Positions 1 to 64,000 of a stretch of DNA of 64,000 nucleotides are shown piece by piece. The DNA is taken from assembly GCA_013298845.1 (NCBI GenBank), contig JAAFJN010000001.1:248001-312000 (forward strand), in the 5' to 3' direction. Under the pieces are notes generated by a model, which was not told the origin of the DNA, made no database searches, and was given only the letters and a program-made list of their open reading frames with translations. Made by a program: the position numbers and the translations under genes. Source of the stretch: Chitinophagales bacterium. Its GTDB lineage: Bacteria; Bacteroidota; Bacteroidia; Chitinophagales; Saprospiraceae. Position 1 is the first letter of the stretch. Each line of letters begins with the position of its first letter.

Positions 1-410
1 ATTTCAAGTTTGATAGTTTGCTCCAGTAAATGTTTAAGCATATACATCACAACGTGTTTGGTGTCGTATTTACTCAAAATTTTGATGGCCGCAAAGGTGC
101 GGTAACAGTTATATACGCCCCTATCCTGGTCGGTATATCGTGAAGCATTTGTATCTAAGAAGAAGGTGGTGTTTATGATAATATCCAGCACCTTACGGCG
201 CAATCTTTTGTAAGAAGGGTAATCTTCATTTTTTTTAAAAATATCTGCGGCGGCCTCTTTATCAGAAGAATATTTACCAGTAAGGATGCCTTGGTACAAT
301 TGTATTGTTTTTTTCGGTTGACTGTTAATGTCTTTTAGTGTCGTAATCTCTTTGATTTTGTTTTTATTAATCAGTTTGACCAGATCTTTTAGTACAGAAA
401 ACTCCAACAT
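1..410 (-). CDS. Helical-repeat protein of unknown function, 3' truncated by window edge
   Basis: The ATG at 408-410 opens a frame that runs off the left edge, giving about 136 visible residues. I do not recognise a named family, but it is clearly paralogous to the 518-residue protein at 24310-25866. Both have a basic N-terminus, then a Y-x-GI segment, an acidic D(K/E)xA stretch, a Y-(K/R)RL(R/K) block at about residues 71-75 and a hydrophobic segment ending FF(L/V) near residue 84. The C-terminal part of the paralogue has TPR-like helix pairs, so this one probably does too. A TAnnTTTG promoter box reading toward it lies at 675-682. Upstream and divergent is a 42-aa peptide ORF at 933-1061, an arrangement repeated at the second locus. 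The sequence is AT-rich. A real gene is likely; its function is unknown. Confidence 0.75.
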   Translation of the reverse strand, partial: MLEFSVLKDLVKLINKNKIKEITTLKDINSQPKKTIQLYQGILTGKYSSDKEAAADIFKKNEDYPSYKRLRRKVLDIIINTTFFLDTNASRYTDQDRGVYNCYRTFAAIKILSKYDTKHVVMYMLKHLLEQTIKLE

Positions 411-932
411 TTTTTAAGTTTTTTTGAAAAATTAAGGACAAATAAATGAATTTTTGTTTTTTTTAAGCAATTTTAGGCTATTTTTTTGAAAAATTTCTGT
501 TTTAAAAGCGAATTTTTATAAAAAAGCCTAATTTTTACAATTAAAACTGATTGATTTGAAATTGAGCAAATTATCCTTTTTTTAGCGCTTCGCATGCCGG
601 TATATTTGTCCTATCAAAACAGCGATATTGTAAAATATTTGGTTTGGAAATGAGAAGACAAATAAACACCGTTACAAAGGTAGTGAAGTGTTTGTATGTA
701 TAGTATATTATGTGATCCGAATTTCTTTTGTTATAAGTGAATTTATATTTTTTTAGGCCCAAAAAAGTTTTTTAATGATTAAAATTTACTTAGAAAAAGA
801 AGAAAGAAGAGAAAAATATACATAAAAATTTAATGTAACTGGTTGATATGAAATGAGTAATTGTGTCCTTGGTAGGGCTAAAATTACACCCCACCTTTGC
901 ATCATCAAATCATTCATTAAATTTTTATCGCC
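411..932. other. AT-rich divergent intergenic region between helical-repeat gene and 42-aa peptide
   Basis: These 522 bases hold promoters in both directions. The minus-strand box TACCTTTG (675-682) would serve the helical-repeat gene with a 5' leader of about 260 nt. On the plus strand a TTG at 869-871 and CACCTTTG at 892-899, 20 nt apart, precede the peptide ORF. A weak hairpin TTAGGCT (about 473-480) / AGCCTAA (about 527-533) is followed by a T run. The 571-762 frame on the minus strand runs across the promoter and is not credible as a gene. The equivalent region at the second locus (23797-24309) is 513 bases long. Confidence 0.6.
867..899 (+). promoter_or_regulatory. Promoter of the left 42-aa peptide
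   Basis: The -33 element TTG is at 869-871 and the -7 element CACCTTTG (one mismatch to TAnnTTTG) at 892-899, with 20 nt between them. The blocks GTGTCCTTG (863-871) and TTTGCATCATCA (896-907) recur at matching positions in front of the other 42-aa peptide (minus strand, about 23885-23840). Confidence 0.55.
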
Positions 933-1061
933 ATGACAATTGTATTGCTCGTTTTGAATCTTGTTCTTAGTTCATTTACCACTGTTATTACTAATGAATC
1001 TGGGAAGACTCAAATTAAAAATTCCACGGAATTTATCATCATTGAAGAAACTATTATGTAA
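933..1061 (+). CDS. 42-aa hydrophobic small peptide (left copy)
   Basis: This short frame runs ATG at 933 to TAA at 1059-1061. The first 13 or so residues are hydrophobic (MTIVLLVLNLVLSSF) and look like a signal or membrane segment. A polar middle and an acidic tail with three isoleucines (FIIIEE) follow. No known family is recognised. Support comes from a second 42-residue ORF at 23668-23796 with the same plan (hydrophobic start, EIIIDD near the end), the same divergent position relative to a paralogous helical-repeat gene, and a shared promoter sequence. Could be a secreted signal, a membrane peptide or a toxin-like peptide; the sequence does not decide. Without the second locus I would have dismissed it. 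Confidence 0.5.
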   Translation: MTIVLLVLNLVLSSFTTVITNESGKTQIKNSTEFIIIEETIM

Positions 1062-1237
1062 TATATTTTTTTAATCCCCCCCCTCGGTTAACACCCGATC
1101 CGAAAATCTCGGTAAAAGACATATTGCATCCCAACCAAAAGATAAATCTTCATGTATAACAATTTTTGCCGTTCTACATCTTCTCTGTGTTTGTTACATT
1201 TATTCTAAATTTCTAATCGTGTTAAATTCGTTTTACG

Positions 1238-1275
1238 AAAGACGCCTCGCTTACTTGAACAGCGAGGCAGTCTTT
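1238..1275. repeat. Long near-perfect inverted repeat
   Basis: The arms are AAAGACGCCTCGCT (1238-1251) and AGCGAGGCAGTCTTT (1261-1275), with one bulged A and a 9-nt loop. No T run follows on either side, so it is not an obvious intrinsic terminator. It could be an RNA stem at the end of the peptide transcript or a small repeat element. Confidence 0.6.
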
Positions 1276-1320
1276 AGTAAAAGTTGTTGCATCTTCAAAC
1301 AAAAAAACCCTGACAAAACA

Positions 1321-1355
1321 AAAGCATACCCGTTCACTACCGAGGGTATGCTTTT
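1321..1355. terminator. Bidirectional intrinsic terminator downstream of dtd
   Basis: The stem is AAAGCATACCC (1321-1331) / GGGTATGCTTTT (1344-1355). T-rich tails follow in both directions. It lies about 35 nt past the dtd stop on the minus strand. Confidence 0.75.
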
Positions 1356-1387
1356 TTATTTTTTAAAAATATCGGTAATGAACCGAG

Positions 1388-1840
1388 CTACTTCCCCTCT
1401 TTGGTATCCAACCAAATGGTCACCGGGCCGTCGTTGACCAAAGCCACCTGCATATCGGCTCCAAATTGGCCCGTCCCGACGGGTTTGCCTAAGGTGGCCG
1501 TAGTTTTGGCAATCATCATTTCGTACAACGGAATTGCGGTATCGGGCCGGGCGGCTCGAATGAAGGAAGGTCGGTTGCCTTTTTGGGCATCGGCGTACAG
1601 GGTAAATTGGCTCACAATAATAATATCGCCGCCGGTGTCCAGTACGGAAAGGTTCATTTTGCCTTCATCGTCCGAAAAAATGCGCATTCCCGTAATTTTT
1701 TTTACCAACCAATCCACGTCTTTTTCGGTGTCGGCGGTTTCAATACCCAATAATATCAATAACCCACCCCCGATGGAGGCGTGTATTTGGCCTTCGATGG
1801 TGACCGAGGCGCTGGAAACCCGTTGAATTAATGCTCGCAT
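1388..1840 (-). CDS. dtd: D-aminoacyl-tRNA deacylase
   Basis: This cytoplasmic enzyme hydrolyses D-aminoacyl-tRNAs (and Gly-tRNAAla), recycling tRNAs charged with the wrong amino acid. The 150-residue product has the normal family length and starts MRALIQRV; the frame extends 22 codons upstream, but that part is not family-like. The two signature blocks of the active site are intact: SQFTLYAD at residues 77-84 and NDGPVT at 136-141 (the Gly-cisPro motif). Monocistronic, with its own terminator at 1321-1355. It is divergent from the T9SS gene at 1948. Assignment is secure. Confidence 0.95.
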
Positions 1841-1947
1841 GCCGCAAAAATACCGCAAGTTTGGTATATTTTTTGTAGTTAACAGGCAGCGGTAACGATG
1901 ATTCAAAGTATCTTTTTACTTTTGATGCAATTATCCGCCCTGACGCA

Positions 1948-2799
1948 GTGTATATAAAAATATTTTACCCAATATTGGTCGTTTGGGGATGCTGTGCGGC
2001 ACTCAAAGCGCAAACTGGTTGCATTGAATCGGTACAGGTAGATGTTGTACCCGTGCAATGTTACAGTTTTCGAAATGGAAACATCACCATTGCATCGGTA
2101 CAAGGAGGAACTTCACCTTATTATTATTCCATTGACGGTACGACGTTTAGCACAAGACCCGAATTTGAATTTTTGTGGCCGGGTATTTACGAAATTACCA
2201 TCCGGGATTCGGTGGGGTGTACGTTTACCGAACTGGTTGAGGTACAAGAACCACCCGTACTGGAGGTGTCTCTGATCACCACTAAATCATTGGTGGAGTT
2301 GGGGGAATCCTTTCGCCTTGAAGCAACTGTCACGCCGCCCGATGTGCACATCGCTTCGGTGCAATGGCGCCCGCCGGATATGTTTGAAGATGGAATTACC
2401 TTGGCCCAATTTGTAGAAAAAATAAACGAAACCACCACATTTGCGGTAGAAATAATTGACCAAAATGGATGTACCGCTCGTGACCAAGTCACCGTAGAAG
2501 TTAAATTACCCAATATTTACGCTCCCAATATTATTAGTATGGGTAGCAATCAGGATGCTTATTTTACCTTATTTACCGATGAATATGTCAATATTATAAA
2601 ATCTCTAAATATTTATAGCCGGTCGGGAAGTCTTGTTTTTAGCCGTACTAATTTCCCCCCCAATGATCCCCTACTGGGTTGGGGAGGTCGAAACAACAAC
2701 AAAAGAGTTCAGCCGGGGGTTTTTACCTGGGTCGCAGAAGTGGAAAACCTGGATGGTAAAGTACGCCTGATGTACGGTTCCCTCACGGTAGTCCGTTAA
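1948..2799 (+). CDS. SprB-repeat protein with T9SS type B sorting domain
   Basis: An exported 283-residue protein. A signal peptide of about 21 residues (MYIKIFYPILVVWGCCAALKAQ) starts at a GTG. The frame is open upstream to 1879 without a better start. Residues about 25-105 form a SprB-type repeat (GNITI, GGTSPYYYSIDG, GIYEITIRDSVGCT). Residues about 185-283 are the gliding-motility-associated C-terminal domain (LPNIYAPNI... VQPGVFTWVAEV), the type B signal for secretion through T9SS and attachment at the cell surface. Substrate or partner unknown. Only one repeat is present, so it is a minimal member of a family that is usually far longer. A 20-codon frame at 1898 in another phase overlaps the start region and is probably chance. 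Confidence 0.85.
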   Translation: MYIKIFYPILVVWGCCAALKAQTGCIESVQVDVVPVQCYSFRNGNITIASVQGGTSPYYYSIDGTTFSTRPEFEFLWPGIYEITIRDSVGCTFTELVEVQEPPVLEVSLITTKSLVELGESFRLEATVTPPDVHIASVQWRPPDMFEDGITLAQFVEKINETTTFAVEIIDQNGCTARDQVTVEVKLPNIYAPNIISMGSNQDAYFTLFTDEYVNIIKSLNIYSRSGSLVFSRTNFPPNDPLLGWGGRNNNKRVQPGVFTWVAEVENLDGKVRLMYGSLTVVR

Positions 2800-2925
2800 A
2801 GATTTATCGCCTTTTCTCCTTCGTTTATCTTTTTATCAGAACTATTAAGGCCGTTTTTTGTCTAAGTGGAAGTTAAAAATTACCCATTCGGCTGAATTGG
2901 TAAGGTAAAATAGATATTTCTCAAT

Positions 2926-3906
2926 ATGATTTCAACTACAGTCTGGATCGGATTTGTCGCGCTGGTGATATTTATGATGGCGATTGACTTGGGCGTTTTT
3001 AATAAACGAGACCATATACCATCGGCCAAAGAGGCTTTACGTAATACATTAGTGTGGATCTCGCTGGCCGTTTTATTCGGCGGCTTCATTTATTACGCTT
3101 ACGAACATAAACTATGGGGCTTAGGTACTTACGAGTACGAACCTATGGATGGCTCCACGGCCATGCTTAATTATTTTACGGGTTATTTGTTAGAAGAGGC
3201 GCTAAGTGTGGATAACCTGTTTGTGATTGCGTTAATTTTTGCGCGCTTCCGAATTCCCAAATCGTACCAACACAAGGTATTGTTTTGGGGTATTTTAGGG
3301 GTTTTGGTATTCCGGGGGCTTTTAATTGGCGTTGGCACGGCGTTGGTACATTATTTTGTTTCTTTGTTTTACTTTTTTGGTCTGTTATTGCTGTACTCGG
3401 CTTATAAAATGTTTCGTCAATCCAACGAAGATCATTTGGATGAAGATATAGACAATAACAAAGTAGTACGGATGATTCGAAGATTTTATCCGGTAAGTAC
3501 AAAGGCCACGCACGGGCACTTTTTTGTGGAAGAAAATGGCAAACGGGCCATGACCACCCTGATGGTAGCCCTTATTGTGGTAGAACTCACCGATGTGATG
3601 TTTGCTTTTGACTCGGTACCGGCGGTATTATCCATTACTACCGACCCGTTTTTGGTGTTTTCGTCCAATGTTTTTGCCATTTTAGGGCTGCGCTCGCTGT
3701 TTTTTGTGTTGAGCGATTTTATGGATCGCTTCGAACACCTGAAATACAGCCTCATTGCCATTTTGTCTTTTATCGGGATTAAAATGATTTTGATTCCCTT
3801 AAAAATTCACATCCCGGTACTGTTGTCGCTGGGGCTTATTGCGGTATTTTTGCTGGTGGGAATTGTATCTTCCATGCGCGCCATACGCTCGGAAGCAACA
3901 AAGTAA
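2926..3906 (+). CDS. TerC/Alx family integral membrane transporter
   Basis: An inner-membrane protein of 326 residues with about nine hydrophobic segments, close in length and sequence to E. coli Alx, a manganese exporter. The two acidic family signatures are present: TGYLLEEALSVDN at about residues 85-97 and VELTDVMFAFDSVPA at 219-233, which supply the metal-coordinating aspartates. The family exports Mn(II) and in some bacteria loads metal onto exported enzymes; which applies here cannot be read from sequence. E. coli alx carries a yybP-ykoY riboswitch; I could not recognise one in the 126-nt upstream gap. The gene stands alone and ends before a clear terminator at 3969. Confidence 0.9.
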   Translation: MISTTVWIGFVALVIFMMAIDLGVFNKRDHIPSAKEALRNTLVWISLAVLFGGFIYYAYEHKLWGLGTYEYEPMDGSTAMLNYFTGYLLEEALSVDNLFVIALIFARFRIPKSYQHKVLFWGILGVLVFRGLLIGVGTALVHYFVSLFYFFGLLLLYSAYKMFRQSNEDHLDEDIDNNKVVRMIRRFYPVSTKATHGHFFVEENGKRAMTTLMVALIVVELTDVMFAFDSVPAVLSITTDPFLVFSSNVFAILGLRSLFFVLSDFMDRFEHLKYSLIAILSFIGIKMILIPLKIHIPVLLSLGLIAVFLLVGIVSSMRAIRSEATK

Positions 3907-3967
3907 ATGTCGGATAATGGCATATTAAACCCTTTCTGTGAGATAATAGATAATCTGCATAAACTAA

Positions 3968-4000
3968 TAAAGCCCAAATTTCGTTTGGGCTTTATTCTTA
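3968..4000 (+). terminator. Intrinsic terminator of the TerC gene
   Basis: The stem is AAAGCCCAAA / TTTGGGCTTT with a short TTCG-containing loop, followed by ATTCTTA. It lies about 60 nt after the stop codon. Confidence 0.75.
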
Positions 4001-4049
4001 CGCTCCCTAAACGAGGGAGAAATTCCAGTATAACAATTATTTCTTTTTT

Positions 4050-4086
4050 ACAGGGAAGCGCTGCAAAGAGTACTTCCCTGTTATTT
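4050..4086. terminator. Bidirectional terminator between TerC and the hydroxylase operon
   Basis: The stem is ACAGGGAAG (4050-4058) / CTTCCCTGT (4073-4081), flanked by T-rich runs on both strands. On the minus strand it closes the operon ending at 4100. Confidence 0.75.
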
Positions 4087-4099
4087 TTTATACCGTATT

Positions 4100-4936
4100 T
4101 TAGTTCGTTTTTCCGCCGGTAGGTGGCCGATACGTTTCAAATGGAATTTTCAGTAAACGCCCAAAGTCCGAGTGCTCTTCGGGTTTCATGTGGGTATCAA
4201 TACCAAACTTTATTTGCTCTTGCGGCAGCCATTTGTACGTTCCAAAAATGCGATCCCAGATTGAAAAAATATTTCCAAAATTAGAATCGGTGTACGGCAG
4301 TACATAATGGTGGTGCACCCGGTGCATACTGGGGGTTACAATCAGCCACGATAAGATATTGTCAAGTGCCACCGGGAATTTGATATTAGCGTGGTTAAAC
4401 TGCGACAATGCCGCCGACATACTCTGGTACATCATGATAATCCACCAATCGGCACCGGCAATTACCGCTCCGGCCGTGGTAAAAATCAATCGGAACACAC
4501 TTTCGCCGGGATGGTGTCGGTTGGCCGAAGTGGTATCCACGTTGGTATCGGTATGGTGAATAAGGTGAAAACGCCACATCCATTTTACCTTGTGCTCGGC
4601 CCAATGGACAAAATAAGCGCCAATCAGGTCCAATAACAATAGGCCGGTAATCATGTACAGCCAGGTGGGCATGGTGGGCAGCCATTGCAAGATACCAAAC
4701 TGGTGCGCTACGGCCCAGGCACTGCTTTGGAGCATCACAAAAGCCAGCACAAAGTTGACCACAACGGTTGTCAGCGTAAACGCAATATTAATCCCCGCGT
4801 GGTGCATTTTTCGGTATTCGCGGCTAAACATGGGAATTCCACTTTCCAAAAGGGAAAAAAAGGTCAATCCGCCGACCAAAATCATACTGCGGTGCAAAGA
4901 CGGAATGTCCTGAAAATAGGCAATAACAGATTCCAT
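4100..4936 (-). CDS. Sterol desaturase / fatty acid hydroxylase superfamily protein
   Basis: An integral membrane di-iron oxygenase of 278 residues. The histidine clusters that bind the two irons are all present: HWAEH (111-115), HLIHHTD (124-130), RHHP (140-143) and HRVHHH (205-210), lying between hydrophobic segments. Family members hydroxylate or desaturate lipids using O2 and an external reductase; the substrate here is unknown. It is the last gene of a three-gene operon, 8 nt after fadH and downstream of a ferredoxin-type reductase, and the neighbouring divergent gene is an AlkB-type oxygenase. The context suggests oxidative modification of a fatty acid or other lipid, with the reductase as a plausible electron source. 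Confidence 0.85.
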   Translation of the reverse strand: MESVIAYFQDIPSLHRSMILVGGLTFFSLLESGIPMFSREYRKMHHAGINIAFTLTTVVVNFVLAFVMLQSSAWAVAHQFGILQWLPTMPTWLYMITGLLLLDLIGAYFVHWAEHKVKWMWRFHLIHHTDTNVDTTSANRHHPGESVFRLIFTTAGAVIAGADWWIIMMYQSMSAALSQFNHANIKFPVALDNILSWLIVTPSMHRVHHHYVLPYTDSNFGNIFSIWDRIFGTYKWLPQEQIKFGIDTHMKPEEHSDFGRLLKIPFETYRPPTGGKTN

Positions 4937-4944
4937 AGTGTATA

Positions 4945-6996
<2,052 letters not shown>

Positions 6997-7023
6997 TCAG
7001 TTCATACGTTTGCCGCAACAAAT

Positions 7024-8133
7024 CTATTCGTACACAATTTCCACGGTATCCGTTGCGGGTTTTGCCTGGCAGGTGAGGCAATAACCAGCTTTTACTTCGT
7101 CGTCGTCGAGGGCGTAACAAGCATCCATATTTACCTTCCCGGACACCACTTTGGCCATGCAGGTAGAGCAGGCACCGGCGGTGCAGGAATAGGGCACATC
7201 GTATTTTTCGCGCACCAGTACATCCAATACGGTTTGGCCGGCGGGCACGACCGTTTCGATGCGTTCGCCGCGCAGCGTAACAATCAGGCGGGCACCGCTG
7301 CCGTCGGCAATCGGGGCCGGACCTTCACCGGGCACGTGACCGGCATTGACAAAACGCTCGGTGTGGATTTGTTTTTTGGCAATTCCCCGCGCTTCGATGG
7401 TTTTTTCAACCGTTTCGGCCATGTCGCCGGGGCCACAAATGAAATAAATACAATCCGTTTCGGGACCGTGAGGCATATTTTCTTCCAGGTAGCGGTCGGC
7501 GCTGCGGGCATCAATGCGGCCGATTTTGCCGCTCCAGTTGGAAGTTGACTTTTTAAACAGCCCCATAATTCCGCCACCGCCTTCTTTTTTGGGTTTGCTG
7601 AGAATATGTTCCACAAAAAACTGCCCGGAATACCGTTCGCTCATGTGGTCGAGTTCTTCTTTAAAAATAATTTGCTCCTCAGAGCGGCTGCCGTACAACA
7701 AAAACACGGTGCTCATTGGCTCCTGCTCCAAAGTGGTTTTGGCAATGGACATGAGGGGCGTAATGCCGCTTCCGGCCGCAAAAAGGTAATAAGTGCGGCG
7801 TTTATCGGCGTCGAGGGTTACAAAAAAGCGGCCGTCGGGCGGGGCAATTTCGAGCGAATCGCCGGGTTTTACCTGATCGTGCAGCCAGGTGGAAACAGCA
7901 CCGCCACTTACTTTTTTAACGGTAACGGCCAGGCGTTTTTCGAGAGGGCTGCTGCTCATGGAATAAGAGCGGCGCAATTCGTGGCCTTTCAGTTCGGTCC
8001 GGATGGTGATGTATTGTCCTTGTTTATACGACAAAAAAGTATCCTGAATGTCAGCAGGGATATCGAATTCCAAGGTGACGGTATCCGAAGTTTCCTGTTT
8101 TTTTGATTTGACAAATAAGTTGTAAAATTGCAT
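7024..8133 (-). CDS. PaaE-type ferredoxin:NAD(P)H oxidoreductase
   Basis: A soluble electron-transfer protein of 369 residues. An N-terminal FAD-binding domain (LRRSYSMSS) and an NAD(P)H domain (GSGITPLMSI, then CGPGDMAETV) are followed by a C-terminal plant-type 2Fe-2S domain with CTAGACSTCMAK and a later Cys. The order matches PaaE of the phenylacetyl-CoA epoxidase, yet no paaABCD genes are in the window. It is divergent from an AlkB-type monooxygenase and leads the operon with fadH and a fatty acid hydroxylase, so it more likely reduces one of these di-iron enzymes. A glycine-rich insertion lies near residues 185-200. The start at 8133 lies about 20 nt after a TACCTTTG box; an in-frame ATG 8 codons upstream overlaps that box and is unlikely. 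Confidence 0.85.
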   Translation of the reverse strand: MQFYNLFVKSKKQETSDTVTLEFDIPADIQDTFLSYKQGQYITIRTELKGHELRRSYSMSSSPLEKRLAVTVKKVSGGAVSTWLHDQVKPGDSLEIAPPDGRFFVTLDADKRRTYYLFAAGSGITPLMSIAKTTLEQEPMSTVFLLYGSRSEEQIIFKEELDHMSERYSGQFFVEHILSKPKKEGGGGIMGLFKKSTSNWSGKIGRIDARSADRYLEENMPHGPETDCIYFICGPGDMAETVEKTIEARGIAKKQIHTERFVNAGHVPGEGPAPIADGSGARLIVTLRGERIETVVPAGQTVLDVLVREKYDVPYSCTAGACSTCMAKVVSGKVNMDACYALDDDEVKAGYCLTCQAKPATDTVEIVYE

Positions 8134-8154
8134 CTCTAAAAATCTGTTATGGCG

Positions 8155-8162
8155 CAAAGGTA
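8155..8162 (-). promoter_or_regulatory. -7 promoter box of the reductase-fadH-hydroxylase operon
   Basis: TACCTTTG on the minus strand, a perfect TAnnTTTG, 21 nt upstream of the ATG at 8133. Confidence 0.65.
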
Positions 8163-8223
8163 AGCCGCTCTAACAATCAGTCGTACTATTTGGTTGTATC
8201 ATCCATTGAAACTTATCATCGTT

Positions 8224-9279
8224 ATGTTGAAAGATCTCAAATACATTGCCGCTTATATTGTACCGGCCTCGGCGGTATGGGCCATCTACCAAGGGAATGC
8301 CTGGGCCTGGTCCACGGTTGTTCTGGTTTTTGGGCTGCTTCCGTTGGTGGAAGCATTTCTGCCGACATCTTCGGCCAATTTTTCGGAAGATGAAGAACAA
8401 ACGCAGGCGCGTCGCCGCTGGTTTGATGTACTGCTTTACCTCAACGTGCCACTCGTGTATGGGGTGGTATTGTACGCGGCTTACGCGTTCGAGTACCGCG
8501 CCCTTTCGTGGATGGAAATGCTGGGGCTGGTGTTGAGTGTGGGCACCGTCTTGGGGGCCAACGGGATCAATGTTGCCCACGAATTGGGGCATCGCCCGGA
8601 GAAAGGACATCAGTTTTTGGCCAAAATGCTGTTGTTACCCGAATTATACCTGCATTTTTTTATCGAACATAACCGGGGGCACCACAAAAATGTCGCTACC
8701 GATGCCGATCCGGCCACGTCGCGGCTGGGTCAAACGGTGTACCATTTTTGGTGGCAATCGGTACGGGGAAGTTGGTTCAGTGCGTGGCAAATAGAAACGG
8801 AGCGGTTGAAAAAAACGGGCCAAAGCCGTTGGTCATGGGCCAATGAAATGTTGGTGTACCAGTTTATTCAGGCCGGATGGTTGTTGGGTTTGGTGCTGCT
8901 GTTTTCTATCCCGACGGCTTTGTTGCTGACGGGTTGCGCGGTGGTAGGTTTTTTATTGCTGGAAACGGTCAACTACATCGAACATTACGGCCTGCGCCGC
9001 CGGATATTGCCCAATGGCCGCCCCGAGCCGGTGTTGCCCGTGCATTCGTGGAACAGCGACCACGAGTTGGGCCGAATATTTTTGTACGAATTAACCCGGC
9101 ACAGCGACCACCATTTCAAATCTACCCGCAAATACCAGGTGTTGCGGCACCTGGACGAAAGCCCGCAACTGCCCATCGGGTACCCGGGCAGTATGTTGTT
9201 GTCGCTGGTGCCGCCCTTGTGGTTTGCGGTAATGAATAAGCGGGCAAAAGCGGCGCAAATACAGTTGGAAACAGCGTAA
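8224..9279 (+). CDS. alkB: AlkB-type alkane 1-monooxygenase
   Basis: An integral membrane di-iron monooxygenase of 351 residues that hydroxylates the terminal carbon of alkanes or similar hydrophobic chains. Diagnostic histidine boxes are intact: HELGHR (119-124), EHNRGHHKNV (148-157), NYIEHYG (250-256) and RHSDHH (292-297), between about six hydrophobic helices. AlkB normally receives electrons from rubredoxin; no rubredoxin is nearby, but a 2Fe-2S/FAD reductase starts divergently 90 nt away, as in the XylMA-type pairing of a related oxygenase with an FeS flavoprotein. The ATG at 8224 is preferred to a TTG 10 codons upstream. The stop lies 2 nt from the convergent ABC-F gene. Substrate not determinable here. 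Confidence 0.85.
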   Translation: MLKDLKYIAAYIVPASAVWAIYQGNAWAWSTVVLVFGLLPLVEAFLPTSSANFSEDEEQTQARRRWFDVLLYLNVPLVYGVVLYAAYAFEYRALSWMEMLGLVLSVGTVLGANGINVAHELGHRPEKGHQFLAKMLLLPELYLHFFIEHNRGHHKNVATDADPATSRLGQTVYHFWWQSVRGSWFSAWQIETERLKKTGQSRWSWANEMLVYQFIQAGWLLGLVLLFSIPTALLLTGCAVVGFLLLETVNYIEHYGLRRRILPNGRPEPVLPVHSWNSDHELGRIFLYELTRHSDHHFKSTRKYQVLRHLDESPQLPIGYPGSMLLSLVPPLWFAVMNKRAKAAQIQLETA

Positions 9280-9281
9280 AT

Positions 9282-11153
9282 TTACATGGACAGTTCCAGC
9301 CAGCGGAGTTCCTTGGTCTCCAGGGTATCCTGCAAAGTGCCCAATTCGCCCGAAAGTTTACTGATTTCGTCGGGGGTAATATCGGGGGCGTTAAAGCGCT
9401 CCATGATTTCTTTTTTGCGGGCCTCGGCCTGAGCGATTTCGCGTTCCAGTTTTTTTAATTCGTTGCGTTCCGTATTGGTAAGACCCGCGCCGTTGGTGCT
9501 GGGCGCTTTGGCGGCGGAGGCCAGGGCTTGCTGTTCGGATTCGGCTTTTTTGCGTTGTTCCTCTTCGCGTTTTTTCACCATGCGGTATTCCACGTGGGTG
9601 CCCAAAAAGTCGCGAATTTGGCCATTTCCTTCAAAAACAAAGAGGTGTTCCACCAATTTATCCATAAAATACCGGTCGTGCGTTACCACGATCAGGCAAC
9701 CCGGATACTCTTCCAAAAAATCTTCCAACACCTGAAGGGTCATCACGTCGAGGTCGTTGGTCGGCTCATCGAGAATGAGGAAATTGGGGTTGCGCATCAG
9801 GACGGTAATGAGGTAGAGTCGGCGGCGTTCGCCACCCGACAATTGCGACAAATACACCTGTTGCTGGGGGCGGCTGAACAAAAAGCGTTCGAGGAGTTGC
9901 GCGGCGGTGAGTTCTTTTCCTTTTTCGAGCGGAATCACTTCGGCAATATCGCGCACAACGTCAATGACGCGTTTGTCTTCGGTCAGTTGGATGCCCTCCT
10001 GGCGGTAATGGCCAAAAACGATGGTATCCCCCACCACAACTTTACCGGTGTCGGGGACCAGGGCCTGGGTCATCAACTGAAGGAAAGTGGATTTGCCGGT
10101 TCCGTTGGGGCCAACAATCCCGATGCGTTCTTTTCTTTTAAATTTATAGGAAAACCCTTCGATAATTTTTTTGGAACCGTAGGATTTGGAAATGTTGTGG
10201 AGTTCGACGATTTTGCTACCCAGTCGGTTTTCTTTGATCTGGATGCTCATTTCGTCTTTCTGTTGTTTGAGCGCATCGTTGGCCTCTTTGCGGTCAAAGT
10301 ACGAATCCACGCGGGCTTTTGCTTTTGAAGTACGGGCGGCGGGGCTTTTGCGGACCCAATCCAGTTCCGTTTTCAGGAGTTTTTTGCGGCGTTCGTAGGT
10401 CGTGGCTTCCACCTCTTCTTTGAGGGCCTTTTTTTCCAAATAATCGGAATAAGAGCCGGAGTAGCGCCACAATTGTCCGTCTTCCAGTTCGATGATGCTA
10501 TCGCATACGTTTTCGAGGAAATACCGATCGTGCGTTACCATAAACAAGGTGATATTGGGTTGGCTGAGGTATTCTTCCAACCATTCGATCATTTCAATGT
10601 CCAGGTGGTTGGTTGGCTCATCGAGGATAAGGAAATCGGGTTCGGACAGCAGGATTTTCACCAACGCGAGGCGTTTTTTTTGTCCGCCGGACAGGGTGCC
10701 AACGGTAACATCGAGTTGGTCCATTTTAAATTGGAACAACATTTCCTTCACTTGGGCCTCGAACGACCAGGCATTCAGTTCGTCCATGAGGGCCATTGCC
10801 TCCTGGAGTTTATCGGAGTCGTCGGGGTTAGCGAGTGCTTTTTCGTATTGTTTAACGGCGCGCACCATGGGATTGGCATCGTCGAGTACGGCGCTCAGGA
10901 CATCCATTTGGGGATGAAAATCGGGTTCCTGATCGAGCCATCCGATGCGAATATCTTTTCGCAGGGTAATTTTGGCATTTTCGCCTTCGGAGCCTTCTTT
11001 GCCCGCAATGACGCGCATCAAAGTGGTTTTTCCGGTGCCATTTTTGGCGATAAGCCCTATTTTTTGCCCTTTATCAATATGGAGATTAATGCCTTTGAAC
11101 AGCAATTTTTCGCCATAGGAGCGACTAACATTTTCGAGAGTAAGGAAATTCAT
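9282..11153 (-). CDS. ABC-F family ATPase, Uup-like
   Basis: A cytoplasmic ribosome-associated ATPase of 623 residues with no membrane domain. It has two ABC cassettes in tandem: Walker A AKNGTGKTT near residue 40 with signature LSGGQKKR near 155, then GPNGTGKST near residue 350 with LSGGERRR near 440. They are separated by the charged P-site linker. A C-terminal coiled coil of about 80 residues (LKKLEREIAQAEARKKEI) is typical of Uup. ABC-F proteins act on stalled ribosomes in the E site; Uup also affects transposon excision in E. coli. Single gene, convergent with alkB. The upstream region carries a dispersed repeat at 11179-11264. Confidence 0.9.
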   Translation of the reverse strand: MNFLTLENVSRSYGEKLLFKGINLHIDKGQKIGLIAKNGTGKTTLMRVIAGKEGSEGENAKITLRKDIRIGWLDQEPDFHPQMDVLSAVLDDANPMVRAVKQYEKALANPDDSDKLQEAMALMDELNAWSFEAQVKEMLFQFKMDQLDVTVGTLSGGQKKRLALVKILLSEPDFLILDEPTNHLDIEMIEWLEEYLSQPNITLFMVTHDRYFLENVCDSIIELEDGQLWRYSGSYSDYLEKKALKEEVEATTYERRKKLLKTELDWVRKSPAARTSKAKARVDSYFDRKEANDALKQQKDEMSIQIKENRLGSKIVELHNISKSYGSKKIIEGFSYKFKRKERIGIVGPNGTGKSTFLQLMTQALVPDTGKVVVGDTIVFGHYRQEGIQLTEDKRVIDVVRDIAEVIPLEKGKELTAAQLLERFLFSRPQQQVYLSQLSGGERRRLYLITVLMRNPNFLILDEPTNDLDVMTLQVLEDFLEEYPGCLIVVTHDRYFMDKLVEHLFVFEGNGQIRDFLGTHVEYRMVKKREEEQRKKAESEQQALASAAKAPSTNGAGLTNTERNELKKLEREIAQAEARKKEIMERFNAPDITPDEISKLSGELGTLQDTLETKELRWLELSM

Positions 11154-11178
11154 AATTGCAAACGCAAAGGAACGGAAT

Positions 11179-11264
11179 TATACTTCGACTTGGCGGGTTT
11201 TGTGCATAAAAAACCTTGGGAGTCCCAATATTGTGCAGCACAAAACCAAGCGACGCTCAGTATA
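11179..11264 (-). repeat. Dispersed palindromic repeat, copy A
   Basis: Read on the minus strand this 86-nt element begins TATACTGAGCGTCGC and ends GTCGAAGTATA. Inside is an inverted pair GGTTTTGTGC / GCACAAAACC. Copy B at 17887-17966 shares both ends and most of the interior, and short two-ended forms occur at 59227-59280. It resembles a small non-coding mobile or REP-like element. Confidence 0.7.
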
Positions 11265-11280
11265 TGGTGAAGGAGCAGTA

Positions 11281-11321
11281 TAAAAAAACGAAAGCCCGGC
11301 TCCTACGTTTAGGAACCGGGC
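11281..11321 (-). terminator. Terminator of the small-RNA candidate
   Basis: The minus-strand stem GCCCGGTTCCTA / TAGGAGCCGGGC has a 4-nt loop and one internal mismatch. The tail TTTCGTTTTTTT follows. Confidence 0.75.
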
Positions 11322-11437
11322 CAATCTCGCCTATAAAAGCATAAGACATCTGAACCATAAGAATGTGGCTGATAATTCCCTAAAAATATTGCGTGTGAAT
11401 AAAGGGAACAGCCAAGGGAGTTCTACCCGTAGGTAAA
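11282..11437 (-). ncRNA. Candidate structured small RNA, possibly 6S-like
   Basis: A consensus -7 box TATATTTG (complement of 11442-11449) and an intrinsic terminator (stem 11321-11294 with a T tail at 11293-11281) bracket about 155 nt with no coding frame. The RNA can form an elongated rod. CCTA pairs with TAGG at the outside, GAAC with GTTC, GGCTG with CAGCC, and CCCT with AGGG around an apical loop of about 20 nt, with internal bulges between. A rod with bulges, a strong promoter and a free-standing position are features of 6S RNA; Rfam has a Bacteroidota family (6S-Flavo). I cannot match the consensus by eye, so the identity is only a suggestion. Confidence 0.5.
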
Positions 11438-11441
11438 TATG

Positions 11442-11449
11442 CAAATATA
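11442..11449 (-). promoter_or_regulatory. -7 promoter box of the small-RNA candidate
   Basis: TATATTTG on the minus strand, a perfect TAnnTTTG, about 5-7 nt before the inferred RNA start. A TTG lies 14 nt further upstream, which is short for this promoter class. Confidence 0.55.
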
Positions 11450-11641
11450 ACGCAGCAAAACTCCAAGAAATTTTATAGAAGTTGTTAAAACTTGGGTAAA
11501 TTAAGTTAATTTTCTTAAATGTAAGCGGGCCTATAAAATAAAAAGGATTAAAAAAAGAATGATAATCGGACTGTAAAGGTACGGCAAAAATTCTTTTTTG
11601 AAGAATTTTTAGATGTTATTTTTGGCCAAACGGCCTTTTTA

Positions 11642-12127
11642 TCAATAATCCGGCAGCCTTGCGGCCCAAGATTCGCTGAATTGGCTCCAATAAGTGAGTA
11701 CTTTTCGACGATTGGGGAATTCCGAATAGATTTCGCCCTGCCGCAGGCTTTTTAACACATGGTGCGTTGCTTTGGAGATATTGTCGGGTAACGCGTCCAG
11801 CGGTAACCACACCACATCTCTGAATTTTTTTCGCTCCAGGGGTTCCGGCACCCCTTCAAAATGCGATGCTTTAAAGTACAACACCAGCGATTGCTCATTT
11901 TTTTTGAGTTTATGCCGGTGCAACACGTGTACCAATTCCAAATCGGTGGCAACCACACTAATGCCCGCCTCCTCTTTGGCCTCCCGGGCCAATGCCTCCC
12001 GGGCAAATTCACGATCTTCTACATTACCGCCCACCAACGAGAATCCTCCCCCGTTTTGTTTGGTTTGATGCAGAAAAAGTAATTTCCCGTCTTTTTCAAC
12101 AATGAGTCGAACTGCGAAGATGAGCAT
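11642..12127 (-). CDS. Nudix hydrolase
   Basis: A cytoplasmic phosphohydrolase of 161 residues acting on a nucleoside diphosphate linked to another moiety. The Nudix box is complete at residues 34-56, following G-x5-E-x7-RE-x2-EE-x-G (key residues Gly34, Glu40, Arg48, Glu49, Glu52, Glu53). The substrate cannot be read from this motif. It is probably co-transcribed behind the 143-residue secreted protein at 12153, 25 nt upstream. The start MLIFAVRLIVEKDGK gives the usual first beta strand of the fold. Confidence 0.88.
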   Translation of the reverse strand: MLIFAVRLIVEKDGKLLFLHQTKQNGGGFSLVGGNVEDREFAREALAREAKEEAGISVVATDLELVHVLHRHKLKKNEQSLVLYFKASHFEGVPEPLERKKFRDVVWLPLDALPDNISKATHHVLKSLRQGEIYSEFPNRRKVLTYWSQFSESWAARLPDY

Positions 12128-12152
12128 CTTTTATGTTTAAAATTAAAGCCAA

Positions 12153-12584
12153 CTACTCTGCGTAGATATCCAGCAGAGCCTTTTCAATGTCTTTATGGGT
12201 GATGCCTTGTTTCAGCAATTCTTTTCTTTTTGCGGCTTTTTGCTGGCGCACTTCGGCTTGCGTTTTAGAAAAAATGGCCTTTTGTTCCTGGGAACTAAGC
12301 ATCATTTGGATACTTTTTAACGTTCCTTTTTGCAAAGACTCCACTTTTTTGTAGTATTTTTCGGGGTTAGTGGTTTTTAAGGCTTCAATTTCGGCGGTGT
12401 TTTTCAACTTCCGTTCCTGAATTTTTTGCATACGTGCGATCTGGTTTTCGGCCAGATGATACTTTGCAACAAGTTGTTCCGTGATGGTGCGTGCCTGGAT
12501 TTCAACGTTGCCCGTGCTTTGTTGAGCAAAATTATTTCCGATAAATGCCAACAGAAATGTGGCAATAAGTAGTGAGTATTTCAT
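12153..12584 (-). CDS. Secreted helical protein, Spy/CpxP-like, function unknown
   Basis: A 143-residue protein with a signal peptide (MKYSLLIATFLLAFIGNNFAQ, cut after about residue 20). The remainder is highly charged and helical, rich in Lys, Glu and Gln, with the repeated pattern of a long helix hairpin. It is reminiscent of Spy/CpxP-type periplasmic chaperones or LTxxQ proteins, but the diagnostic LTxxQ motif is not clear (a near match is LSSQEQKAIF at about residue 96). Upstream of the Nudix gene on the same strand. I do not assign a function. Confidence 0.7.
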   Translation of the reverse strand: MKYSLLIATFLLAFIGNNFAQQSTGNVEIQARTITEQLVAKYHLAENQIARMQKIQERKLKNTAEIEALKTTNPEKYYKKVESLQKGTLKSIQMMLSSQEQKAIFSKTQAEVRQQKAAKRKELLKQGITHKDIEKALLDIYAE

Positions 12585-12801
12585 AGTTGTAAACGAGTAC
12601 CAAAAATAAGCCTCAAAAGTAGTTATACTTCCTGATTGATGGTGTTAAAAATACGTGTAATCTGCTTTTATCTTGCAAAAGAATTTAAAAGTTCTTAGAA
12701 AAAGTGCCATTCAACGCAAAAAAATGCATTACAGCCCAAAAAACATACAAAAAGCACTTGGCCGCAAAAAAATGATATACCGCCATATGATTCTTACGCT
12801 T

Positions 12802-12809
12802 TACCTTTG
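12802..12809 (+). promoter_or_regulatory. -7 promoter box of fabF-rnc
   Basis: TACCTTTG, a perfect TAnnTTTG, 36 nt before the fabF ATG. Confidence 0.65.
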
Positions 12810-12845
12810 CACGTCTTTTTTGAAAAAGGCAAACACTTCGTATTT

Positions 12846-14087
12846 ATGAAAAGAGTTGTTGTAACTGGCCTTGGTGCCATCACTCCTATTGGCAATACCC
12901 TCGCGGCCTTTAACGAAGGCCTGAAAAAAGGTGTCAGCGGTGCCGACAAAATCACTTTGTTTGATGCGTCGTTATTCAAAACGCATTTTGCCTGTGAGGT
13001 AAAAAACTTTAACCCGGAAGAGTTTATCGAAAAACGCGAAGTACGTCGGATTGACCGCTTTACCCAATTCGCTTTGGTTTCTTCCGACGAAGCCCTGCAA
13101 CACTCTGGCCTCCAGTTGGATCAAGTGGACAGAACCCGCGTGGGCGTTATTTGGGCGTCCGGTATCGGCGGTTTGGCTACTTTGGAAAAAGAAGTGGAAG
13201 AACACGTGATGGGCAACGGAACGCCTAAACATAATCCGTTCCTGATCCCTAAAATGATTTCGGACATCGCAGCGGGTATGATTTCCATGAAACACGGTTT
13301 TATGGGCATCAACTACGCAACGGTATCCGCCTGCGCGTCTTCGTCGCACGCCATTATGAATGCGTTTGACTATATTCGTATGGGTCGCGCCGATATTATT
13401 GTGACGGGTGGCTCCGAAGCAACGGTGACCAAAACCGCCATTGGTGGTTTCAACTCCATGAAAGCACTCAGCGAACGCAACGACGACCCCGCTACGGCTT
13501 CGCGGCCATTCGACGTAGACCGCGATGGTTTTGTGTTGGGCGAAGGTGCCGGTGCGCTTATTTTGGAAGAATATGAACACGCCCGCAAACGCGGCGCTAC
13601 CATCTACGCCGAAGTGGTGGGTGCTGCCGCTACCGCCGATGCCTACCATATCACCGCCCCGCACCCCGAAGGACACGGCGTTATTAACGTCATGAACCTG
13701 GCTCTGGCGGATGCGGGTCTTCGCCCCGAAGATATTGACTATATTAACGTACACGGTACTTCTACACCATTGGGTGATGTGGCCGAATTAAAGGCAATTG
13801 CCCATGTATTTGGCGATTACGCCTTTAAATTAAATATTTCTTCTACCAAAAGTATGACTGGCCACCTGTTGGGTGCCGCCGGCGCCATTGAGGCTATTGC
13901 CAGTATCCTGGCCATGCAGGATGATTACGTTCCACCTACCATTAACCATTTTACGGACGATCCGAACATTGACCCAAAATTGAATTTGACTTTCAACGAA
14001 GCACAACACCGTACGATCCGAGCCGCAGTAAGTAATACTTTTGGCTTTGGTGGCCACAATGCTTCGGTTGTTATGAAGAAAATTTAA
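12846..14087 (+). CDS. fabF: 3-oxoacyl-ACP synthase II
   Basis: Condenses malonyl-ACP with acyl-ACP in fatty acid elongation. The 413 residues are the standard length starting at MKRVVVTGLGAITPIGN; the frame extends 13 codons upstream into the leader. The catalytic triad is intact: Cys163 in SACASSS, His303 in NVHGTSTPLGD and His340 in MTGHLLGAAG. rnc follows 24 nt downstream, the common fabF-rnc pairing. The acpP gene that usually precedes fabF is absent; a promoter box and a 36-nt leader occupy that place. Assignment is secure. Confidence 0.95.
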   Translation: MKRVVVTGLGAITPIGNTLAAFNEGLKKGVSGADKITLFDASLFKTHFACEVKNFNPEEFIEKREVRRIDRFTQFALVSSDEALQHSGLQLDQVDRTRVGVIWASGIGGLATLEKEVEEHVMGNGTPKHNPFLIPKMISDIAAGMISMKHGFMGINYATVSACASSSHAIMNAFDYIRMGRADIIVTGGSEATVTKTAIGGFNSMKALSERNDDPATASRPFDVDRDGFVLGEGAGALILEEYEHARKRGATIYAEVVGAAATADAYHITAPHPEGHGVINVMNLALADAGLRPEDIDYINVHGTSTPLGDVAELKAIAHVFGDYAFKLNISSTKSMTGHLLGAAGAIEAIASILAMQDDYVPPTINHFTDDPNIDPKLNLTFNEAQHRTIRAAVSNTFGFGGHNASVVMKKI

Positions 14088-14111
14088 AACAGGCCTTAGC
14101 GCAACACAACA

Positions 14112-14897
14112 TTGAGATTTATACGACGATTATATAACTATTATTTGCACGAGGATCGGGAATTGGCGCGCAGATTACACAATCTGCTCGGTTTTACCCC
14201 CGTGTATTTAAACCTGTTCAAACTGGCTTTTTACCACAAAAGCACGTTTAGTAACGGTGATTACGCCATTTCCAACAACGAACGCCTCGAGTTTTTGGGT
14301 GATGCGGTATTGAGCACCATCGTTGGGGAGTATTTGTTTAAAAAATACCCCAACAGCGACGAAGGTTTTCTTACTAAAATGCGTTCCAAAATAGTGAAAC
14401 GCAATTCCCTCGACGAAATTGGTGACAAAATGGGCCTCGATATGTACCTGGCTTCGTACAACCAAACCAAATTGTCCAAATCCATGTTGGGCAATTCGCT
14501 GGAGGCTTTGGTGGGCGCTATTTACATCGAACTGGGTTACAACGGTACCCGTCGGTACGTTGTAAAAAAGATTTTGCGCAAATACCTCGACATCCACGAA
14601 CTGGAACAGTACGACGATAATTACAAAAGTCAGTTGTTGGAATGGTGCCAAAAAAATGGCCACCAAATTGATTATAAAGTGCTCACTAAATACAAAAGTG
14701 ACAAGCGCGACAAGTTTAAAGTGGCAGTATTTGTGGATGGCAAAAAAGTGGGCACCGCCGATGATTTTAACAAAAAAAGCGCCGAACAATTGGCCAGCGA
14801 ACGCGCAATGATTGCGTTGGGTATTACAACCGGCAGCACGGCCACCATTAGTTTGGATGGCGACGATGCTACTACAGAGGAAAGTACGGAAGATTAA
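14112..14897 (+). CDS. rnc: Ribonuclease III
   Basis: A double-strand-specific endoribonuclease that processes rRNA and structured RNAs. The catalytic domain at residues about 20-165 carries the signature NERLEFLGD with the metal-binding Glu/Asp residues, and a later E in GNSLEALVGAIYIE. A double-stranded RNA-binding domain spans about 170-240 (KSQLLEWCQKNG... SAEQLASERAM). The length of 261 residues is normal with an acidic tail. The only start giving the full N-terminus is TTG at 14112; no ATG or GTG is available nearby. Second gene of fabF-rnc, ending before a strong terminator. Confidence 0.93.
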   Translation: MRFIRRLYNYYLHEDRELARRLHNLLGFTPVYLNLFKLAFYHKSTFSNGDYAISNNERLEFLGDAVLSTIVGEYLFKKYPNSDEGFLTKMRSKIVKRNSLDEIGDKMGLDMYLASYNQTKLSKSMLGNSLEALVGAIYIELGYNGTRRYVVKKILRKYLDIHELEQYDDNYKSQLLEWCQKNGHQIDYKVLTKYKSDKRDKFKVAVFVDGKKVGTADDFNKKSAEQLASERAMIALGITTGSTATISLDGDDATTEESTED

Positions 14898-14921
14898 TTT
14901 ATACCTACCATTGTTATTTTT

Positions 14922-14974
14922 AAAAAAGGCCGATTCAGGTGTTTTCGAACAATACCTGAATCGGCCTTTTTTTT
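14922..14974. terminator. Strong bidirectional terminator after rnc
   Basis: A perfect 13-bp stem GGCCGATTCAGGT (14928-14940) / ACCTGAATCGGCC (14954-14966), extended by A/T pairs, with an eight-T run on the plus strand and six T on the minus strand. It serves rnc and the convergent gene at 14979. Confidence 0.9.
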
Positions 14975-14978
14975 ATGG

Positions 14979-15758
14979 TTAAAGTGCCTCCAACTGGCCG
15001 CGCTCCTGCATAACACCCATGCCGAACAACGCAAAATCGTATTTCACCGGGTCATTCGGGTCAAATTCGCGCAAACGTTCGGTGAGTTCCAGTACCGCTT
15101 TCCAGTCGGTTTGGGGGCGTTCCAGCAAACCGTAATGCCGGGCAATACGCTCCACGTGTACATCCAATGGCATGAGTAATTGGGCCGGTTTGATGTTTTT
15201 CCACACCCCAAAGTCAACGCCCCGGTTATCGAAACGCACCATCCAGCGCAAAAACATATTCAGTCGTTTGCAGGTAGAATTGCGTTCGGGCGTGGCCACG
15301 TGTTTGCGGGTACGGGCGGGCGCGTACGGGTGATCGAAAAAATCGCGGTGAAAACCAATCAGGGCGTTTTCGGTGGTGGTATCGTTGGACTTTAGGTGCC
15401 GGGCAAAAGCGTGTTCGAGGCTGCTGTGTTTTTGGTAAAATTGTTGAAAAAACTCCAAAAAATACAAGGTATCGGTAGATTGAAAAGTGCGGTGTTTAAA
15501 ATCAAGAAAACGCGCGCGGTCTTTTTCCTCGTGGTGAAGTATAAAATCAAAAGGCGCGCCGTCCATTAATTCGACAAGGCGGTTGGTGCTGTTGATAATG
15601 GTTTTTCGTTGACCCCAAGCCAGCATCGCGGCCCAGAAACCAATGATTTCTTTGTCCTGCAACCGGGGAAACCGATGCGGAATGCCGATGGGGTCATCCT
15701 GAATAAATCCCGGACGGTTGTACTGTTCAACGGCTGATTCTAATAGGTCGCGCAACAT
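14979..15758 (-). CDS. TIGR02757 family protein (DUF2400), function unknown
   Basis: A 259-residue protein beginning MLRDLLESAVEQYNRP, the normal start for this widespread Bacteroidota family; 22 further codons are open upstream. Recognised by DPIGIPHRF near residue 25, AAMLAWGQRKTI near 45, CKRLNMFLRWMVR near 165 and MPLDVHVERIARHYG near 195. The CKRLNMFLRWMVR region with the following helices resembles the helix-hairpin-helix core of DNA glycosylases, but I see no confirmed catalytic residue set. Cytoplasmic. The function is not established. Confidence 0.85.
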   Translation of the reverse strand: MLRDLLESAVEQYNRPGFIQDDPIGIPHRFPRLQDKEIIGFWAAMLAWGQRKTIINSTNRLVELMDGAPFDFILHHEEKDRARFLDFKHRTFQSTDTLYFLEFFQQFYQKHSSLEHAFARHLKSNDTTTENALIGFHRDFFDHPYAPARTRKHVATPERNSTCKRLNMFLRWMVRFDNRGVDFGVWKNIKPAQLLMPLDVHVERIARHYGLLERPQTDWKAVLELTERLREFDPNDPVKYDFALFGMGVMQERGQLEAL

Positions 15759-15883
15759 ACTTTTCCTGTTTAAATCGGTGGTTTTAAATTCAAAATACCC
15801 GATGGGTGTAAAAATTTGGTGCAAAACAAGTTAAACCATTTCTAAATAAAAATTTTATCCGCGTTTTTGCGTGGAAAAAGCTA

Positions 15884-15891
15884 TACTTTTG
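15884..15891 (+). promoter_or_regulatory. -7 promoter box of lepA
   Basis: TACTTTTG, a perfect TAnnTTTG, 76 nt before the lepA ATG. Confidence 0.6.
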
Positions 15892-15967
15892 CGCCTCTTT
15901 TTTTACGAGATTTAAACAAATACAAAGCAGATTCGGTTTTGTGAACTTACTGACCGAGACTATTTAC

Positions 15968-17764
15968 ATGAGAAATATTCGCAACTTTTGCATTATAGCG
16001 CACATTGACCACGGGAAAAGCACACTTGCCGACCGCCTTTTGGAATTTACCAACACGATTAGCAAGCGGGAAATGCAGGATCAGGCGTTGGATAACATGG
16101 ATTTGGAGCGTGAGCGCGGTATTACTATCAAGAGCCACGCCATTCAGATGCGTTATGTGTCGCCCAAAACAAAAGAAGAGTTTGTTTTTAACCTGATTGA
16201 CACACCCGGCCACGTAGATTTTTCTTACGAGGTAAGCCGCTCCATCGCCGCTTGCGAAGGTGCGCTTCTGCTGGTAGATGCCACGCAGGGGATTCAGGCC
16301 CAAACCATTAGTAACCTGTACCTCGCGGTTGAACACAATTTGGAAATTATTCCGATTGTGAACAAAGTGGACATGGACAGCGCCAACGTGGAAGAAGTGC
16401 AGGATCAAATTATTGACCTGATTGGTTGTAAGCGCGAAGAAATTATTTCTGCTTCGGGTCGTACCGGCATTGGTATTCCCGATATTTTGGAGGCCGTTGT
16501 GGCGCGCATTCCCGCTCCCAAAGGCGACCAGGAGGCTCCGCTGCAAATGATGATTTTTGACTCTATGTTCAACTCCTACCGGGGCGTTATTGCGTACACC
16601 CGCGTTATGAATGGAACGGTAAAAAAAGGGGATAAAATCAAGTTTTACAACACCGGAAAAGAGGTTATCGCCGAAGAAGTGGGCCTTTTGAGAATGGGAA
16701 TGTTCGAAGCCGCCGAACTCAGCGCCGGTGACGTAGGCTACATTATTACGGGTATTAAGGTGAGCCGCGAAATTAAAGTGGGTGACACCATTACCCACGT
16801 TGTAAACCCGTGTACCGAGCCGGTAAAAGGTTTTGAAGAAGTAAAACCAATGGTATTTGCGGGGATTTACCCCTTGGACACCGACGACTTTGCCGCCCTG
16901 CGCGATTCGTTGGAAAAATTACAGTTGAACGACGCATCGCTGGTATTTGAACCCGAAACTTCGATGGCCTTGGGTTTTGGTTTCCGTTGTGGCTTCCTCG
17001 GAATGCTGCACCTGGATATTGTAAATGAGCGCCTTTCCCGCGAATACAACCAGGATATTATCGTTACCATTCCTAACGTAACGTACTACGCAACGGACAT
17101 GAAAGGCGTGCGCCGGATTGTTCACCAGCCCAGCGACCTGCCCGAACCCAACCACCTGGAAAAAGCCGAAGAGCCTTATATCTACGCGCAAATTATCACT
17201 AAACCCGAGTACATCGGGAATATTATGAAACTTTGCCTGGATCGCCGAAGTATCCTGATTAAGCAAAATTACCTCACGCCGACGCGTTTGGAAATGGTGT
17301 TCCATATGCCATTGGCCGAGATTGTGTTTGATTTTTACGACCAATTAAAATCATCCACGCGCGGTTATGCATCCTTCGACTATAACCTGTTGGATTATCG
17401 CGAAACGGATCTGGTGTGTATGGATATTAAACTCAACGGCGAACAAGTGGATGCTTTGTCGGCATTGGTACACCGCACCAAAGCCGAAAATATGGGTCGC
17501 CGTATGTGCGAAAAACTCAAAGAACTTCTGCCGCGTCAGCAATTCCAGATTGCCATTCAGGCCGCAGTGGGTGCCAAAGTTATTGCCCGTGAAACCATTT
17601 CGGCGCTCCGTAAAGACGTTACGGCCAAGTGTTACGGTGGTGATATTTCGCGTAAACGCAAACTTTTGGAAAAACAAAAAGAAGGTAAGAAAAAGATGAA
17701 ACAATTCGGTTCCGTTGAGGTACCGCAAGAGGCATTTTTGAAAGTATTAAAACTCAACGATTAA
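15968..17764 (+). CDS. lepA: Elongation factor 4 (LepA)
   Basis: A ribosome-binding GTPase that remodels stalled or initiating ribosomes. The 598 residues are the standard length from [19 protein letters not shown]; the frame extends nine codons upstream. GTPase motifs are intact: G1 AHIDHGKS (about 10-17), G3 DTPGH near residue 80 and G4 NKVD near 133. EF-G-like domains follow and the specific basic C-terminal domain ends with [18 protein letters not shown]-like sequence. Single gene with its own promoter and terminator. Confidence 0.96.
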
Positions 17765-17771
17765 ATTTTGA

Positions 17772-17815
17772 AAACGGTTTTAGTGCCTTATGGGGTGCTA
17801 AAACCGTTTCTTATT
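17772..17815 (+). terminator. Intrinsic terminator of lepA
   Basis: A perfect 12-bp stem AAACGGTTTTAG (17772-17783) / CTAAAACCGTTT (17798-17809), followed by CTTATT. Confidence 0.75.
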
Positions 17816-17886
17816 GTCGTGTTTAGTCACTTTTTGATTATACCAGCCCGAATAAAGCATAAAGTTGCGTTGTTTGCATTATATTT

Positions 17887-17966
17887 TATACTGAGCGTCG
17901 CCAGGTTTTGTGCGCCACTTTGGGGAGACTGCATTTTTATGCAAAAAACCTGCTTGTCGAAGTATA
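17887..17966 (+). repeat. Dispersed palindromic repeat, copy B
   Basis: Begins TATACTGAGCGTCGC, ends GTCGAAGTATA, and contains AGGTTTT / AAAACCT as an inner inverted pair. It matches copy A (11179-11264, opposite strand) over most of its 80 nt. It lies in the leader region of the lysyl oxidase gene, 35 nt before the start codon. Confidence 0.7.
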
Positions 17967-18001
17967 CTTCTTGCATAAACTATCTTTTAATTAATTAATT
18001 T

Positions 18002-20431
18002 ATGATCAGACAATTTACGCTTTTATGCCTGCTGGCTTTGTGCGGCAGCGTAACAGTTTCTGCCCAATCGGGTTGTCCTGCCGGACAATCCACACTTCGG
18101 TTAGAAGTAACTCCCGACTTTTATTGGTATGAAGTCAGTTGGCGCGTTAAAGTGGTGCAAACCGGTGAGGTTTTGTATTCCGGTAATTGCCAAGACGAAG
18201 ATCCGGTCACGGTTACGTATTGCGTACCCGACAGCACCTGCATCGAATTTCTGATGCTCGACGACGCGGGTGACGGTTTACAACCCACGGGTTTTTATAA
18301 ACTATACCTTAACGACGTTTTAATTTTTGAAAACCCCGGCGGTGTCTACGGCCCCAGCGAAACAACCCTGTTCGGTTGTCCGCCCGGTTCCGGATGTACC
18401 AGTGCCATTGAATTACAGGAAGGCAGTTACACCACGAGTGAATCGGGAACGGTGACTTGGTATTCGTTTGTGCCACCGGCCAACGGTATTTATCAGGTAA
18501 GTACCTGCGACACAGCCAACCTTTGTCCCACCAAAATCTGGTTGTACGGAGAAGAATGTGGCTATATCGTGCCCTTTGAAAACAACCAGGGCACGTTGTT
18601 CTTCAGCGATGGTGGCTGCGACAATGATTCGACGTTGGCCACTGCTAATTTATTTTTGGCCGGTGGTGAAAAATACTACATGCGCATTGGTTACGCCAAC
18701 GGCAATTCGTGCAACGAAACTCCCGTTCATTTTAGCCTTTCTTACGTAGGTGCCATTGCGGGTTGTACCGATCCTAATGCCTGCAACTACAACCCATTGG
18801 CCTCCATCAGTGCCGATTGTATTTATCCCGGTAACCCCAATTGTCCCAACGCACCGGATTTGATGGTGGTAGAATCGGCGATCAAATCGTCCTTTGAATT
18901 GAGTTCCATCAATAACAACGACCCTTGTTTTATCGAAGAAGGTTGTTTAAAAGGAATGGGTTTGCGCAATTTGATTCGTTTTGATACCCACATTAAAAAT
19001 GTTGGTGATTCGGATTACTACATCGGTTTAACACCAAGCAGCCCACAAACACCGTCCACGCAATTTGTTTATGATCCTTGTCACAACCACTGGCACTACC
19101 TCGGTTACGCCGAATACGTGGTGTACGACGCTCAGGGCAATTACGTACCGGTGGGTTCCAAAACGGGTTTTTGTGTACTCGACCTGGAATGCAGCGACGG
19201 CGGCGATGGTAAATACGATTGCACCAATATGGGTATTACGGCCGGTTGCGGCGATATTTATGACAGTTACCTCGACTGCCAATGGATTGACATCACCGGA
19301 TTACCCGCCGGACAATACACTTTTGTAATGCGCGTGAACTGGGACCAAAGCCCCGATAAATTGGGCCGCGTGGAAAAAACCTACGATAACAACTGGGGAC
19401 AAGCGTGTTTTCAGTTGCAATACAACGCCAATGGTTCGCCGGACGTAGAATTAATTGAACCTTGCGCACCCTACGTGGATTGCCTCGGGATGCCTTACGG
19501 TAACTCAGAGATTGATTGTGAAGGTGTATGCGCCGCCAAGGGACCTGCTTTGCGCGGCGACCGCGACAAAGATTTAGACCGCGACCTGCAAGACGTACGT
19601 TCGTACATGACGGCTTCTTTGACGGATACAGCGGCGGTGAATACTTGCCGCGACTTGTACGCCGATAACCATACCGACGTGTACGATGCGGCGCTCTTGC
19701 AAGAGTGTAATTTGCACAATGCCGACCCGGCTTATTGGGGATCTCGTTTTGCTTGTGAATTCCCAACGGGTAAAGAACAAATCAACGACTTGGTAGATTT
19801 CCGTTTGGGCTTTTTGGATACGTTGGCCAAAACCTTGGACATTCGCATTCGCAACCCATTTAATAAAGTGGTAGGTTACGAATTGCAATTGGCCGGTATT
19901 GTGATTGACAGCGTTGAAAACCTTTCCGCCGAATTTCAGGCGGAGATCATGCACACGGATAACCGTATCGTTGCATTGGCCACCACGGAGGCTGTCATGA
20001 ACAAACATTCGCAGCCCACCAATACACTTCGGGTGCATTACAGCACCATTGCCGGTAGTCTTACCGCTTGTATTGATTCGGTGATTGCCGTTGTTAATGA
20101 AAAATATAACAAAAGTATTTCGAGCATTACGTCGCCTTCGTGCGCGAGTGTAGCGGTGAGCAGCAGCAATGATATTCCGGTGGTAGGCGCTTTTGCGGTA
20201 TCGGTAGTGCCCAATCCCGCTTTGGAAACCACGGCAGTATTCTTCAGCAACAGCCGCCAGTTACCAACGGATATTTCCATTACCGATTTGCAGGGCCGCG
20301 TTGTGCGTACGTTTAAAGGTGTTCGGGATGATAATTTCACTATTTCGCGCCAGGAGATGGCAAGTGGTATTTATTTGATACATTTGCGCAACGAAAATGG
20401 CCTTTCAGTGGCCAAATTAATCTGGCAATAA
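18002..20431 (+). CDS. Secreted lysyl oxidase homologue with dockerin-like and T9SS type A domains
   Basis: An exported 809-residue protein. Residues 1-21 are a signal peptide ending VSAQ. A beta-rich PPC-like domain covers about 130-245 and a GCTDPNACNYNP repeat follows at about 250. Residues about 285-470 match the animal lysyl oxidase catalytic domain. Three copper-binding histidines sit at 361, 363 and 365 in CHNHWH (animal CHQHYH). The lysine and tyrosine that form the LTQ cofactor align with Lys387 (GSKTGFC) and Tyr420 (GDIYDSYLDCQW), with DCQWIDITGLPAGQY after them. Two dockerin-like calcium loops lie at about 519-575 (GDRDKDLDRD and DLYADNHTDVYD). The T9SS type A sorting domain is at about 733-809 (VVPNPALETT to LIWQ). 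Predicted to oxidise lysine side chains, cross-linking extracellular protein; the substrate is unknown. A flippase gene follows 3 nt later. Confidence 0.85.
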   Translation: MIRQFTLLCLLALCGSVTVSAQSGCPAGQSTLRLEVTPDFYWYEVSWRVKVVQTGEVLYSGNCQDEDPVTVTYCVPDSTCIEFLMLDDAGDGLQPTGFYKLYLNDVLIFENPGGVYGPSETTLFGCPPGSGCTSAIELQEGSYTTSESGTVTWYSFVPPANGIYQVSTCDTANLCPTKIWLYGEECGYIVPFENNQGTLFFSDGGCDNDSTLATANLFLAGGEKYYMRIGYANGNSCNETPVHFSLSYVGAIAGCTDPNACNYNPLASISADCIYPGNPNCPNAPDLMVVESAIKSSFELSSINNNDPCFIEEGCLKGMGLRNLIRFDTHIKNVGDSDYYIGLTPSSPQTPSTQFVYDPCHNHWHYLGYAEYVVYDAQGNYVPVGSKTGFCVLDLECSDGGDGKYDCTNMGITAGCGDIYDSYLDCQWIDITGLPAGQYTFVMRVNWDQSPDKLGRVEKTYDNNWGQACFQLQYNANGSPDVELIEPCAPYVDCLGMPYGNSEIDCEGVCAAKGPALRGDRDKDLDRDLQDVRSYMTASLTDTAAVNTCRDLYADNHTDVYDAALLQECNLHNADPAYWGSRFACEFPTGKEQINDLVDFRLGFLDTLAKTLDIRIRNPFNKVVGYELQLAGIVIDSVENLSAEFQAEIMHTDNRIVALATTEAVMNKHSQPTNTLRVHYSTIAGSLTACIDSVIAVVNEKYNKSISSITSPSCASVAVSSSNDIPVVGAFAVSVVPNPALETTAVFFSNSRQLPTDISITDLQGRVVRTFKGVRDDNFTISRQEMASGIYLIHLRNENGLSVAKLIWQ

Positions 20432-20434
20432 ACA

Positions 20435-21745
20435 TTGTTACGTTCAGGTTTTTATACCTTACTGGAAAAAGGTTCCGGGCTTGTTTTTTCTTTGGTCACC
20501 GCTATGCTATTGTTGCGGGGTTTGTCCAAAGAAGATTTCGCAGCCTGGGGCCTTTTTCTTGTTATTACCTATTTTTTAGAAATGGGCCGCAGTGGTTTGC
20601 TCCAAAATGGCCTCATGACGTTTATTGCCCGTCACCCGGAGGAAGCGCCGGTTATTATCAGCACCGAACTGGTGCTTAACGTCGTTTTTTCGGTAATATC
20701 CATTTTCCTAATGTTGTTAGCCGCTCCGTGGCTGGCCGAATCGTTTCATTTACCCCAGTTTTTGAGTTTGTTACCGGCTTACTATGCCGCCAATATGGCC
20801 ATGATTGGGTTGTATCATTCCAATTTTGTGCAACAATCGTACGTAGAATTTCGGGGGATTTTTTGGGGGACATTTTTTATGCGCGGCACCTTATTCGCTT
20901 GGGTGGTTGGGAGTAAAATAATGGGTTGGCCGTTAAATATTTCCACCCTAAGTTGGGTCTTTTTTGCGGGAATTTGCCTTGGAACCGTGGCCTCCTGGTG
21001 GTTTTCGCGGCCTTTTTTGCGACATTCGTTTCATTTTGACCAACGTTGGGTGGGGCGTTTTTTTCATTATGGCAAATACGTGTTGGGAACCAATCTCAGC
21101 GCCATGTTGTACAAAAATATTGACAAACTGGCATTAGGGCAGTTGGCCGGTCCGGCGGCATTTGCGGTGTACGACGCGGCGGGAAAAGTCACCCAAATGG
21201 TAGAAGCGCCGTCGTTCAGCATTGCCTCGGCGGTATTTCCGAGCAGTGCCCGCACCATGCAGGAGAACGGTACGGAAGGGATCAAGCGGCTGTACGAGCA
21301 AAGTGTGGGCGTTATTTTGGCCATTATATTGCCGTTTTTGCTGCTATCCGTCGTTTTTGCCCGCCCACTGATGCTATTGTTTGCGGGCGATCAATACGCA
21401 GACTCCGCCGGTATTTTGCAGGTGACAGCATTTTTCGGGTTATTTATGCCCTTCGCCGTTCAGTTTGGCACGGTCCTCGACTCTACCGGTCACCCGGATG
21501 TAAACTTTCGGTACACTTTATTCACGGCGGTTTTGAACCTCCTGCTGAGTTATGGGTTAATCCCGACGTTGGGTTTGTACGGCGCAGCATTTGCCATTTT
21601 GTTGGGTTATTCCGTTAGTTTTGTACTGATGCAGCGCGTGTTGAACCGCCGGTTTGGCATTCAATGGTGGCGGGCATTTGTATTTGTTCCGCAGGCTTAC
21701 GCCTTGGGATGGGGCATTATCCAACGTTTTTTAGGTAAAAAGTAA
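20435..21745 (+). CDS. Polysaccharide flippase (Wzx-like, MATE/MOP superfamily)
   Basis: An inner-membrane protein of 436 residues with about 12 hydrophobic segments, of the oligosaccharide flippase type that moves lipid-linked glycans across the membrane. Typical features are an N-terminal LLRGLSKEDFAAWGLF block, the central KYVLGTNLSAMLYKNIDKLALGQL motif near residue 215 and a later LFAGDQYADSAGILQV block. It begins at TTG 3 nt after the lysyl oxidase stop, so the two may be co-transcribed. No glycosyltransferases are adjacent, so the cargo is unknown. dapF follows 5 nt later. Confidence 0.85.
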   Translation: MLRSGFYTLLEKGSGLVFSLVTAMLLLRGLSKEDFAAWGLFLVITYFLEMGRSGLLQNGLMTFIARHPEEAPVIISTELVLNVVFSVISIFLMLLAAPWLAESFHLPQFLSLLPAYYAANMAMIGLYHSNFVQQSYVEFRGIFWGTFFMRGTLFAWVVGSKIMGWPLNISTLSWVFFAGICLGTVASWWFSRPFLRHSFHFDQRWVGRFFHYGKYVLGTNLSAMLYKNIDKLALGQLAGPAAFAVYDAAGKVTQMVEAPSFSIASAVFPSSARTMQENGTEGIKRLYEQSVGVILAIILPFLLLSVVFARPLMLLFAGDQYADSAGILQVTAFFGLFMPFAVQFGTVLDSTGHPDVNFRYTLFTAVLNLLLSYGLIPTLGLYGAAFAILLGYSVSFVLMQRVLNRRFGIQWWRAFVFVPQAYALGWGIIQRFLGKK

Positions 21746-21750
21746 AAATT

Positions 21751-22566
21751 ATGACGATTCCTTTTGTAAAATACCACGGCGCGGGTAACGATTTTATCAT
21801 GGTAGACCAGCGGGCGCACCAATGGATTAACCGCACGGATAAAGCCTTGGTCGCTGCTTTGTGCCACCGCCGGTTTGGGATTGGAGCCGACGGGCTTATC
21901 TTGTTACAACACGCGGCGGAGCACGGCTACGAAATGGTGTATTTTAACGCCGACGGCGGTGAAAGCACCCTTTGTGGTAACGGTGGCCGGTGTTTTGTGG
22001 CATTTGCCAAACATCTGGGGATTTCACAGGATACATTCCACTTTTTGGCCGTAGATGGTCCGCACGAAGCCACTATTGCGGCGCATCCCGACGGAGCGGC
22101 GCACCACGAATGGGTAGAGTTGCACATGAACGACGTTCGGGACATAGAACAATTACCCGGTGACGTGTACGTGCTGAACACGGGATCGCCGCATTATATT
22201 GCTTTTGAAAAAAATATTTCGGCGCAGGACATGGTGCAGCAAGGACGGGCGGTTCGGTATTCGGATCGTTTTCGGGACGGGGGAATTAACGTCAATTTGG
22301 TGGAAGAAAATGCCCCGAATAATTTATCCATCCGTACTTACGAGCGCGGGGTAGAAGACGAGACCCTTGCTTGCGGAACGGGCGTTACGGCGGCGGCCAT
22401 TGCGTATGTGCGCAAAAATGGCGATCCCGGCGCGCATTATATCCCGGTGAAAGCCGTGGGCGGCGATTTGGGGGTTCGGTTACAGTTTAACGCGGACGGA
22501 ACATTTAGTCAAATTTGGTTGTGCGGCCCGGCGCAACGCGTGTTTGAGGGTAGTGTACCGGCATAA
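21751..22566 (+). CDS. dapF: Diaminopimelate epimerase
   Basis: Converts LL- to meso-diaminopimelate for lysine and peptidoglycan synthesis. The 271 residues are full length. The two catalytic cysteines are present in their signatures: Cys75 in GESTLCGNGGRC and Cys208 in ETLACGTGVTAAA. The N-terminus FVKYHGAGNDF is typical. Last gene of a run that starts with the lysyl oxidase homologue; gaps are 3 and 5 nt, so it is probably transcribed with them despite unrelated functions. Confidence 0.95.
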   Translation: MTIPFVKYHGAGNDFIMVDQRAHQWINRTDKALVAALCHRRFGIGADGLILLQHAAEHGYEMVYFNADGGESTLCGNGGRCFVAFAKHLGISQDTFHFLAVDGPHEATIAAHPDGAAHHEWVELHMNDVRDIEQLPGDVYVLNTGSPHYIAFEKNISAQDMVQQGRAVRYSDRFRDGGINVNLVEENAPNNLSIRTYERGVEDETLACGTGVTAAAIAYVRKNGDPGAHYIPVKAVGGDLGVRLQFNADGTFSQIWLCGPAQRVFEGSVPA

Positions 22567-22606
22567 AAAAAGTTTTGGTTACGCACGGGGGCAATAACCA
22601 AAACTT
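22565..22606 (-). terminator. Terminator of the SHOCT-domain gene
   Basis: A perfect 12-bp stem AAGTTTTGGTTA / TAACCAAAACTT (22570-22581 and 22595-22606). On the minus strand it is followed by a T7 run, closing the gene ending at 22634. Confidence 0.8.
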
Positions 22607-22633
22607 GCAGACAAGCCGATTTGGAGCGGTAAA

Positions 22634-23311
22634 TTACAAATCCGACAACAGTTTTCCTTTCATTTGGGTAAATTCCTCTTCGGTGAGGATACCTGCGTCG
22701 CGCATTTCGGCCAGTTTTTTAATTTTATCAATGGTATTATCGGTGTTAGAAACCGTTTTGTCCTCGTTTTTGAGTTCGGTAACGATTTTTTTCCCTTCTT
22801 CTACCTCCTGTTTATAAGTAGATTTGGCTTTGGTGATGTCCAAATCTTCGAGGGTTCCGCCGTTGTGAAAATGTTGGGCAACGATATTTCCGAGGGCGTA
22901 CGTACTGGCTCCGGAAAGGACGGGCATACTAATTTCACCAATAACAGTACCCACCCCCGGAATGGCTTTGACGAGGCTGGCTCCCAATCGGGCGACACCG
23001 GTACCGGCAACCGCCGAGATAAAGTTTTTACCGAGGGTATCCAAAAAGCCCACCTGATACAGTTTGGCCAGTTGGCGGAGCATATTGAGTTGTACTGCGC
23101 TTACGGCCAAAAGATCGGCACCGGGGAACGGCACCAAAGCGGCACCCATCGAAAACCCGATGTGGTTGCGTATAATTTCTTTGGCTTTCGCCTGTTTATC
23201 TGCGTGTTGCATGTATTGGTGGTATTGGTGAAGGTGGCGTTCAAACTGGTATTGGTCAAATAAGTGCAATACCGTGTTAAGTCGAGTGAGCATAGAGAGC
23301 CTTTTGTTCAT
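22634..23311 (-). CDS. DUF697-like protein with C-terminal SHOCT domain
   Basis: A 225-residue protein (from the ATG at 23311; an 18-codon extension is open upstream). Residues about 40-145 are alternating helices rich in Gly and Ala (GFSMGAALVPFPGADLLAV, KAIPGVGTVIGEIS) resembling DUF697/YcjF-type membrane-associated domains. The last 25 residues are a SHOCT domain (LAEMRDAGILTEEEFTQMK), a short oligomerisation motif. A charged linker joins them. Probably membrane-associated; the process is unknown. Its terminator is at 22565-22606. Confidence 0.75.
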   Translation of the reverse strand: MNKRLSMLTRLNTVLHLFDQYQFERHLHQYHQYMQHADKQAKAKEIIRNHIGFSMGAALVPFPGADLLAVSAVQLNMLRQLAKLYQVGFLDTLGKNFISAVAGTGVARLGASLVKAIPGVGTVIGEISMPVLSGASTYALGNIVAQHFHNGGTLEDLDITKAKSTYKQEVEEGKKIVTELKNEDKTVSNTDNTIDKIKKLAEMRDAGILTEEEFTQMKGKLLSDL

Positions 23312-23386
23312 GGCAACGACAATATTCGGTGACAGCGCGGAGCCTGCCACCGAATACACGACCAATACCGGGAAATAAACGATGAA

Positions 23387-23429
23387 TTCGGCGGTTTGAA
23401 ACCCCTCGGCTTGCGCCGGTGGGGGTTTC
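23387..23429. repeat. 43-nt palindromic repeat, copy 1
   Basis: Begins TTCGGCGGTTTG. The inner stem is GAAACCCC / GGGGTTTC around a CGGC-rich centre. An outer arm TCGGC pairs with GCCGA just downstream (to about 23439). Copy 2 differs at one position. Confidence 0.75.
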
Positions 23430-23597
23430 GTCAGCCGACGCCCACTTGCCTAAGGCGTCCAAAAGGTTACGGTAAGTTGATATATTTTCAGGGCCGCTAA
23501 CAAGAGAATCACCACAAGTTAGAATTGAAAAAACACGGTGGTACGATAGGAAAACGGCTCATTTTTGTTTCTTGAAGGGTCGGGTTGTGTTGCTCTT

Positions 23598-23640
23598 TTC
23601 GGCGGTTTGAAACCCCTCGGCTTGCGCCGGTGGAGGTTTC
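23598..23640. repeat. 43-nt palindromic repeat, copy 2
   Basis: 42 of 43 positions match copy 1, 211 nt away in the same orientation. The outer arm GGCG pairs with CGCC just downstream. REP-like unit. Confidence 0.75.
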
Positions 23641-23667
23641 AGTCGCCATTGGTGTAGGTGGAAATTA

Positions 23668-23796
23668 TTATGTATTTGTAACATCATCAATAATAATTTC
23701 GAGATTGTTTTTCTCCTGAGGCGTAAGTGTATTCCATTGATCAGGAGTGCTCAAAAGGCCGATTTGGAGAAGCAGGTAAATGAACCAAGGTAGCAT
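23668..23796 (-). CDS. 42-aa hydrophobic small peptide (right copy)
   Basis: ATG at 23794-23796, stop at 23668-23670. The first 15 residues are hydrophobic (MLPWFIYLLLQIGLL), the middle is polar with LTPQEK, and the tail is LEIIIDDV. The length and plan equal those of the peptide at 933-1061, whose tail is FIIIEE. It is divergent from the helical-repeat protein at 24310 with 513 nt between, against 522 nt at the left locus. The promoter sequence is shared (GTGTCCTTG and TTTGCATCATCA). No named family is recognised; a signal, membrane or toxin-like peptide is possible. Confidence 0.55.
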   Translation of the reverse strand: MLPWFIYLLLQIGLLSTPDQWNTLTPQEKNNLEIIIDDVTNT

Positions 23797-23847
23797 GATA
23801 GTTATTTTTGTTTGAAAGGTGAATTAATGTTTGAAAGAATGATGATG

Positions 23848-23879
23848 CAAAGATAACGGGTGAAAAAGCGGCTGCGCAA
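23848..23879 (-). promoter_or_regulatory. Promoter of the right 42-aa peptide
   Basis: On the minus strand TTG (23879-23877) and TATCTTTG (23855-23848), a perfect -7 box, are 21 nt apart. The flanking blocks GTGTCCTTG and TTTGCATCATCA are identical to those at the left locus. Confidence 0.65.
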
Positions 23880-23912
23880 GGACACTTACACGCATTTTGG
23901 ACAGGGCAAATT
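23880..23912. repeat. 33-nt direct repeat, copy 1
   Basis: Starts GGACACTTACACGCATTTTGG and continues ACAGGGCAAATT. It abuts the -33 element of the peptide promoter. Matches copy 2 (24006-24038) at 31 of 33 positions. Confidence 0.75.
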
Positions 23913-24005
23913 AAAAAATAAGAACCGTTTTTTGTTTTTAGAAGACTGATAATCAATGGCTTGTGTCTGATTTTTTTGGACATTTTTCGTTCGTTTTTTT
24001 ATCTT

Positions 24006-24038
24006 GGACACTTATACGTATTTTGGACAGGGCAAATT
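24006..24038. repeat. 33-nt direct repeat, copy 2
   Basis: Same orientation as copy 1, 126 nt downstream, differing only by two C-to-T changes. It could be a binding site for a regulator of the divergent pair. Confidence 0.75.
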
Positions 24039-24179
24039 TTGGGAAAAGGGACGAACGATAAAGCGGGTTTTTGCAGTAGAACTGGTGTTATGAAAGTGTT
24101 TTTAGCAAACAGCGCAATAAAATTTTGTAAAAAAGTCGAAATTTAGCAAATATTTTTCTTGTGTAATAATATTTATTTC

Positions 24180-24187
24180 TATCTTTG
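24180..24187 (+). promoter_or_regulatory. -7 promoter box of the 518-aa helical-repeat gene
   Basis: TATCTTTG, a perfect TAnnTTTG, with TTG 18 nt upstream (24159-24161). 122 nt before the start codon. Confidence 0.6.
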
Positions 24188-24309
24188 CCCTGTAATTCAC
24201 ATGTTTTAATGTCTTCTGGTACTTATTGATTTGTCGTAATTCAGTTAAGGCCTGTGAATTTGCATTAAATTCTTCACATCTTCTCATTCAAAACACTACC
24301 TAAATAATT

Positions 24310-25866
24310 ATGGAAGAACTTAAAGAACTAATCTACATATTGGATAGATATGTAATTCGCGACATCAATGTCATCACAAATCCTGATAAAAAGAAAACTA
24401 AGGAAGAAAGTCGTTATTGGGAATTCTATTTAGGTATCCAAAAGGATCGATGGAAAGCCGATGAGGATGCATCCAAGCATTTTGGTTATCAGACTAAAGG
24501 TGATAAAGGATATCGGCGATTGAAGGAGGGTTTAAAAGAAAGACTGCTTAACTCTGCTTTTTTTGTGGAGATAAATATCGAAGGCCAGACAGAATATCAG
24601 CGGAAAAGACAGGAAGCGGCCAAAATGATCGCACTTTCTGAATTACTAATAATTGTAGGTGCACGCACAAGCTATTTTTCTGTGGCAGAAAAAGCGTTAT
24701 CATTATCGCTTGATATAGGCAATACATCACTGGTGATTCAAGTAGTTTCCAACCTGCGAATTTATTATTCTATGCACCCAAAGTATAATAAAGATTACGC
24801 CAGAGTTAGTAAAATATTTGATGCGCACTGGCCAAGTTTCAAATTAGAAACAGACTTACAGACAGATTATGCCTCACTTGTATCCCAACTAAATAATAAG
24901 AAGGGGTTTAAAAAAGAATTTGCGCCTTTAGCAGCAGATTGTTATAAGAAATATGAAGTGCACAAAGAGGCCTGCAAAACATACATGTTTCAAGTATATA
25001 TTAGGGTGTTTGAAGTTTACATGTATGTTTTGTCTCATAATTGGCAGGCTGCTGTATCAGCATGTGATCAAGCCATAGAAACGCTTAGTCTCTATAAGTA
25101 TACGAGTAGTGAGAAAGTTAATATTTTCAAAACTCAAAAAGCAAGTTGCCTCTTAATGTTAGGAAGATACAATGAGGCATTTGATATCTTAAACAAGAAT
25201 ATTAATGGAATCATTGAAGGCAAGATTACCTGGTTCAAAAACCGCGAAATAGCCGCTATCACCTCCCTATACGCCGAAAAATACCAACAAGCGTGGGATC
25301 TGGTTCAAATGGCCACCAAACACGATCGTTTTGGAACCATTTCGGAGGTAGATCAGGAAACGTGGCGTTTGTACGAGGGTTATTTGCAGTTAATTAGCCG
25401 GATAAACAAAGAAGAATACTGGTCGAAAGACGATAGTGCGGCTTCAAAATTCCGCCTCAATCGTTTGCTCAACGAAATGCCGCTGTACAGCCAGGACAAG
25501 CGCGGGGGCAATATCCCCATGCTGATTTTACAAATCCTGTTTTACGTGACGGAGTTGAGCGAAAACAAAAAAGCCTTCGACGAAATTACCAACCGCGTCG
25601 AAGCCCTGCGCAAATACAACGACCGCAACCTCGACCCGGACGAAGAGCACGTGCGCTCCGATTGTTTTATTTCCTTGCTGACGTTGTTGCCCAAATACAT
25701 CTACAAACCCGTTGACCTGGCCAAAGCGGCGCATCCGATGCTGGCCAAAATGAAAGGATACCAAACGGATATCATTGACAATAGTTTTGAAGTGGAAGTG
25801 GTGCCCTACGAGCGCCAATGGGAATGGATCATGCGCTATATCAATGAGTTATCCGAAAAGAAATAA
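24310..25866 (+). CDS. TPR-like helical-repeat protein of unknown function
   Basis: A 518-residue soluble protein, all helical by composition. Residues about 1-95 are the conserved N-terminal block shared with the truncated gene at 1-410 (YLGI near 41, a DEDASKHF stretch, YRRLKEGL near 71-78, FFVE near 86). Tetratricopeptide-like helix pairs follow, for example NWQAAVSACDQAIETLSLY at about 246-264 and LMLGRYNEAFDILNKNI at about 285-301. No enzyme motif or DNA-binding helix-turn-helix is obvious. It is divergent from a 42-aa hydrophobic peptide. Base use changes within the gene: AT-rich codons up to about 25220, then GC-rich codons, suggesting a mosaic. Intracellular TPR proteins paired with small peptides recall RRNPP receptors of Firmicutes, but that is only an analogy. 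Confidence 0.8.
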   Translation: MEELKELIYILDRYVIRDINVITNPDKKKTKEESRYWEFYLGIQKDRWKADEDASKHFGYQTKGDKGYRRLKEGLKERLLNSAFFVEINIEGQTEYQRKRQEAAKMIALSELLIIVGARTSYFSVAEKALSLSLDIGNTSLVIQVVSNLRIYYSMHPKYNKDYARVSKIFDAHWPSFKLETDLQTDYASLVSQLNNKKGFKKEFAPLAADCYKKYEVHKEACKTYMFQVYIRVFEVYMYVLSHNWQAAVSACDQAIETLSLYKYTSSEKVNIFKTQKASCLLMLGRYNEAFDILNKNINGIIEGKITWFKNREIAAITSLYAEKYQQAWDLVQMATKHDRFGTISEVDQETWRLYEGYLQLISRINKEEYWSKDDSAASKFRLNRLLNEMPLYSQDKRGGNIPMLILQILFYVTELSENKKAFDEITNRVEALRKYNDRNLDPDEEHVRSDCFISLLTLLPKYIYKPVDLAKAAHPMLAKMKGYQTDIIDNSFEVEVVPYERQWEWIMRYINELSEKK

Positions 25867-26010
25867 TAGCGCGCGCCGACGCAAAACCGGCCCCTGTCAA
25901 AGATAATAATCCGCCTATTTCATCGAAAAACAAAAATACCGGGGGCGGGCGAATGTGCCCGTCCCTATTCTTTCTACAACAAAGCCCGCCCGGCACTGTT
26001 AGGCATTATT

Positions 26011-26787
26011 ATGCGAATCAGATATTTTTTGGGAGGTTTGCTAACGCTTCCCACGTTGCCATTGATGTACCTGCAAGGAAAACGAATCCGGGCCAGCGTT
26101 CCCGAATTACCCGAAGCCACCGGCTCCGAAGGCGTTACCCACCCCGATGCTCCGCAGACAATCACCCTGCTTTGTTTGGGTGAAAGCACCATGGCGGGCG
26201 TTGGCGTGCGTACGCACGAGGAGGGATTCGCCGGTACTTTTGCTCAAACCCTGGGCGAACAACTACAAACGGGAGTTCGCTGGAAAGTATACGCCCGCAG
26301 CGGTTACACCGCCCGCCGCCTCGCGCAACGAATGGTACCCAAAATTACCGAAACCCACGCGGATCTAATTGTTATTACCCTCGGCGGTAACGATGCGTTT
26401 CAACTCAATACGCCCTGGCGCTGGCGGCAAGATATCCGGGAATTGTTGGTGAACCTGCGCCAAAAATATCCCCAAACGCCCATCGTATTTGCCAATATGC
26501 CACCCATTAAAGATTTCCCTGCCTTTACACCGTTGATAAAAAACACGATTGGGAATCTTGTGGAGATTTTAGGACACGAATTAAAGGTTCAAATAACAAA
26601 TCATTCCCGCGTCTATTTTAACCACGAAATTATCAGATTGGCCGATTGGGTAAAACGGTTGAATATTAAAGCGCAAGCCACCGATTTTTTTAGCGACGGG
26701 GTGCATCCTTCGGCGTTAACGTACCAAACCTGGGCGCGTGATTTGGCAACATTTACCGCCGAACGGGTGTTTAAGAATCAACCCTGA
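26011..26787 (+). CDS. SGNH/GDSL-family hydrolase
   Basis: A 258-residue esterase or lipase-type hydrolase with a hydrophobic N-terminus (residues 4-20) that may be a membrane anchor or uncleaved signal. SGNH blocks: nucleophile Ser59 in LGESTMAG, Gly in block II near ARSGYTA (residue 94), Asn127 in GGND, and Asp229/His232 in SDGVHPS. All four catalytic elements are present. Natural substrate unknown. 33 nt upstream of the Fpg/Nei-type gene on the same strand. Confidence 0.85.
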   Translation: MRIRYFLGGLLTLPTLPLMYLQGKRIRASVPELPEATGSEGVTHPDAPQTITLLCLGESTMAGVGVRTHEEGFAGTFAQTLGEQLQTGVRWKVYARSGYTARRLAQRMVPKITETHADLIVITLGGNDAFQLNTPWRWRQDIRELLVNLRQKYPQTPIVFANMPPIKDFPAFTPLIKNTIGNLVEILGHELKVQITNHSRVYFNHEIIRLADWVKRLNIKAQATDFFSDGVHPSALTYQTWARDLATFTAERVFKNQP

Positions 26788-26820
26788 TGGATCATTTATG
26801 CCATTTATACACCGCAAACG

Positions 26821-27624
26821 ATGCCGGAATTACCCGAAGTAGAAACGTACCGCCGCTACATAGAAGCCTCCTCGTTGGGGCAAACCATTGAGCAGTTTAC
26901 CTGCGAAGATCCGCGCAAGTTATTGCTCAATGATCTTGACGAAATAAATAATCGGCTGAATGGAGCCGTTTTTGAAGCGACGTACCGCGTGGGTAAACAT
27001 CTTTTTGTACGCACCAACCTCGACGATTGGTTGTACATGCACTTCGGTATGACGGGTGATCTCGGTTATTTTCACCGGGATGAGCCGCCACCCCGCCACG
27101 CACGGATGATTTTTTATTTTACCAATGGCTACCGGCTGGGATTCATTTGCCCGCGCAAATTTGAACGCGTTGGTCTGGTGGCCGATCCCGCCGCTTTTTT
27201 AGCCCAAAAAGGCGTTGCACCCGATGTCATGGAGATTACGCCCACCGTATTCTTCGATCACCTGCGTCGGAAAAAATCGGCGATCAAAACAGTATTGCTG
27301 GATCAATCAGTAGTGGCCGGAATTGGAAACTGGATTGCCGATGATGTCTTGTTTCGGGCCAAAATCCACCCCGAAATACCGGCGTCAGCGCTGGAAGAGA
27401 CCGAAAAAATGCGCATTTTTGAAGCCATGCGGTACATCGTCCAAACCACCATCGACGTTGAAGCCAATTATCTGCTTTTACCCGATGATTTTATTTTGCA
27501 CGCAAGGGGCTGGGGCAAACCGCATCTGGCGGGAAAATGCCCCTGCGGCAAAGGGGAAATTCTGATGAGCCGGGTTGGCGGCCGGGCCACGTACTTTTGC
27601 GGCTTGTGTCAATCGAAAAAATAG
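26821..27624 (+). CDS. Formamidopyrimidine-DNA glycosylase / endonuclease VIII family
   Basis: A base-excision repair enzyme of 267 residues. The N-terminus MPELPEVETYRR carries the catalytic Pro2 and Glu3 of the Fpg/Nei family. The helix-two-turn-helix is at about residues 155-175 (LLDQSVVAGIGNWIADDVLF) and a C-terminal zinc finger of the CxC-CxxC kind is near 240-263 (CPCGKG, YFCGLCQ). Whether it prefers oxidised purines (MutM) or pyrimidines (Nei) is not clear by eye, so no symbol is given. Convergent with the lipoprotein gene 4 nt away. Confidence 0.88.
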   Translation: MPELPEVETYRRYIEASSLGQTIEQFTCEDPRKLLLNDLDEINNRLNGAVFEATYRVGKHLFVRTNLDDWLYMHFGMTGDLGYFHRDEPPPRHARMIFYFTNGYRLGFICPRKFERVGLVADPAAFLAQKGVAPDVMEITPTVFFDHLRRKKSAIKTVLLDQSVVAGIGNWIADDVLFRAKIHPEIPASALEETEKMRIFEAMRYIVQTTIDVEANYLLLPDDFILHARGWGKPHLAGKCPCGKGEILMSRVGGRATYFCGLCQSKK

Positions 27625-27628
27625 GATA

Positions 27629-28237
27629 TTAGTCGGGTATTTTGGTCAATACCAATCCATTTTGGTTAGATACCCGTATAATACCTTCGGTTTTGTTATA
27701 AAAAAATGATTGTACCGAACCAGCCCCGGTAAAGGAATAAGTGATTTCCAAAACATCCGGGTAAGTATTTGAACCAATACTCAACGAAGGGTGAAGTTTC
27801 CAGGTGTAAATAGAATTGGCTAATCCGCCCAACTGCCCATCGGTGGAAACGGTAAATTGTACAGTGGTCCCTACCCCGTTTTCCCGCGTTGGAGAAACCG
27901 AAAATTGAAGCATCGAGTCAACGGAAAGACCACGTTGAACCGACTCCACAAAGAAATACGTTTCGCCGGGTACCTTCATATTGAGTTCCAGGTATTCCTC
28001 GCAGTTTTGGTCGGGCGATGGCGTCCAATAAATTCGTTTGGTTTGTACCATAATGGTATCCCCGTCAGACGTTGAATACCTGGTTTTTTGTCCGTCTTCG
28101 TAAGGGATTGCTTCTACCACCCCATCGCGTAACAAGGCTTTTTCGTCGGCAGCGCATTTATTTCGGCAGGCGCTGTTGAAGGTGAATAACGTGAGCAGAA
28201 GGCCCAGTTGTAGTACCGTGTAGTTGTTGTATATCAT
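27629..28237 (-). CDS. Lipoprotein of unknown function
   Basis: A 202-residue protein with a signal peptide ending in a lipobox (FTFNSAC, Cys at about residue 24), so it is predicted to be lipid-anchored. The mature part is beta-rich without a recognised domain. It is followed 24 nt upstream in position by an amine-oxidase-like gene on the same strand, possibly co-transcribed. Lineage-specific by appearance; no function assigned. Confidence 0.65.
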   Translation of the reverse strand: MIYNNYTVLQLGLLLTLFTFNSACRNKCAADEKALLRDGVVEAIPYEDGQKTRYSTSDGDTIMVQTKRIYWTPSPDQNCEEYLELNMKVPGETYFFVESVQRGLSVDSMLQFSVSPTRENGVGTTVQFTVSTDGQLGGLANSIYTWKLHPSLSIGSNTYPDVLEITYSFTGAGSVQSFFYNKTEGIIRVSNQNGLVLTKIPD

Positions 28238-28261
28238 AATAAGTTTGAGCGTTTGTATTGG

Positions 28262-29497
28262 TTAAAGATTAGCGCTACACATTTCGGCTACCTTACGTCC
28301 ACTTTCCATCGCCCCGTTCAAAGACGGATACGTGGTGTAATCGCCGCAGCAAAAGGTGTAATCGTTGATTTTTTGCGGCGCAACGTTGGTTTTTCCGGTT
28401 AAATAAGCGGGTAACGCCTCTTTAATGCGGTAGGTTTTTAAATGGTGCCACCTTGTTTGCGGGCCAAACCACTCCACCAGTTCCAGTTGCACTTTGTCCA
28501 CCAATTCCGCGTCGGGGATATGGCCTTTGCCCACGAGGCTCACCGAAATCAGGGTTTTGCCCGCCGGTGCATACGACGGAACAATGTCCGAAAGTGGCAT
28601 GATATGATCAATGAGTTCGTTGCTATTGCTGTTAATTATCAGGTAAGGGGCACCGGATTTTGGGAGCGGTTGTTCGCTGTAAAAATAAAGACAATCGGTG
28701 TGGTTAAAGCGAGCGTTGGGCGTTTTTCCCAAAAGCCCCGCCGCCGTACTGGCCTCGGTAGCAATAACAATGGTTGCCCCTTCGAGCACCGTGCCGTCGG
28801 CGAGAAACACCCGTTTTCCTTCTATTTTTTGAACTGGCGTCCGTAGTCGGAGTTGTTCCGGCGCTAATCCGGCGGCCAATTGTTCGGCAATGGCGCCAAT
28901 GCCGTTTTCCGGCAGTGCCACATCGGCGGTCGCGAATTGGTGAAACAGAAAACGAAACAAAGCCGCGTCGGTATCCAAAGCGCGTTCGAGGAAAACGCCC
29001 CGGAAAAACGGTTTAAAAAAGCGGGCGATCATTTTTTCGGAAAAACCGTAACGCCGCAAATAATCTCCGGTAGTTTCTAAGCCCGCGTTGGCATCATCGG
29101 CGGAAGGAGCCGGTGCGTTTCGGGTGCTGCCTTGGAGTTTCAGCACGCGCAATTTATCCGAAAACCCGCCAACGGGTGCCATCAAAGCCTCCGGCGCGCT
29201 GGCCCAATTGCGCAAGGGGTTGGGCATATTAAAAAAGGTCTTTCCCGTGCGGATCCGCGCCCCCGAAGGCATGGGCTGCAAACCAAGTTCGGGGTACCGC
29301 AGCACGGGTTTGGCCTCCGGGTAACCCGTTTGGAAGACCTGAAAACCCCGGTCCAGCAAAAAGCCGTCCACGCGGTCGGTGCGCAAGCGTCCTCCCACCC
29401 CGTCGGATGCTTCGAGTATTACAAAGGGCGTTCCCCGTTGTTGAAGGTAATGCGCGCAAGTAAGTCCCGCCATACCGGCTCCGATAATAATGACCAT
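28262..29497 (-). CDS. FAD-dependent amine oxidase / protoporphyrinogen oxidase-like oxidoreductase
   Basis: A 411-residue flavoprotein. The FAD-binding Rossmann motif is at the very N-terminus (IIIGAGMAGLTCA, residues 3-15), followed by Glu at the end of the second strand (LEASDGVGGR, 29-38), characteristic of the amine oxidase/PHZ desaturase group. The C-terminal FAD contact block is CCGDYTTYPSLNGAMESGR at about 386-404. The substrate cannot be deduced; candidates include amines, carotenoids or porphyrinogens. Likely cytoplasmic or membrane-associated. Confidence 0.82.
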   Translation of the reverse strand: MVIIIGAGMAGLTCAHYLQQRGTPFVILEASDGVGGRLRTDRVDGFLLDRGFQVFQTGYPEAKPVLRYPELGLQPMPSGARIRTGKTFFNMPNPLRNWASAPEALMAPVGGFSDKLRVLKLQGSTRNAPAPSADDANAGLETTGDYLRRYGFSEKMIARFFKPFFRGVFLERALDTDAALFRFLFHQFATADVALPENGIGAIAEQLAAGLAPEQLRLRTPVQKIEGKRVFLADGTVLEGATIVIATEASTAAGLLGKTPNARFNHTDCLYFYSEQPLPKSGAPYLIINSNSNELIDHIMPLSDIVPSYAPAGKTLISVSLVGKGHIPDAELVDKVQLELVEWFGPQTRWHHLKTYRIKEALPAYLTGKTNVAPQKINDYTFCCGDYTTYPSLNGAMESGRKVAEMCSANL

Positions 29498-29701
29498 GAT
29501 ATTGAGTGTGCTGTTAGGGTGATGAAACAGATTTTTGGGGAGATGGTTGATACCCTACCGTTTTGCGGCAATGAATATTGGATGAAATGCCATTTTACCG
29601 CGAAAACCCCGGGCATAAAACCGTATTTTTACGCTAACGCGGCGTTGGTAAATCATCCTACTTTTACTTTTTTTACACTGTTTTACCAATAAATTGAAAA
29701 A

Positions 29702-30421
29702 ATGGCCACCGAAAAAGAATTAATCGTGGGAATTCCACTCTACCAAGGCTGTACGCTGGTAGATTTTGCGGGCGCAACCCAGGTATTTGCCCGCGCCGAA
29801 GGTTTTAAAGTGATTTGGTTGTGCAACGACCCCTCGGTGCGTATTTCGGAGGGGGTAACGGTATTGCCCAATTATTCCTTCGATTATCACCCCGATATTG
29901 ACATCCTGTTTGTGCCCGGCGGTGGCCCCGAAGGTGTGTTGGCCGCGATGGAAAACCCCGATTTATTGCAGTTTATTCAAAATAACTGGGCAACGTCCCA
30001 ATGGCGAGGTTCCGTTTGTACCGGGGCGTTTATTTTGGCCGCCGCCGGGGTACTGCGCAATTGTGAGGCAACTACGTATTGGAGCCAAATTCCGACCCTC
30101 CAGATATTGGCCGAAAAACTAAACCTCGAAGTACACGATAATTATTACCCACGGTTTATTCTCGACGAAAAACAGTGCATTTTTACGGGCGGCGGTATTT
30201 CTTCGGCGCTCGATTTGGCGTTGGAACTGGTCATTAAAATAAAAGACATCCCCACCGCCGAAGCCGCTCAATTGATGATTCAATACCAACCCGAACCGCC
30301 TATAAATGCCGGTCTTCCGTCGGGGGCACCCCCGGAAATTGTGGCAGTCCAAATGAAAGGCGGCGAGGAATACCGGGAAACACTGATGCCCGCGATTAGA
30401 AAAATTTTGGCGGGAGATTAA
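29702..30421 (+). CDS. DJ-1/PfpI family protein, isonitrile hydratase-like
   Basis: A 239-residue member of the DJ-1/PfpI superfamily. The nucleophile elbow holds Cys106 in GSVCTGAF. The acidic partner lies in the first strand-loop (VDFAGATQVF). The C-terminal motif PPINAGLPSGAPPEIV closely resembles the PPFNAGSP-type motif of Pseudomonas isonitrile hydratase (InhA). The reaction is therefore plausibly hydration of a small substrate or a related activity, but the family is diverse. No AraC-type HTH domain is present. Stands alone. Confidence 0.82.
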   Translation: MATEKELIVGIPLYQGCTLVDFAGATQVFARAEGFKVIWLCNDPSVRISEGVTVLPNYSFDYHPDIDILFVPGGGPEGVLAAMENPDLLQFIQNNWATSQWRGSVCTGAFILAAAGVLRNCEATTYWSQIPTLQILAEKLNLEVHDNYYPRFILDEKQCIFTGGGISSALDLALELVIKIKDIPTAEAAQLMIQYQPEPPINAGLPSGAPPEIVAVQMKGGEEYRETLMPAIRKILAGD

Positions 30422-30465
30422 CCCAACCGCCAACAAAACCTCGTTTGGGCTAATTACAAAAAACG

Positions 30466-30473
30466 TACCTTTG
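30466..30473 (+). promoter_or_regulatory. Promoter of the SNF2 helicase gene
   Basis: TACCTTTG (30466-30473) with TTTG at 30444-30447, 18 nt apart: a near-ideal Bacteroidota promoter, 29 nt before the ATG. Confidence 0.7.
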
Positions 30474-30502
30474 CGCCCCCCTAAAAAGACTGGGCGCACG
30501 GC

Positions 30503-33500
30503 ATGCAAATTGTTTTTAACCTCTATCCTTTTTCCGATACGCTGTATTTGCCCACCGCGTATTTGGTACAAACCGATCACAAAGGGCTGCTCACTTATTT
30601 TGCGCAAAAAGCCTCGGTCGCTACCTGTGCCCCTTACGGCATTGAGATCACGCCCGCTTTAAAAAAACTGCTGGATACGGCCGATTCCCTCACGCCCAAA
30701 GCCCTCGAAACGCGGTTTAAACCCCAAAAAGCCAAAGCCGCTACCCCACTGGCCGATTTGCTGCAACCCCAAAACCCGGCCAAAAGCACGGTAGAACAGT
30801 TTATTCACCGCACTTTGGCCCAGTTTTACCACGACGTGGTGCGACACGGCTACGCCATCGCGCTGGATGCCGAGCGCCGCACCCTCGTTAAAGACGTTCA
30901 AATTCACCCCGCAACCACCGAATTGGTGCCGCATTTGTCGTTTAGCCGCGCCACCGACGGTATCGAGTACCGGTTTCAGTTGGGCACCGAAACCGAAAAA
31001 TTCCCCATTAGCCAGCACGATGTCATTGCGCTGACCAACACCGACCCGGCTTGGTTATTGGTCAATTATTCGTTGTTTCGCGTGCCGGGTATCAACGGAT
31101 TTATGGTGAACCCATTCCGTAAAAAAGACGTAATTGTGATTCCGCCCGCGCAGGCCAAAGTGTATTTTAAAAAATTTATTGCCAAAAACGCGGGGCGCAA
31201 CCACATCGAAGCGGACGGGTTTGAAGTACAAGTTGCCCGCGCATTGCTCAAAACCCATTTGCATACCGTAGAAGATATTTTGCAAAATACCTGGTCGCTC
31301 AAAACGGTGTTTGAATACGAAAACGCCCAATTTGATTACGGCGACCGCCGCGACAATATCACCACGGTCGAATTTGAAGATGCCAGCGATGCCGTGGTGG
31401 TGAAAAAAATCGCCCGCGACTGGGACTCCGAAAACCAACGCATGGCCGTTTTGCAGGAAAATGGCCTTCAACTCAACGGCCGATTGGGCGTAACCGAAGA
31501 AGGACTAACCGGCAATGCCAGTCTGGTCTGGTGGGTACGCTGGTTGTCGTCGCACCAAAAAGCCCTTGAAAAAGCCGGTTTTCGCATCGAATTACCGCAG
31601 GTAGATGGCCGCACAATTGCCCTGTTGCCCGGAATCATCGAACTGTACACCGAAGCCAAAAACGATTGGTTTGATGTGCACGGTCAAGTGGTGGCCGGTG
31701 CTTTTACCTTTTCGTTTCGCGACCTGACGCCTTTTTTGCGGCAAAATGATCCGTTTTATCCCCTGCCCGACGGCACTTTTTTCCTTATTCCCGACGAGTG
31801 GTTCACGCGGTACGCCGATTTGGCCAAAGCCTTGCGCGATACCCCCGACGGCGGCCAATTGCCCAAAGCGCTATTTACCCTGCTCGACGCAACGGGCGAA
31901 GAAAACCTCACCCAAATTGCCGATTTTCCGGTCATTGATCCCAATACCGTGGACTATATCCCCGGCAACGACCTGAAAGCCACCCTCCGGCCGTACCAAT
32001 TATTTGGGGTAAAATGGCTGATCGGGCACTATAACCACGGCTTCGGTGCGTGTTTGGCGGATTCTATGGGTTTGGGTAAAACCCTGCAAACCATCGCTTT
32101 GTTGTTGTACGCCAAAAGCCAACACCCGGCGGTAGAAGAGGCCCCCGCTCCCGTGGCGGCCCCGGTCCCGGCCCCCAAAGTAGCCAACAAAGGTTTTCAG
32201 TTGGATTTGTTCAACACCGCCCAGCAGGAAATTGCCGAACAACACATTAACCCCAATACGTCCACCGCCACGGCATTTACCAAAATAAAAACCTATCCGG
32301 CCTTGGTTATTTTGCCCGCTTCGCTGGTGTTTAACTGGCAAAAGGAGTTGGAGCATTTTGCGCCGTCGTTGTTCGTGCGTGCACACACCGGACCGCAACG
32401 CGAGCGCGACCCGCGTGCCCTGGCCATGCACGATGTGGTGCTCACCACTTACCACACGGCCCGCCTCGATTTGGAAATGTTGGGCAAAGTGGATTGGCAT
32501 TTTATTATTTTGGACGAAAGCCAACAAATTAAAAACCGCGATTCCGAAATTTCCAAGGTGGTTCGTTCCCTTGATGCTTACCACAAAATATCGCTTTCGG
32601 GCACCCCGATTGAAAATTCTTTGGCCGATTTGTGGACCCAAATGGAGTTTATCAACCCCTCTACCCTGGGAACCTACAACGCATTTAAAGAACAATTCCA
32701 GGTTCCCATCGAACGCCACAACGATCCCGTGGCGCGGGAACAATTGTTTAGCCGGGTGCGTCCGTTCTTTTTGCGGCGCACCAAAGAAGAAGTTGCTCCC
32801 GATTTGCCGCCCAAAATTGAACAGGTATTTTATTGTGAAATGAGCACCGCGCAGCGCAGTCGTTACGAAGAAGTAAAGTCGGCGGTGCGCAACGAAATTT
32901 TGCAGTTGTTCGACGACCCCAAAACGCGACTATTGGCCATTCAGGCATTGACCCGTTTGCGGCAACTGGCCAACCACCCCGTATTGGCCGATAAACAATA
33001 CGAAGGCGATTCCGGGAAATTTGATGATGTGATGGCGCAATGGGATACCCTGCGCAAAGACGGCCACAAAGTGCTGTTTTTTAGCAGTTTTACCCAACAT
33101 TTGGAGATATTTCGCCGGGTTTTTGAAGAACAAAATACACCCTACGTCTGGCTCACGGGCCAAACCCCGCAATCCGAACGCGGGGCCATTATTGAGCGGT
33201 TCCAAAGCGACGACACCGTGCAGGCGTTTTTCTGCTCCATCAAAGCCGGTGGCGTGGGCCTTAACCTGACGGCAGCCGATTACGTTTTCCTGCTCGACCC
33301 GTGGTGGAATCCCGCCGCCGAAGATCAGGCGATTGCGCGGGCGCACCGCATTGGGCAAACCAAACCGGTGAACGCCATTCGGTTCATTAGCCGCGACTCG
33401 ATTGAAGAAAAAATTCTGGTGATGCAGGAGCGCAAAAAAGCCCTGAGCAGCGAGTTGTTTTCGGCCAACCGCGAAGTGCCCGAATTTACCCGCGAGGATA

Positions 33501-33520
33501 TTGCTGATTTGTTGCAGTAA
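30503..33520 (+). CDS. SNF2-family DEAD/DEAH-box helicase
   Basis: A 1005-residue ATP-dependent DNA translocase of the Swi2/Snf2 type. The N-terminal 480 residues are a bacterial-specific region. The ATPase core has Walker A DSMGLGKT at 520-527, motif II DESQ at 671-674 and SGTPIENSL near 700. The C-terminal lobe has LFFSSFTQHLEIF near 855, AGGVGLNLTAADYV near 915 and WWNPAAEDQAIARAHRIGQ near 935. A Pro/Ala-rich insertion lies between motifs I and Ia (about residues 545-570). The N-terminus has no SWIM zinc finger. Probably remodels protein-DNA complexes in repair or transcription; the partner is unknown. Confidence 0.92.
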   Translation: MQIVFNLYPFSDTLYLPTAYLVQTDHKGLLTYFAQKASVATCAPYGIEITPALKKLLDTADSLTPKALETRFKPQKAKAATPLADLLQPQNPAKSTVEQFIHRTLAQFYHDVVRHGYAIALDAERRTLVKDVQIHPATTELVPHLSFSRATDGIEYRFQLGTETEKFPISQHDVIALTNTDPAWLLVNYSLFRVPGINGFMVNPFRKKDVIVIPPAQAKVYFKKFIAKNAGRNHIEADGFEVQVARALLKTHLHTVEDILQNTWSLKTVFEYENAQFDYGDRRDNITTVEFEDASDAVVVKKIARDWDSENQRMAVLQENGLQLNGRLGVTEEGLTGNASLVWWVRWLSSHQKALEKAGFRIELPQVDGRTIALLPGIIELYTEAKNDWFDVHGQVVAGAFTFSFRDLTPFLRQNDPFYPLPDGTFFLIPDEWFTRYADLAKALRDTPDGGQLPKALFTLLDATGEENLTQIADFPVIDPNTVDYIPGNDLKATLRPYQLFGVKWLIGHYNHGFGACLADSMGLGKTLQTIALLLYAKSQHPAVEEAPAPVAAPVPAPKVANKGFQLDLFNTAQQEIAEQHINPNTSTATAFTKIKTYPALVILPASLVFNWQKELEHFAPSLFVRAHTGPQRERDPRALAMHDVVLTTYHTARLDLEMLGKVDWHFIILDESQQIKNRDSEISKVVRSLDAYHKISLSGTPIENSLADLWTQMEFINPSTLGTYNAFKEQFQVPIERHNDPVAREQLFSRVRPFFLRRTKEEVAPDLPPKIEQVFYCEMSTAQRSRYEEVKSAVRNEILQLFDDPKTRLLAIQALTRLRQLANHPVLADKQYEGDSGKFDDVMAQWDTLRKDGHKVLFFSSFTQHLEIFRRVFEEQNTPYVWLTGQTPQSERGAIIERFQSDDTVQAFFCSIKAGGVGLNLTAADYVFLLDPWWNPAAEDQAIARAHRIGQTKPVNAIRFISRDSIEEKILVMQERKKALSSELFSANREVPEFTREDIADLLQ

Positions 33521-33685
33521 GCATGGCAATTTGTCTAAATTTGACATTTCATTTGCCTAATAGTAGCAATACTACCATTCTTTAAACAACCTTCTCCTTT
33601 TCGCCTAAACTTTTTGAAATTGCCCCTGTTTGTTTAGTCATTGATTCAAAACGTATTCTATTACTTAAACAAAAAAACAAACACT

Positions 33686-34708
33686 ATGCAATTTCAAAAA
33701 CTAATGGGCGGCTTCGTCCTGGCCGCAATGATGACATTTGCCGCTTGCCAAAAAGAAAAAATCAACGATCAGATTCAAGAAGAAACCAGCGTAACCAGCA
33801 CTGAAGTAACCGACCGCAGTTCGGGTACTATTGTGGATGTAGCGGTGGGCAATCCGGCGTTTTCAACGTTGGTGGCTGCGGTGTTAAAAACCAATTCCGT
33901 GCAGTTTTTTGGCAACGCCGGTTTTAACTCAACCGTACTTGCACCCACGAACGATGCTTTTGCTCAATTGCCTGCTCCGTTCAACAATGCAGCGAACATC
34001 AACGCAATCACTAATCCGGCTACGATCAATACCCTGCGCCAGATTTTGCGTTACCACGCGGTACCAGGCAAAAAAACGGCCGTGCAATTCACCAACGGTA
34101 ACTACCAAACGTACAACAGCCCGGCGGTACCCAATGCTAACCTGATTACCGTTAGCCGTTCTCTTGACGGTAAAGTATTCATCAACGGTAACACGGAAGT
34201 TGTAGCCACCGATGTACAGGCCACCAACGGTATTATCCACGTGATTGACAAAGTATTGTTGCCACCTACGCAAGACATCGCGCAAATTGCTTTGTCCAAC
34301 GGCAATTTCACGGCGTTGGTAGCGGCTTTGCAAAAAACCAATTTGTTGAGCATGGCTTCCTTGTTCGGTAACACCACGGTTTTTGCGCCCACTGATGCGG
34401 CATTTGCACAATTGCCCGCACCACTCAACAACGCAGCCAACATCAGCAACATCACCGATGCGGCTACGATCAATACGCTTCGTTCGGTATTGCGTTACCA
34501 CATGGTACCGGCTCGCGTATTTTCACCCGATTTGCGCGAAGGTCTCAACGCACCAACGCGGTTGACCGGCCAAACTTTGTCCATCTCTTTAACGGGTGGT
34601 CCTAAAGTAAAAGGTAACGGCAACACAACGGGTTCTAACATTGTGGCGGTGAACCTGTTGGCACGCAACGGCGTCATCCACGTGATTGACCAGGTGTTGC
34701 TCCCATAA
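33686..34708 (+). CDS. Lipoprotein with two fasciclin (FAS1) domains
   Basis: A 340-residue protein starting MQFQKLMGGF, with a lipobox at FAAC (Cys about 21), so lipid-anchored. Two FAS1 domains follow at about residues 45-190 and 205-340. Each starts with an AFSTLVAAVLKTN / NFTALVAALQKTN helix, continues with VLAPTNDAFAQLP / VFAPTDAAFAQLP and ends with GIIHVIDKVLLPP / GVIHVIDQVLLP. The two halves are clearly an internal duplication. FAS1 proteins mediate adhesion at the surface. The frame extends 15 codons upstream into the leader. Ends at a strong terminator. Confidence 0.92.
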   Translation: MQFQKLMGGFVLAAMMTFAACQKEKINDQIQEETSVTSTEVTDRSSGTIVDVAVGNPAFSTLVAAVLKTNSVQFFGNAGFNSTVLAPTNDAFAQLPAPFNNAANINAITNPATINTLRQILRYHAVPGKKTAVQFTNGNYQTYNSPAVPNANLITVSRSLDGKVFINGNTEVVATDVQATNGIIHVIDKVLLPPTQDIAQIALSNGNFTALVAALQKTNLLSMASLFGNTTVFAPTDAAFAQLPAPLNNAANISNITDAATINTLRSVLRYHMVPARVFSPDLREGLNAPTRLTGQTLSISLTGGPKVKGNGNTTGSNIVAVNLLARNGVIHVIDQVLLP

Positions 34709-34749
34709 TTGGCGATTTTAAACGACAATAAAAGAATTTTATGTGAGGC

Positions 34750-34788
34750 ATGGGTCGTTTCTCCGGGCGGAGAAACGGCCCATTTTTT
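34750..34788 (+). terminator. Terminator of the fasciclin gene
   Basis: Stem ATGGGTCGTTTCTCC / GGAGAAACGGCCCAT (34750-34782) with a single mismatch and a GGGC loop, followed by T6. Confidence 0.9.
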
Positions 34789-35317
34789 ATATTTTTTTGC
34801 GCAAAGTGGCCAATACTTCCGGCGAATGGCGCATATCAACCCCGTCTAACTGCTGCAACAATGCCAGCGCCCCTTTGCGGTCGTGGCGGCGCAATTGGCT
34901 GAGTGCGGTGTAAAAAATAGCCTCTTTGTTCAGCGGGTGGTTACTGTTCACCACGGCCCGCAGGCGTTCTTCGGCGGGTTTCATTTTGTTGAGTTCCAGC
35001 AAACAAAGGCCGCTAAAAAACTGCTTTTCCAACGCGTACGCCGCGTGGGTATCGCGTTCGAACAAGGGCAAAGCGCGGGTGTATTGTTTTAGGTTAAACG
35101 CCGCGCAGGCTTCGGCCAACGGGTGGTCATTTTCCTTTAAAAAAACGGCTTGGGGCAGGTTGCGGTATTTGGCGTACAAACGTTCGTCCATTTGGGGGCG
35201 CAACATGCGCACGGTGGCCGGAACAACGGCGATGGCCAGCAGGACGACCAGCAACCATTTCCAGGCGGGCCACTGCGGCAGCGGAGCGGGCGGGACGGAG
35301 GTAAACGGGTCGCTCAT
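34787..35317 (-). CDS. Membrane-anchored TPR-like protein
   Basis: A 176-residue protein with a Pro-rich N-terminus, one hydrophobic segment at about residues 20-42 (WKWLLVVLLAIAVVPATV) and a soluble C-terminal part of helix pairs resembling tetratricopeptide repeats (YTRALPLFERD, LEKQFFSGLCLLEL, KEAIFYTALSQLR). It starts inside the end of tadA with a 4-nt ATGA overlap, so it is translationally coupled. Similar small TPR proteins are common in Bacteroidota; function not known. Confidence 0.75.
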   Translation of the reverse strand: MSDPFTSVPPAPLPQWPAWKWLLVVLLAIAVVPATVRMLRPQMDERLYAKYRNLPQAVFLKENDHPLAEACAAFNLKQYTRALPLFERDTHAAYALEKQFFSGLCLLELNKMKPAEERLRAVVNSNHPLNKEAIFYTALSQLRRHDRKGALALLQQLDGVDMRHSPEVLATLRKKI

Positions 35318-35757
35318 CGGCGCGATTTAAAAAACTGTTTGAGTAATTGGGCGCATTCGTCTTCCAAAATACCCAATTCGAGCCGGGTTTTTGGGTGCAG
35401 CAATTGTTTGCCGTGCAGCATAAATCCGCGTTTTTCATCGGATGCGCCATAAACAATGCGGCCCAGTTGCGCCCACGAGAGCGCGCCCGCGCACATCACG
35501 CAAGGCTCCAGGGTGACAAATAAAGAACAGTCGGTGAGGTATTTGCTGCCCAGATAATTGGCGGCGGCCGTCAATGCCAGCATTTCGGCGTGCGCGGTGA
35601 CATCGGTCAGTTGCTCGGTTTGGTTGTGTGCCCGGGCAATGATGCGGTTATCGCAAACAACGACGGCTCCTACCGGCACTTCGCCCGCTTCGTAAGCCTT
35701 TTGCGCCTCGGCAAGCGCTTGCTGCATGTAATAAGTGTCCGAATAAACGGTTAACAT
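35314..35757 (-). CDS. tadA: tRNA-specific adenosine deaminase / nucleoside deaminase
   Basis: A zinc-dependent cytidine-deaminase-fold enzyme of 147 residues. The zinc ligands and catalytic Glu are in HAEMLAL (about residues 56-62) and PCVMCAGAL (about 86-94). TadA converts A34 to inosine in tRNA-Arg(ACG). The sequence DEKRGFMLHGKQLLHPKT downstream fits TadA better than guanine deaminase, but exact substrate is inferred. First gene of a pair with the TPR-like protein, overlapping by 4 nt. Confidence 0.88.
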   Translation of the reverse strand: MLTVYSDTYYMQQALAEAQKAYEAGEVPVGAVVVCDNRIIARAHNQTEQLTDVTAHAEMLALTAAANYLGSKYLTDCSLFVTLEPCVMCAGALSWAQLGRIVYGASDEKRGFMLHGKQLLHPKTRLELGILEDECAQLLKQFFKSRR

Positions 35758-35824
35758 GCCGCAAAGGAACTAAAAAACGGAAAAACCCTGTGGTAAATTA
35801 GAGTTTTTTCAGACCTTTGTAAGA

Positions 35825-38377
35825 ATGTTTTTACGCAAACGAATATTTTCCCGGTTGTACGCCACCCCTTTTTTCGCCCGGCGATGGGCCATTGGGGTTT
35901 TGGTACTGTTGCCGCTACTCGCCGGAGCGCAACCCGACGACGAAAATATTGACGTGAGTTTGTCCAAAATTGACGCGTTGTTGGAGCAGGCCCGCCGCAG
36001 TAATTCGGACGTGGAAAAAGAACGCCTCGCCAACGAATGCATCGGCATGTCGCAGGGGGCTTCGCGCACCGAAAGCGGCATGGTGCAGGCGTATATCATT
36101 TTGGGGGAAGTGTACGCCCGCAACAACAAGATTGAAAAATCGCTCAGTAATTATTTAGAAGCCGAAAACCGCGCCATTACCAACGGAACCACGCAGTTTT
36201 TACCCAATATTTACGGGGGCATCGGGGATTTGTTTTTTTCCCAAAAACTCTACGAAAACGCGGCGGTGTTTTACAAAAGAGTGGTCCAAAAAAATCCCAA
36301 AGATTACGCCAGTATGGAAAAATTGGCCGATGCTTACCTGTACAGCGTAAAACGAGTGAATGAAAAAAACGCCCTGTTCAGCATGACCACCGGCGTTGAT
36401 AATGGTTTGGGCGACAGCGAATACGTTGAACCTTCGGGTACACCGGTGAAAGACGTGAACAAATTGCGGTTCGACAGCGCCGAATTTTTGTACAAAATCC
36501 TGATGGTCAAATACAAAGAGGACGGCAACAACGCGCATTTGATCCAAATTTATCAAAAAATGGCCAATGCCTACGAACAACAGGACAACGTGGGCAAACA
36601 GTTGTTGTACTATATTCGCATCGAGGATATTGTATCCAAATTTGGCAAACCTTACGAACGCGGACGTTTGTACAATAACCTCGGGAAAGTGTACGCTGCG
36701 CAGGGAAAATACGAAGATGCCCTCGAAAATTTCAAAAAAACCGAAGTCCAGTGCCAGTTCGCGGCCATGCAACCCAATAAACCCTGCGAAAACGAAGAAC
36801 TGCTGTACATCAACATGGGCGTGGTGTTGCACAATATGCGGCGCACCAAAGAGGGGCTTTCGTACCTCGCCCGCGCCGAAGCCATCCTGAAAGAGCGCAA
36901 GGATATTGTGTCGTTGGCCAGCCTCGAACACCTGATCGCCACGGTGTATTTTAGCGTTGATGACCGCTACAACGCCCTTTCGCACACCGAACAAGCCATT
37001 GATTACGCCAAGGCCGCCAACGAAATTGACGTTTTGAGCCGCGCTTACCGCACCGCCTCGCAGGTCTATCAGGATTTGTACGATTTTGAAAAAGCCTTTG
37101 AATACTACAACAATTACCTCGATTTATCGGATAAAATTCGCATTGATGACCAGCGCAAACAGGTGATGCTTTCGGAAAGAAGCAGCCAATTGCGCGCCGC
37201 CGAAAGTGAAATTAAATACCTGATTGTGCAGCGCGAAATTCGGGAGCGGGCACTCGAAGCCACGCGTTTGCGCCAGCAGCAGTTGGAAAAAGACAACGAA
37301 ATTTTGGCCGCCGATGCCCGCCAAAAGGAACTGGAAGTGCAAATTTTGCAAAAAGACAAAGAGGCCAACGAGGCGACCGTGCGCGAAAAAATTGCCTTAG
37401 CCATGCAGGCCGATGAAAAATTGCGCACCGCCGCCCGCGAATTGGAATTGCAAAAACGCACCGCCGAACTCGAACGCTCGGAGCAACAAACGGCCATTGC
37501 GGAAGCCGAAAAATTGTCCAGCGAACAAAAAGTAACCCTCCTCAACCGCGAAAAAGAACTGGCCGATTTACAGTTAACGGCCAATCAGGAGTTTCAGCGG
37601 AATACCTATATTTTGGGTGGTTTGGGTGCTCTCATGCTGCTTTTTATGGCCGGTGCCTGGTGGTTTGCCCGCCGCGCCAGCAAGCGTTTACAAATGCAAA
37701 ACCAAAAAATTGAAGCGCAAAAAAACCAAATTGACGCGGAAAGGGGAAAAAGCGACCGTTTGTTGCGCAATATTCTGCCCGATGAAATTGCCGAAGAACT
37801 CAAAACCCGGGGCCACGCGGCACCCAAATTATACGATTCGGCGACGGTGCTGTTCACCGATTTTGTCAATTTCACCAAGTTATCGGCGAGCCTTCAACCG
37901 GAACGTATTATTAGTGAACTGGACGAATGTTTTTTGGCTTTTGACGAAATCATTGAAAAACACGGTTTGGAAAAAATCAAAACCATCGGGGATGCCTTTA
38001 TGTGCGCCGGTGGTTTGCCCGTTCCCAACCACACCCACGCCACCGACGCGGTGCGGGCGGCATTGGAAATCAACGAGTGGCTCAGAACCCGTAATGCCGA
38101 AAAACCAGACGCCATTTTCCGCGAAATGCGCATCGGTATTCACACCGGACAGGTGGTAGCGGGGGTAATTGGTAAAAATAAATTTGCGTACGATATTTGG
38201 GGCGATGCCGTTAATCTCGCGTCCCGGCTCGAAGAACAGGGCGAAAATGGCCGCGTCAATATCTCCCAAACCACCTACGAAGCCGTAAAAGACCAGTTTA
38301 AATGCTCTTGGCGCGGACAAAGAGAAGTGCACAACAAAGGATTGGTGGATATGTACTTCGTGGATGGGGAATTGTAA
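35825..38377 (+). CDS. TPR-coiled coil-class III adenylate cyclase
   Basis: An 850-residue signalling protein. An N-terminal signal or membrane segment (residues about 18-38) precedes about ten TPR-like helix pairs (about 45-450), a long charged coiled coil (about 455-585), a transmembrane helix (about 592-612, YILGGLGALMLLFMAGAWWF), a second short coiled coil and the cyclase domain (about 675-850). Metal-binding aspartates are Asp679 (FTDFVNFT) and Asp723 (IGDAFM). The purine-specifying pair is Lys719 (KIKTIG) and Asp790 (YDIWG), the pattern of adenylate rather than guanylate cyclases, and the later N and R of VNLASR are present. The sensor part would lie outside the cytoplasm, with cAMP made inside. 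Single gene. Confidence 0.9.
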   Translation: MFLRKRIFSRLYATPFFARRWAIGVLVLLPLLAGAQPDDENIDVSLSKIDALLEQARRSNSDVEKERLANECIGMSQGASRTESGMVQAYIILGEVYARNNKIEKSLSNYLEAENRAITNGTTQFLPNIYGGIGDLFFSQKLYENAAVFYKRVVQKNPKDYASMEKLADAYLYSVKRVNEKNALFSMTTGVDNGLGDSEYVEPSGTPVKDVNKLRFDSAEFLYKILMVKYKEDGNNAHLIQIYQKMANAYEQQDNVGKQLLYYIRIEDIVSKFGKPYERGRLYNNLGKVYAAQGKYEDALENFKKTEVQCQFAAMQPNKPCENEELLYINMGVVLHNMRRTKEGLSYLARAEAILKERKDIVSLASLEHLIATVYFSVDDRYNALSHTEQAIDYAKAANEIDVLSRAYRTASQVYQDLYDFEKAFEYYNNYLDLSDKIRIDDQRKQVMLSERSSQLRAAESEIKYLIVQREIRERALEATRLRQQQLEKDNEILAADARQKELEVQILQKDKEANEATVREKIALAMQADEKLRTAARELELQKRTAELERSEQQTAIAEAEKLSSEQKVTLLNREKELADLQLTANQEFQRNTYILGGLGALMLLFMAGAWWFARRASKRLQMQNQKIEAQKNQIDAERGKSDRLLRNILPDEIAEELKTRGHAAPKLYDSATVLFTDFVNFTKLSASLQPERIISELDECFLAFDEIIEKHGLEKIKTIGDAFMCAGGLPVPNHTHATDAVRAALEINEWLRTRNAEKPDAIFREMRIGIHTGQVVAGVIGKNKFAYDIWGDAVNLASRLEEQGENGRVNISQTTYEAVKDQFKCSWRGQREVHNKGLVDMYFVDGEL

Positions 38378-38429
38378 GGCTTTTGTCTTCTAAAAATATT
38401 GGTGTAAACAACTTTTTTGCCCGTAAAAT

Positions 38430-38459
38430 GTTGTAAAAACGAAATTAGCACGATATTTG
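38430..38459 (+). promoter_or_regulatory. Putative promoter of the cys leader-cysE-cysK unit
   Basis: TTG (38431-38433) and GATATTTG (38452-38459, one mismatch to TAnnTTTG) are 18 nt apart. The inferred start near 38465 leaves about 70 nt before the leader ORF. Confidence 0.45.
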
Positions 38460-38535
38460 TCCCCAAGTAAAAATCAAGGCAAAACAAAAGGTCTAATGTC
38501 TTACGTCTTTTATCCAAGGTCTAAAGTCTAAAAAA

Positions 38536-38625
38536 ATGAACCGCTTATTCACGCCATGTTGTTGTTGTTGCTGTTGTCTTCCCCGTGGGCAAAGAGCGAC
38601 GCATGGTATGGAAAAACGCGATTGA
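38536..38625 (+). CDS. Cysteine-rich leader peptide of the cysE-cysK operon
   Basis: A 29-codon ORF beginning MNRLFTPCCCCCCCLPRG, with seven consecutive cysteine codons (38557-38577), then a basic tail ending at TGA 38623-38625. Such a run next to a cysteine biosynthesis operon is the hallmark of ribosome-mediated transcription attenuation. A perfect intrinsic terminator (38666-38706) separates it from cysE. Just past the Cys codons the RNA GGGCAAAGAGC (38587-38597) can pair with the 5' arm of that terminator (GCTCTTTCCC, 38671-38680), forming an antiterminator. A competing hairpin TCTTCC / GG..AAAGA (38577-38595) would be blocked by a ribosome stalled on cysteine codons. Low Cys-tRNA would therefore allow read-through. 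Confidence 0.85.
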   Translation: MNRLFTPCCCCCCCLPRGQRATHGMEKRD

Positions 38626-38680
38626 TTTCATTTTATCCCAAGTCAGTCCATTAATTTTAACATACAAACGGCTCTTTCCC
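38577..38680 (+). promoter_or_regulatory. Attenuator: mutually exclusive leader RNA pairings
   Basis: Segment 1 (38577-38582, TCTTCC) can pair with segment 2 (38587-38597). Segment 2 can instead pair with segment 3 (38671-38680), about 10 bp with one bulge. Segment 3 otherwise pairs with segment 4 (38692-38704) as the terminator. The geometry is that of the trp/his type attenuators. Confidence 0.75.
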
Positions 38681-38712
38681 GGTTCGACCGCGAAAGAGCC
38701 GTTTTTCATTTG
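38666..38712 (+). terminator. Attenuator terminator before cysE
   Basis: Stem AAACGGCTCTTTC (38666-38678) / GAAAGAGCCGTTT (38692-38704), 13 perfect pairs plus inner CGG/CCG, then TTTTTCATTTG. It ends only 6 nt before the cysE ATG, so it must be read through for cysE expression. Confidence 0.9.
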
Positions 38713-38718
38713 TGCCGC

Positions 38719-39540
38719 ATGAACGAATTTTTATTACATCTTGACCACGAGCAGGCGCGTTGCGCGGGCAAAACCCCGTCGGTGACGCTGACCAATGAAT
38801 TTGCGGAAGGTTTGTACGAGTGGTTGTTTCCCGTGTCGGGTCCCGTTGTAGCCGGTCAGGCTGCCGCCCGGTACGCGGCATTGCAGCGGCAATTGGGGCA
38901 ATTATTGGGGCCTTTAGCAGCCAGTTTGCCCGCCCGCCCGGAAGATATTTCGGCGCAATTTTTTGCCGCTATTCCCGGCGTGTACGATTTGTTGTGCGAA
39001 GATGCGCGGGCATTTTACCAATATGACCCCGCCGCCACGGATATCACCGAAGTAATGGCCGCGTATCCGGGGTTTAAGGCCATTACGATTTACCGCCTGT
39101 CGCACGAATTACACGAACTCAAAATACCGCTGCTGCCCCGGCTTTTGTCGGAGTATGCCCACAGCAAAACCGGGATTGATATTCACCCGGGAGCATCCAT
39201 CGGGCGCTCGTTTTTTATTGACCACGGGACGGGAGTCGTCATCGGGGCCACCACCACTATTGGCAACAATGTGCGCATTTACCAAGGCGTAACCCTCGGT
39301 GCTTTGCAGGTAGAAAAGTCTTTGGCCAACGTTAAACGACACCCCACCATCGAAGATAACTGCGTTATTTACGCCAATAGCACCATTTTGGGGGGTAAAA
39401 CGACCGTTGGGCACAATTCCGTCATTGGGGGGAATACGTGGCTGACCGAAAGCGTACCGCCGTTTTCCATCGTTTTACACCAGGCTCAGGTAAAAGTGCG
39501 CTCCCGGGGTGCCGATGAGCCGATTCTTTTTGTCATCTAA
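38719..39540 (+). CDS. cysE: Serine O-acetyltransferase
   Basis: Makes O-acetylserine from serine and acetyl-CoA, the first committed step of cysteine synthesis. From ATG 38719 the product is 273 residues. A helical N-terminal half is followed by the left-handed hexapeptide-repeat domain at about 135-250: HPGASIGRSFFIDHGTGVVIG, then GNNVRIYQGVTLGAL, and KRHPTIEDNCVIYANSTILGG. The catalytic histidines lie in YAHSKTGIDIH and FIDHGTG. cysK follows 54 nt later. Expression appears to be controlled by the cysteine leader and terminator immediately upstream. Confidence 0.93.
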   Translation: MNEFLLHLDHEQARCAGKTPSVTLTNEFAEGLYEWLFPVSGPVVAGQAAARYAALQRQLGQLLGPLAASLPARPEDISAQFFAAIPGVYDLLCEDARAFYQYDPAATDITEVMAAYPGFKAITIYRLSHELHELKIPLLPRLLSEYAHSKTGIDIHPGASIGRSFFIDHGTGVVIGATTTIGNNVRIYQGVTLGALQVEKSLANVKRHPTIEDNCVIYANSTILGGKTTVGHNSVIGGNTWLTESVPPFSIVLHQAQVKVRSRGADEPILFVI

Positions 39541-39594
39541 AAAAAAAGGGGGCCGCCCTCGCGTGGTACCCGCCTAAATTGAAATACATTTTTT

Positions 39595-40512
39595 ATGAAA
39601 GCGAACAATATCTTAGCAACCATTGGCAACACGCCGCACGTACGCATCAACCGCCTTTTTGGACCAGACCAGGAAGTGTGGATTAAATTGGAACGGGCCA
39701 ACCCCGGCGGTAGTATCAAAGACCGCATTGCCCTTTCGATGATCGAAGCCGCCGAAAAAAGCGGCGAACTCCAACCCGGCTCCATCATTATCGAACCTAC
39801 CAGCGGTAACACCGGTATCGGGTTGGCAATGGTAGCGGCGGTAAAAGGTTATTCGCTCATTTTGGTCATGCCCGAAAGTATGTCCATCGAACGCCGCCGC
39901 CTCATGGCCGCTTACGGGGCCAAATTTGACCTTACGCCCCGCGAAAAAGGTATGAAAGGGGCGATAGAACGCGCTGGTGAACTGCTGCGCGAAACGCCCA
40001 ATTCCTGGATGCCGCAACAGTTCGAAAACGCCGCCAACATTGCGGTGCACGTAGCCACTACCGTTCCCGAAATTCTCGCCGATTTCCCCGACGGCCTCGA
40101 TTACCTGATTACGGGCGTGGGCACGGGTGGACACATTACGGCCGTGGGCGAAGAACTAAAAAAACATTTTCCCAACCTCAAGGTATTTGCCGTGGAACCG
40201 GTGCTGAGTCCGGTGATTTCCGGCGGAACCCCGGGGCCGCACCCCATTCAAGGGATTGGCGCGGGTTTTATTCCCAAAAATCTGCACACCGACGTATTGG
40301 ACGGGGTTATTCAGGTATCTAAAGACGATGCCTTTGCTTTTGCCAAACGCGCGGCCCTGGAAGAAGGTATTTTTGGCGGCATTTCGTCGGGTGCGACCTT
40401 GGCCGCAATTGCGCAAAAACTGCCCGATATGGCACCCGGAGCGCGGGTATTGGGCTTTAACTACGATACCGGCGAGCGTTATTTGTCCATTGAGGGGTTG
40501 TTTGACCTGTAG
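39595..40512 (+). CDS. cysK: Cysteine synthase (O-acetylserine sulfhydrylase)
   Basis: A PLP enzyme of 305 residues joining O-acetylserine and sulfide to give cysteine. The PLP lysine is Lys42 in [11 protein letters not shown]. The substrate loop is [12 protein letters not shown] (about 63-74) and the phosphate-binding loop is [13 protein letters not shown] near 178. Length and motifs match CysK more than cystathionine beta-synthase; CysM-type use of thiosulfate cannot be excluded. Second gene of the attenuated cysE-cysK operon and followed by a terminator. Confidence 0.93.
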
Positions 40513-40635
40513 TAACTTCAAAAATCATATATCTGCTATCAGAAATCATATATCAAAAAAAAACGTGCTGGCGTAGCCCTCAAAACGCCCACGAAAAACG
40601 CCATCGTAATTACTATACTATTTCTATTTTAATTG

Positions 40636-40682
40636 TCCCCGTCCAATTGGTAACAAGTTGGTCGGGGATTTGTCTTTTTATT
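40636..40682 (+). terminator. Terminator of the cysE-cysK operon
   Basis: Stem TCCCCGTCCAATT / AAGTTGGTCGGGGA with single mismatches (about 40636-40668), followed by TTTGTCTTTTTATTTT. Confidence 0.75.
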
Positions 40683-40683
40683 T

Positions 40684-40691
40684 TACTTTTG
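40684..40691 (+). promoter_or_regulatory. -7 promoter box of kynU
   Basis: TACTTTTG, a perfect TAnnTTTG, 28 nt before the kynU ATG. Confidence 0.6.
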
Positions 40692-40719
40692 CTCCCCAAA
40701 TTTCACCACTGTATTTGCC

Positions 40720-41967
40720 ATGACCACCACTTCGACGGACGCTTTGTCTCCTTTTCGCAATCGTTTTATTTTTCCGCAGCACGAAGGCCACCCGGTGGTG
40801 TATTTGTGCGGTAACTCTTTGGGGTTACAACCCGCCTCGGTGCGGGCGGCGTTGCTGGCGGAACTGGATCAATGGGCCACGTACGGGGTGGAAGGGCATT
40901 TTATGGGCGATCAGCCCTGGATGTATTACCACAAGTTTCTTACGCCGCAATCGGCGCGATTGGTGGGGGCACTTCCGCACGAAGTAGTGGTGATGAATAC
41001 CCTCACGGTCAACCTTCACCTGATGATGGCCTCGTTTTACCGGCCCAAAAAAGGGGGGCGGTACAAAATTATCATGGAAGCCGGGGCTTTTCCCAGCGAT
41101 CAGTACGCGATGGAAACCCAGGTGCGTTGGCACGGTTTTGATCCCGCCGATGCCATTGTGGAGGTAGCGCCCCGACCGGGTGAGGAGCTGCTGCGCACCG
41201 AAGACATTCTCGACACCATTCACGCGCACCGCGACACGTTGGCATTAACCTTGTTTGGCGGGGTTAATTATTACACGGGGCAATGGTACGATATGCCCGC
41301 CATTACCCAAGCCGCGCACGCAGCGGGCGCGTACGCGGGTTTTGACCTGGCCCACGCTGCCGGTAACGTGCCCGTTCAGTTGCACGATTGGGGCGTTGAT
41401 TTTGCGGTGTGGTGCAGTTACAAGTACCTCAATTCCGGTCCCGGCGGCCCGTCGGGGGCATTTGTGCACGAACGCCACGCGAGCGACCCCGACTTGCCCC
41501 GTTTGGCGGGTTGGTGGGGCCACGACGAAAAGGAACGTTTTAAAATGCGCAAAGGATTTATCCCCATGTACGGGGCCGAGGGCTGGCAAATCAGCAACGC
41601 GCAAATATTTGCTTTCGCCGCGCACAAAGCAAGTCTGGATATTTTTGACGAAGCCGGAATGGCGGCGTTACGGGAAAAAAGTGTGGTATTGACGGGTACT
41701 TTGGTGCAAATATTGGATGAAATTGATCCCGATCAGCGTTTTTTCAAAATTATTACGCCGCGCGACCCGCAACAACGCGGCTGCCAGTTATCATTATTAA
41801 CCCAGCAGCGCGGGAAAGAAATATTTGACGCCCTCACGGCGCAGGGCATTATAAGCGACTGGCGCGAACCCAATGTAATCAGGTTCGCGCCAGTACCGCT
41901 GTACAATACATTAGAAGATTTGGAACAATTAAGAGAGATGTTGCCTAAAATAATGAATCGCGTATAA
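40720..41967 (+). CDS. kynU: Kynureninase
   Basis: A PLP enzyme hydrolysing kynurenine or 3-hydroxykynurenine to (hydroxy)anthranilate and alanine in tryptophan degradation or NAD synthesis. The 415 residues have the family length. The PLP lysine is Lys235 in WCSYKYLNSGPGG, preceded by FDLAHAAGN, whose Asp contacts the pyridine nitrogen. The N-terminal block YLCGNSLGLQP is typical. No other kynurenine-pathway gene is in the window. Monocistronic. Confidence 0.93.
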   Translation: MTTTSTDALSPFRNRFIFPQHEGHPVVYLCGNSLGLQPASVRAALLAELDQWATYGVEGHFMGDQPWMYYHKFLTPQSARLVGALPHEVVVMNTLTVNLHLMMASFYRPKKGGRYKIIMEAGAFPSDQYAMETQVRWHGFDPADAIVEVAPRPGEELLRTEDILDTIHAHRDTLALTLFGGVNYYTGQWYDMPAITQAAHAAGAYAGFDLAHAAGNVPVQLHDWGVDFAVWCSYKYLNSGPGGPSGAFVHERHASDPDLPRLAGWWGHDEKERFKMRKGFIPMYGAEGWQISNAQIFAFAAHKASLDIFDEAGMAALREKSVVLTGTLVQILDEIDPDQRFFKIITPRDPQQRGCQLSLLTQQRGKEIFDALTAQGIISDWREPNVIRFAPVPLYNTLEDLEQLREMLPKIMNRV

Positions 41968-42002
41968 CTAATTTTACTATAGTGTGCTTTGAAACAGTTT
42001 CT

Positions 42003-42635
42003 TTAGAGTTTATTGGTTTTGATGCGCGTAGCCTCTTCAAAATCAAAAATCGTTGATTTTTTCAGGTTAGGATTGGGCATACAAAACAATTGACCCAAAG
42101 TATCGAGGTGTTGTCGGCCAACGCCTTTCAGATCGCTGATGAGGTTATTGGAGCAATACAATGTCCGCAGGTTGACCAATTTTTCCACCTGTTCGATGGT
42201 CGTGAGCAGGTTATCCTGAACGTACAAATCAGCTAATTGCACGTGGTTTTCAATTCCTTTTAGCGAAGTGATTTGGTTGTTATTGACAAATAACGACTTC
42301 AGTTTGGACATGCCCGATACTTCTTCGATATGCCGCAACCGGTGAAAGGTTACCACTACTACTTCGATATTGGGGAGGCCCACCAATCCCGACATGTCGG
42401 CCAGTTCAAAAGTCATGTTCGGGTAAGGCGCGGTTGGACCGGCAAAACGATGATTTGGGGAGGTAAAAACAGCGCAAAGTAAATCGTCGGGTAAAATGTC
42501 GGTGGCGTCTCTGCGTTGCAGTGCGCTTTCGTTGAAAGCGCGCTTCCACTCCGTGGTGAGGTTATTCCACCAAGGTGTGGCTTTTGCTAAAACTGCCGGG
42601 TCGGCAGGGGGTAAAGAGTGTGTATTATCTGACAT
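42003..42635 (-). CDS. Leucine-rich repeat protein
   Basis: A 210-residue protein, probably cytoplasmic as no signal peptide is visible. Residues about 75-180 hold four to five leucine-rich repeats of the SDS22/internalin type, with the units SKLKSLFVNNNQITSLKGI, VQLADLYVQDNLLTTIEQV and VNLRTLYCSNNLISDLKGV. The N-terminal part (WWNNLTTEWKRAFNE) is typical of STM4015-like Bacteroidota LRR proteins. Likely a protein-binding scaffold; the partner is unknown. Confidence 0.8.
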   Translation of the reverse strand: MSDNTHSLPPADPAVLAKATPWWNNLTTEWKRAFNESALQRRDATDILPDDLLCAVFTSPNHRFAGPTAPYPNMTFELADMSGLVGLPNIEVVVVTFHRLRHIEEVSGMSKLKSLFVNNNQITSLKGIENHVQLADLYVQDNLLTTIEQVEKLVNLRTLYCSNNLISDLKGVGRQHLDTLGQLFCMPNPNLKKSTIFDFEEATRIKTNKL

Positions 42636-42676
42636 TGATAAAAAATAATGTGGTTGGCTTTTAAATAGTTTTTAAA

Positions 42677-42699
42677 GTCCGGGATATTGCATCCCGGAC
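42677..42699 (-). terminator. Hairpin downstream of the 37-aa ORF
   Basis: A perfect 9-bp stem GTCCGGGAT / ATCCCGGAC. On the minus strand it is followed by TTTAAAAAC, a weak terminator tail. Confidence 0.5.
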
Positions 42700-42707
42700 A
42701 GTTAAAT

Positions 42708-42821
42708 TTAATAATTAGCGTATGACAAATTGTTGTGTACTTTTGGTTCGGCCAAATGTACGACATCTTTTTCGTCCGAATATTGATAAGATTGCTCCGG
42801 TGTGGAGTTTTCCGCATCCAT
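42708..42821 (-). CDS. 37-aa acidic small protein, uncertain
   Basis: ATG at 42819-42821, TAA at 42708-42710. The product is polar and acidic at the front (MDAENSTPEQSYQYSDEKD), without a hydrophobic segment. A terminator-like hairpin follows 9 nt after the stop. Start-to-hairpin arrangement is what makes it credible; no family is recognised and no promoter box was identified. Confidence 0.4.
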   Translation of the reverse strand: MDAENSTPEQSYQYSDEKDVVHLAEPKVHNNLSYANY

Positions 42822-43087
42822 AATTTGGGCGGTTTTATTTTTATGCGGGCTGGTTAAAAATTGGGGAGCAAGGGCATTACTGCCCTGCTCCCTCCCCTAA
42901 TAAACCAACCTAATTAATTTCTTGATTTACGTTTGAAGTCGCCTGTCATTGGTTTTAACCCGGCAATATTATTTTCCGAACGTAAAAACAACAAGTTTAC
43001 TTTCGGGGGAAATATTTCCGGCTCTGCAAAAATGGTGACTTATCGTTCATCCACTTTAGCGGGTAATTACGGATTTTACAAAACAGG

Positions 43088-43118
43088 GGTTTTTACGGGG
43101 TGGGGCGCGTAAATACCC
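43088..43118. repeat. Imperfect palindrome upstream of cysC promoter
   Basis: GGTTTTTACGGG (43088-43099) and CGTAAATACCC (43108-43118) are opposed half-sites of the same sequence found downstream of the promoter. It lies 24 nt before the -33 element. Confidence 0.6.
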
Positions 43119-43141
43119 TTGCACTAAACTGATTAAAAAAA

Positions 43142-43172
43142 TTTGTTCAAAAAGATATATTTAGTACCTTTA
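43142..43172 (+). promoter_or_regulatory. cysC promoter
   Basis: TTTG (43142-43145) and TACCTTTA (43165-43172, one mismatch) are exactly 19 nt apart, the canonical Bacteroidota arrangement. Confidence 0.65.
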
Positions 43173-43174
43173 TC

Positions 43175-43217
43175 CCCGTAAAAATACCCGTTATGAAAAA
43201 ACAGGTATTTTTACGGG
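43175..43217. repeat. Perfect 14-bp inverted repeat just after the cysC promoter
   Basis: CCCGTAAAAATACC (43175-43188) and GGTATTTTTACGGG (43204-43217), 15 nt apart. Position at the transcript start suggests an operator or a 5' RNA stem. Confidence 0.7.
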
Positions 43218-43291
43218 TACGCAGGCAAACCGGAGTCTGCATCTTTGCGACCGGAAAGTCAATTTGTTCGTTAAGGAAAAGTACAGATTCA

Positions 43292-43846
43292 ATGGTTTTT
43301 ATTCAAATGACTGGGCTGTCGGGGGCTGGTAAAAGTACAATTGCAACGAACGTTAAAAAGTCGTTACAATCGTCAGGTTATCAGGTAGAGGTGATAGACG
43401 GAGATGAATACCGGCAACACCTTTGCAGAGATTTAGGTTTTTCTAAAGCCGACCGGCACGAGAACATCCGAAGGTTGGCATTTGTGGGGCTTAAACTTTG
43501 CTCCTTTAACGTAATTGTCATTTTGGCCGCTATCAATCCTTACGAAGAAATAAGAGCAGAAATAAAAAGCCAATCAAGTTTGGTAAAAACCGTGTGGGTT
43601 AATTGCGATTTGGAGACGTTAATTCATCGGGATACCAAAGGCCTCTATTCCAGAGCACTTTTACCGGATGGGCATACCGACAAGTTGGTAAATTTAACCG
43701 GTGTGAATGACCCTTTCGACACGCCGAAAGATTTTGACTTAAAAATAGATACCCACAACGAAACCACTTTAGAATCTGAATCCAGGTTGTTGAATTTTAT
43801 TTTACAACACATTAAACTCCGTGATAAACAAATGCATCAGCAATAA
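43292..43846 (+). CDS. cysC: Adenylylsulfate (APS) kinase
   Basis: Phosphorylates APS to PAPS, the donor for sulfotransferases. From ATG 43292 the product is 184 residues. The P-loop is GLSGAGKST (about 8-16), the APS-binding block DGDEYRQHLCRDLGFSKADR near residue 38, and NCDLETLIHRDTKGLYSRA near 108. No cysD/cysN (ATP sulfurylase) or PAPS reductase is nearby, so the gene is not in an assimilation operon. The same-strand genes that follow end with a sulfotransferase-domain protein, which would use PAPS. The frame is open to an ATG at 43193, within an inverted repeat; the shorter start fits the family. Confidence 0.9.
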   Translation: MVFIQMTGLSGAGKSTIATNVKKSLQSSGYQVEVIDGDEYRQHLCRDLGFSKADRHENIRRLAFVGLKLCSFNVIVILAAINPYEEIRAEIKSQSSLVKTVWVNCDLETLIHRDTKGLYSRALLPDGHTDKLVNLTGVNDPFDTPKDFDLKIDTHNETTLESESRLLNFILQHIKLRDKQMHQQ

Positions 43847-43964
43847 ATAGACTTGAAGCATTTTTGTATAACGCAAGCCAATACCTTTCTTACAATGGAC
43901 AGCATATTGGGTTTAGCGTACCAAACTAATTAATATTTTTCTTCAACATTCATTTTAATTTTTC

Positions 43965-45194
43965 ATGAAAAAAATTAAAAAAAACCTCCAGCATACTGAT
44001 GATGCTACGCTTCGCCAAAAAGTAGCGGCGTACCAGCGTCAGGCACAACTTTCCCGGTTGGCACCCCATTCCTTCGCCGGTAAAGAACAATCCTCCCTTT
44101 CTTTACTCGTTCCTTTTGCGGCGGCAGCCCTTACCCCTTTCGCGGCTTTGGCGCAGGCTTGCAGCGGTGCGGGCGGGAATAGCAGCTCTGGTAGCAACGG
44201 TAATATTAATGTTTACATTGATCTGGACAATGATGCCACTAATGACATGCGCCTGTGGGACGAACCAAATGATTTGTTTGCGTTCCCGCTTGGCACTACT
44301 CAAGTATCGGTGGTGCAGGCTGGTGCTTATTGGTATGCCGTTCGCCACACCGGGGCTATTACTAACTCAGCCAATTTCAGGGGGATGGGACAATTAACAC
44401 CAGGCAGCACCGGTAACTATGCTACCATGGAATACAGCGGAACCAATGACCAATGGGGTGGCACCGGCAATGTGACCGGCTGTCTGGGGGTACGAAAAGG
44501 TACTCGCCTTGGGTTTATACAGGTGACTTATAACAACAACAACTCTACTACCCCAACCATCAACGCTATTACGCTGGGCAGTTATGGATTGGCAGCAACC
44601 GGGGTTACCAGTGTCACCTGCGCCAGTTGCGCTTCACTTCCCGTTGAAATGCGCTCTTTTAAAGGCGAAGTACGGGACAAAAAAGCCGTGTTGCTGTGGG
44701 AAACTGCGCTGGAAAAAAACAACCGGGGTTTTGAAATCGAAAAAAGCACCGACGGTACCAACTTTTTCAAAATTGGTTGGGTAGATGGTCAGGGCGATTC
44801 TGACCGCCCAATGGCTTATACTTTTGAAGATAAATCCCTGCAAGCGAACCAGGTTTGTTATTACCGGCTCAGGCAGGTAGATCACGACGGCGGCTCGGAG
44901 TTCACCAAAATTATTTCCTTAGTGTTGGACAACGGCGGTCTTAACCTCCACGATTTTGCCCCCAACCCGGTAGCGGAAGGGTTTACCTACCTGAAATTTG
45001 ACGCCATGAACGAGGGTGACGTAACTGTTACCATTTTCGACACGGCGGGCAAAATTGTAAAAGAGGTAACGAGCGCTTATATTGCCGGAAGTAACGGTAT
45101 TCGTTTGGATTTGGCGGACCTCAACGGAGGTATGTATTACGCCAAAATACAGGCGGGTGCATTTACCAGTTATAGGCCATTGGCCATTCGTTAA
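43965..45194 (+). CDS. Secreted protein with T9SS type A sorting domain
   Basis: A 409-residue exported protein. The N-terminus is unusual: about 45 charged residues precede the hydrophobic core LLVPFAAAALTPFAALAQ, so the signal peptide is extended. Residues about 67-220 are a Gly/Asn/Thr-rich beta domain I do not recognise (GNINVYIDLDNDATNDM). Residues about 225-320 follow the common Saprospiria pattern LPVEMRSFKGE... KAVLLWETALEKNNRGFEIEKS. The last 80 residues are the sorting domain (FAPNPVAEGFTYLKF... DLNGGMYYAKIQAG). Located between APS kinase and a tail-collar protein; it may be the surface protein this locus exports or modifies, which is inference. Confidence 0.85.
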   Translation: MKKIKKNLQHTDDATLRQKVAAYQRQAQLSRLAPHSFAGKEQSSLSLLVPFAAAALTPFAALAQACSGAGGNSSSGSNGNINVYIDLDNDATNDMRLWDEPNDLFAFPLGTTQVSVVQAGAYWYAVRHTGAITNSANFRGMGQLTPGSTGNYATMEYSGTNDQWGGTGNVTGCLGVRKGTRLGFIQVTYNNNNSTTPTINAITLGSYGLAATGVTSVTCASCASLPVEMRSFKGEVRDKKAVLLWETALEKNNRGFEIEKSTDGTNFFKIGWVDGQGDSDRPMAYTFEDKSLQANQVCYYRLRQVDHDGGSEFTKIISLVLDNGGLNLHDFAPNPVAEGFTYLKFDAMNEGDVTVTIFDTAGKIVKEVTSAYIAGSNGIRLDLADLNGGMYYAKIQAGAFTSYRPLAIR

Positions 45195-45362
45195 ACAAAC
45201 ATGCAACTATCCGGCTGCTCACGGCCGGATAGTTACACCAAAATTAAAAAAACAACAAGACTAACCATTGATACTGCTGCCTGTGCAGTATCCTCCAGTG
45301 TTTTTCCTGTTTTTGATCCAAATTTTTTCTTCATTTTTAACTTTTTTTAAATTTTTTTTACT
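45195..45362 (+). promoter_or_regulatory. Spacer with two hairpins before the tail-collar gene
   Basis: Two perfect stems: AACTATCCGGC / GCCGGATAGTT (45205-45234) and GATACTGC / GCAGTATC (45270-45292). A long T/A-rich stretch leads to the start. The first may terminate or stabilise the upstream message. A 49-codon frame at 45201-45350 overlaps both and is not supported. Confidence 0.5.
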
Positions 45363-45887
45363 ATGGATGTTTATTTAGGCATGATCGGTATGTTTGGCTT
45401 CAACTTTACCATTAACGGCTGGGCACCTTGCAACGGGCAAACTATGAGTATCGCCCAGAACTCTGCTCTTTTTGCCTTGCTCGGCACCACTTTTGGGGGC
45501 GATGGCGTACAAACTTTCGGGTTACCCGACCTGCGTGGGCGCATGCCTATCGGGCAGGGCCAAGGTCCAGGCTTATCGCCGCGTCAAATGGGCGAGCGCT
45601 CAGGCACTGAAAGTGTATCAATTCTTGTTGGCAATTTGCCAGCGCACACCCACGGCTTGGCGGGTACGACTGCTGCCCCTGCTTCCGGTAACCCCGCTGG
45701 AGCATTGTTGGCCACTCAAGGCCGTAGTGGTGGTGTAAGTTTGTTTGCTACGGGTAATCCAGATGCCGCTATGGCTGCTAACGCAATACAAACCACAGGT
45801 GGTTCCCAGCCCTTGGCAAATATGCCGCCTTATTTGGTTATGAATTACCAGATTGCATTACAAGGCATTTTCCCATCACGTGCTTAA
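45363..45887 (+). CDS. Phage tail collar domain protein (MdpB-like)
   Basis: A 174-residue protein of the tail-collar/microcystin-dependent-protein family. The diagnostic N-terminal block is complete: YLGMIGMFGFNFTINGW, CNGQTMSIAQNSALFALLG, TTFGGDGVQTFGLPDLRGR. It is followed by VGNLPAHTHGL near residue 95 and PYLVMNYQIALQGIFP at the C-terminus. In phage these domains sit at the fibre tip; free-standing bacterial copies have no settled function. There is no signal peptide and no other phage gene nearby, so it is not a prophage remnant. Its stop overlaps the next start by 1 nt (TAATG), coupling it to the 65-aa protein and the sulfotransferase gene. Confidence 0.88.
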   Translation: MDVYLGMIGMFGFNFTINGWAPCNGQTMSIAQNSALFALLGTTFGGDGVQTFGLPDLRGRMPIGQGQGPGLSPRQMGERSGTESVSILVGNLPAHTHGLAGTTAAPASGNPAGALLATQGRSGGVSLFATGNPDAAMAANAIQTTGGSQPLANMPPYLVMNYQIALQGIFPSRA

Positions 45888-46084
45888 TGAATAACGAAGA
45901 ATTAGAACAATTCTTAGCAGGGTTCACCGATTCCAACGGTGAACCCTTTGAAGTATCTGCCGAAGGGTCGCTTGGTCTGCTTGCACTGGGCGACCTCGGT
46001 CTTGCGGCCTGGCGCATGGTGCGCACCAGAGAAGCGCAAGAACAAAAAACCGATACTACCGAGACCGATACCACTTATGCCTAA
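45887..46084 (+). CDS. 65-aa small protein between tail-collar and sulfotransferase genes
   Basis: Starts at the ATG overlapping the tail-collar stop and ends 8 nt inside the next gene, so it is bracketed by translational coupling on both sides. That argues for a real gene. The first 30 residues are acidic (MNNEELEQFLAGFTDSNGEP), then comes a hydrophobic Gly/Leu helix (GSLGLLALGDLGLAAWRMV) and a Thr/Glu/Asp tail. No family recognised. The acidic leader plus variable tail is reminiscent of modified-peptide precursors, but there is no cysteine and only one C-terminal Tyr; a membrane-binding or adaptor peptide is equally possible. The Tyr in the tail (TTYA) could be sulfated, which is speculation. 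Confidence 0.7.
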   Translation: MNNEELEQFLAGFTDSNGEPFEVSAEGSLGLLALGDLGLAAWRMVRTREAQEQKTDTTETDTTYA

Positions 46085-48617
46085 AGTACTGTTGATTGGC
46101 TGGGATGCCGCCGACTGGAAAATTATCAATCCGCTCTTGGACAAGGGCCTAATGCCGAACCTGGCAAAAATGGTCAGCCAGGGTGTAATGGGCAACCTTG
46201 CTACCTTGGACCCTATGTTCTCGCCCATGCTTTGGACCTCCATTGCAACCGGCAAACGACCTTATCAGCACGGTATTTTGAGTTTTGCGGAGCCGGAACC
46301 CAGCGGTTTGGGTGTTCGGCCCGTTCTGGGTGCATCCCGAAAAGTAAAAGCTATTTGGAATATCCTGACCCAGGAACAACGCAAAACACACGTCGTAGGT
46401 TGGTGGCCTACCCACCCGGCAGAACCCATTAACGGAATCTGCCTTTCTGATTTTTATCGCCAACACAAAGGCACCGACCTCGCTAATTGGGATTTGCCGC
46501 CCGATTCTGTGTGGCCCAAAGATCAGGAGGAACTATTCTCCCGCTTGCGCATCCATCCCGATGAGTTAACCGCCGCCCATATTCTTCCATTTGTGCCCCA
46601 ATTGGCAAAAGCCGACCAAGTGCACCAGAAAGAAATTGAAAACCTCAAAAATATCACCGCGCAGGCGGCTACTACCCAAGCCGCTTTTACCCGGATTTTG
46701 CGCACCGAAGAATGGGACTTTGCCGCCGTGTATTTTATTGCCCTGGACCATTATTGCCACGGTTTTATGAAATATCATCCGCCGCGAAGACCCCACGTAG
46801 AGCAGCATAAATTTGATTTGTTCAAAAACGTGGTGCGGGGTGGGTACCGGTACTTAGACATGATGTTGGGGCGCTTGTTGGAACTGGCGGGTGAGGATAC
46901 GGTGGTCATGCTCGTGTCCGACCACGGCTTTCAACCCGATGCACTCCGGCCCAAGGAAATACCTCATGAACCCGCCGGCATGGCTTACGAGCACAGTTAC
47001 TACGGCGTCATTTGCGCCAAAGGCCCCGGTATTAAAAAAGATGAATTGATCTACGGCGCTTCGCTCCTGGATATTACCCCCACTTTGCTCACCATTATGG
47101 GGCTTCCGGTGGGCCAGGATATGGACGGAAAGGTATTGTCCGGTATATTCGAACATACCCCCACGCCGGAATATATCCCCAGTTGGGAGGCCGTACCCGG
47201 CGAGTCCGGTATGCCACCGGCCGATTATTCCCTAAGTCAGTCCACCAACGAAGAAATGGTGGATCAGTTGGCCGACTTGGGTTACGTAGAAAACCAAGGC
47301 CCCGATGCCGCCAAAAACAACCGGGATATGGCCGAGTTTTGTCGGTTCAATTTGGCCAGAGCCTATCTGGATGGTAATAAATTGGCCGAGGCTACCCAAA
47401 TTTACGAAGAACTGCACCGCGATCACCCGGAAGCACCCTGGTATATGTTTCGCCTGGCGGCCTGTTACCAAATGGCCGGAAGGCTGCGCGAGTGCCGTAA
47501 ATTGGTTGACATCCTAAAAACAAAAGACTTTTACGATCAGGCAGTGCTCGACGTTATGGAAGGCAGCCTGCTCTTGGGTGAAGGCCAGTATCGGGCTGCT
47601 TTAAAAACCTTAAAAACCGCCGAAAAACACGTAGATGCCGCTCAATCGCGGATATGGCTGCAAATTGGCCAGTGTTATTTGATGTTGGGTAAATCGAAAG
47701 AAGCCGAAAACGCCATTAAAAAACACCTCGAACTGGACCACGATACCGCCGTCGCCCACCAAATGTTGGGTACGCTTTATTATAATGAAAAACGCTACGA
47801 GGATGCCGCCGACAGCCTGCTCACCGCGGTTGGTTTGGATTATAATCTCGGTACCGCTCATTTTTACCTCGGTTTGGCACTCATGGACTCCGGTGCTTAC
47901 CAGGAAAGTGCTGATGCGTTTGAAATATGCCTGCTGGTAATGCCGCGCAATAACCTTGCGCGGACACATTTGGCCTATTTGTACCAAAAAATGCTGGATA
48001 ACCCGCAAAAAGCAGCCCAACACCGCCAAGATATTACCCAATATTCCGATGGGGTCATCACCATCGTTTCCGGGTTACCCCGGTCCGGTACCTCTATGAT
48101 GATGCAAATGTTGAATGCGGCGAATATCCCCATTTTTATGGACGATGAACGGGCCGCGGACGAAAACAACCAAAAAGGCTACTTTGAACACAAAGCCGTA
48201 AAAGCATTGGCGCGGGACAAATCGTGGTTATCGTTGGCCACGAATAAGGCCGTTAAAATTGTAGCGCCGTTGCTGGTGCATCTTCCGGGCAATTACCACT
48301 ACAAGATCATTTTTATGGAACGGGATATTCACGAAATCCTTGGTTCTCAACAAAAAATGTTGGTCCGGTTGGGTAAAAAAACGGACCAAGACGCATTGCC
48401 GTTAAAGTTACTAAGCAGTTATGAAAAAGTTTTGCGCGACGCCAAAGAATGGGCACTCAGAAGCCCGAACGTAGAAATATTATTCGTTTCTTACGCCGAA
48501 GCGGTTCAAAACCCATTTATGGCGGCTCTTCGGGTAAATGATTTTTTGGGTGGAGGATTAGCCCCCGAACAAATGGCTTCCGTTGCTGATGCCCAATTGC
48601 ACCGCGAAAAGAAATAA
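46077..48617 (+). CDS. Alkaline phosphatase/phosphodiesterase-TPR-sulfotransferase fusion
   Basis: An 846-residue multidomain protein from ATG 46077. Residues about 1-375 are a type I phosphodiesterase/nucleotide pyrophosphatase domain of the alkaline phosphatase superfamily. Metal ligands are visible as Asp10 (IGWDAAD), Asp224 (DHYCHGF) and Asp282/His283 (SDHGFQ); the nucleophile is probably Ser or Thr in PMLWTSIATGKRP. Residues about 430-640 are TPRs (RFNLARAYLDGNKLAEATQI, LGTLYYNEKRYEDAADSLL). Residues about 660-830 are a sulfotransferase domain with the PAPS-binding loop SGLPRSGTS at 665-673. There is no signal peptide, so it acts in the cytoplasm. PAPS could come from the APS kinase upstream. 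It overlaps the 65-aa ORF by 8 nt. The substrate is unknown. Confidence 0.88.
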   Translation: MPKVLLIGWDAADWKIINPLLDKGLMPNLAKMVSQGVMGNLATLDPMFSPMLWTSIATGKRPYQHGILSFAEPEPSGLGVRPVLGASRKVKAIWNILTQEQRKTHVVGWWPTHPAEPINGICLSDFYRQHKGTDLANWDLPPDSVWPKDQEELFSRLRIHPDELTAAHILPFVPQLAKADQVHQKEIENLKNITAQAATTQAAFTRILRTEEWDFAAVYFIALDHYCHGFMKYHPPRRPHVEQHKFDLFKNVVRGGYRYLDMMLGRLLELAGEDTVVMLVSDHGFQPDALRPKEIPHEPAGMAYEHSYYGVICAKGPGIKKDELIYGASLLDITPTLLTIMGLPVGQDMDGKVLSGIFEHTPTPEYIPSWEAVPGESGMPPADYSLSQSTNEEMVDQLADLGYVENQGPDAAKNNRDMAEFCRFNLARAYLDGNKLAEATQIYEELHRDHPEAPWYMFRLAACYQMAGRLRECRKLVDILKTKDFYDQAVLDVMEGSLLLGEGQYRAALKTLKTAEKHVDAAQSRIWLQIGQCYLMLGKSKEAENAIKKHLELDHDTAVAHQMLGTLYYNEKRYEDAADSLLTAVGLDYNLGTAHFYLGLALMDSGAYQESADAFEICLLVMPRNNLARTHLAYLYQKMLDNPQKAAQHRQDITQYSDGVITIVSGLPRSGTSMMMQMLNAANIPIFMDDERAADENNQKGYFEHKAVKALARDKSWLSLATNKAVKIVAPLLVHLPGNYHYKIIFMERDIHEILGSQQKMLVRLGKKTDQDALPLKLLSSYEKVLRDAKEWALRSPNVEILFVSYAEAVQNPFMAALRVNDFLGGGLAPEQMASVADAQLHREKK

Positions 48618-48640
48618 CTTTCGCGTACCTACATCTAAAA

Positions 48641-48684
48641 AAAAGAGGCAGTTCAGCCAGTCAGCCGAACTACCTCTTTTTTTA
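48641..48684. terminator. Bidirectional terminator between sulfotransferase gene and sdhB
   Basis: Stem AAAAGAGGCAGTTC (48641-48654) / GAACTACCTCTTTT (48667-48680) with one mismatch and T-rich ends on both strands. Confidence 0.85.
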
Positions 48685-48707
48685 TTAATACGCCTTGCGC
48701 GAAAATC

Positions 48708-49457
48708 TTACTTCACATCAGCCGTCAGCGATGCACTAATGTACTCGCGGTTGAGGCGGGCGATATTCGACACCGAAATTTCTTTCGGGCATTCGGCTTC
48801 GCAGGCTTTAACGTTAGAACATTGGCCGAAACCTTCTTTGTCCATTTGCGCGATCATATTGAGGACGCGGCGTTTGCGCTCTACCTGACCCTGCGGTAAC
48901 AAGGCGAGGTGGCTCACTTTAGCCGAAGTAAACAACATGGCCGATGCATTGGGGCAAGCCGCTACGCAGGCACCACAACCGATACAGGTTGCCGCGTCGA
49001 ACGCTTCGGAAGCAATCGTTTTTTCGATGGGAATAGCGTTGGCATCCTGGGCCTGACCCGTGTTGACGCTCACGTAACCACCCGATTGAATAATGCGGTC
49101 GAACGCCGAGCGATCCACAACGAGGTCTTTTACCACGGGGAAAGCCATTGCGCGGAACGGCTCAATGACAATGGTCTCGCCATCGTTATAGTGACGCATG
49201 TGCACCTGACAGGTTGTTGTGCCTTTCATGGGGCCATGCGGACGGCCATCAATGACCATAGAGCAGGTACCGCAAATACCTTCGCGGCAATCGTGCTCAA
49301 AAGAAACCGGATCTTCACGGCGACTGATGAGTTGCTCATTCAATACGTCGAGCATTTCGAGGAACGACATATCGGGGTTCACATCAGGTAGTTCGTAGTT
49401 GACAAATTCACCTTTGTACTTACCGCCTTGTCGCCAGATTTTAAGTGTCAGTTTCAT
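48708..49457 (-). CDS. sdhB: Succinate dehydrogenase iron-sulfur subunit
   Basis: Carries electrons from SdhA to quinone in the membrane-bound complex II. The 249 residues have all cluster ligands: 2Fe-2S in [11 protein letters not shown] near residue 58, 4Fe-4S in [13 protein letters not shown] near 150 and 3Fe-4S in [15 protein letters not shown] near 210. Last gene of the sdhC-sdhA-X-sdhB operon, 18 nt after the PP2C-like gene. The spacing of clusters is that of the Bacteroidota/B. subtilis-like enzyme. Confidence 0.95.
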
Positions 49458-49475
49458 ATTATTTGTACAATAGTT

Positions 49476-50087
49476 TTAAAATTTGAGCATTAGTGCGGTA
49501 ATATCCTCCGATTGCCCGTCGGCGTATTTTTGCACCAATACAGTTGAATAATGTTCCGGATTTTCCATCTCAAACCAAAGGGCCAAATCAGGCAAGAATG
49601 CATATTTTGGATGTTTCAGCAGCCCTTCGCTCAAGAGCAAAATCCCTTGTTGTTCATGTAGTTGTCCGGCGGTCAGGGGTACCCGTTCGTCCAATTGCGC
49701 GTAAAAACCCGGCGTTAATTCCTCCAAAGCGGCATCGCGGTAGTAAAAAATGGCGTTGTTGCCCCAATTCAGGCCTTGAAAACGGCCATCGTGGTGTACT
49801 ACTACGGCGCTGAGGGTGATACCGGCTCCGGCGCACAAATTGTCCCATTGGCTGACGCTCTTTTGCGCCATAGTGGCGCAATGTTTCAGGTCGTATTCTC
49901 CCGTGGATACCTGGGCTTCGGTCACAAAGGCCGCGAGGGCCGTTTGCGCCGCTTTCCAGGCGCAGGGTTTATGGTCATCGCCGGTTACCAAAAGCATCAG
50001 AGTGGCTTTGTTTAGTTCAAAAATTCCGCAAGCGTTGCCGTTTACCGGCTTGTGCGGGGCATTTTTACTAAAAAAAGCCGACACCAT
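49476..50087 (-). CDS. PP2C/SpoIIE-like phosphatase-fold protein within the sdh operon
   Basis: A 203-residue protein whose ATG overlaps the sdhA stop by 1 nt (TAATG), so it is coupled to sdhA. The overall pattern follows PPM phosphatases: an early strand-loop (MLLVTGDDHKPCAWKAAQ), a central GITLSAVVVHHDGRFQGLNWGNNAIFYYRD, GILLLSEGLLKHPKY and a C-terminal DGQSEDITALML. Yet the classic metal-binding motifs are altered: DGxGG is absent, SDG is SEG and DN(I/V)T is EDIT. It may be an inactive fold member, a variant enzyme or an assembly/regulatory factor for succinate dehydrogenase. The PP2C call is by pattern only. The frame continues upstream over sdhA, but that extension is an artefact. Confidence 0.65.
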   Translation of the reverse strand: MVSAFFSKNAPHKPVNGNACGIFELNKATLMLLVTGDDHKPCAWKAAQTALAAFVTEAQVSTGEYDLKHCATMAQKSVSQWDNLCAGAGITLSAVVVHHDGRFQGLNWGNNAIFYYRDAALEELTPGFYAQLDERVPLTAGQLHEQQGILLLSEGLLKHPKYAFLPDLALWFEMENPEHYSTVLVQKYADGQSEDITALMLKF

Positions 50088-52024
50088 TACTTGTATGAAC
50101 GTTTTTGCACTTTTACCACTTCGTAGTTGAGGGCTTCTTTGTGGAGTTCGGCTTTTTGATTTTCGCCTTTCCACTCCCAAGCGGCAACGTACATAAAGTT
50201 TTCGTCGTCGCGATCTGCTTCGCCGTCTTCGGTTTGGTATTCTTCGCGGAAGTGACCGCCGCAAGATTCGTTGCGGTGCAGGGCATCTTCGCACATGAGT
50301 TGACCCAATTCGATAAAGTCGGCTACGCGGAGTGCTTTTTCCAGTTCGGGGTTAAATTCGTCGGCGGTACCGGGCAAAAACACGTCGCTCCAAAACTCTT
50401 CGCGGAGGGCTTGAATTTCGGCAATTGCCTGAGTAAGTCCCTCGGCGGTGCGGCCCATGCCGCATTTGTCCCACATAATTTTACCCAAACGGCGGTGGAA
50501 ACTTTCTACACTTTGTTTGCCGTTGGCGGCGTACAAGCGTTGGATATTGTCGCGCACTGATTTTTCAGCGGCCTCAAACTCAGGCGAGTCCGTTGAAATG
50601 GCACCGGTACGAATTTCTTTGCTCAAATAAGAACCAATGGTATAAGGCAATACGAAGTAACCATCGGCCAAACCCTGCATCAGGGCCGAAGCACCGAGGC
50701 GGTTGGCACCGTGATCGCTAAAGTTCGCCTCACCGCAAGCGTACAAACCGGGGATATTGGTCATCAACTCGTAATCCACCCAAAGGCCACCCATTGTGTA
50801 GTGTACCGCCGGGTAAATGCGCATGGGTTGTTTGTTGGGGTCTTCGCCGGTAATTTTTTCGTACATCTCAAACAGGTTACCGTAACGCGCCGAAATGGCG
50901 GCCTGGCCGTCGCGTTTGATGGCATCTGCGAAGTCGAGATACACCGCGAGGCGGGTAGAACCTACGCCACGACCTTCGTCGCACACCTGTTTGGCGGCGC
51001 GGCTGGCAATGTCGCGGGGTACGAGGTTACCAAAGGCCGGATAGCGGCGCTCGAGGTAGTAGTCGCGATCCTGCTCGGGAATATCGTTGGGGTGTTTGCC
51101 GCAATCGGCTTCATTTTTGGGTACCCAGCAACGACCATCGTTCCGGAGTGATTCCGACATGAGGGTCAATTTGGACTGGTATTCGCCCGAAACCGGAATA
51201 CAGGTCGGGTGAATTTGCGTGTAGCAGGGGTTCGCAAAATAGGCACCACGACGGTGTGCACGCCAGGCGGCGGTTACGTTACACATCATGGCGTTGGTGC
51301 TGAGGTAGAACACGTTGCCGTAACCACCCGTACACAATACCACGGCGTGGGCGCTGTGGCGTTCCAGTTCACCATTGAGGAGGTTGCGGGCAATAATACC
51401 CCGGCATTGGCCATCAACGGTGACCACGTCGAGCATTTCGTGGCGGTTGTACAATTTTACGGTGCCGAGGCTGATTTGGCGGCTCAACGCCTGGTAAGCC
51501 CCGATGAGTAATTGCTGTCCGGTTTGGCCGCGGGCGTAGAACGTACGGCTTACCTGCGTACCACCGAAAGAGCGGTTATCGAGCAAACCACCGTATTCGC
51601 GGGCGAAAGGCACGCCTTGCGCTACGCATTGGTCAATAATGCTGGTAGATACTTCGGCGAGGCGGTGTACGTTGCCTTCGCGGGCGCGGTAATCGCCCCC
51701 TTTGATGGTGTCGTAAAACAAACGATACACCGAGTCACCGTCGTTGCGGTAGTTTTTGGCAGCGTTGATACCACCTTGAGCCGCAATGGAGTGTGCGCGG
51801 CGCGGGCTGTCGTGGAAGGTAAATACTTTCACGTTGTAGCCCAATTCGCCCAATGATGCCGCAGCGGAAGCACCTGCGAGGCCCGAACCGACGATAATAA
51901 TATCAATGCGGCGCTTGTTGTTGGGCGACACGAGTGGCACGGAGCCTTTATAATTGGTCCACTTTTCCGACATATCGCCGGCCGGGATCTTGCTATTTAA
52001 GTTTGAATCAGAATTTATAGCCAT
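50087..52024 (-). CDS. sdhA: Succinate dehydrogenase/fumarate reductase flavoprotein subunit
   Basis: Oxidises succinate to fumarate with covalently bound FAD. The 645 residues have the dinucleotide motif [20 protein letters not shown] near residue 45 and the flavinylated His in [15 protein letters not shown] near residue 80, with HPTCIP near 265 for the substrate site. The long N-terminus and internal insertions match the Bacteroidota form. It lies between sdhC (55-nt gap) and the PP2C-like gene. Confidence 0.95.
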
Positions 52025-52079
52025 AGTTTTGTTATTTTATCCGATAACTTCGAATGTTTGACGTTCGAATGTGTTTTTA

Positions 52080-52766
52080 CTATTTGGTGAAAAACATCCA
52101 CAATGGAATAATGGCGAATCCGGCGGGAATACCCACGGCGTACAAATAACCCACTGTTTTGAGCAAGCCGTTGTAACGGGGGTGATTGGCACCCAATGTT
52201 TGAAGCGACGACCAGAAGCCGTGCCAAAGGTGAAACCCGATGACGACCATCGAAATGACGTAAAACAACACGTAAAGGAGGTTTGAAAATGCTTCCTTCA
52301 CGGGTAGGTACAAGTTTTGCACCGGATGATCGTAACCTGCTACTTCTACGGGAGGCAAAACACCCATTTTCATTTTCCACCAAAACTGGTACATGTGGAG
52401 GATGATAAACACCAAAATCACGATGCCAAACCACGCCATATTGCGGGCGGCTGTTTCAGTGCTGCGGGTATGTTGTACGCCGTAGCGATTACTGCCGCGG
52501 GCGGCCTTGTTGTTGCGCCACAGACGAAGACCTTGAAAGGCGTGCCACAAAATAAAGGCATATAACGAGTAAGAAACAGTTTTGATCAACGGATTATGCG
52601 TCATTAAGAAGGCATAAGCGTTGAATGCTTCACCGTTATCGTCTTTCAATAACTGAAGATTACCCAAAAGGTGCACTACAAGAAACAGCATTAAAAACAG
52701 GCCGGTGAGTGACATAATCACTTTTTGGCCTATGGATGAACCTAAAAATTTAGAAACCCAACTCAT
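52080..52766 (-). CDS. sdhC: Succinate dehydrogenase cytochrome b subunit
   Basis: The membrane anchor of complex II, 228 residues with five hydrophobic helices in the single-subunit cytochrome b558 form used by Bacteroidota and B. subtilis, so no sdhD is expected. Haem-ligand histidines lie in VVHLLGN (about 31), LWHAFQGL (about 75), ILHMYQFW (about 121) and GFHLWHGFWSSLQTLG (about 177). First gene of the operon; a divergent TonB receptor gene starts 225 nt away. Confidence 0.92.
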   Translation of the reverse strand: MSWVSKFLGSSIGQKVIMSLTGLFLMLFLVVHLLGNLQLLKDDNGEAFNAYAFLMTHNPLIKTVSYSLYAFILWHAFQGLRLWRNNKAARGSNRYGVQHTRSTETAARNMAWFGIVILVFIILHMYQFWWKMKMGVLPPVEVAGYDHPVQNLYLPVKEAFSNLLYVLFYVISMVVIGFHLWHGFWSSLQTLGANHPRYNGLLKTVGYLYAVGIPAGFAIIPLWMFFTK

Positions 52767-52990
52767 TGAAAATCAATTCGTTTACTTTTGTAAAAATAAA
52801 TATTTGGAACCAAACAGGCAACGCAATCGCTAAGAGATTCCATCTTTGCTGTTGTTACCTGCGTTTAATGCCGCAAACCTAAACCAAAACAACGTTTTAT
52901 CCCAGTTTTTGATCAGAAAATCCACCTGCTAACGGTGTTATTTAGATTGATTCCAAATTTTTGTCATAAATAAACGAAAAAAATTACTAC

Positions 52991-55279
52991 ATGCGCTTTA
53001 TTACAACGCTTTTTTTTACGCTTTTTTTGGGACATTGGGCGTTTGCCCAAACGCTGAGAGGGACCGTCCGGGATCAGGAAAATGGTCAACCTTTGAAAGA
53101 AGTCCGGCTGGTATTTACAGCCTTTAACAATACCGAATTTTCCACCTGGGCCGACGAAAAAGGCCAGTTTCGGTTAGACTCATTGCCCATTGGTACGGGA
53201 ACCTTGCAGGCCACTGCCACCGGTTATGTGTCTTTTGTGCTGCGCGAAATTGTTATTGCGGCCGGTAAAGACCGCATTGTTACCGTTTTGCTCACCGAAG
53301 GAACCTGGGAAAGTGATATTCCGCCCGTTGAAATTGTTGAACCCGGACACATTCGGCAAGTGGCACCGCTGGGCGAAATTCCGCTTACCCGCGAGCAAAC
53401 CCTGTACAACCCGATGACGTATTTTGACCCGGCACGCCTGGCTGCCGCTTACCCCGGCGTTGCTCAAACGGACGATGGTACCAACAGCATGAGTATTCGC
53501 GGCAACAACCCCGGTCTGGTGCGCTGGCGCCTCAACGGGATGGACATCATCAGCCCCAATCACCTGCCCAACGCCGGAACACTCACGGACCAACCCACGT
53601 CGTCGAGTGGTGGTGTGATGATGTTATCGGCCCAAATGCTCGATAATTCGTCGCTGATTACCGGTGCCGGCATGGCGGGCTACAACGACGGGATTGCGGG
53701 TATTATGGATCTGAATTTGCGCAAAGGCAACAATGAACGCCACGAACAAACCATTCAATTGGGCCTAATTGGTCTCGATGCGGCCATCGAAGGGCCGTTG
53801 TCCAAACGCAAACGCGGTTCGTACCTCATCAATTACCGGTATTCGTTCACGGGTTTGTTGGGTGCAATGGGCGTATCGTTTGGGGGCGAAAAAATTACAT
53901 TTCAGGACGTGGCGGCGCATTTTTATTGGCCGGGCAAAAAACAAAATTCGTGGTCGGCGTATATCATTGGCGGACAATCGTCCAATTATTACACCCCACC
54001 GGATTCGGCGACCATTTTTAAAGAGCAATTCAAAATTGATTTTGAGTCGCGCAGCGTGATTGCCGGGTTACAATTTTCGGGTTACATGGGCAAAAATTTT
54101 TCCTCCAAAACGGGAATCTCTTTTTCCTTTCAGGGAAATGACCGCAATCAGGTATTGGGGGGCAACACGGTGTTTCAATCGAGTTTGACGGAAGAAACTC
54201 GCGCGGTGTTTAGTTCGTCCAATCGTTTCAAAATCACGCCGAATACGACGCTGTTGATGGGTACGAATATTTCGGCGTACACCTTTTATAATTTTAGGAG
54301 AGAAACGGATCCGCTCATTTACCAAACGGACGGCGATTTTATGATTCAATTGTGGCTGGGCGGCGAAACCACCCTCAAAGACGGGCAAATTAAAGTGCAT
54401 TACGGACTAAATCCGCTGGTATCATTATACGGGGCGAGTCTCGACCCGCGGGTGCAGGTAGCCTGGCGCATTGCCGCCGCCCACCAGTTGATTCTCTCTT
54501 CGGCGGCGTACAGCCAGGCCTTACCGCTGTGGATGTCGGGTGTTAGGGGCAATGCGTTGTTGCGTTCAAGTATCAACGCCGTAAAATACAATTACCAACC
54601 CAACGCTAAATGGCTGTTGAGTTCGGAGGCTTTTTTCCAAAGAATCAGCAATGTTGCGGTGAACGACGACGCGCTTGACGCCTATTCGTTTGTTAACCAA
54701 AATGAATACCCACAGCGTTTTGAGGATTACGCCAACGATGGTACGGCCCAAAACCTGGGTTTGGAACTATCGGCCCAACGCCGCTTGGGCAATGGCTGGT
54801 TTATGAACAACGGTCTTACCTTATTGCGCTCCACTTATTTTGGTTCTGATAAAGTGGAACGTAGCACGCGCTGGGACGTTGGCCAAATTGCCAATGTGAC
54901 CGCCGGTAAAGAGTGGCACCGCCGGTTAAAACGGAACTTGTCGGGCCGGATATTCGGGGTGAGCGGCCGGGCAACGTACATGGGCGGCTACCGTGCGGCA
55001 CCGGTGGATGTAACGGCATCAGAGCCGGAACAGGCCACGATTTACGACATTTCCAACGGATACACGGAGCGAACACCAGCCTATTACCGCCTCGACGGCC
55101 GGGTGTATTGGAAACGGAGCATCGGGATGAAACGCAATAGCACCCTGGCGTTGGAGTTTCAGAATTTGACCGGGCGCAAAAACACGGCGTACCAGTACTA
55201 TGATCCGTTAACAAAAGTGGTGACGACAAAATACCAATTGGGGACAATTCCTAATTTGAGTTGGCGGGTGGAGTTGTAG
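52991..55279 (+). CDS. TonB-dependent receptor with carboxypeptidase-like regulatory domain
   Basis: A 762-residue outer-membrane protein. Signal peptide of about 20 residues (GHWAFAQ), a carboxypeptidase D regulatory-like domain at about 21-100 (LRGTVRDQENGQPLKEVRL), a plug domain at about 125-245 (SMSIRGNNPGLVRWRLNGMDI) and a C-terminal beta-barrel. There is no SusD partner next to it, so it is not a typical glycan-uptake locus; the ligand is unknown. Similar single receptors in Bacteroidota handle metals or other small molecules. The C-terminal strand PNLSWRVEL ends in a hydrophobic residue as expected of barrel proteins that use BAM. Confidence 0.88.
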   Translation: MRFITTLFFTLFLGHWAFAQTLRGTVRDQENGQPLKEVRLVFTAFNNTEFSTWADEKGQFRLDSLPIGTGTLQATATGYVSFVLREIVIAAGKDRIVTVLLTEGTWESDIPPVEIVEPGHIRQVAPLGEIPLTREQTLYNPMTYFDPARLAAAYPGVAQTDDGTNSMSIRGNNPGLVRWRLNGMDIISPNHLPNAGTLTDQPTSSSGGVMMLSAQMLDNSSLITGAGMAGYNDGIAGIMDLNLRKGNNERHEQTIQLGLIGLDAAIEGPLSKRKRGSYLINYRYSFTGLLGAMGVSFGGEKITFQDVAAHFYWPGKKQNSWSAYIIGGQSSNYYTPPDSATIFKEQFKIDFESRSVIAGLQFSGYMGKNFSSKTGISFSFQGNDRNQVLGGNTVFQSSLTEETRAVFSSSNRFKITPNTTLLMGTNISAYTFYNFRRETDPLIYQTDGDFMIQLWLGGETTLKDGQIKVHYGLNPLVSLYGASLDPRVQVAWRIAAAHQLILSSAAYSQALPLWMSGVRGNALLRSSINAVKYNYQPNAKWLLSSEAFFQRISNVAVNDDALDAYSFVNQNEYPQRFEDYANDGTAQNLGLELSAQRRLGNGWFMNNGLTLLRSTYFGSDKVERSTRWDVGQIANVTAGKEWHRRLKRNLSGRIFGVSGRATYMGGYRAAPVDVTASEPEQATIYDISNGYTERTPAYYRLDGRVYWKRSIGMKRNSTLALEFQNLTGRKNTAYQYYDPLTKVVTTKYQLGTIPNLSWRVEL

Positions 55280-55287
55280 GAGGGGGC

Positions 55288-55335
55288 GTATTTTCTGAGT
55301 ACCGGGTTACCAGCAACCCGGTACTCAGAAAATAC
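55288..55335. repeat. Perfect 21-bp inverted repeat
   Basis: Arms at 55288-55308 and 55315-55335, each containing CTGAGTACCGGGTT or its complement, with a 6-nt loop ACCAGC. It starts 9 nt after the TonB receptor stop. No T run follows, so it is an unusual terminator if it is one. Confidence 0.75.
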
Positions 55336-55465
55336 CAGCAGTAATCAGGAAACTTCTTTCATTACGATGCTTTTAAGTGCATTTCAGATTTTATCTTTGC
55401 CATTCTCATCAGCCTTTCCATGATTATAAAATGGTTTAACTCATCATCTTCTTGCGCAGAAGTAA

Positions 55466-55990
55466 TCAATACCCTGCCCGCATGGTCAAATCCAATTGCA
55501 TTTGTACGTTTTCCGTTGTTGTGGCGCGCAGGTAAATAACAATGTCTAAGTTGACCGTTTCGGCGCTAAAAAACTCCTGGCTGCTCGCCAAAGAAGGAAT
55601 TAACCCAATGGCATTGCCCGGGTTGATGGGCGATGGGTCGCGGTACGCAATTTCGAGGTAATTGGTCGGGTCGCCATCGGCGTAAGCCCGGATCGAAACG
55701 CGGTCCACAAATTCCAGGTTCACGTCACCAAATAATCCGCTGATGGACCCCTGAGTGGTCAGGACTTTAGTGACGTCTTCTTTTTTAATGTTGGCGTTCA
55801 ACAATGATTCGGCGTATTTGCTCGGAATACCCGGAATGTAAAAATGGTGCACATCAAATACTCCGATACCGGCCGGAATATCAAAATATTGCCGATAGAC
55901 GATGTCGGTGTAATTGGTAAATAGTTCTTCCCGGTTGCAATTGGTAAACACCAGGAGCGACAATGCGAAAAATATGATGTTTTTTTTCAT
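55466..55990 (-). CDS. Lipoprotein of unknown function
   Basis: A 174-residue protein from ATG 55990 with a lipobox in LVFTNC (Cys about 19). Mature part beta-rich with no recognised domain. The frame is open eight codons upstream. Same strand as the peptidase-barrel gene at 56081, which precedes it by 90 nt and may be in the same transcript. Confidence 0.7.
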   Translation of the reverse strand: MKKNIIFFALSLLVFTNCNREELFTNYTDIVYRQYFDIPAGIGVFDVHHFYIPGIPSKYAESLLNANIKKEDVTKVLTTQGSISGLFGDVNLEFVDRVSIRAYADGDPTNYLEIAYRDPSPINPGNAIGLIPSLASSQEFFSAETVNLDIVIYLRATTTENVQMQLDLTMRAGY

Positions 55991-56080
55991 GGTATTTATA
56001 TGACGTTTGGGCAACCATATGGGTTGCCCAAAATGGATATCCGGCGGGCGGTAGGGGCAACCCTCGTGGTTGCCCTGCCC

Positions 56081-59000
56081 CTACCAGCCGGGTTGAATAT
56101 TGAATCCCCAACCCCATTGGCGCAATTCTTTTTCTACCGACAAGGGTATCGCAAAATACGGTTCAATAATCAATGCCCCGAACAAATTGATCCGAAGCGA
56201 AACACCCGTACTCAAAATGGGTTTATGTTGCGGCACCGCGCTGTTTTCCGGTTGCGTCTCTAAATCACTCCGGCGGAAAAACGCCACGCCAGCGTCAAAA
56301 AAGAAGTTCAGGTCGCTCAGCATAAAGTTTGTGGGCAGCACTGCAATACCACGCGGCCCGGTGAACGGAATCCGGATTTCGGCGTTGGCCACGGCGATTT
56401 TACTGCCCGCAATCCGCTCGAATAACTCCGCATCCTGCTCAAACAACCGTTGGCCGTAACCACGTACAAACCAGGGTTGCGCCACAAAAAACGGAAATAC
56501 CTGATTGGCGTTGTTGGCATTGCCGCCCCAGCGCACGTACGTGAGGCCGCGACCGGCAAACGTAAACTTCCCGATGCGGTGGTAATAACGGCCGTCCAGG
56601 AGCGCCGTGTTAAAGTCCCAAAAACCAAAATAACGCTCCAATCCTACGCGATAACGCCAGCCTTGCAACGGTGATGTAAACCCAAAATAAGCATTGTCGC
56701 CCACAAAAGCCGTTCCTACGCTCCCGATGTTAAACCTTGGTCCACGGGGGCCGCGTTGCTGGTCGGTTCCCACCACCCCAATTTGGTTAAAAAGCGTGTC
56801 GTAATACGTGATATACGACGTGCTGCGCTGGCTGTAAAAATCCAGTGCTGCGCTGGCTTCGATGCGTTTGGTGGTAGAAAACGGATAAAAAACCAATCCG
56901 CCCAATCGTTGGTTAAACAAACGGTCAATCACCAACTCTTCGGCCAGTACCCATTCTGGTCCGGCGGAAGTATTGATTTGGGTGTTGTAAAAACCATAGC
57001 CACCGTAACTGGAAAACGGAAAATGCGAAAACGTAAAACCCCAACCAATGCGGTTTTTGCTGTTGATATACGATGCCTGACCGGAAATATCCTGAATTTG
57101 GCCGTTGAGCGACAAACCCGTAAAAATCTGGTTATTGCCCAAAACATCCCCAAATAACATACTCACACCACCCGCAACCCCTACGTTATTGCCAAACGAC
57201 GTATTACCCGTCATGATACCCGCACCCGCACCGCCGCCGAGGTATTCGAGCGTGAACTTGGGTTTGTACGGCACGCGTTCGATACCTAACGTTGCCTCTT
57301 TATCTTTCGCACCACTGTCCATCAGGCGGATATTGGTGTTGACAATATCGCGCTGCGACGGGATAAAAGGCGGCAGCGCGGCGGCACTCATGTTCACATC
57401 GGTTGTGTTGATTTCCTTGTTGAGAAAATCGTCCGACTGACCCTGATAAATCAAATATTCGCCGTCCGAATAGTAGTTATACACAATCCGGTCGCGGTCG
57501 TCGGAGATAGAAATAGCGGGCGAATACGGCGTAATACCAGTGATGCCGGTGTACAAATTGGTCATTTGATAGACCTTTTTGGAGGTCATATCGTAGCGGT
57601 ACATATTCCGGAAACCGTCGCGGTTACTCAGGAAAATGAGGTTGCCGTTTTTATCGAATTGCGGGTTCATATTGTCCGCATTGGAAAAAATATCGAGCGT
57701 TTCCACGCTGCCCGAGGCGGCATCCATCACGGCGAGGCTCATGCTCCACACGCCGTTAAAGCGGCCCCGTTCCATGCTCAGTTGATCGGTCGAAAACGCC
57801 AGTTTGGTGCCATCGGAATTCCACGAAGGCAAGGCTTCGGCGTATTTATCGTTGGTGAGGCGGCGCACTTTTTTGGTTTTCAGGTCGTAGGCGAACAAAT
57901 CCGTTTGGCCATTGACCAACCCAACCACCACAATGGTGCGGCCATCGGGCGACCAGGTGGGGTTACTAAAGGAGGGAACGCCGGGAATGGTGCGTTTTTC
58001 GGTCTTTTTTTTGCTAATGTTTTTAATAATCAACACCGATTTGCCCTCTTGGTACGCGTCAAAAGCAAAACGTTTGGAATCGGGCGACCAGGTACCCGCG
58101 CTTTCAATGGCGTTCATTTGGTCAATGTGGCCGTCTTTGGTGGTACTAACTACCTTTTTAATCAATTTTCCGGTCTTTGCATCGGCCAAATAAAGGTCAA
58201 CGCTAAAGAGGTTTTTCTCCGTGAGGAAAATAACGTATTTGCCATTGGGGCTAACGACGGGGCAAATATTCATTCCACCGGCGTTTTTATCGGTCAAAAT
58301 GGGTTTTCCCGGGGCGCGTTCGGTGAGTTTAAACGGGTTATCACGTTTATCTTTCCCTGATTTTTCTACCGTTCCGCCGTGGCTTTCTACATCTTGCATC
58401 CATTTGCCGTAGGTATTTTTAAGGCTGGTCGTCCAGTCTTCGCAGAGTTGTTTGGTGGTAGTTTTTAACGTGATGCCCACCGCCGCATCAAGGCCGTAGC
58501 GGGCCGTGTTCATAAACAAAGGCCGAATGACGGCATCGCTGTAACGACCGGTGACGTAGGCCCAAAACGATTGCCCCCAGCGGTAGGGGAAATAGCGACC
58601 ACTATCGAGATCGCGCAGGTTTTTGGGCAAATTTTCGTGTAAAACGGCATCGCGCATCCACAAAGCGGTGTGCGGATCAATGCGCCCGATGGACAGGTAC
58701 TCGGCCAAACCTTCAATCATCCAAAGTGGCAGGTTGGCGAGGTTCTGCATACTGGTACTGTCGCCGTTCAGGATCATATTGTACTGAAAAGCGTGGACCA
58801 ATTCGTGTCCCAAAACGTGGTGGGTTTGTTGGTTGGTGGGGGCAATGGGAAACACCACGCGGTTGCGCAGCCCTTCAGTAACGCCGCCGGTACCCACGCT
58901 GATACTGCCCTGAATGGCGTTGGTTTGTTGGAAACCCGCGTGGTCGTTGTAAATCAGGATGGGGTTCATTTTGGTAAAAGTATCCTGCAATACCGCCTGG

Positions 59001-59206
59001 TGCATCGTGTACCATTGTTCGGCGGCGGCGGCCAGTTCTTTTAATTTTTCCGGGTTATTCAGGTACTCATAGATTTCAAAGTGTTCGGTTTGGTTCACTT
59101 TGAAATTTTGGTTCTGATAACGGGGTTTATTACGGCCAAAATATTGAGCCGACAAAGGTGCTGTACACAACAGCAAGAGTGGGAGCAATACTGATAATCG
59201 TCTCAT
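56081..59206 (-). CDS. Metallopeptidase-propeller-outer membrane barrel fusion
   Basis: A 1041-residue exported protein. Signal peptide residues 1-20 (LLLCTAPLSAQ). A gluzincin-type peptidase domain at about 40-280 has HELVHAFQ at 134-141 and the third zinc ligand in EGLAEY at 165-170. A TolB/PD40 beta-propeller follows at about 290-600 (SPNGKYVIFLTEKN, WSPDSKRFAFD, WSPDGRTIVVVG, WNSDGTKLAFSTD). Then an Omp85/BamA-like barrel from about 640 (GGAGAGIMTGNTSFGNNVG) to the C-terminus (INLFGALIIEPYFAIPLS). The peptidase and propeller would face the periplasm or outside. Such fusions are common in Bacteroidota but not functionally described to my knowledge. Confidence 0.82.
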   Translation of the reverse strand: MRRLSVLLPLLLLCTAPLSAQYFGRNKPRYQNQNFKVNQTEHFEIYEYLNNPEKLKELAAAAEQWYTMHQAVLQDTFTKMNPILIYNDHAGFQQTNAIQGSISVGTGGVTEGLRNRVVFPIAPTNQQTHHVLGHELVHAFQYNMILNGDSTSMQNLANLPLWMIEGLAEYLSIGRIDPHTALWMRDAVLHENLPKNLRDLDSGRYFPYRWGQSFWAYVTGRYSDAVIRPLFMNTARYGLDAAVGITLKTTTKQLCEDWTTSLKNTYGKWMQDVESHGGTVEKSGKDKRDNPFKLTERAPGKPILTDKNAGGMNICPVVSPNGKYVIFLTEKNLFSVDLYLADAKTGKLIKKVVSTTKDGHIDQMNAIESAGTWSPDSKRFAFDAYQEGKSVLIIKNISKKKTEKRTIPGVPSFSNPTWSPDGRTIVVVGLVNGQTDLFAYDLKTKKVRRLTNDKYAEALPSWNSDGTKLAFSTDQLSMERGRFNGVWSMSLAVMDAASGSVETLDIFSNADNMNPQFDKNGNLIFLSNRDGFRNMYRYDMTSKKVYQMTNLYTGITGITPYSPAISISDDRDRIVYNYYSDGEYLIYQGQSDDFLNKEINTTDVNMSAAALPPFIPSQRDIVNTNIRLMDSGAKDKEATLGIERVPYKPKFTLEYLGGGAGAGIMTGNTSFGNNVGVAGGVSMLFGDVLGNNQIFTGLSLNGQIQDISGQASYINSKNRIGWGFTFSHFPFSSYGGYGFYNTQINTSAGPEWVLAEELVIDRLFNQRLGGLVFYPFSTTKRIEASAALDFYSQRSTSYITYYDTLFNQIGVVGTDQQRGPRGPRFNIGSVGTAFVGDNAYFGFTSPLQGWRYRVGLERYFGFWDFNTALLDGRYYHRIGKFTFAGRGLTYVRWGGNANNANQVFPFFVAQPWFVRGYGQRLFEQDAELFERIAGSKIAVANAEIRIPFTGPRGIAVLPTNFMLSDLNFFFDAGVAFFRRSDLETQPENSAVPQHKPILSTGVSLRINLFGALIIEPYFAIPLSVEKELRQWGWGFNIQPGW

Positions 59207-59226
59207 GGCTTGTTATTTTATTTTTT

Positions 59227-59280
59227 TATATTGAGCGTGCCGAAGTATATACTGAGCATGTCGAAGTATATATTGAACGG
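59227..59280. repeat. Dispersed palindromic repeat, short tandem forms (copy C)
   Basis: Two adjacent 23-nt units, TATATTGAGCGTGCCGAAGTATA and a variant with ACTGAGCATGTCG, plus a partial third unit. They correspond to the two ends of copies A and B joined without the interior. Within the leader region of the peptidase-barrel gene. Confidence 0.7.
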
Positions 59281-59367
59281 CTAATGTCCGGCGATTTGTT
59301 TGTTCTATAATGCCTATGACGCAAAAATGTTGTACCAAGACGTTAGCAAGACGTTAAACAATATGAA

Positions 59368-59375
59368 TACCTTTG
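59368..59375 (+). promoter_or_regulatory. -7 promoter box immediately before the aspartoacylase-like gene
   Basis: TACCTTTG, a perfect TAnnTTTG, ends 4 nt before the ATG at 59380, so the transcript may be leaderless. Confidence 0.5.
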
Positions 59376-59379
59376 TCGA

Positions 59380-60345
59380 ATGGAGCGGACAATTGGACGG
59401 TTTACGGGGCAACGACGCGGCCCTTTGGTGTTACTTATTGGTGCCATGCACGGCAATGAACCGGCGGGCATTTTGGCCATTCGGGAGGTATTTCGCCTGC
59501 TGGAACGAGCGCAACAAACCGACGCGCATTTTGTGTTTTCGGGGCGTGTGGTGGGTTTTTTGGGGAATATAAAAGCCTTTTCGTCCCAAAAACGGTTTGT
59601 TGACACCGATTTAAATCGCATTTGGGGGCAACAAATGGTGAACGATATTTTATTACACGACAAAACACCCCGGCACGCGGAAGAAGCGGAATTGATTGAT
59701 TTGGTCAAAGCCATAGATTCCGAAATATCGGATTATCAGCCCACCGAGTTGTTTATCCTCGATTTGCACACCACATCGGCGGGAGGTGGTATTTTTTCCA
59801 TTCCGCTGGAAACCGATCCGGTCAGTATCCGGTTGGCGGCGGAGTTGCACGCCCCCGTGGTGATGGGGTTGTTAAAGGGTTTGGACGGCACATTTATGCA
59901 CTACGCCAATCACCCCGAATCGGTGTTTAAAGTGGTGGGGCGCACGATTCACACGGTAGCATTTGAGGCCGGGCAACACAACGATCCCGAATCTATGAAC
60001 CGTTCGGTATCGGCCAGTATCCGCCTGATGCGCGCCGTTGGTTGCGTGGATAAAAAAGATGTGGGCAGTCACCACGACGCGATTTTGCAGCAATACGGCA
60101 AAAATTTGCCCAAAGTTACCCAAATCACGCACGTGCACCACATACAGTCGGGCGAGCAATTTGTGATGCGGGCGGGTTACGTCAATTTTCAGGTGATTGA
60201 GCGGGGCGAGCATTTGGCGGATAATGAACACGGCCCCATTTACGCCCCCCACGGCGGTTATATTCTGATGCCGTTGTACCAGCCTCAAGGCGTTGACGGT
60301 TTTTTTATAGTGACGGAAGTTCCACCCCGCGATAGACTTCGTTGA
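59380..60345 (+). CDS. Succinylglutamate desuccinylase / aspartoacylase family metallohydrolase
   Basis: A zinc carboxypeptidase-fold (M14-like) hydrolase of 321 residues that would remove an acyl group from an amino acid or similar. Zinc ligands: His24 and Glu27 in GAMHGNEPAG and His130 in DLHTTSAGG; the catalytic Glu is in FEAGQHNDPES near 190. The C-terminal region (NFQVIERGEHLADNEHGPI) is the usual beta domain. Substrate unknown. The end overlaps the convergent Uma2 gene by 41 nt. A promoter box lies directly before the start. Confidence 0.85.
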   Translation: MERTIGRFTGQRRGPLVLLIGAMHGNEPAGILAIREVFRLLERAQQTDAHFVFSGRVVGFLGNIKAFSSQKRFVDTDLNRIWGQQMVNDILLHDKTPRHAEEAELIDLVKAIDSEISDYQPTELFILDLHTTSAGGGIFSIPLETDPVSIRLAAELHAPVVMGLLKGLDGTFMHYANHPESVFKVVGRTIHTVAFEAGQHNDPESMNRSVSASIRLMRAVGCVDKKDVGSHHDAILQQYGKNLPKVTQITHVHHIQSGEQFVMRAGYVNFQVIERGEHLADNEHGPIYAPHGGYILMPLYQPQGVDGFFIVTEVPPRDRLR

Positions 60346-60904
60346 GTCTTAACACACAATCTTGCACCATGATTTGCTCTTCGGGGTGTTCGGCGTAGGA
60401 GTAGTCCCATTCGCGGTCACCTTTTCGGCGGTAACTGTGGATACTGACGGTGTTTTGGTGGACCATCAGGTATTGTTGTAAATGCGGTATGATTCGGTAG
60501 CACATCCATTTGTCAATTTTGTCCTCTTGTTCAGTCGTGTCGGAAAGAATTTCGATAATAACAGAAGGGTTTAGTGTTGCCTTCATGTTCTTTTTGTATT
60601 GTTCAAATTGCTCCGCACCACAAATAATCATCACATCGGGATAAAACACCTTGTTGCATTCGGGGATAAGTACCATTCTGTCGGAGGTGTAACGGGTGCA
60701 CCCTTGGGCTTTCATACAAGCCGCCAATTCATCCATGATATTGGTTTGAATGCGTCCGTGATTGGGCGATGTGTACGACATAGCCCTAATTTGACCGTTC
60801 CAGAACTCGTGTTTGGTGGTTGAGCGATATTCAAAATCAAAGTACGCTTCCAACGTCATGGTGGATGGCGTCGGTTGATCTATTTCCAGCACTGGTGTTT
60901 TCAT
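60305..60904 (-). CDS. Uma2 family endonuclease-fold protein (DUF820)
   Basis: A 199-residue protein from ATG 60904 (eight further codons open upstream). Uma2 proteins have a PD-(D/E)xK nuclease fold. Visible elements are KHEFWNGQIRAMS near residue 27, YPDVMIICG near 85 with the acidic residue, and PSVIIEILSDTTEQEDKIDKW near 107 with the E-x-L pattern and the following Lys. Family function is unproven; such genes are abundant and multicopy in Cyanobacteria and Bacteroidota. The 3' end overlaps the aspartoacylase-like gene by 41 nt, tail to tail. Confidence 0.85.
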   Translation of the reverse strand: MKTPVLEIDQPTPSTMTLEAYFDFEYRSTTKHEFWNGQIRAMSYTSPNHGRIQTNIMDELAACMKAQGCTRYTSDRMVLIPECNKVFYPDVMIICGAEQFEQYKKNMKATLNPSVIIEILSDTTEQEDKIDKWMCYRIIPHLQQYLMVHQNTVSIHSYRRKGDREWDYSYAEHPEEQIMVQDCVLRLNEVYRGVELPSL

Positions 60905-61043
60905 ACTAAAATGATTAATATTGAGCAAATATCGTTATAAAAAACAAAAAACCGGATAAACAGCCGTTTTTTTTACCTTCGCGGGCAATTTGCTCAACTG
61001 CTGTTTACCTCCGATATACGCAATATTAAAACGACACATACCT

Positions 61044-62255
61044 TTGGAAAATTCACGTACTCCCGGCATCCTTTTTATTTTTTTCACGCTGCTGATTGAT
61101 ATTATCGGTTTTGGGCTAATCATTCCGGTTTTACCCGGTATTTTGGAGCAAATGAACGGTGGCGATCTCAGTGCGGCCTCGCGGTGGGGCGGCCTGCTGA
61201 TGTTTACCTACGCCGCCATGCAATTTGTTTTTTCGCCCATTATTGGTGGTTTGAGCGACGCTTACGGTCGTCGGCCCATTATTTTAGCCTCTTTATTTGC
61301 CTTTGGCATTGATTTTATTCTTCAGGGTTTTGCGCCCACGATGGGTTGGTTTTTTGCCGGGCGACTCATTGCGGGTATTACGGGGGCGACGTTTACTTCA
61401 GGTGCGGCCTACATTGCTGATGTGAGTCCACCGGAAAAACGCGCGCAAAACTTTGGTATTATTGGGGCGGCGTTTGGTCTTGGTTTTATCATTGGGCCGC
61501 TGATGGGTGGTGTTATTTCGAGTTATTGGGGACTACGGGCGCCGTTTTTTGTGGCCGCCGCCCTGGCGTTGGTCAATTGGTTATACGGTTATTTTATCCT
61601 GCCGGAGTCATTAACCCCCGAAAACCGGCGGCCATTTAGTTGGAAACGCGCCAATCCGGTGGGTTCGTTGCGCCAAATCGGCAAATACCCCTTGGTGTTG
61701 GGGTTGTCCATTTCGTTGTTTTTGGTACAATTGGCGGGCCACGCTAACATTAGCACCTGGACTTATATCACCATGGAAAAGTTTCAATGGGATTCCTTTG
61801 GCATTGGCGCATCGTTGGCGGCGGTGGGGTTTATTGGTGGTTTAGTGCAGGGCGTATTATCGCGTCGGATCATTCCGGCATTGGGCGAACGCAAATCGGT
61901 GACTTGGGGGGTATTTTTGTACGGCCTTGGGTTTGTATTATTTGCCTTTGCCTCGCAGGGCTGGATGATGTATCTGTTTATGATTCCCTTCGGTTTTGGG
62001 GGCATTGCCGTACCGGCTTTGCAAAGTATAATTTCGACGCAGGTACCGGGCAATGAGCAGGGTGAGTTACAAGGTGGCCTGACGAGTTTGGCCAGCCTCA
62101 CGTCCATTATCGGGCCGATTGTAATGACCAATTTATTTTCGTTTTTTACCAGTGTTCAATCGCCCGTGCATTTTGCCGGAGCACCTTTTATATTGGGTGC
62201 CGTCTTGTGTTTTTTGGGGTTAATTTGGACCAAAAGTGTGTTTAAACGCCTTTAG
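61044..62255 (+). CDS. MFS exporter, TetA-like
   Basis: An inner-membrane major facilitator of 403 residues with 12 predicted helices. It begins LENSRTPGILFIFFTLLIDIIGFGLIIPVLPG, the standard TetA-family first helix. The loop 2-3 signature GGLSDAYGRRPIIL is at about residue 52, and AGRLIAGITGATFTSGAAYIADV near 93. The family includes tetracycline exporters, but many members in Bacteroidota are uncharacterised exporters, so resistance should not be assumed. Start is a TTG at 61044 or another TTG at 60990; no ATG is available. A TACCTTCG box lies at about 60974. Confidence 0.85.
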   Translation: MENSRTPGILFIFFTLLIDIIGFGLIIPVLPGILEQMNGGDLSAASRWGGLLMFTYAAMQFVFSPIIGGLSDAYGRRPIILASLFAFGIDFILQGFAPTMGWFFAGRLIAGITGATFTSGAAYIADVSPPEKRAQNFGIIGAAFGLGFIIGPLMGGVISSYWGLRAPFFVAAALALVNWLYGYFILPESLTPENRRPFSWKRANPVGSLRQIGKYPLVLGLSISLFLVQLAGHANISTWTYITMEKFQWDSFGIGASLAAVGFIGGLVQGVLSRRIIPALGERKSVTWGVFLYGLGFVLFAFASQGWMMYLFMIPFGFGGIAVPALQSIISTQVPGNEQGELQGGLTSLASLTSIIGPIVMTNLFSFFTSVQSPVHFAGAPFILGAVLCFLGLIWTKSVFKRL

Positions 62256-62280
62256 CAACTGTTTTTAAACCCTTCACCCT

Positions 62281-64000
62281 TCATATCTTCACCAACTTCA
62301 CCGTTCCCACGCCTCCTCCCTCCACGGTGACGCGAGCAAAATACACCCCTCCGGCCAGTTCGCGCCCGCCGATGTTGCCCACCAACCCGCGCCAGGCCGT
62401 GCGCAGCACCGCCCGCCCGTGAAGGTCGGAAAGTTCCACGTCCACGCGTTGCCATTCGGCGGTACCGGGGACGTGTACCGTAAAGTCCTGGGGCGAAGGA
62501 TTGGGATAGGCCGCAATAACCACCCGTTGTGTTGCCAATTCCGGTGCCGAAACCGTACCAATCTGGAGGGTATGGCACACGGTATCGCTGCTGTACCCGT
62601 TGGCTGCCACGAGGCAAACGATATAGGTGCCGGGCGAAGGAAAACTATGCACCACTTCGCCCGAGGCCGTGGTATCCAGCACCGTTCCGTCGCCGAAATA
62701 CCAGGTCCACTGGTCGGGTTCGTACGCCGACAGGTCGCTAAACGTGACCCGCAGGGGCGATATCGTATCTTCAAAATCCCAGCGAAAACGCGCCAGCGGG
62801 TGGTTATCCAAACCCAGTGTATCGCAGGCGGAGCCGTCAATGGGGCCGAGGCGGTAGTTGGGGTGGTTGGGCATATCTGCTGAATTGATATTGGGCGTTG
62901 CAATGTCGTTCTGCACAAACGCACAGTCTAATCCTTTGCGGTTGGGGTAACGAATTCGGTGCCAGGTAACGCTTGAATTGGAGTTATTAACGTAGATACG
63001 ACCATCGGGAGCGAGTTGTCCATACATAAAATTAGTAGGCCATATATTGTAATATCGGGTACCATCCCACTCTGCCACTAGCGTTTCAGAAGCAAAAATA
63101 TCGGGTGCGTTCAGGTCATATTGGTAAGCATCACGGTCATCAAGGGCATATAAAAAACGGGAGTTGGGCGAAAAATTTATTCCTGGAATAAAGTGTAGTG
63201 GATCATAGAGGTGGTGGTCTTTTTGATTGGTCAATACGCCAGAACACCGGTCAAAATTAAACAGGGTAATGAAAGCCGGGGCCGCTGATGATTCGCTTAC
63301 TATATGAGCATAATATTGCCCATTTGGAGAGAAAATTGTCGCCCCGGCACTTCTAATAAAAGGAGTATCGTAAAAATGCTTATTAACAAGTATAGTATCA
63401 GACTGAACTAATATTGAAAAATACTTGTCGTTGTTATGATGCGGTACAATAACCCACCAATCTCGGCCATTGGCATGTTTAGTGGCTGTAATCAACCCCC
63501 AAGCCAACGAATCCACGATAACAGGTTTTCGCTTGACCGCTACTTTACCAACCCCATTATTAGCATTCATGTCAATAGTATTACAATAAAATCCCGAACC
63601 TAAACCAAACCCTGGGCCATCCTCAACCGAAAATAAATAATATTGCTTTGTTTTACTGGGAGTTTGTAGTGCCAGTACTGATTGAGGAATCGGTGCTCCA
63701 TACATTACATCACCCGGGTTAATGCTACTTCCATTTTGCATGATCTGGTAATTTTTATTGTAAATATGAATGCCGTTGGTATAAAACAAAAGGTTACCCG
63801 CCGAATCACACATACTGGTATTGGCTCCAACGACATCTAACGTGATTGACTGGCTACCAATAATTTGTGGTTCATTCGTTTCTTCATTGTTGAAATTGAT
63901 CAACGTAACACCAAAGGAATCATTCGGGGGCGATAATGTGCCTCCTTCATAACCCGTGATCCACCAATAATCGTGTTTTTGGGCAAACAGGTAATGTTGT
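62281..64000 (-). CDS. Secreted PKD-domain protein with T9SS type A sorting domain, 5' truncated
   Basis: The frame is open to the right edge of the window and beyond the first TTG/ATG starts; visible upstream residues read HYLFAQKHDYWWITGYEGG, so the true start lies outside. The visible part is about 573 residues. The first 380 or so form a beta-propeller-like region (SPNGQYYAHIVSESS, SPNSRFLYALDDRD, APDGRIYVNNSNSS). A PKD domain follows (FSDLSAYEPDQWTWYFGDG, SFPSPGTYIVCLVAANG), and the C-terminal 75 residues are the T9SS type A sorting domain (AYPNPSPQDFTVHV to VKLVKI). Exported and probably surface-attached; function unknown. Convergent with the MFS gene, 25 nt apart. Confidence 0.85.
   Translation of the reverse strand, partial: QHYLFAQKHDYWWITGYEGGTLSPPNDSFGVTLINFNNEETNEPQIIGSQSITLDVVGANTSMCDSAGNLLFYTNGIHIYNKNYQIMQNGSSINPGDVMYGAPIPQSVLALQTPSKTKQYYLFSVEDGPGFGLGSGFYCNTIDMNANNGVGKVAVKRKPVIVDSLAWGLITATKHANGRDWWVIVPHHNNDKYFSILVQSDTILVNKHFYDTPFIRSAGATIFSPNGQYYAHIVSESSAAPAFITLFNFDRCSGVLTNQKDHHLYDPLHFIPGINFSPNSRFLYALDDRDAYQYDLNAPDIFASETLVAEWDGTRYYNIWPTNFMYGQLAPDGRIYVNNSNSSVTWHRIRYPNRKGLDCAFVQNDIATPNINSADMPNHPNYRLGPIDGSACDTLGLDNHPLARFRWDFEDTISPLRVTFSDLSAYEPDQWTWYFGDGTVLDTTASGEVVHSFPSPGTYIVCLVAANGYSSDTVCHTLQIGTVSAPELATQRVVIAAYPNPSPQDFTVHVPGTAEWQRVDVELSDLHGRAVLRTAWRGLVGNIGGRELAGGVYFARVTVEGGGVGTVKLVKI

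Follow-up and report, generated by a model that had tools for sequence, protein, structure and literature searches.

A predicted poly-cysteine leader attenuator ahead of cysE-cysK in a Saprospiraceae genome, with related leaders scattered over Bacteroidota

Introduction

The attenuators of the trp, his and leu operons of enterobacteria are ribosome-mediated. For cysteine, ribosome-mediated attenuation has been proposed in Rhodobacterales, where the uORFC-8-2 motif ahead of cysS combines a Cys-codon uORF, two stems and an intrinsic terminator (PMC8632094). Poly-Cys leaders without a terminator precede actinobacterial cys/cbs operons (PMC1262725), and leaderless polycysteine ORFs are described in mycobacteria, with translation attenuation cited for M. 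smegmatis (Canestrari 2020, cited in PMC13236596). Within Bacteroidota, 'strong clues' of leader-peptide attenuation were reported for Flavobacterium psychrophilum (PMC9723704) and short ORFs 'reminiscent of leader peptides' for Bacteroides thetaiotaomicron (PMC7366714). Both cases share the phylum and the general idea with the leaders described here, but no cysteine operon is named in the relevant passages. No cysteine attenuator in Bacteroidota was found in the literature searched; a cited comparative survey of 2010 (Lopatovskaya et al., Mol. Biol. 44:128), which lay outside that search, may overlap.

Here we describe a leader ahead of cysE-cysK in a 64,000-nucleotide stretch of the genome of a Chitinophagales bacterium (assembly GCA_013298845.1, contig JAAFJN010000001.1), referred to below as the window. 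We consider it very likely (probability about 0.9) that the locus is a ribosome-mediated transcription attenuator sensing Cys-tRNA(Cys), and that such attenuators form a regulon in this Saprospiraceae genus and are scattered over Bacteroidota. Regulation by cysteine is inferred from sequence; there are no expression, ribosome-profiling or cysteine-response data. Akin to the trp, his and leu attenuators, the device comprises a leader ORF with regulatory codons, a 5' hairpin, an antiterminator, an intrinsic terminator and an operon of the same pathway. Unlike them it concerns cysteine and Bacteroidota, its antiterminator segment begins 0-19 nt past the run, inside or overlapping the ORF, a Shine-Dalgarno-like sequence is absent from the stretch 4-20 nt ahead of the ATG in 51 of 51 leaders examined, and several unlinked operons carry the same device. 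The uORFC-8-2 motif has two tandem Cys codons against 4-8 here, belongs to Alphaproteobacteria and serves only cysS, which in our set is one target among many (L132). Cys runs before cysteine genes, and the leaderless start predicted for our cysH group, are shared with the actinobacterial and mycobacterial leaders; unlike the terminator-less actinobacterial type, a terminator is present in 31 of 31 leaders that were not selected for one. The kind of device is already known. What appears to be new, at the level of sequence and with regulation by cysteine inferred, is that attenuators with poly-Cys leaders and terminators make up a regulon in Bacteroidota; the predicted leaderless start of the cysH-type leaders would be an additional novelty. 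A first-pass annotation of the window had been aware of no such attenuator in Bacteroidota and had mentioned Cys-run leaders in actinobacteria. The former claim held in the literature searched, with the Rhodobacterales cysS motif (PMC8632094) and the flavobacterial clues (PMC9723704) as precedents of the kind, and the latter held with the addition that those leaders lack a terminator (PMC1262725).

Results and discussion

The cysE-cysK leader of the window

The features of the locus, in window coordinates, are as follows.

38431-38459, + strand: promoter-like element, TTG (38431-38433), 18 nt, then GATATTTG (38452-38459)
38536-38625, + strand: leader peptide ORF, 29 codons, MNRLFTPCCCCCCCLPRGQRATHGMEKRD followed by the stop
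38548-38612, + strand: predicted 5' sequestering hairpin, -23.6 kcal/mol
38557-38577, + strand: seven consecutive Cys codons (TGT/TGC) seen in the sequence, the presumed sensing codons
38586-38597, + strand: putative antiterminator segment TGGGCAAAGAGC with a bulged C at 38590, pairing with 38671-38681
38666-38704, + strand: predicted intrinsic terminator, a hairpin of 13+4 pairs (-24.9 kcal/mol); the U tract is short and ends at 38706
38719-39540, + strand: cysE, serine O-acetyltransferase, by profile matches; first gene of the putatively regulated operon
39595-40512, + strand: cysK, cysteine synthase A, 54 nt past cysE

The cysE product scored 166.3 bits against TIGR01172, below the cut-off of that model (210.65), and 155.5 bits against NF041874 (EpsC), above its cut-off of 150; a 276-aa cysE ORF in the ORF list is a longer version starting from an upstream TTG. 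The cysK product reached 396 bits against TIGR01139 (cut-off 350.95). Judging from their 54-nt spacing, both genes are presumably co-transcribed. The gene upstream of the leader encodes a TPR protein with an adenylate/guanylate cyclase domain and ends at 38377. The antiterminator segment lies inside the leader ORF, and in the 5' hairpin the Cys run and its 5' flank are paired with this segment and its 3' flank. The terminator hairpin comprises 39 nt and 17 pairs. Its U tract is short, five T (38702-38706) followed by CATTTG, and the cysE ATG at 38719 is located 14 nt past the hairpin. Directly 5' of the leader ORF a near-repeat was observed, AAGGTCTAATGTCTTA / AAGGTCTAAAGTCTAA (38488-38531); no further copy of it occurs in the window at up to two mismatches.

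The leader RNA (38520-38712) is more stably folded than its shuffles (z = -4.96). Pairing of GGGCAAAGAGC (38587-38597) with the terminator arm (38671-38681) was calculated at -16.2 kcal/mol, with one bulged C (38590). By itself this pairing is not clearly above chance (p = 0.26 against dinucleotide shuffles), and 22 of 500 mononucleotide shuffles equalled it. The strength of the case lies in the comparison among relatives and not in the window pairing alone. Folding was repeated with the positions of a ribosome masked; these calculations describe equilibrium and not kinetics, and the transcript was taken up to the terminator loop. The expected number of antiterminator pairs was 0.27 in the free RNA; a ribosome placed at the first Cys codon raised it to 12.4, and one at the stop codon lowered it to 0.00. 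The sequestration by the 5' region was equalled by 15% of full and 3% of partial shuffles. An Rfam scan of the window leader gave no family at threshold; the only two matches up to E = 10 were on the opposite strand and far below threshold. The hairpin at 38666-38704 was missed by the built-in terminator scan, presumably since that scan accepts loops of up to 8 and the outer stem encloses a larger one. A sigma-70 promoter scan was uninformative.

The first-pass annotation had named a 29-codon ORF with seven Cys codons, a terminator at 38666-38706, the segment GGGCAAAGAGC at 38587-38597 able to pair with the 5' arm of the terminator, and an alternative hairpin that a ribosome stalled on the Cys codons would block. 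The ORF with its run (38557-38577) was confirmed, as were the segment and its position and the alternative hairpin, which spans 38548-38612 with the Cys codons in its stem. The terminator was also confirmed, although its hairpin ends at 38704 and not at 38706. Folding with the leader masked had been suggested as a check, and the window behaved as predicted.

Further poly-Cys leaders in the same genome

In the 6.4-Mb genome, in-frame runs of at least five Cys codons form 19 clusters (27 overlapping matches), nearly all of which fall under long frames. Only two of the 19 combine a short ORF starting with ATG and a following hairpin of -20 kcal/mol or better: the window leader, which no long frame crosses, and a leader before cysH. 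The long frame that runs over the latter on its own strand is the cysH frame continued 5' of the cysH ATG. This second leader (L058), MIFLTANMMCCCCCPPSGYRGGRFTFIS, lies ahead of cysH-cysD-cysN-cobA-cysJ-(unnamed ORF)-cysI-cysG-like, a cluster that we infer to be co-transcribed. A third leader (L173), MIKGMLTYSFQMTMCCCCTARFTEAATSTFGKR, with four Cys codons, was found by the covariance model R1 ahead of a TonB-dependent receptor gene.

TonB-dependent receptors were observed behind poly-Cys leaders at L173 in the genome of the window (1-2001; Pfam) and at L282/L255 (L255 by likeness). For these receptors a role in outer-membrane uptake of cysteine or of a sulfur source is predicted.

Conservation within the genus

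An ORF with a Cys run was present at the same place ahead of cysE in 15 of the 18 same-genus loci with at least 500 nt upstream (20 loci in all); the three without leader are L004, L005 and L019. None of four cysE loci outside the genus had a leader. For cysH, all 16 same-genus loci with 700 nt upstream (17 in all) carried a Cys-run leader, and the twelve other loci of the cysH search, all from outside the genus (L076-L087), carried none. The runs of the same-genus cysE and cysH leaders consist of 4-7 in-frame Cys codons. At L068 and L069 a membrane-protein gene is situated between leader and cysH.

Covariance models R1 and R2 were searched against 41 genomes of the genus. R1 matched in 30 of them at 59 places (E <= 1e-5), including five that duplicate another place on the reverse strand, and R2 matched in 31 at 61 places (E <= 1e-6). 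Poly-Cys loci ranked first, with E-values down to 3e-23; the top matches include training members, which the models match by construction. Upon inspection, a Cys-run ORF was found in 19 of 21 R1 loci (not in L251 and L258) and in 29 of 30 R2 loci (not in L285), and some matches of the models are thus not attenuators. Among the targets are cysE, cysK, a cysM-like synthase, cysH, a cysH-like paralogue and O-acetylhomoserine sulfhydrylase. The others are peroxiredoxin, a TonB-dependent receptor, and what we take to be a YeeE-like membrane protein and a DUF4395-like protein; target names in the genus were given partly by likeness to proteins identified elsewhere. Two leaders in series occur at L264, L270, L275, L276 and L281, while peroxiredoxin and the adjoining cysM-like gene can each own a leader (L286, L287, L288). 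One genome (G008) gave up to five model matches, three of which were inspected. Several cysteine and sulfur operons of the genus are thus preceded by this device, whose stem sequences are of at least two kinds and whose function is inferred.

Predicted competing structures in 54 leaders

The compilation of 54 leaders comprises 14 from cysE, 17 from cysH and 23 found by pattern scan. Presence of a terminator played no part in choosing the 31 from cysE and cysH, and was part of the reason for keeping the 23 pattern leaders. L012, a near copy of L011, was left out of the 54, H_L069 out of the own-versus-other test described below, L013 out of alignment A1, and L060 (hairpin boundary misplaced), L064, L067 and L069 out of alignment A2; L088, a fragment, was likewise left aside. 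Kinship among the sequences makes all p-values optimistic.

In all 31 unselected leaders a terminator lies 69-94 nt past the Cys run, and in the pattern set it lies 57-79 nt past the run in 23 of 23. The stop codon follows the run by 18-60 nt in 54 of 54 leaders, and the antiterminator segments begin 0-19 nt past it. In the alignments, few elements are as well conserved as the Cys run. Two families of stems were recognized, GGAAAGG/CCTTTCC (cysE, cysK, cysM) and CCGAAGCGGC/GCCCTTCGG (cysH). Terminator covariation, computed over 36 leaders, was 0.349 against 0.185 in shuffles, none of 500 shuffles being as high, and 11 of 16 terminator pairs show changes on both sides; the structure had been derived from those same sequences.

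Compared with dinucleotide shuffles, antiterminator pairing reached p < 0.05 in 2 of 14 cysE, 14 of 17 cysH and 18 of 23 pattern leaders (Fisher p = 3e-4, 4e-14 and 8e-21, respectively). For the pattern set, terminator presence and the shuffle test are biased, since the scan fixes part of both stems and matches were kept for having a terminator; the own-versus-other test is not. In this test, which asks how well antiterminators pair with their own terminator as against those of other leaders, 261 of 5000 permutations were at least as good for cysE, two for cysH (16 leaders) and none for the pattern set. The pooled test (53 leaders, 0 of 5000) mixes stem families and adds little.

Over the 54 leaders, mask folding gave on average 5.6 antiterminator pairs in the free RNA, 10.0 when the first Cys codon was occupied by a ribosome and 5.3 when the stop codon was. 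The mask on the first Cys codon increased pairing by more than 0.5 pair in 33 leaders and lowered it in one. Any mask frees partners, and therefore native 5' regions were compared with shuffled ones. Native leaders retained 5.6 antiterminator pairs against 9.1 (54 leaders; Wilcoxon 1.3e-5), with p = 0.05 for the cysE set alone. Since native 5' regions sequester more than shuffled ones, the 5' region seems built to compete. However, in 27 of the 54 leaders the free RNA keeps over half of the antiterminator pairing, so that no sequestration is predicted there, and in 19 the pairing is halved neither in free RNA nor with the ribosome at the stop codon; only a passing ribosome explains those. A ribosome in transit over the antiterminator segment abolishes pairing in 54 of 54 leaders, which is a direct consequence of the mask.

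The leaders were judged by four features. A run of Cys codons matching the amino acid of the operon is shown. An intrinsic terminator between leader ORF and first gene is met by prediction only. An antiterminator exclusive of the terminator is predicted for the sets, strongly for cysH and weakly for cysE, and for the window alone with p = 0.26. A sequestering 5' hairpin is predicted for the window and for the sets, with the exception of the 27 leaders mentioned above.

Promoter and translation start

The -7 box of Bacteroidota, TAnnTTTG, occupies positions -12 to -5 relative to the start site (PMC6847099, PMC9723704). Of 51 leaders, 28 have an exact TAnnTTTG in the 75 nt preceding the leader ATG, compared with a mean of 2.25 and a maximum of 9 in mononucleotide shuffles and with 1 of 51 in a comparison region, the 75 nt ahead of the terminator. 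H_L068, H_L069 and P_L122 were left out of this count, having too little upstream sequence. Upstream of the window leader the box is only approximated, by GATATTTG (38452-38459), which deviates from TAnnTTTG at one position. Between terminator and cysE ATG, TTCATTTG (38705-38712) is also one mismatch from the box, and it is possible, and not excluded, that a leaderless cysE transcript starts there and bypasses the attenuator.

In 9 of 15 cysH leaders the box begins exactly 12 nt ahead of the ATG used, and in a tenth (L073) it lies 12 nt ahead of an alternative upstream ATG. A box 12 nt ahead of the ATG places the start on the A of the ATG, and translation of the cysH-type leader ORF is therefore predicted to begin on a leaderless mRNA. 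Such mRNAs are uncommon in Bacteroidota (5.5%; PMC9723704), and 5' UTRs under 10 nt make up about 3.7% (PMC7366714). No Shine-Dalgarno-like sequence was detected 4-20 nt upstream of the leader ATG in any of the 51 leaders examined.

Proposed mechanism and alternatives

Sequence and comparison show a short Cys-run ORF, an antiterminator segment starting 0-19 nt past the run, a terminator before the first gene and, for the window, a 5' hairpin in competition with these. With ample Cys-tRNA(Cys), the ribosome would pass the Cys codons and cover the antiterminator segment in transit; the 5' hairpin would then re-form, the terminator would form and cysE-cysK would be off. With scarce Cys-tRNA(Cys), the ribosome would stall on the run and open the 5' hairpin, and the freed GGGCAAAGAGC would capture the nascent 5' arm of the terminator, letting polymerase read into cysE-cysK. 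This is the reading the first-pass annotation had given. It is supported at the level of sequence, whereas amino-acid-dependent stalling and read-through remain inferred. Two findings had been named that would refute it. The first, that relatives would fail to conserve the Cys run or the competing stems, did not come true, both being conserved. The second, transcription starting downstream of the terminator, is not excluded: TTCATTTG is no worse than the proposed upstream box, and there are no transcript data. The annotation had described the attenuator ahead of cysE-cysK; this is now widened by two more poly-Cys leaders in the genome (cysH operon, TonB-dependent receptor) and a regulon in the genus. 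The weak points of the window locus are its short U tract, a promoter that is only a near match, an equally near match after the terminator and an antiterminator pairing within chance.

Four alternatives were considered. The poly-Cys ORF could encode a functional small thiol- or metal-binding peptide, the hairpin being only a partial terminator before cysE. A run of 4-8 Cys could bind metals, and some leaders stand ahead of peroxiredoxin or transporter genes. However, beyond the Cys run the peptides differ widely, the recurring residues RKG or EAA/RSG coincide with terminator-pairing nucleotides (GGAAAGG, CCGAAGCGGC), antiterminators match their own terminator better than those of others, and cysS is among the targets. 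We regard this explanation as very unlikely.

Hardly better placed is translational attenuation or Rho-dependent control without termination at the hairpin, as proposed for the actinobacterial poly-Cys leaders. In its favor are the absence of terminators from those leaders (PMC1262725), five Bacteroidota cysK loci with adjacent Cys codons and no terminator found (L198, L200, L203, L208, L218), and the short U tract of the window. Against it stand a strong hairpin with a T-rich tail at a similar distance in 31 of 31 unselected leaders, the mere 14 nt between window hairpin and cysE ATG, and the lack, in members of the phylum, of Shine-Dalgarno sequences that could be sequestered (PMC6847099).

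A riboswitch or T-box binding a ligand or uncharged tRNA directly, with an incidental Cys ORF, is all but ruled out. Cysteine T-boxes occur in Firmicutes, but the leader matches no known aptamer or T-box model, no Rfam family being reached at threshold, and the alignments show the Cys run as one of their most strongly conserved parts. Chance, with a terminator belonging to the upstream gene and the Cys run a mere TGT/TGC repeat, can draw on the 19 clusters of at least five in-frame Cys codons in the genome, nearly all under long frames, but is practically excluded by the 288 nt separating the upstream gene end (38377) from the hairpin, by conservation, by the two stem families and by the preference for the own terminator.

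Distribution over Bacteroidota

Beyond the genus, predicted poly-Cys attenuators recur in a number of lineages. The pattern scan of an 84,980-genome collection gave 55 matches in 54 stretches, 32 of them attenuator-like, with a short ORF and a terminator. The other 23 matches, eight of which are labelled Bacteroidota, lie within long frames or lack a usable terminator and were dropped. Among the 32, 31 are labelled Bacteroidota or one of its groups, including Kapaibacterium (NCBI: Bacteroidota), and the remaining one is a record of Candidatus Zixiibacteriota (L101); labels of metagenome records may be wrong. Records sharing leader peptides with genus loci are labelled mainly Saprospiraceae. 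Nine of the 32 share peptides with the cysE set, leaving 23, and five of those (L108, L112, L113, L122, L133) are same-genus loci seen again. Targets of the scan are cysE, cysK, peroxiredoxin, cysS (TIGR00435; L132), a RimK-like ATP-grasp protein, a beta-carbonic-anhydrase homologue and an operon encoding PALP, Prok-JAB, ThiS and ThiF+rhodanese proteins, which we take to be cysM-mec-cysO-moeZ. L141 carries two complete units in tandem. The targets are mostly cysteine or sulfur genes, cysS included.

In a scan of the phylum, leaders with at least four Cys codons were also found in five families besides that of the window (f20, f26, f37, f48, f54), ahead of cysK, a cysM-like gene, peroxiredoxin, O-acetylhomoserine sulfhydrylase and an ABC ATPase. 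The NCBIfam models that fit this ATPase best, SaoA and the taurine transporter, both remained under cut-off. Among 30 R1 loci of the phylum (L143-L172), eight have at least four consecutive Cys codons (L143, which is the window, L144, L145, L152, L156, L157, L161 and L163). Shorter runs were seen at L155 (three), L167 (C-T-C-C) and L164 (three at the ORF end). In 20 further stretches such a run of at least four occurred in two, L173 and L176, the latter a repeat of L144. The cysK search of the phylum matched in 78 of 198 genomes. Of the 30 best-scoring loci, which were examined, eight have an upstream ORF with adjacent Cys codons, and a terminator in addition is present in only three (L211, L212, L221). 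The other five, those named under Rho-dependent control above, have a Cys-rich short ORF (e.g. MKQHILSGSPFCLCCCCGLPSPII) with no terminator found behind it; translational or Rho-dependent control is possible there. The distribution of the predicted poly-Cys attenuators across Bacteroidota is patchy.

The phylum tally of R1 (237 of 395 genomes) was rejected as a count of attenuators: many matches span only model positions 24-131 or less and resemble ordinary terminators.

A bolder reading, towards which we lean only slightly, is that cysteine and sulfur supply in the genus, and patchily over Bacteroidota, is controlled by a set of poly-Cys attenuators that replace a dedicated transcription factor or act above one. 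Each operon would have its own attenuator, some of them two in series. The cysH-type leader would be leaderless, and the device would mark new sulfur genes (TonB-dependent receptor, YeeE-like transporter, beta-carbonic-anhydrase homologue, RimK-like ligase). A cysteine regulon in a phylum that initiates translation without Shine-Dalgarno sequences would make the coupling of transcription and translation directly testable there, and the poly-Cys leader would serve as a sequence tag pointing to new cysteine- or sulfur-related genes, such as the TonB-dependent receptor.

Several single loci deserve mention as observations. At L152 two poly-Cys leaders stand in series ahead of one gene. Two distant genomes encode a Pro_CA protein (beta-carbonic-anhydrase homologue) downstream of a leader with Cys codons and a terminator, with six Cys codons at L101 and C-T-C-C at L167; the link of this protein to cysteine is unexplained. 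An ATP-grasp/RimK-like protein follows a poly-Cys leader at L130 (no Pfam match) and L139 (Pfam match), and might be a cysteine-peptide or thiol ligase. At L164 a short ORF with CCC at its end, together with a terminator, precedes an EamA-family exporter, where a link to cysteine export is conceivable, albeit weakly supported.
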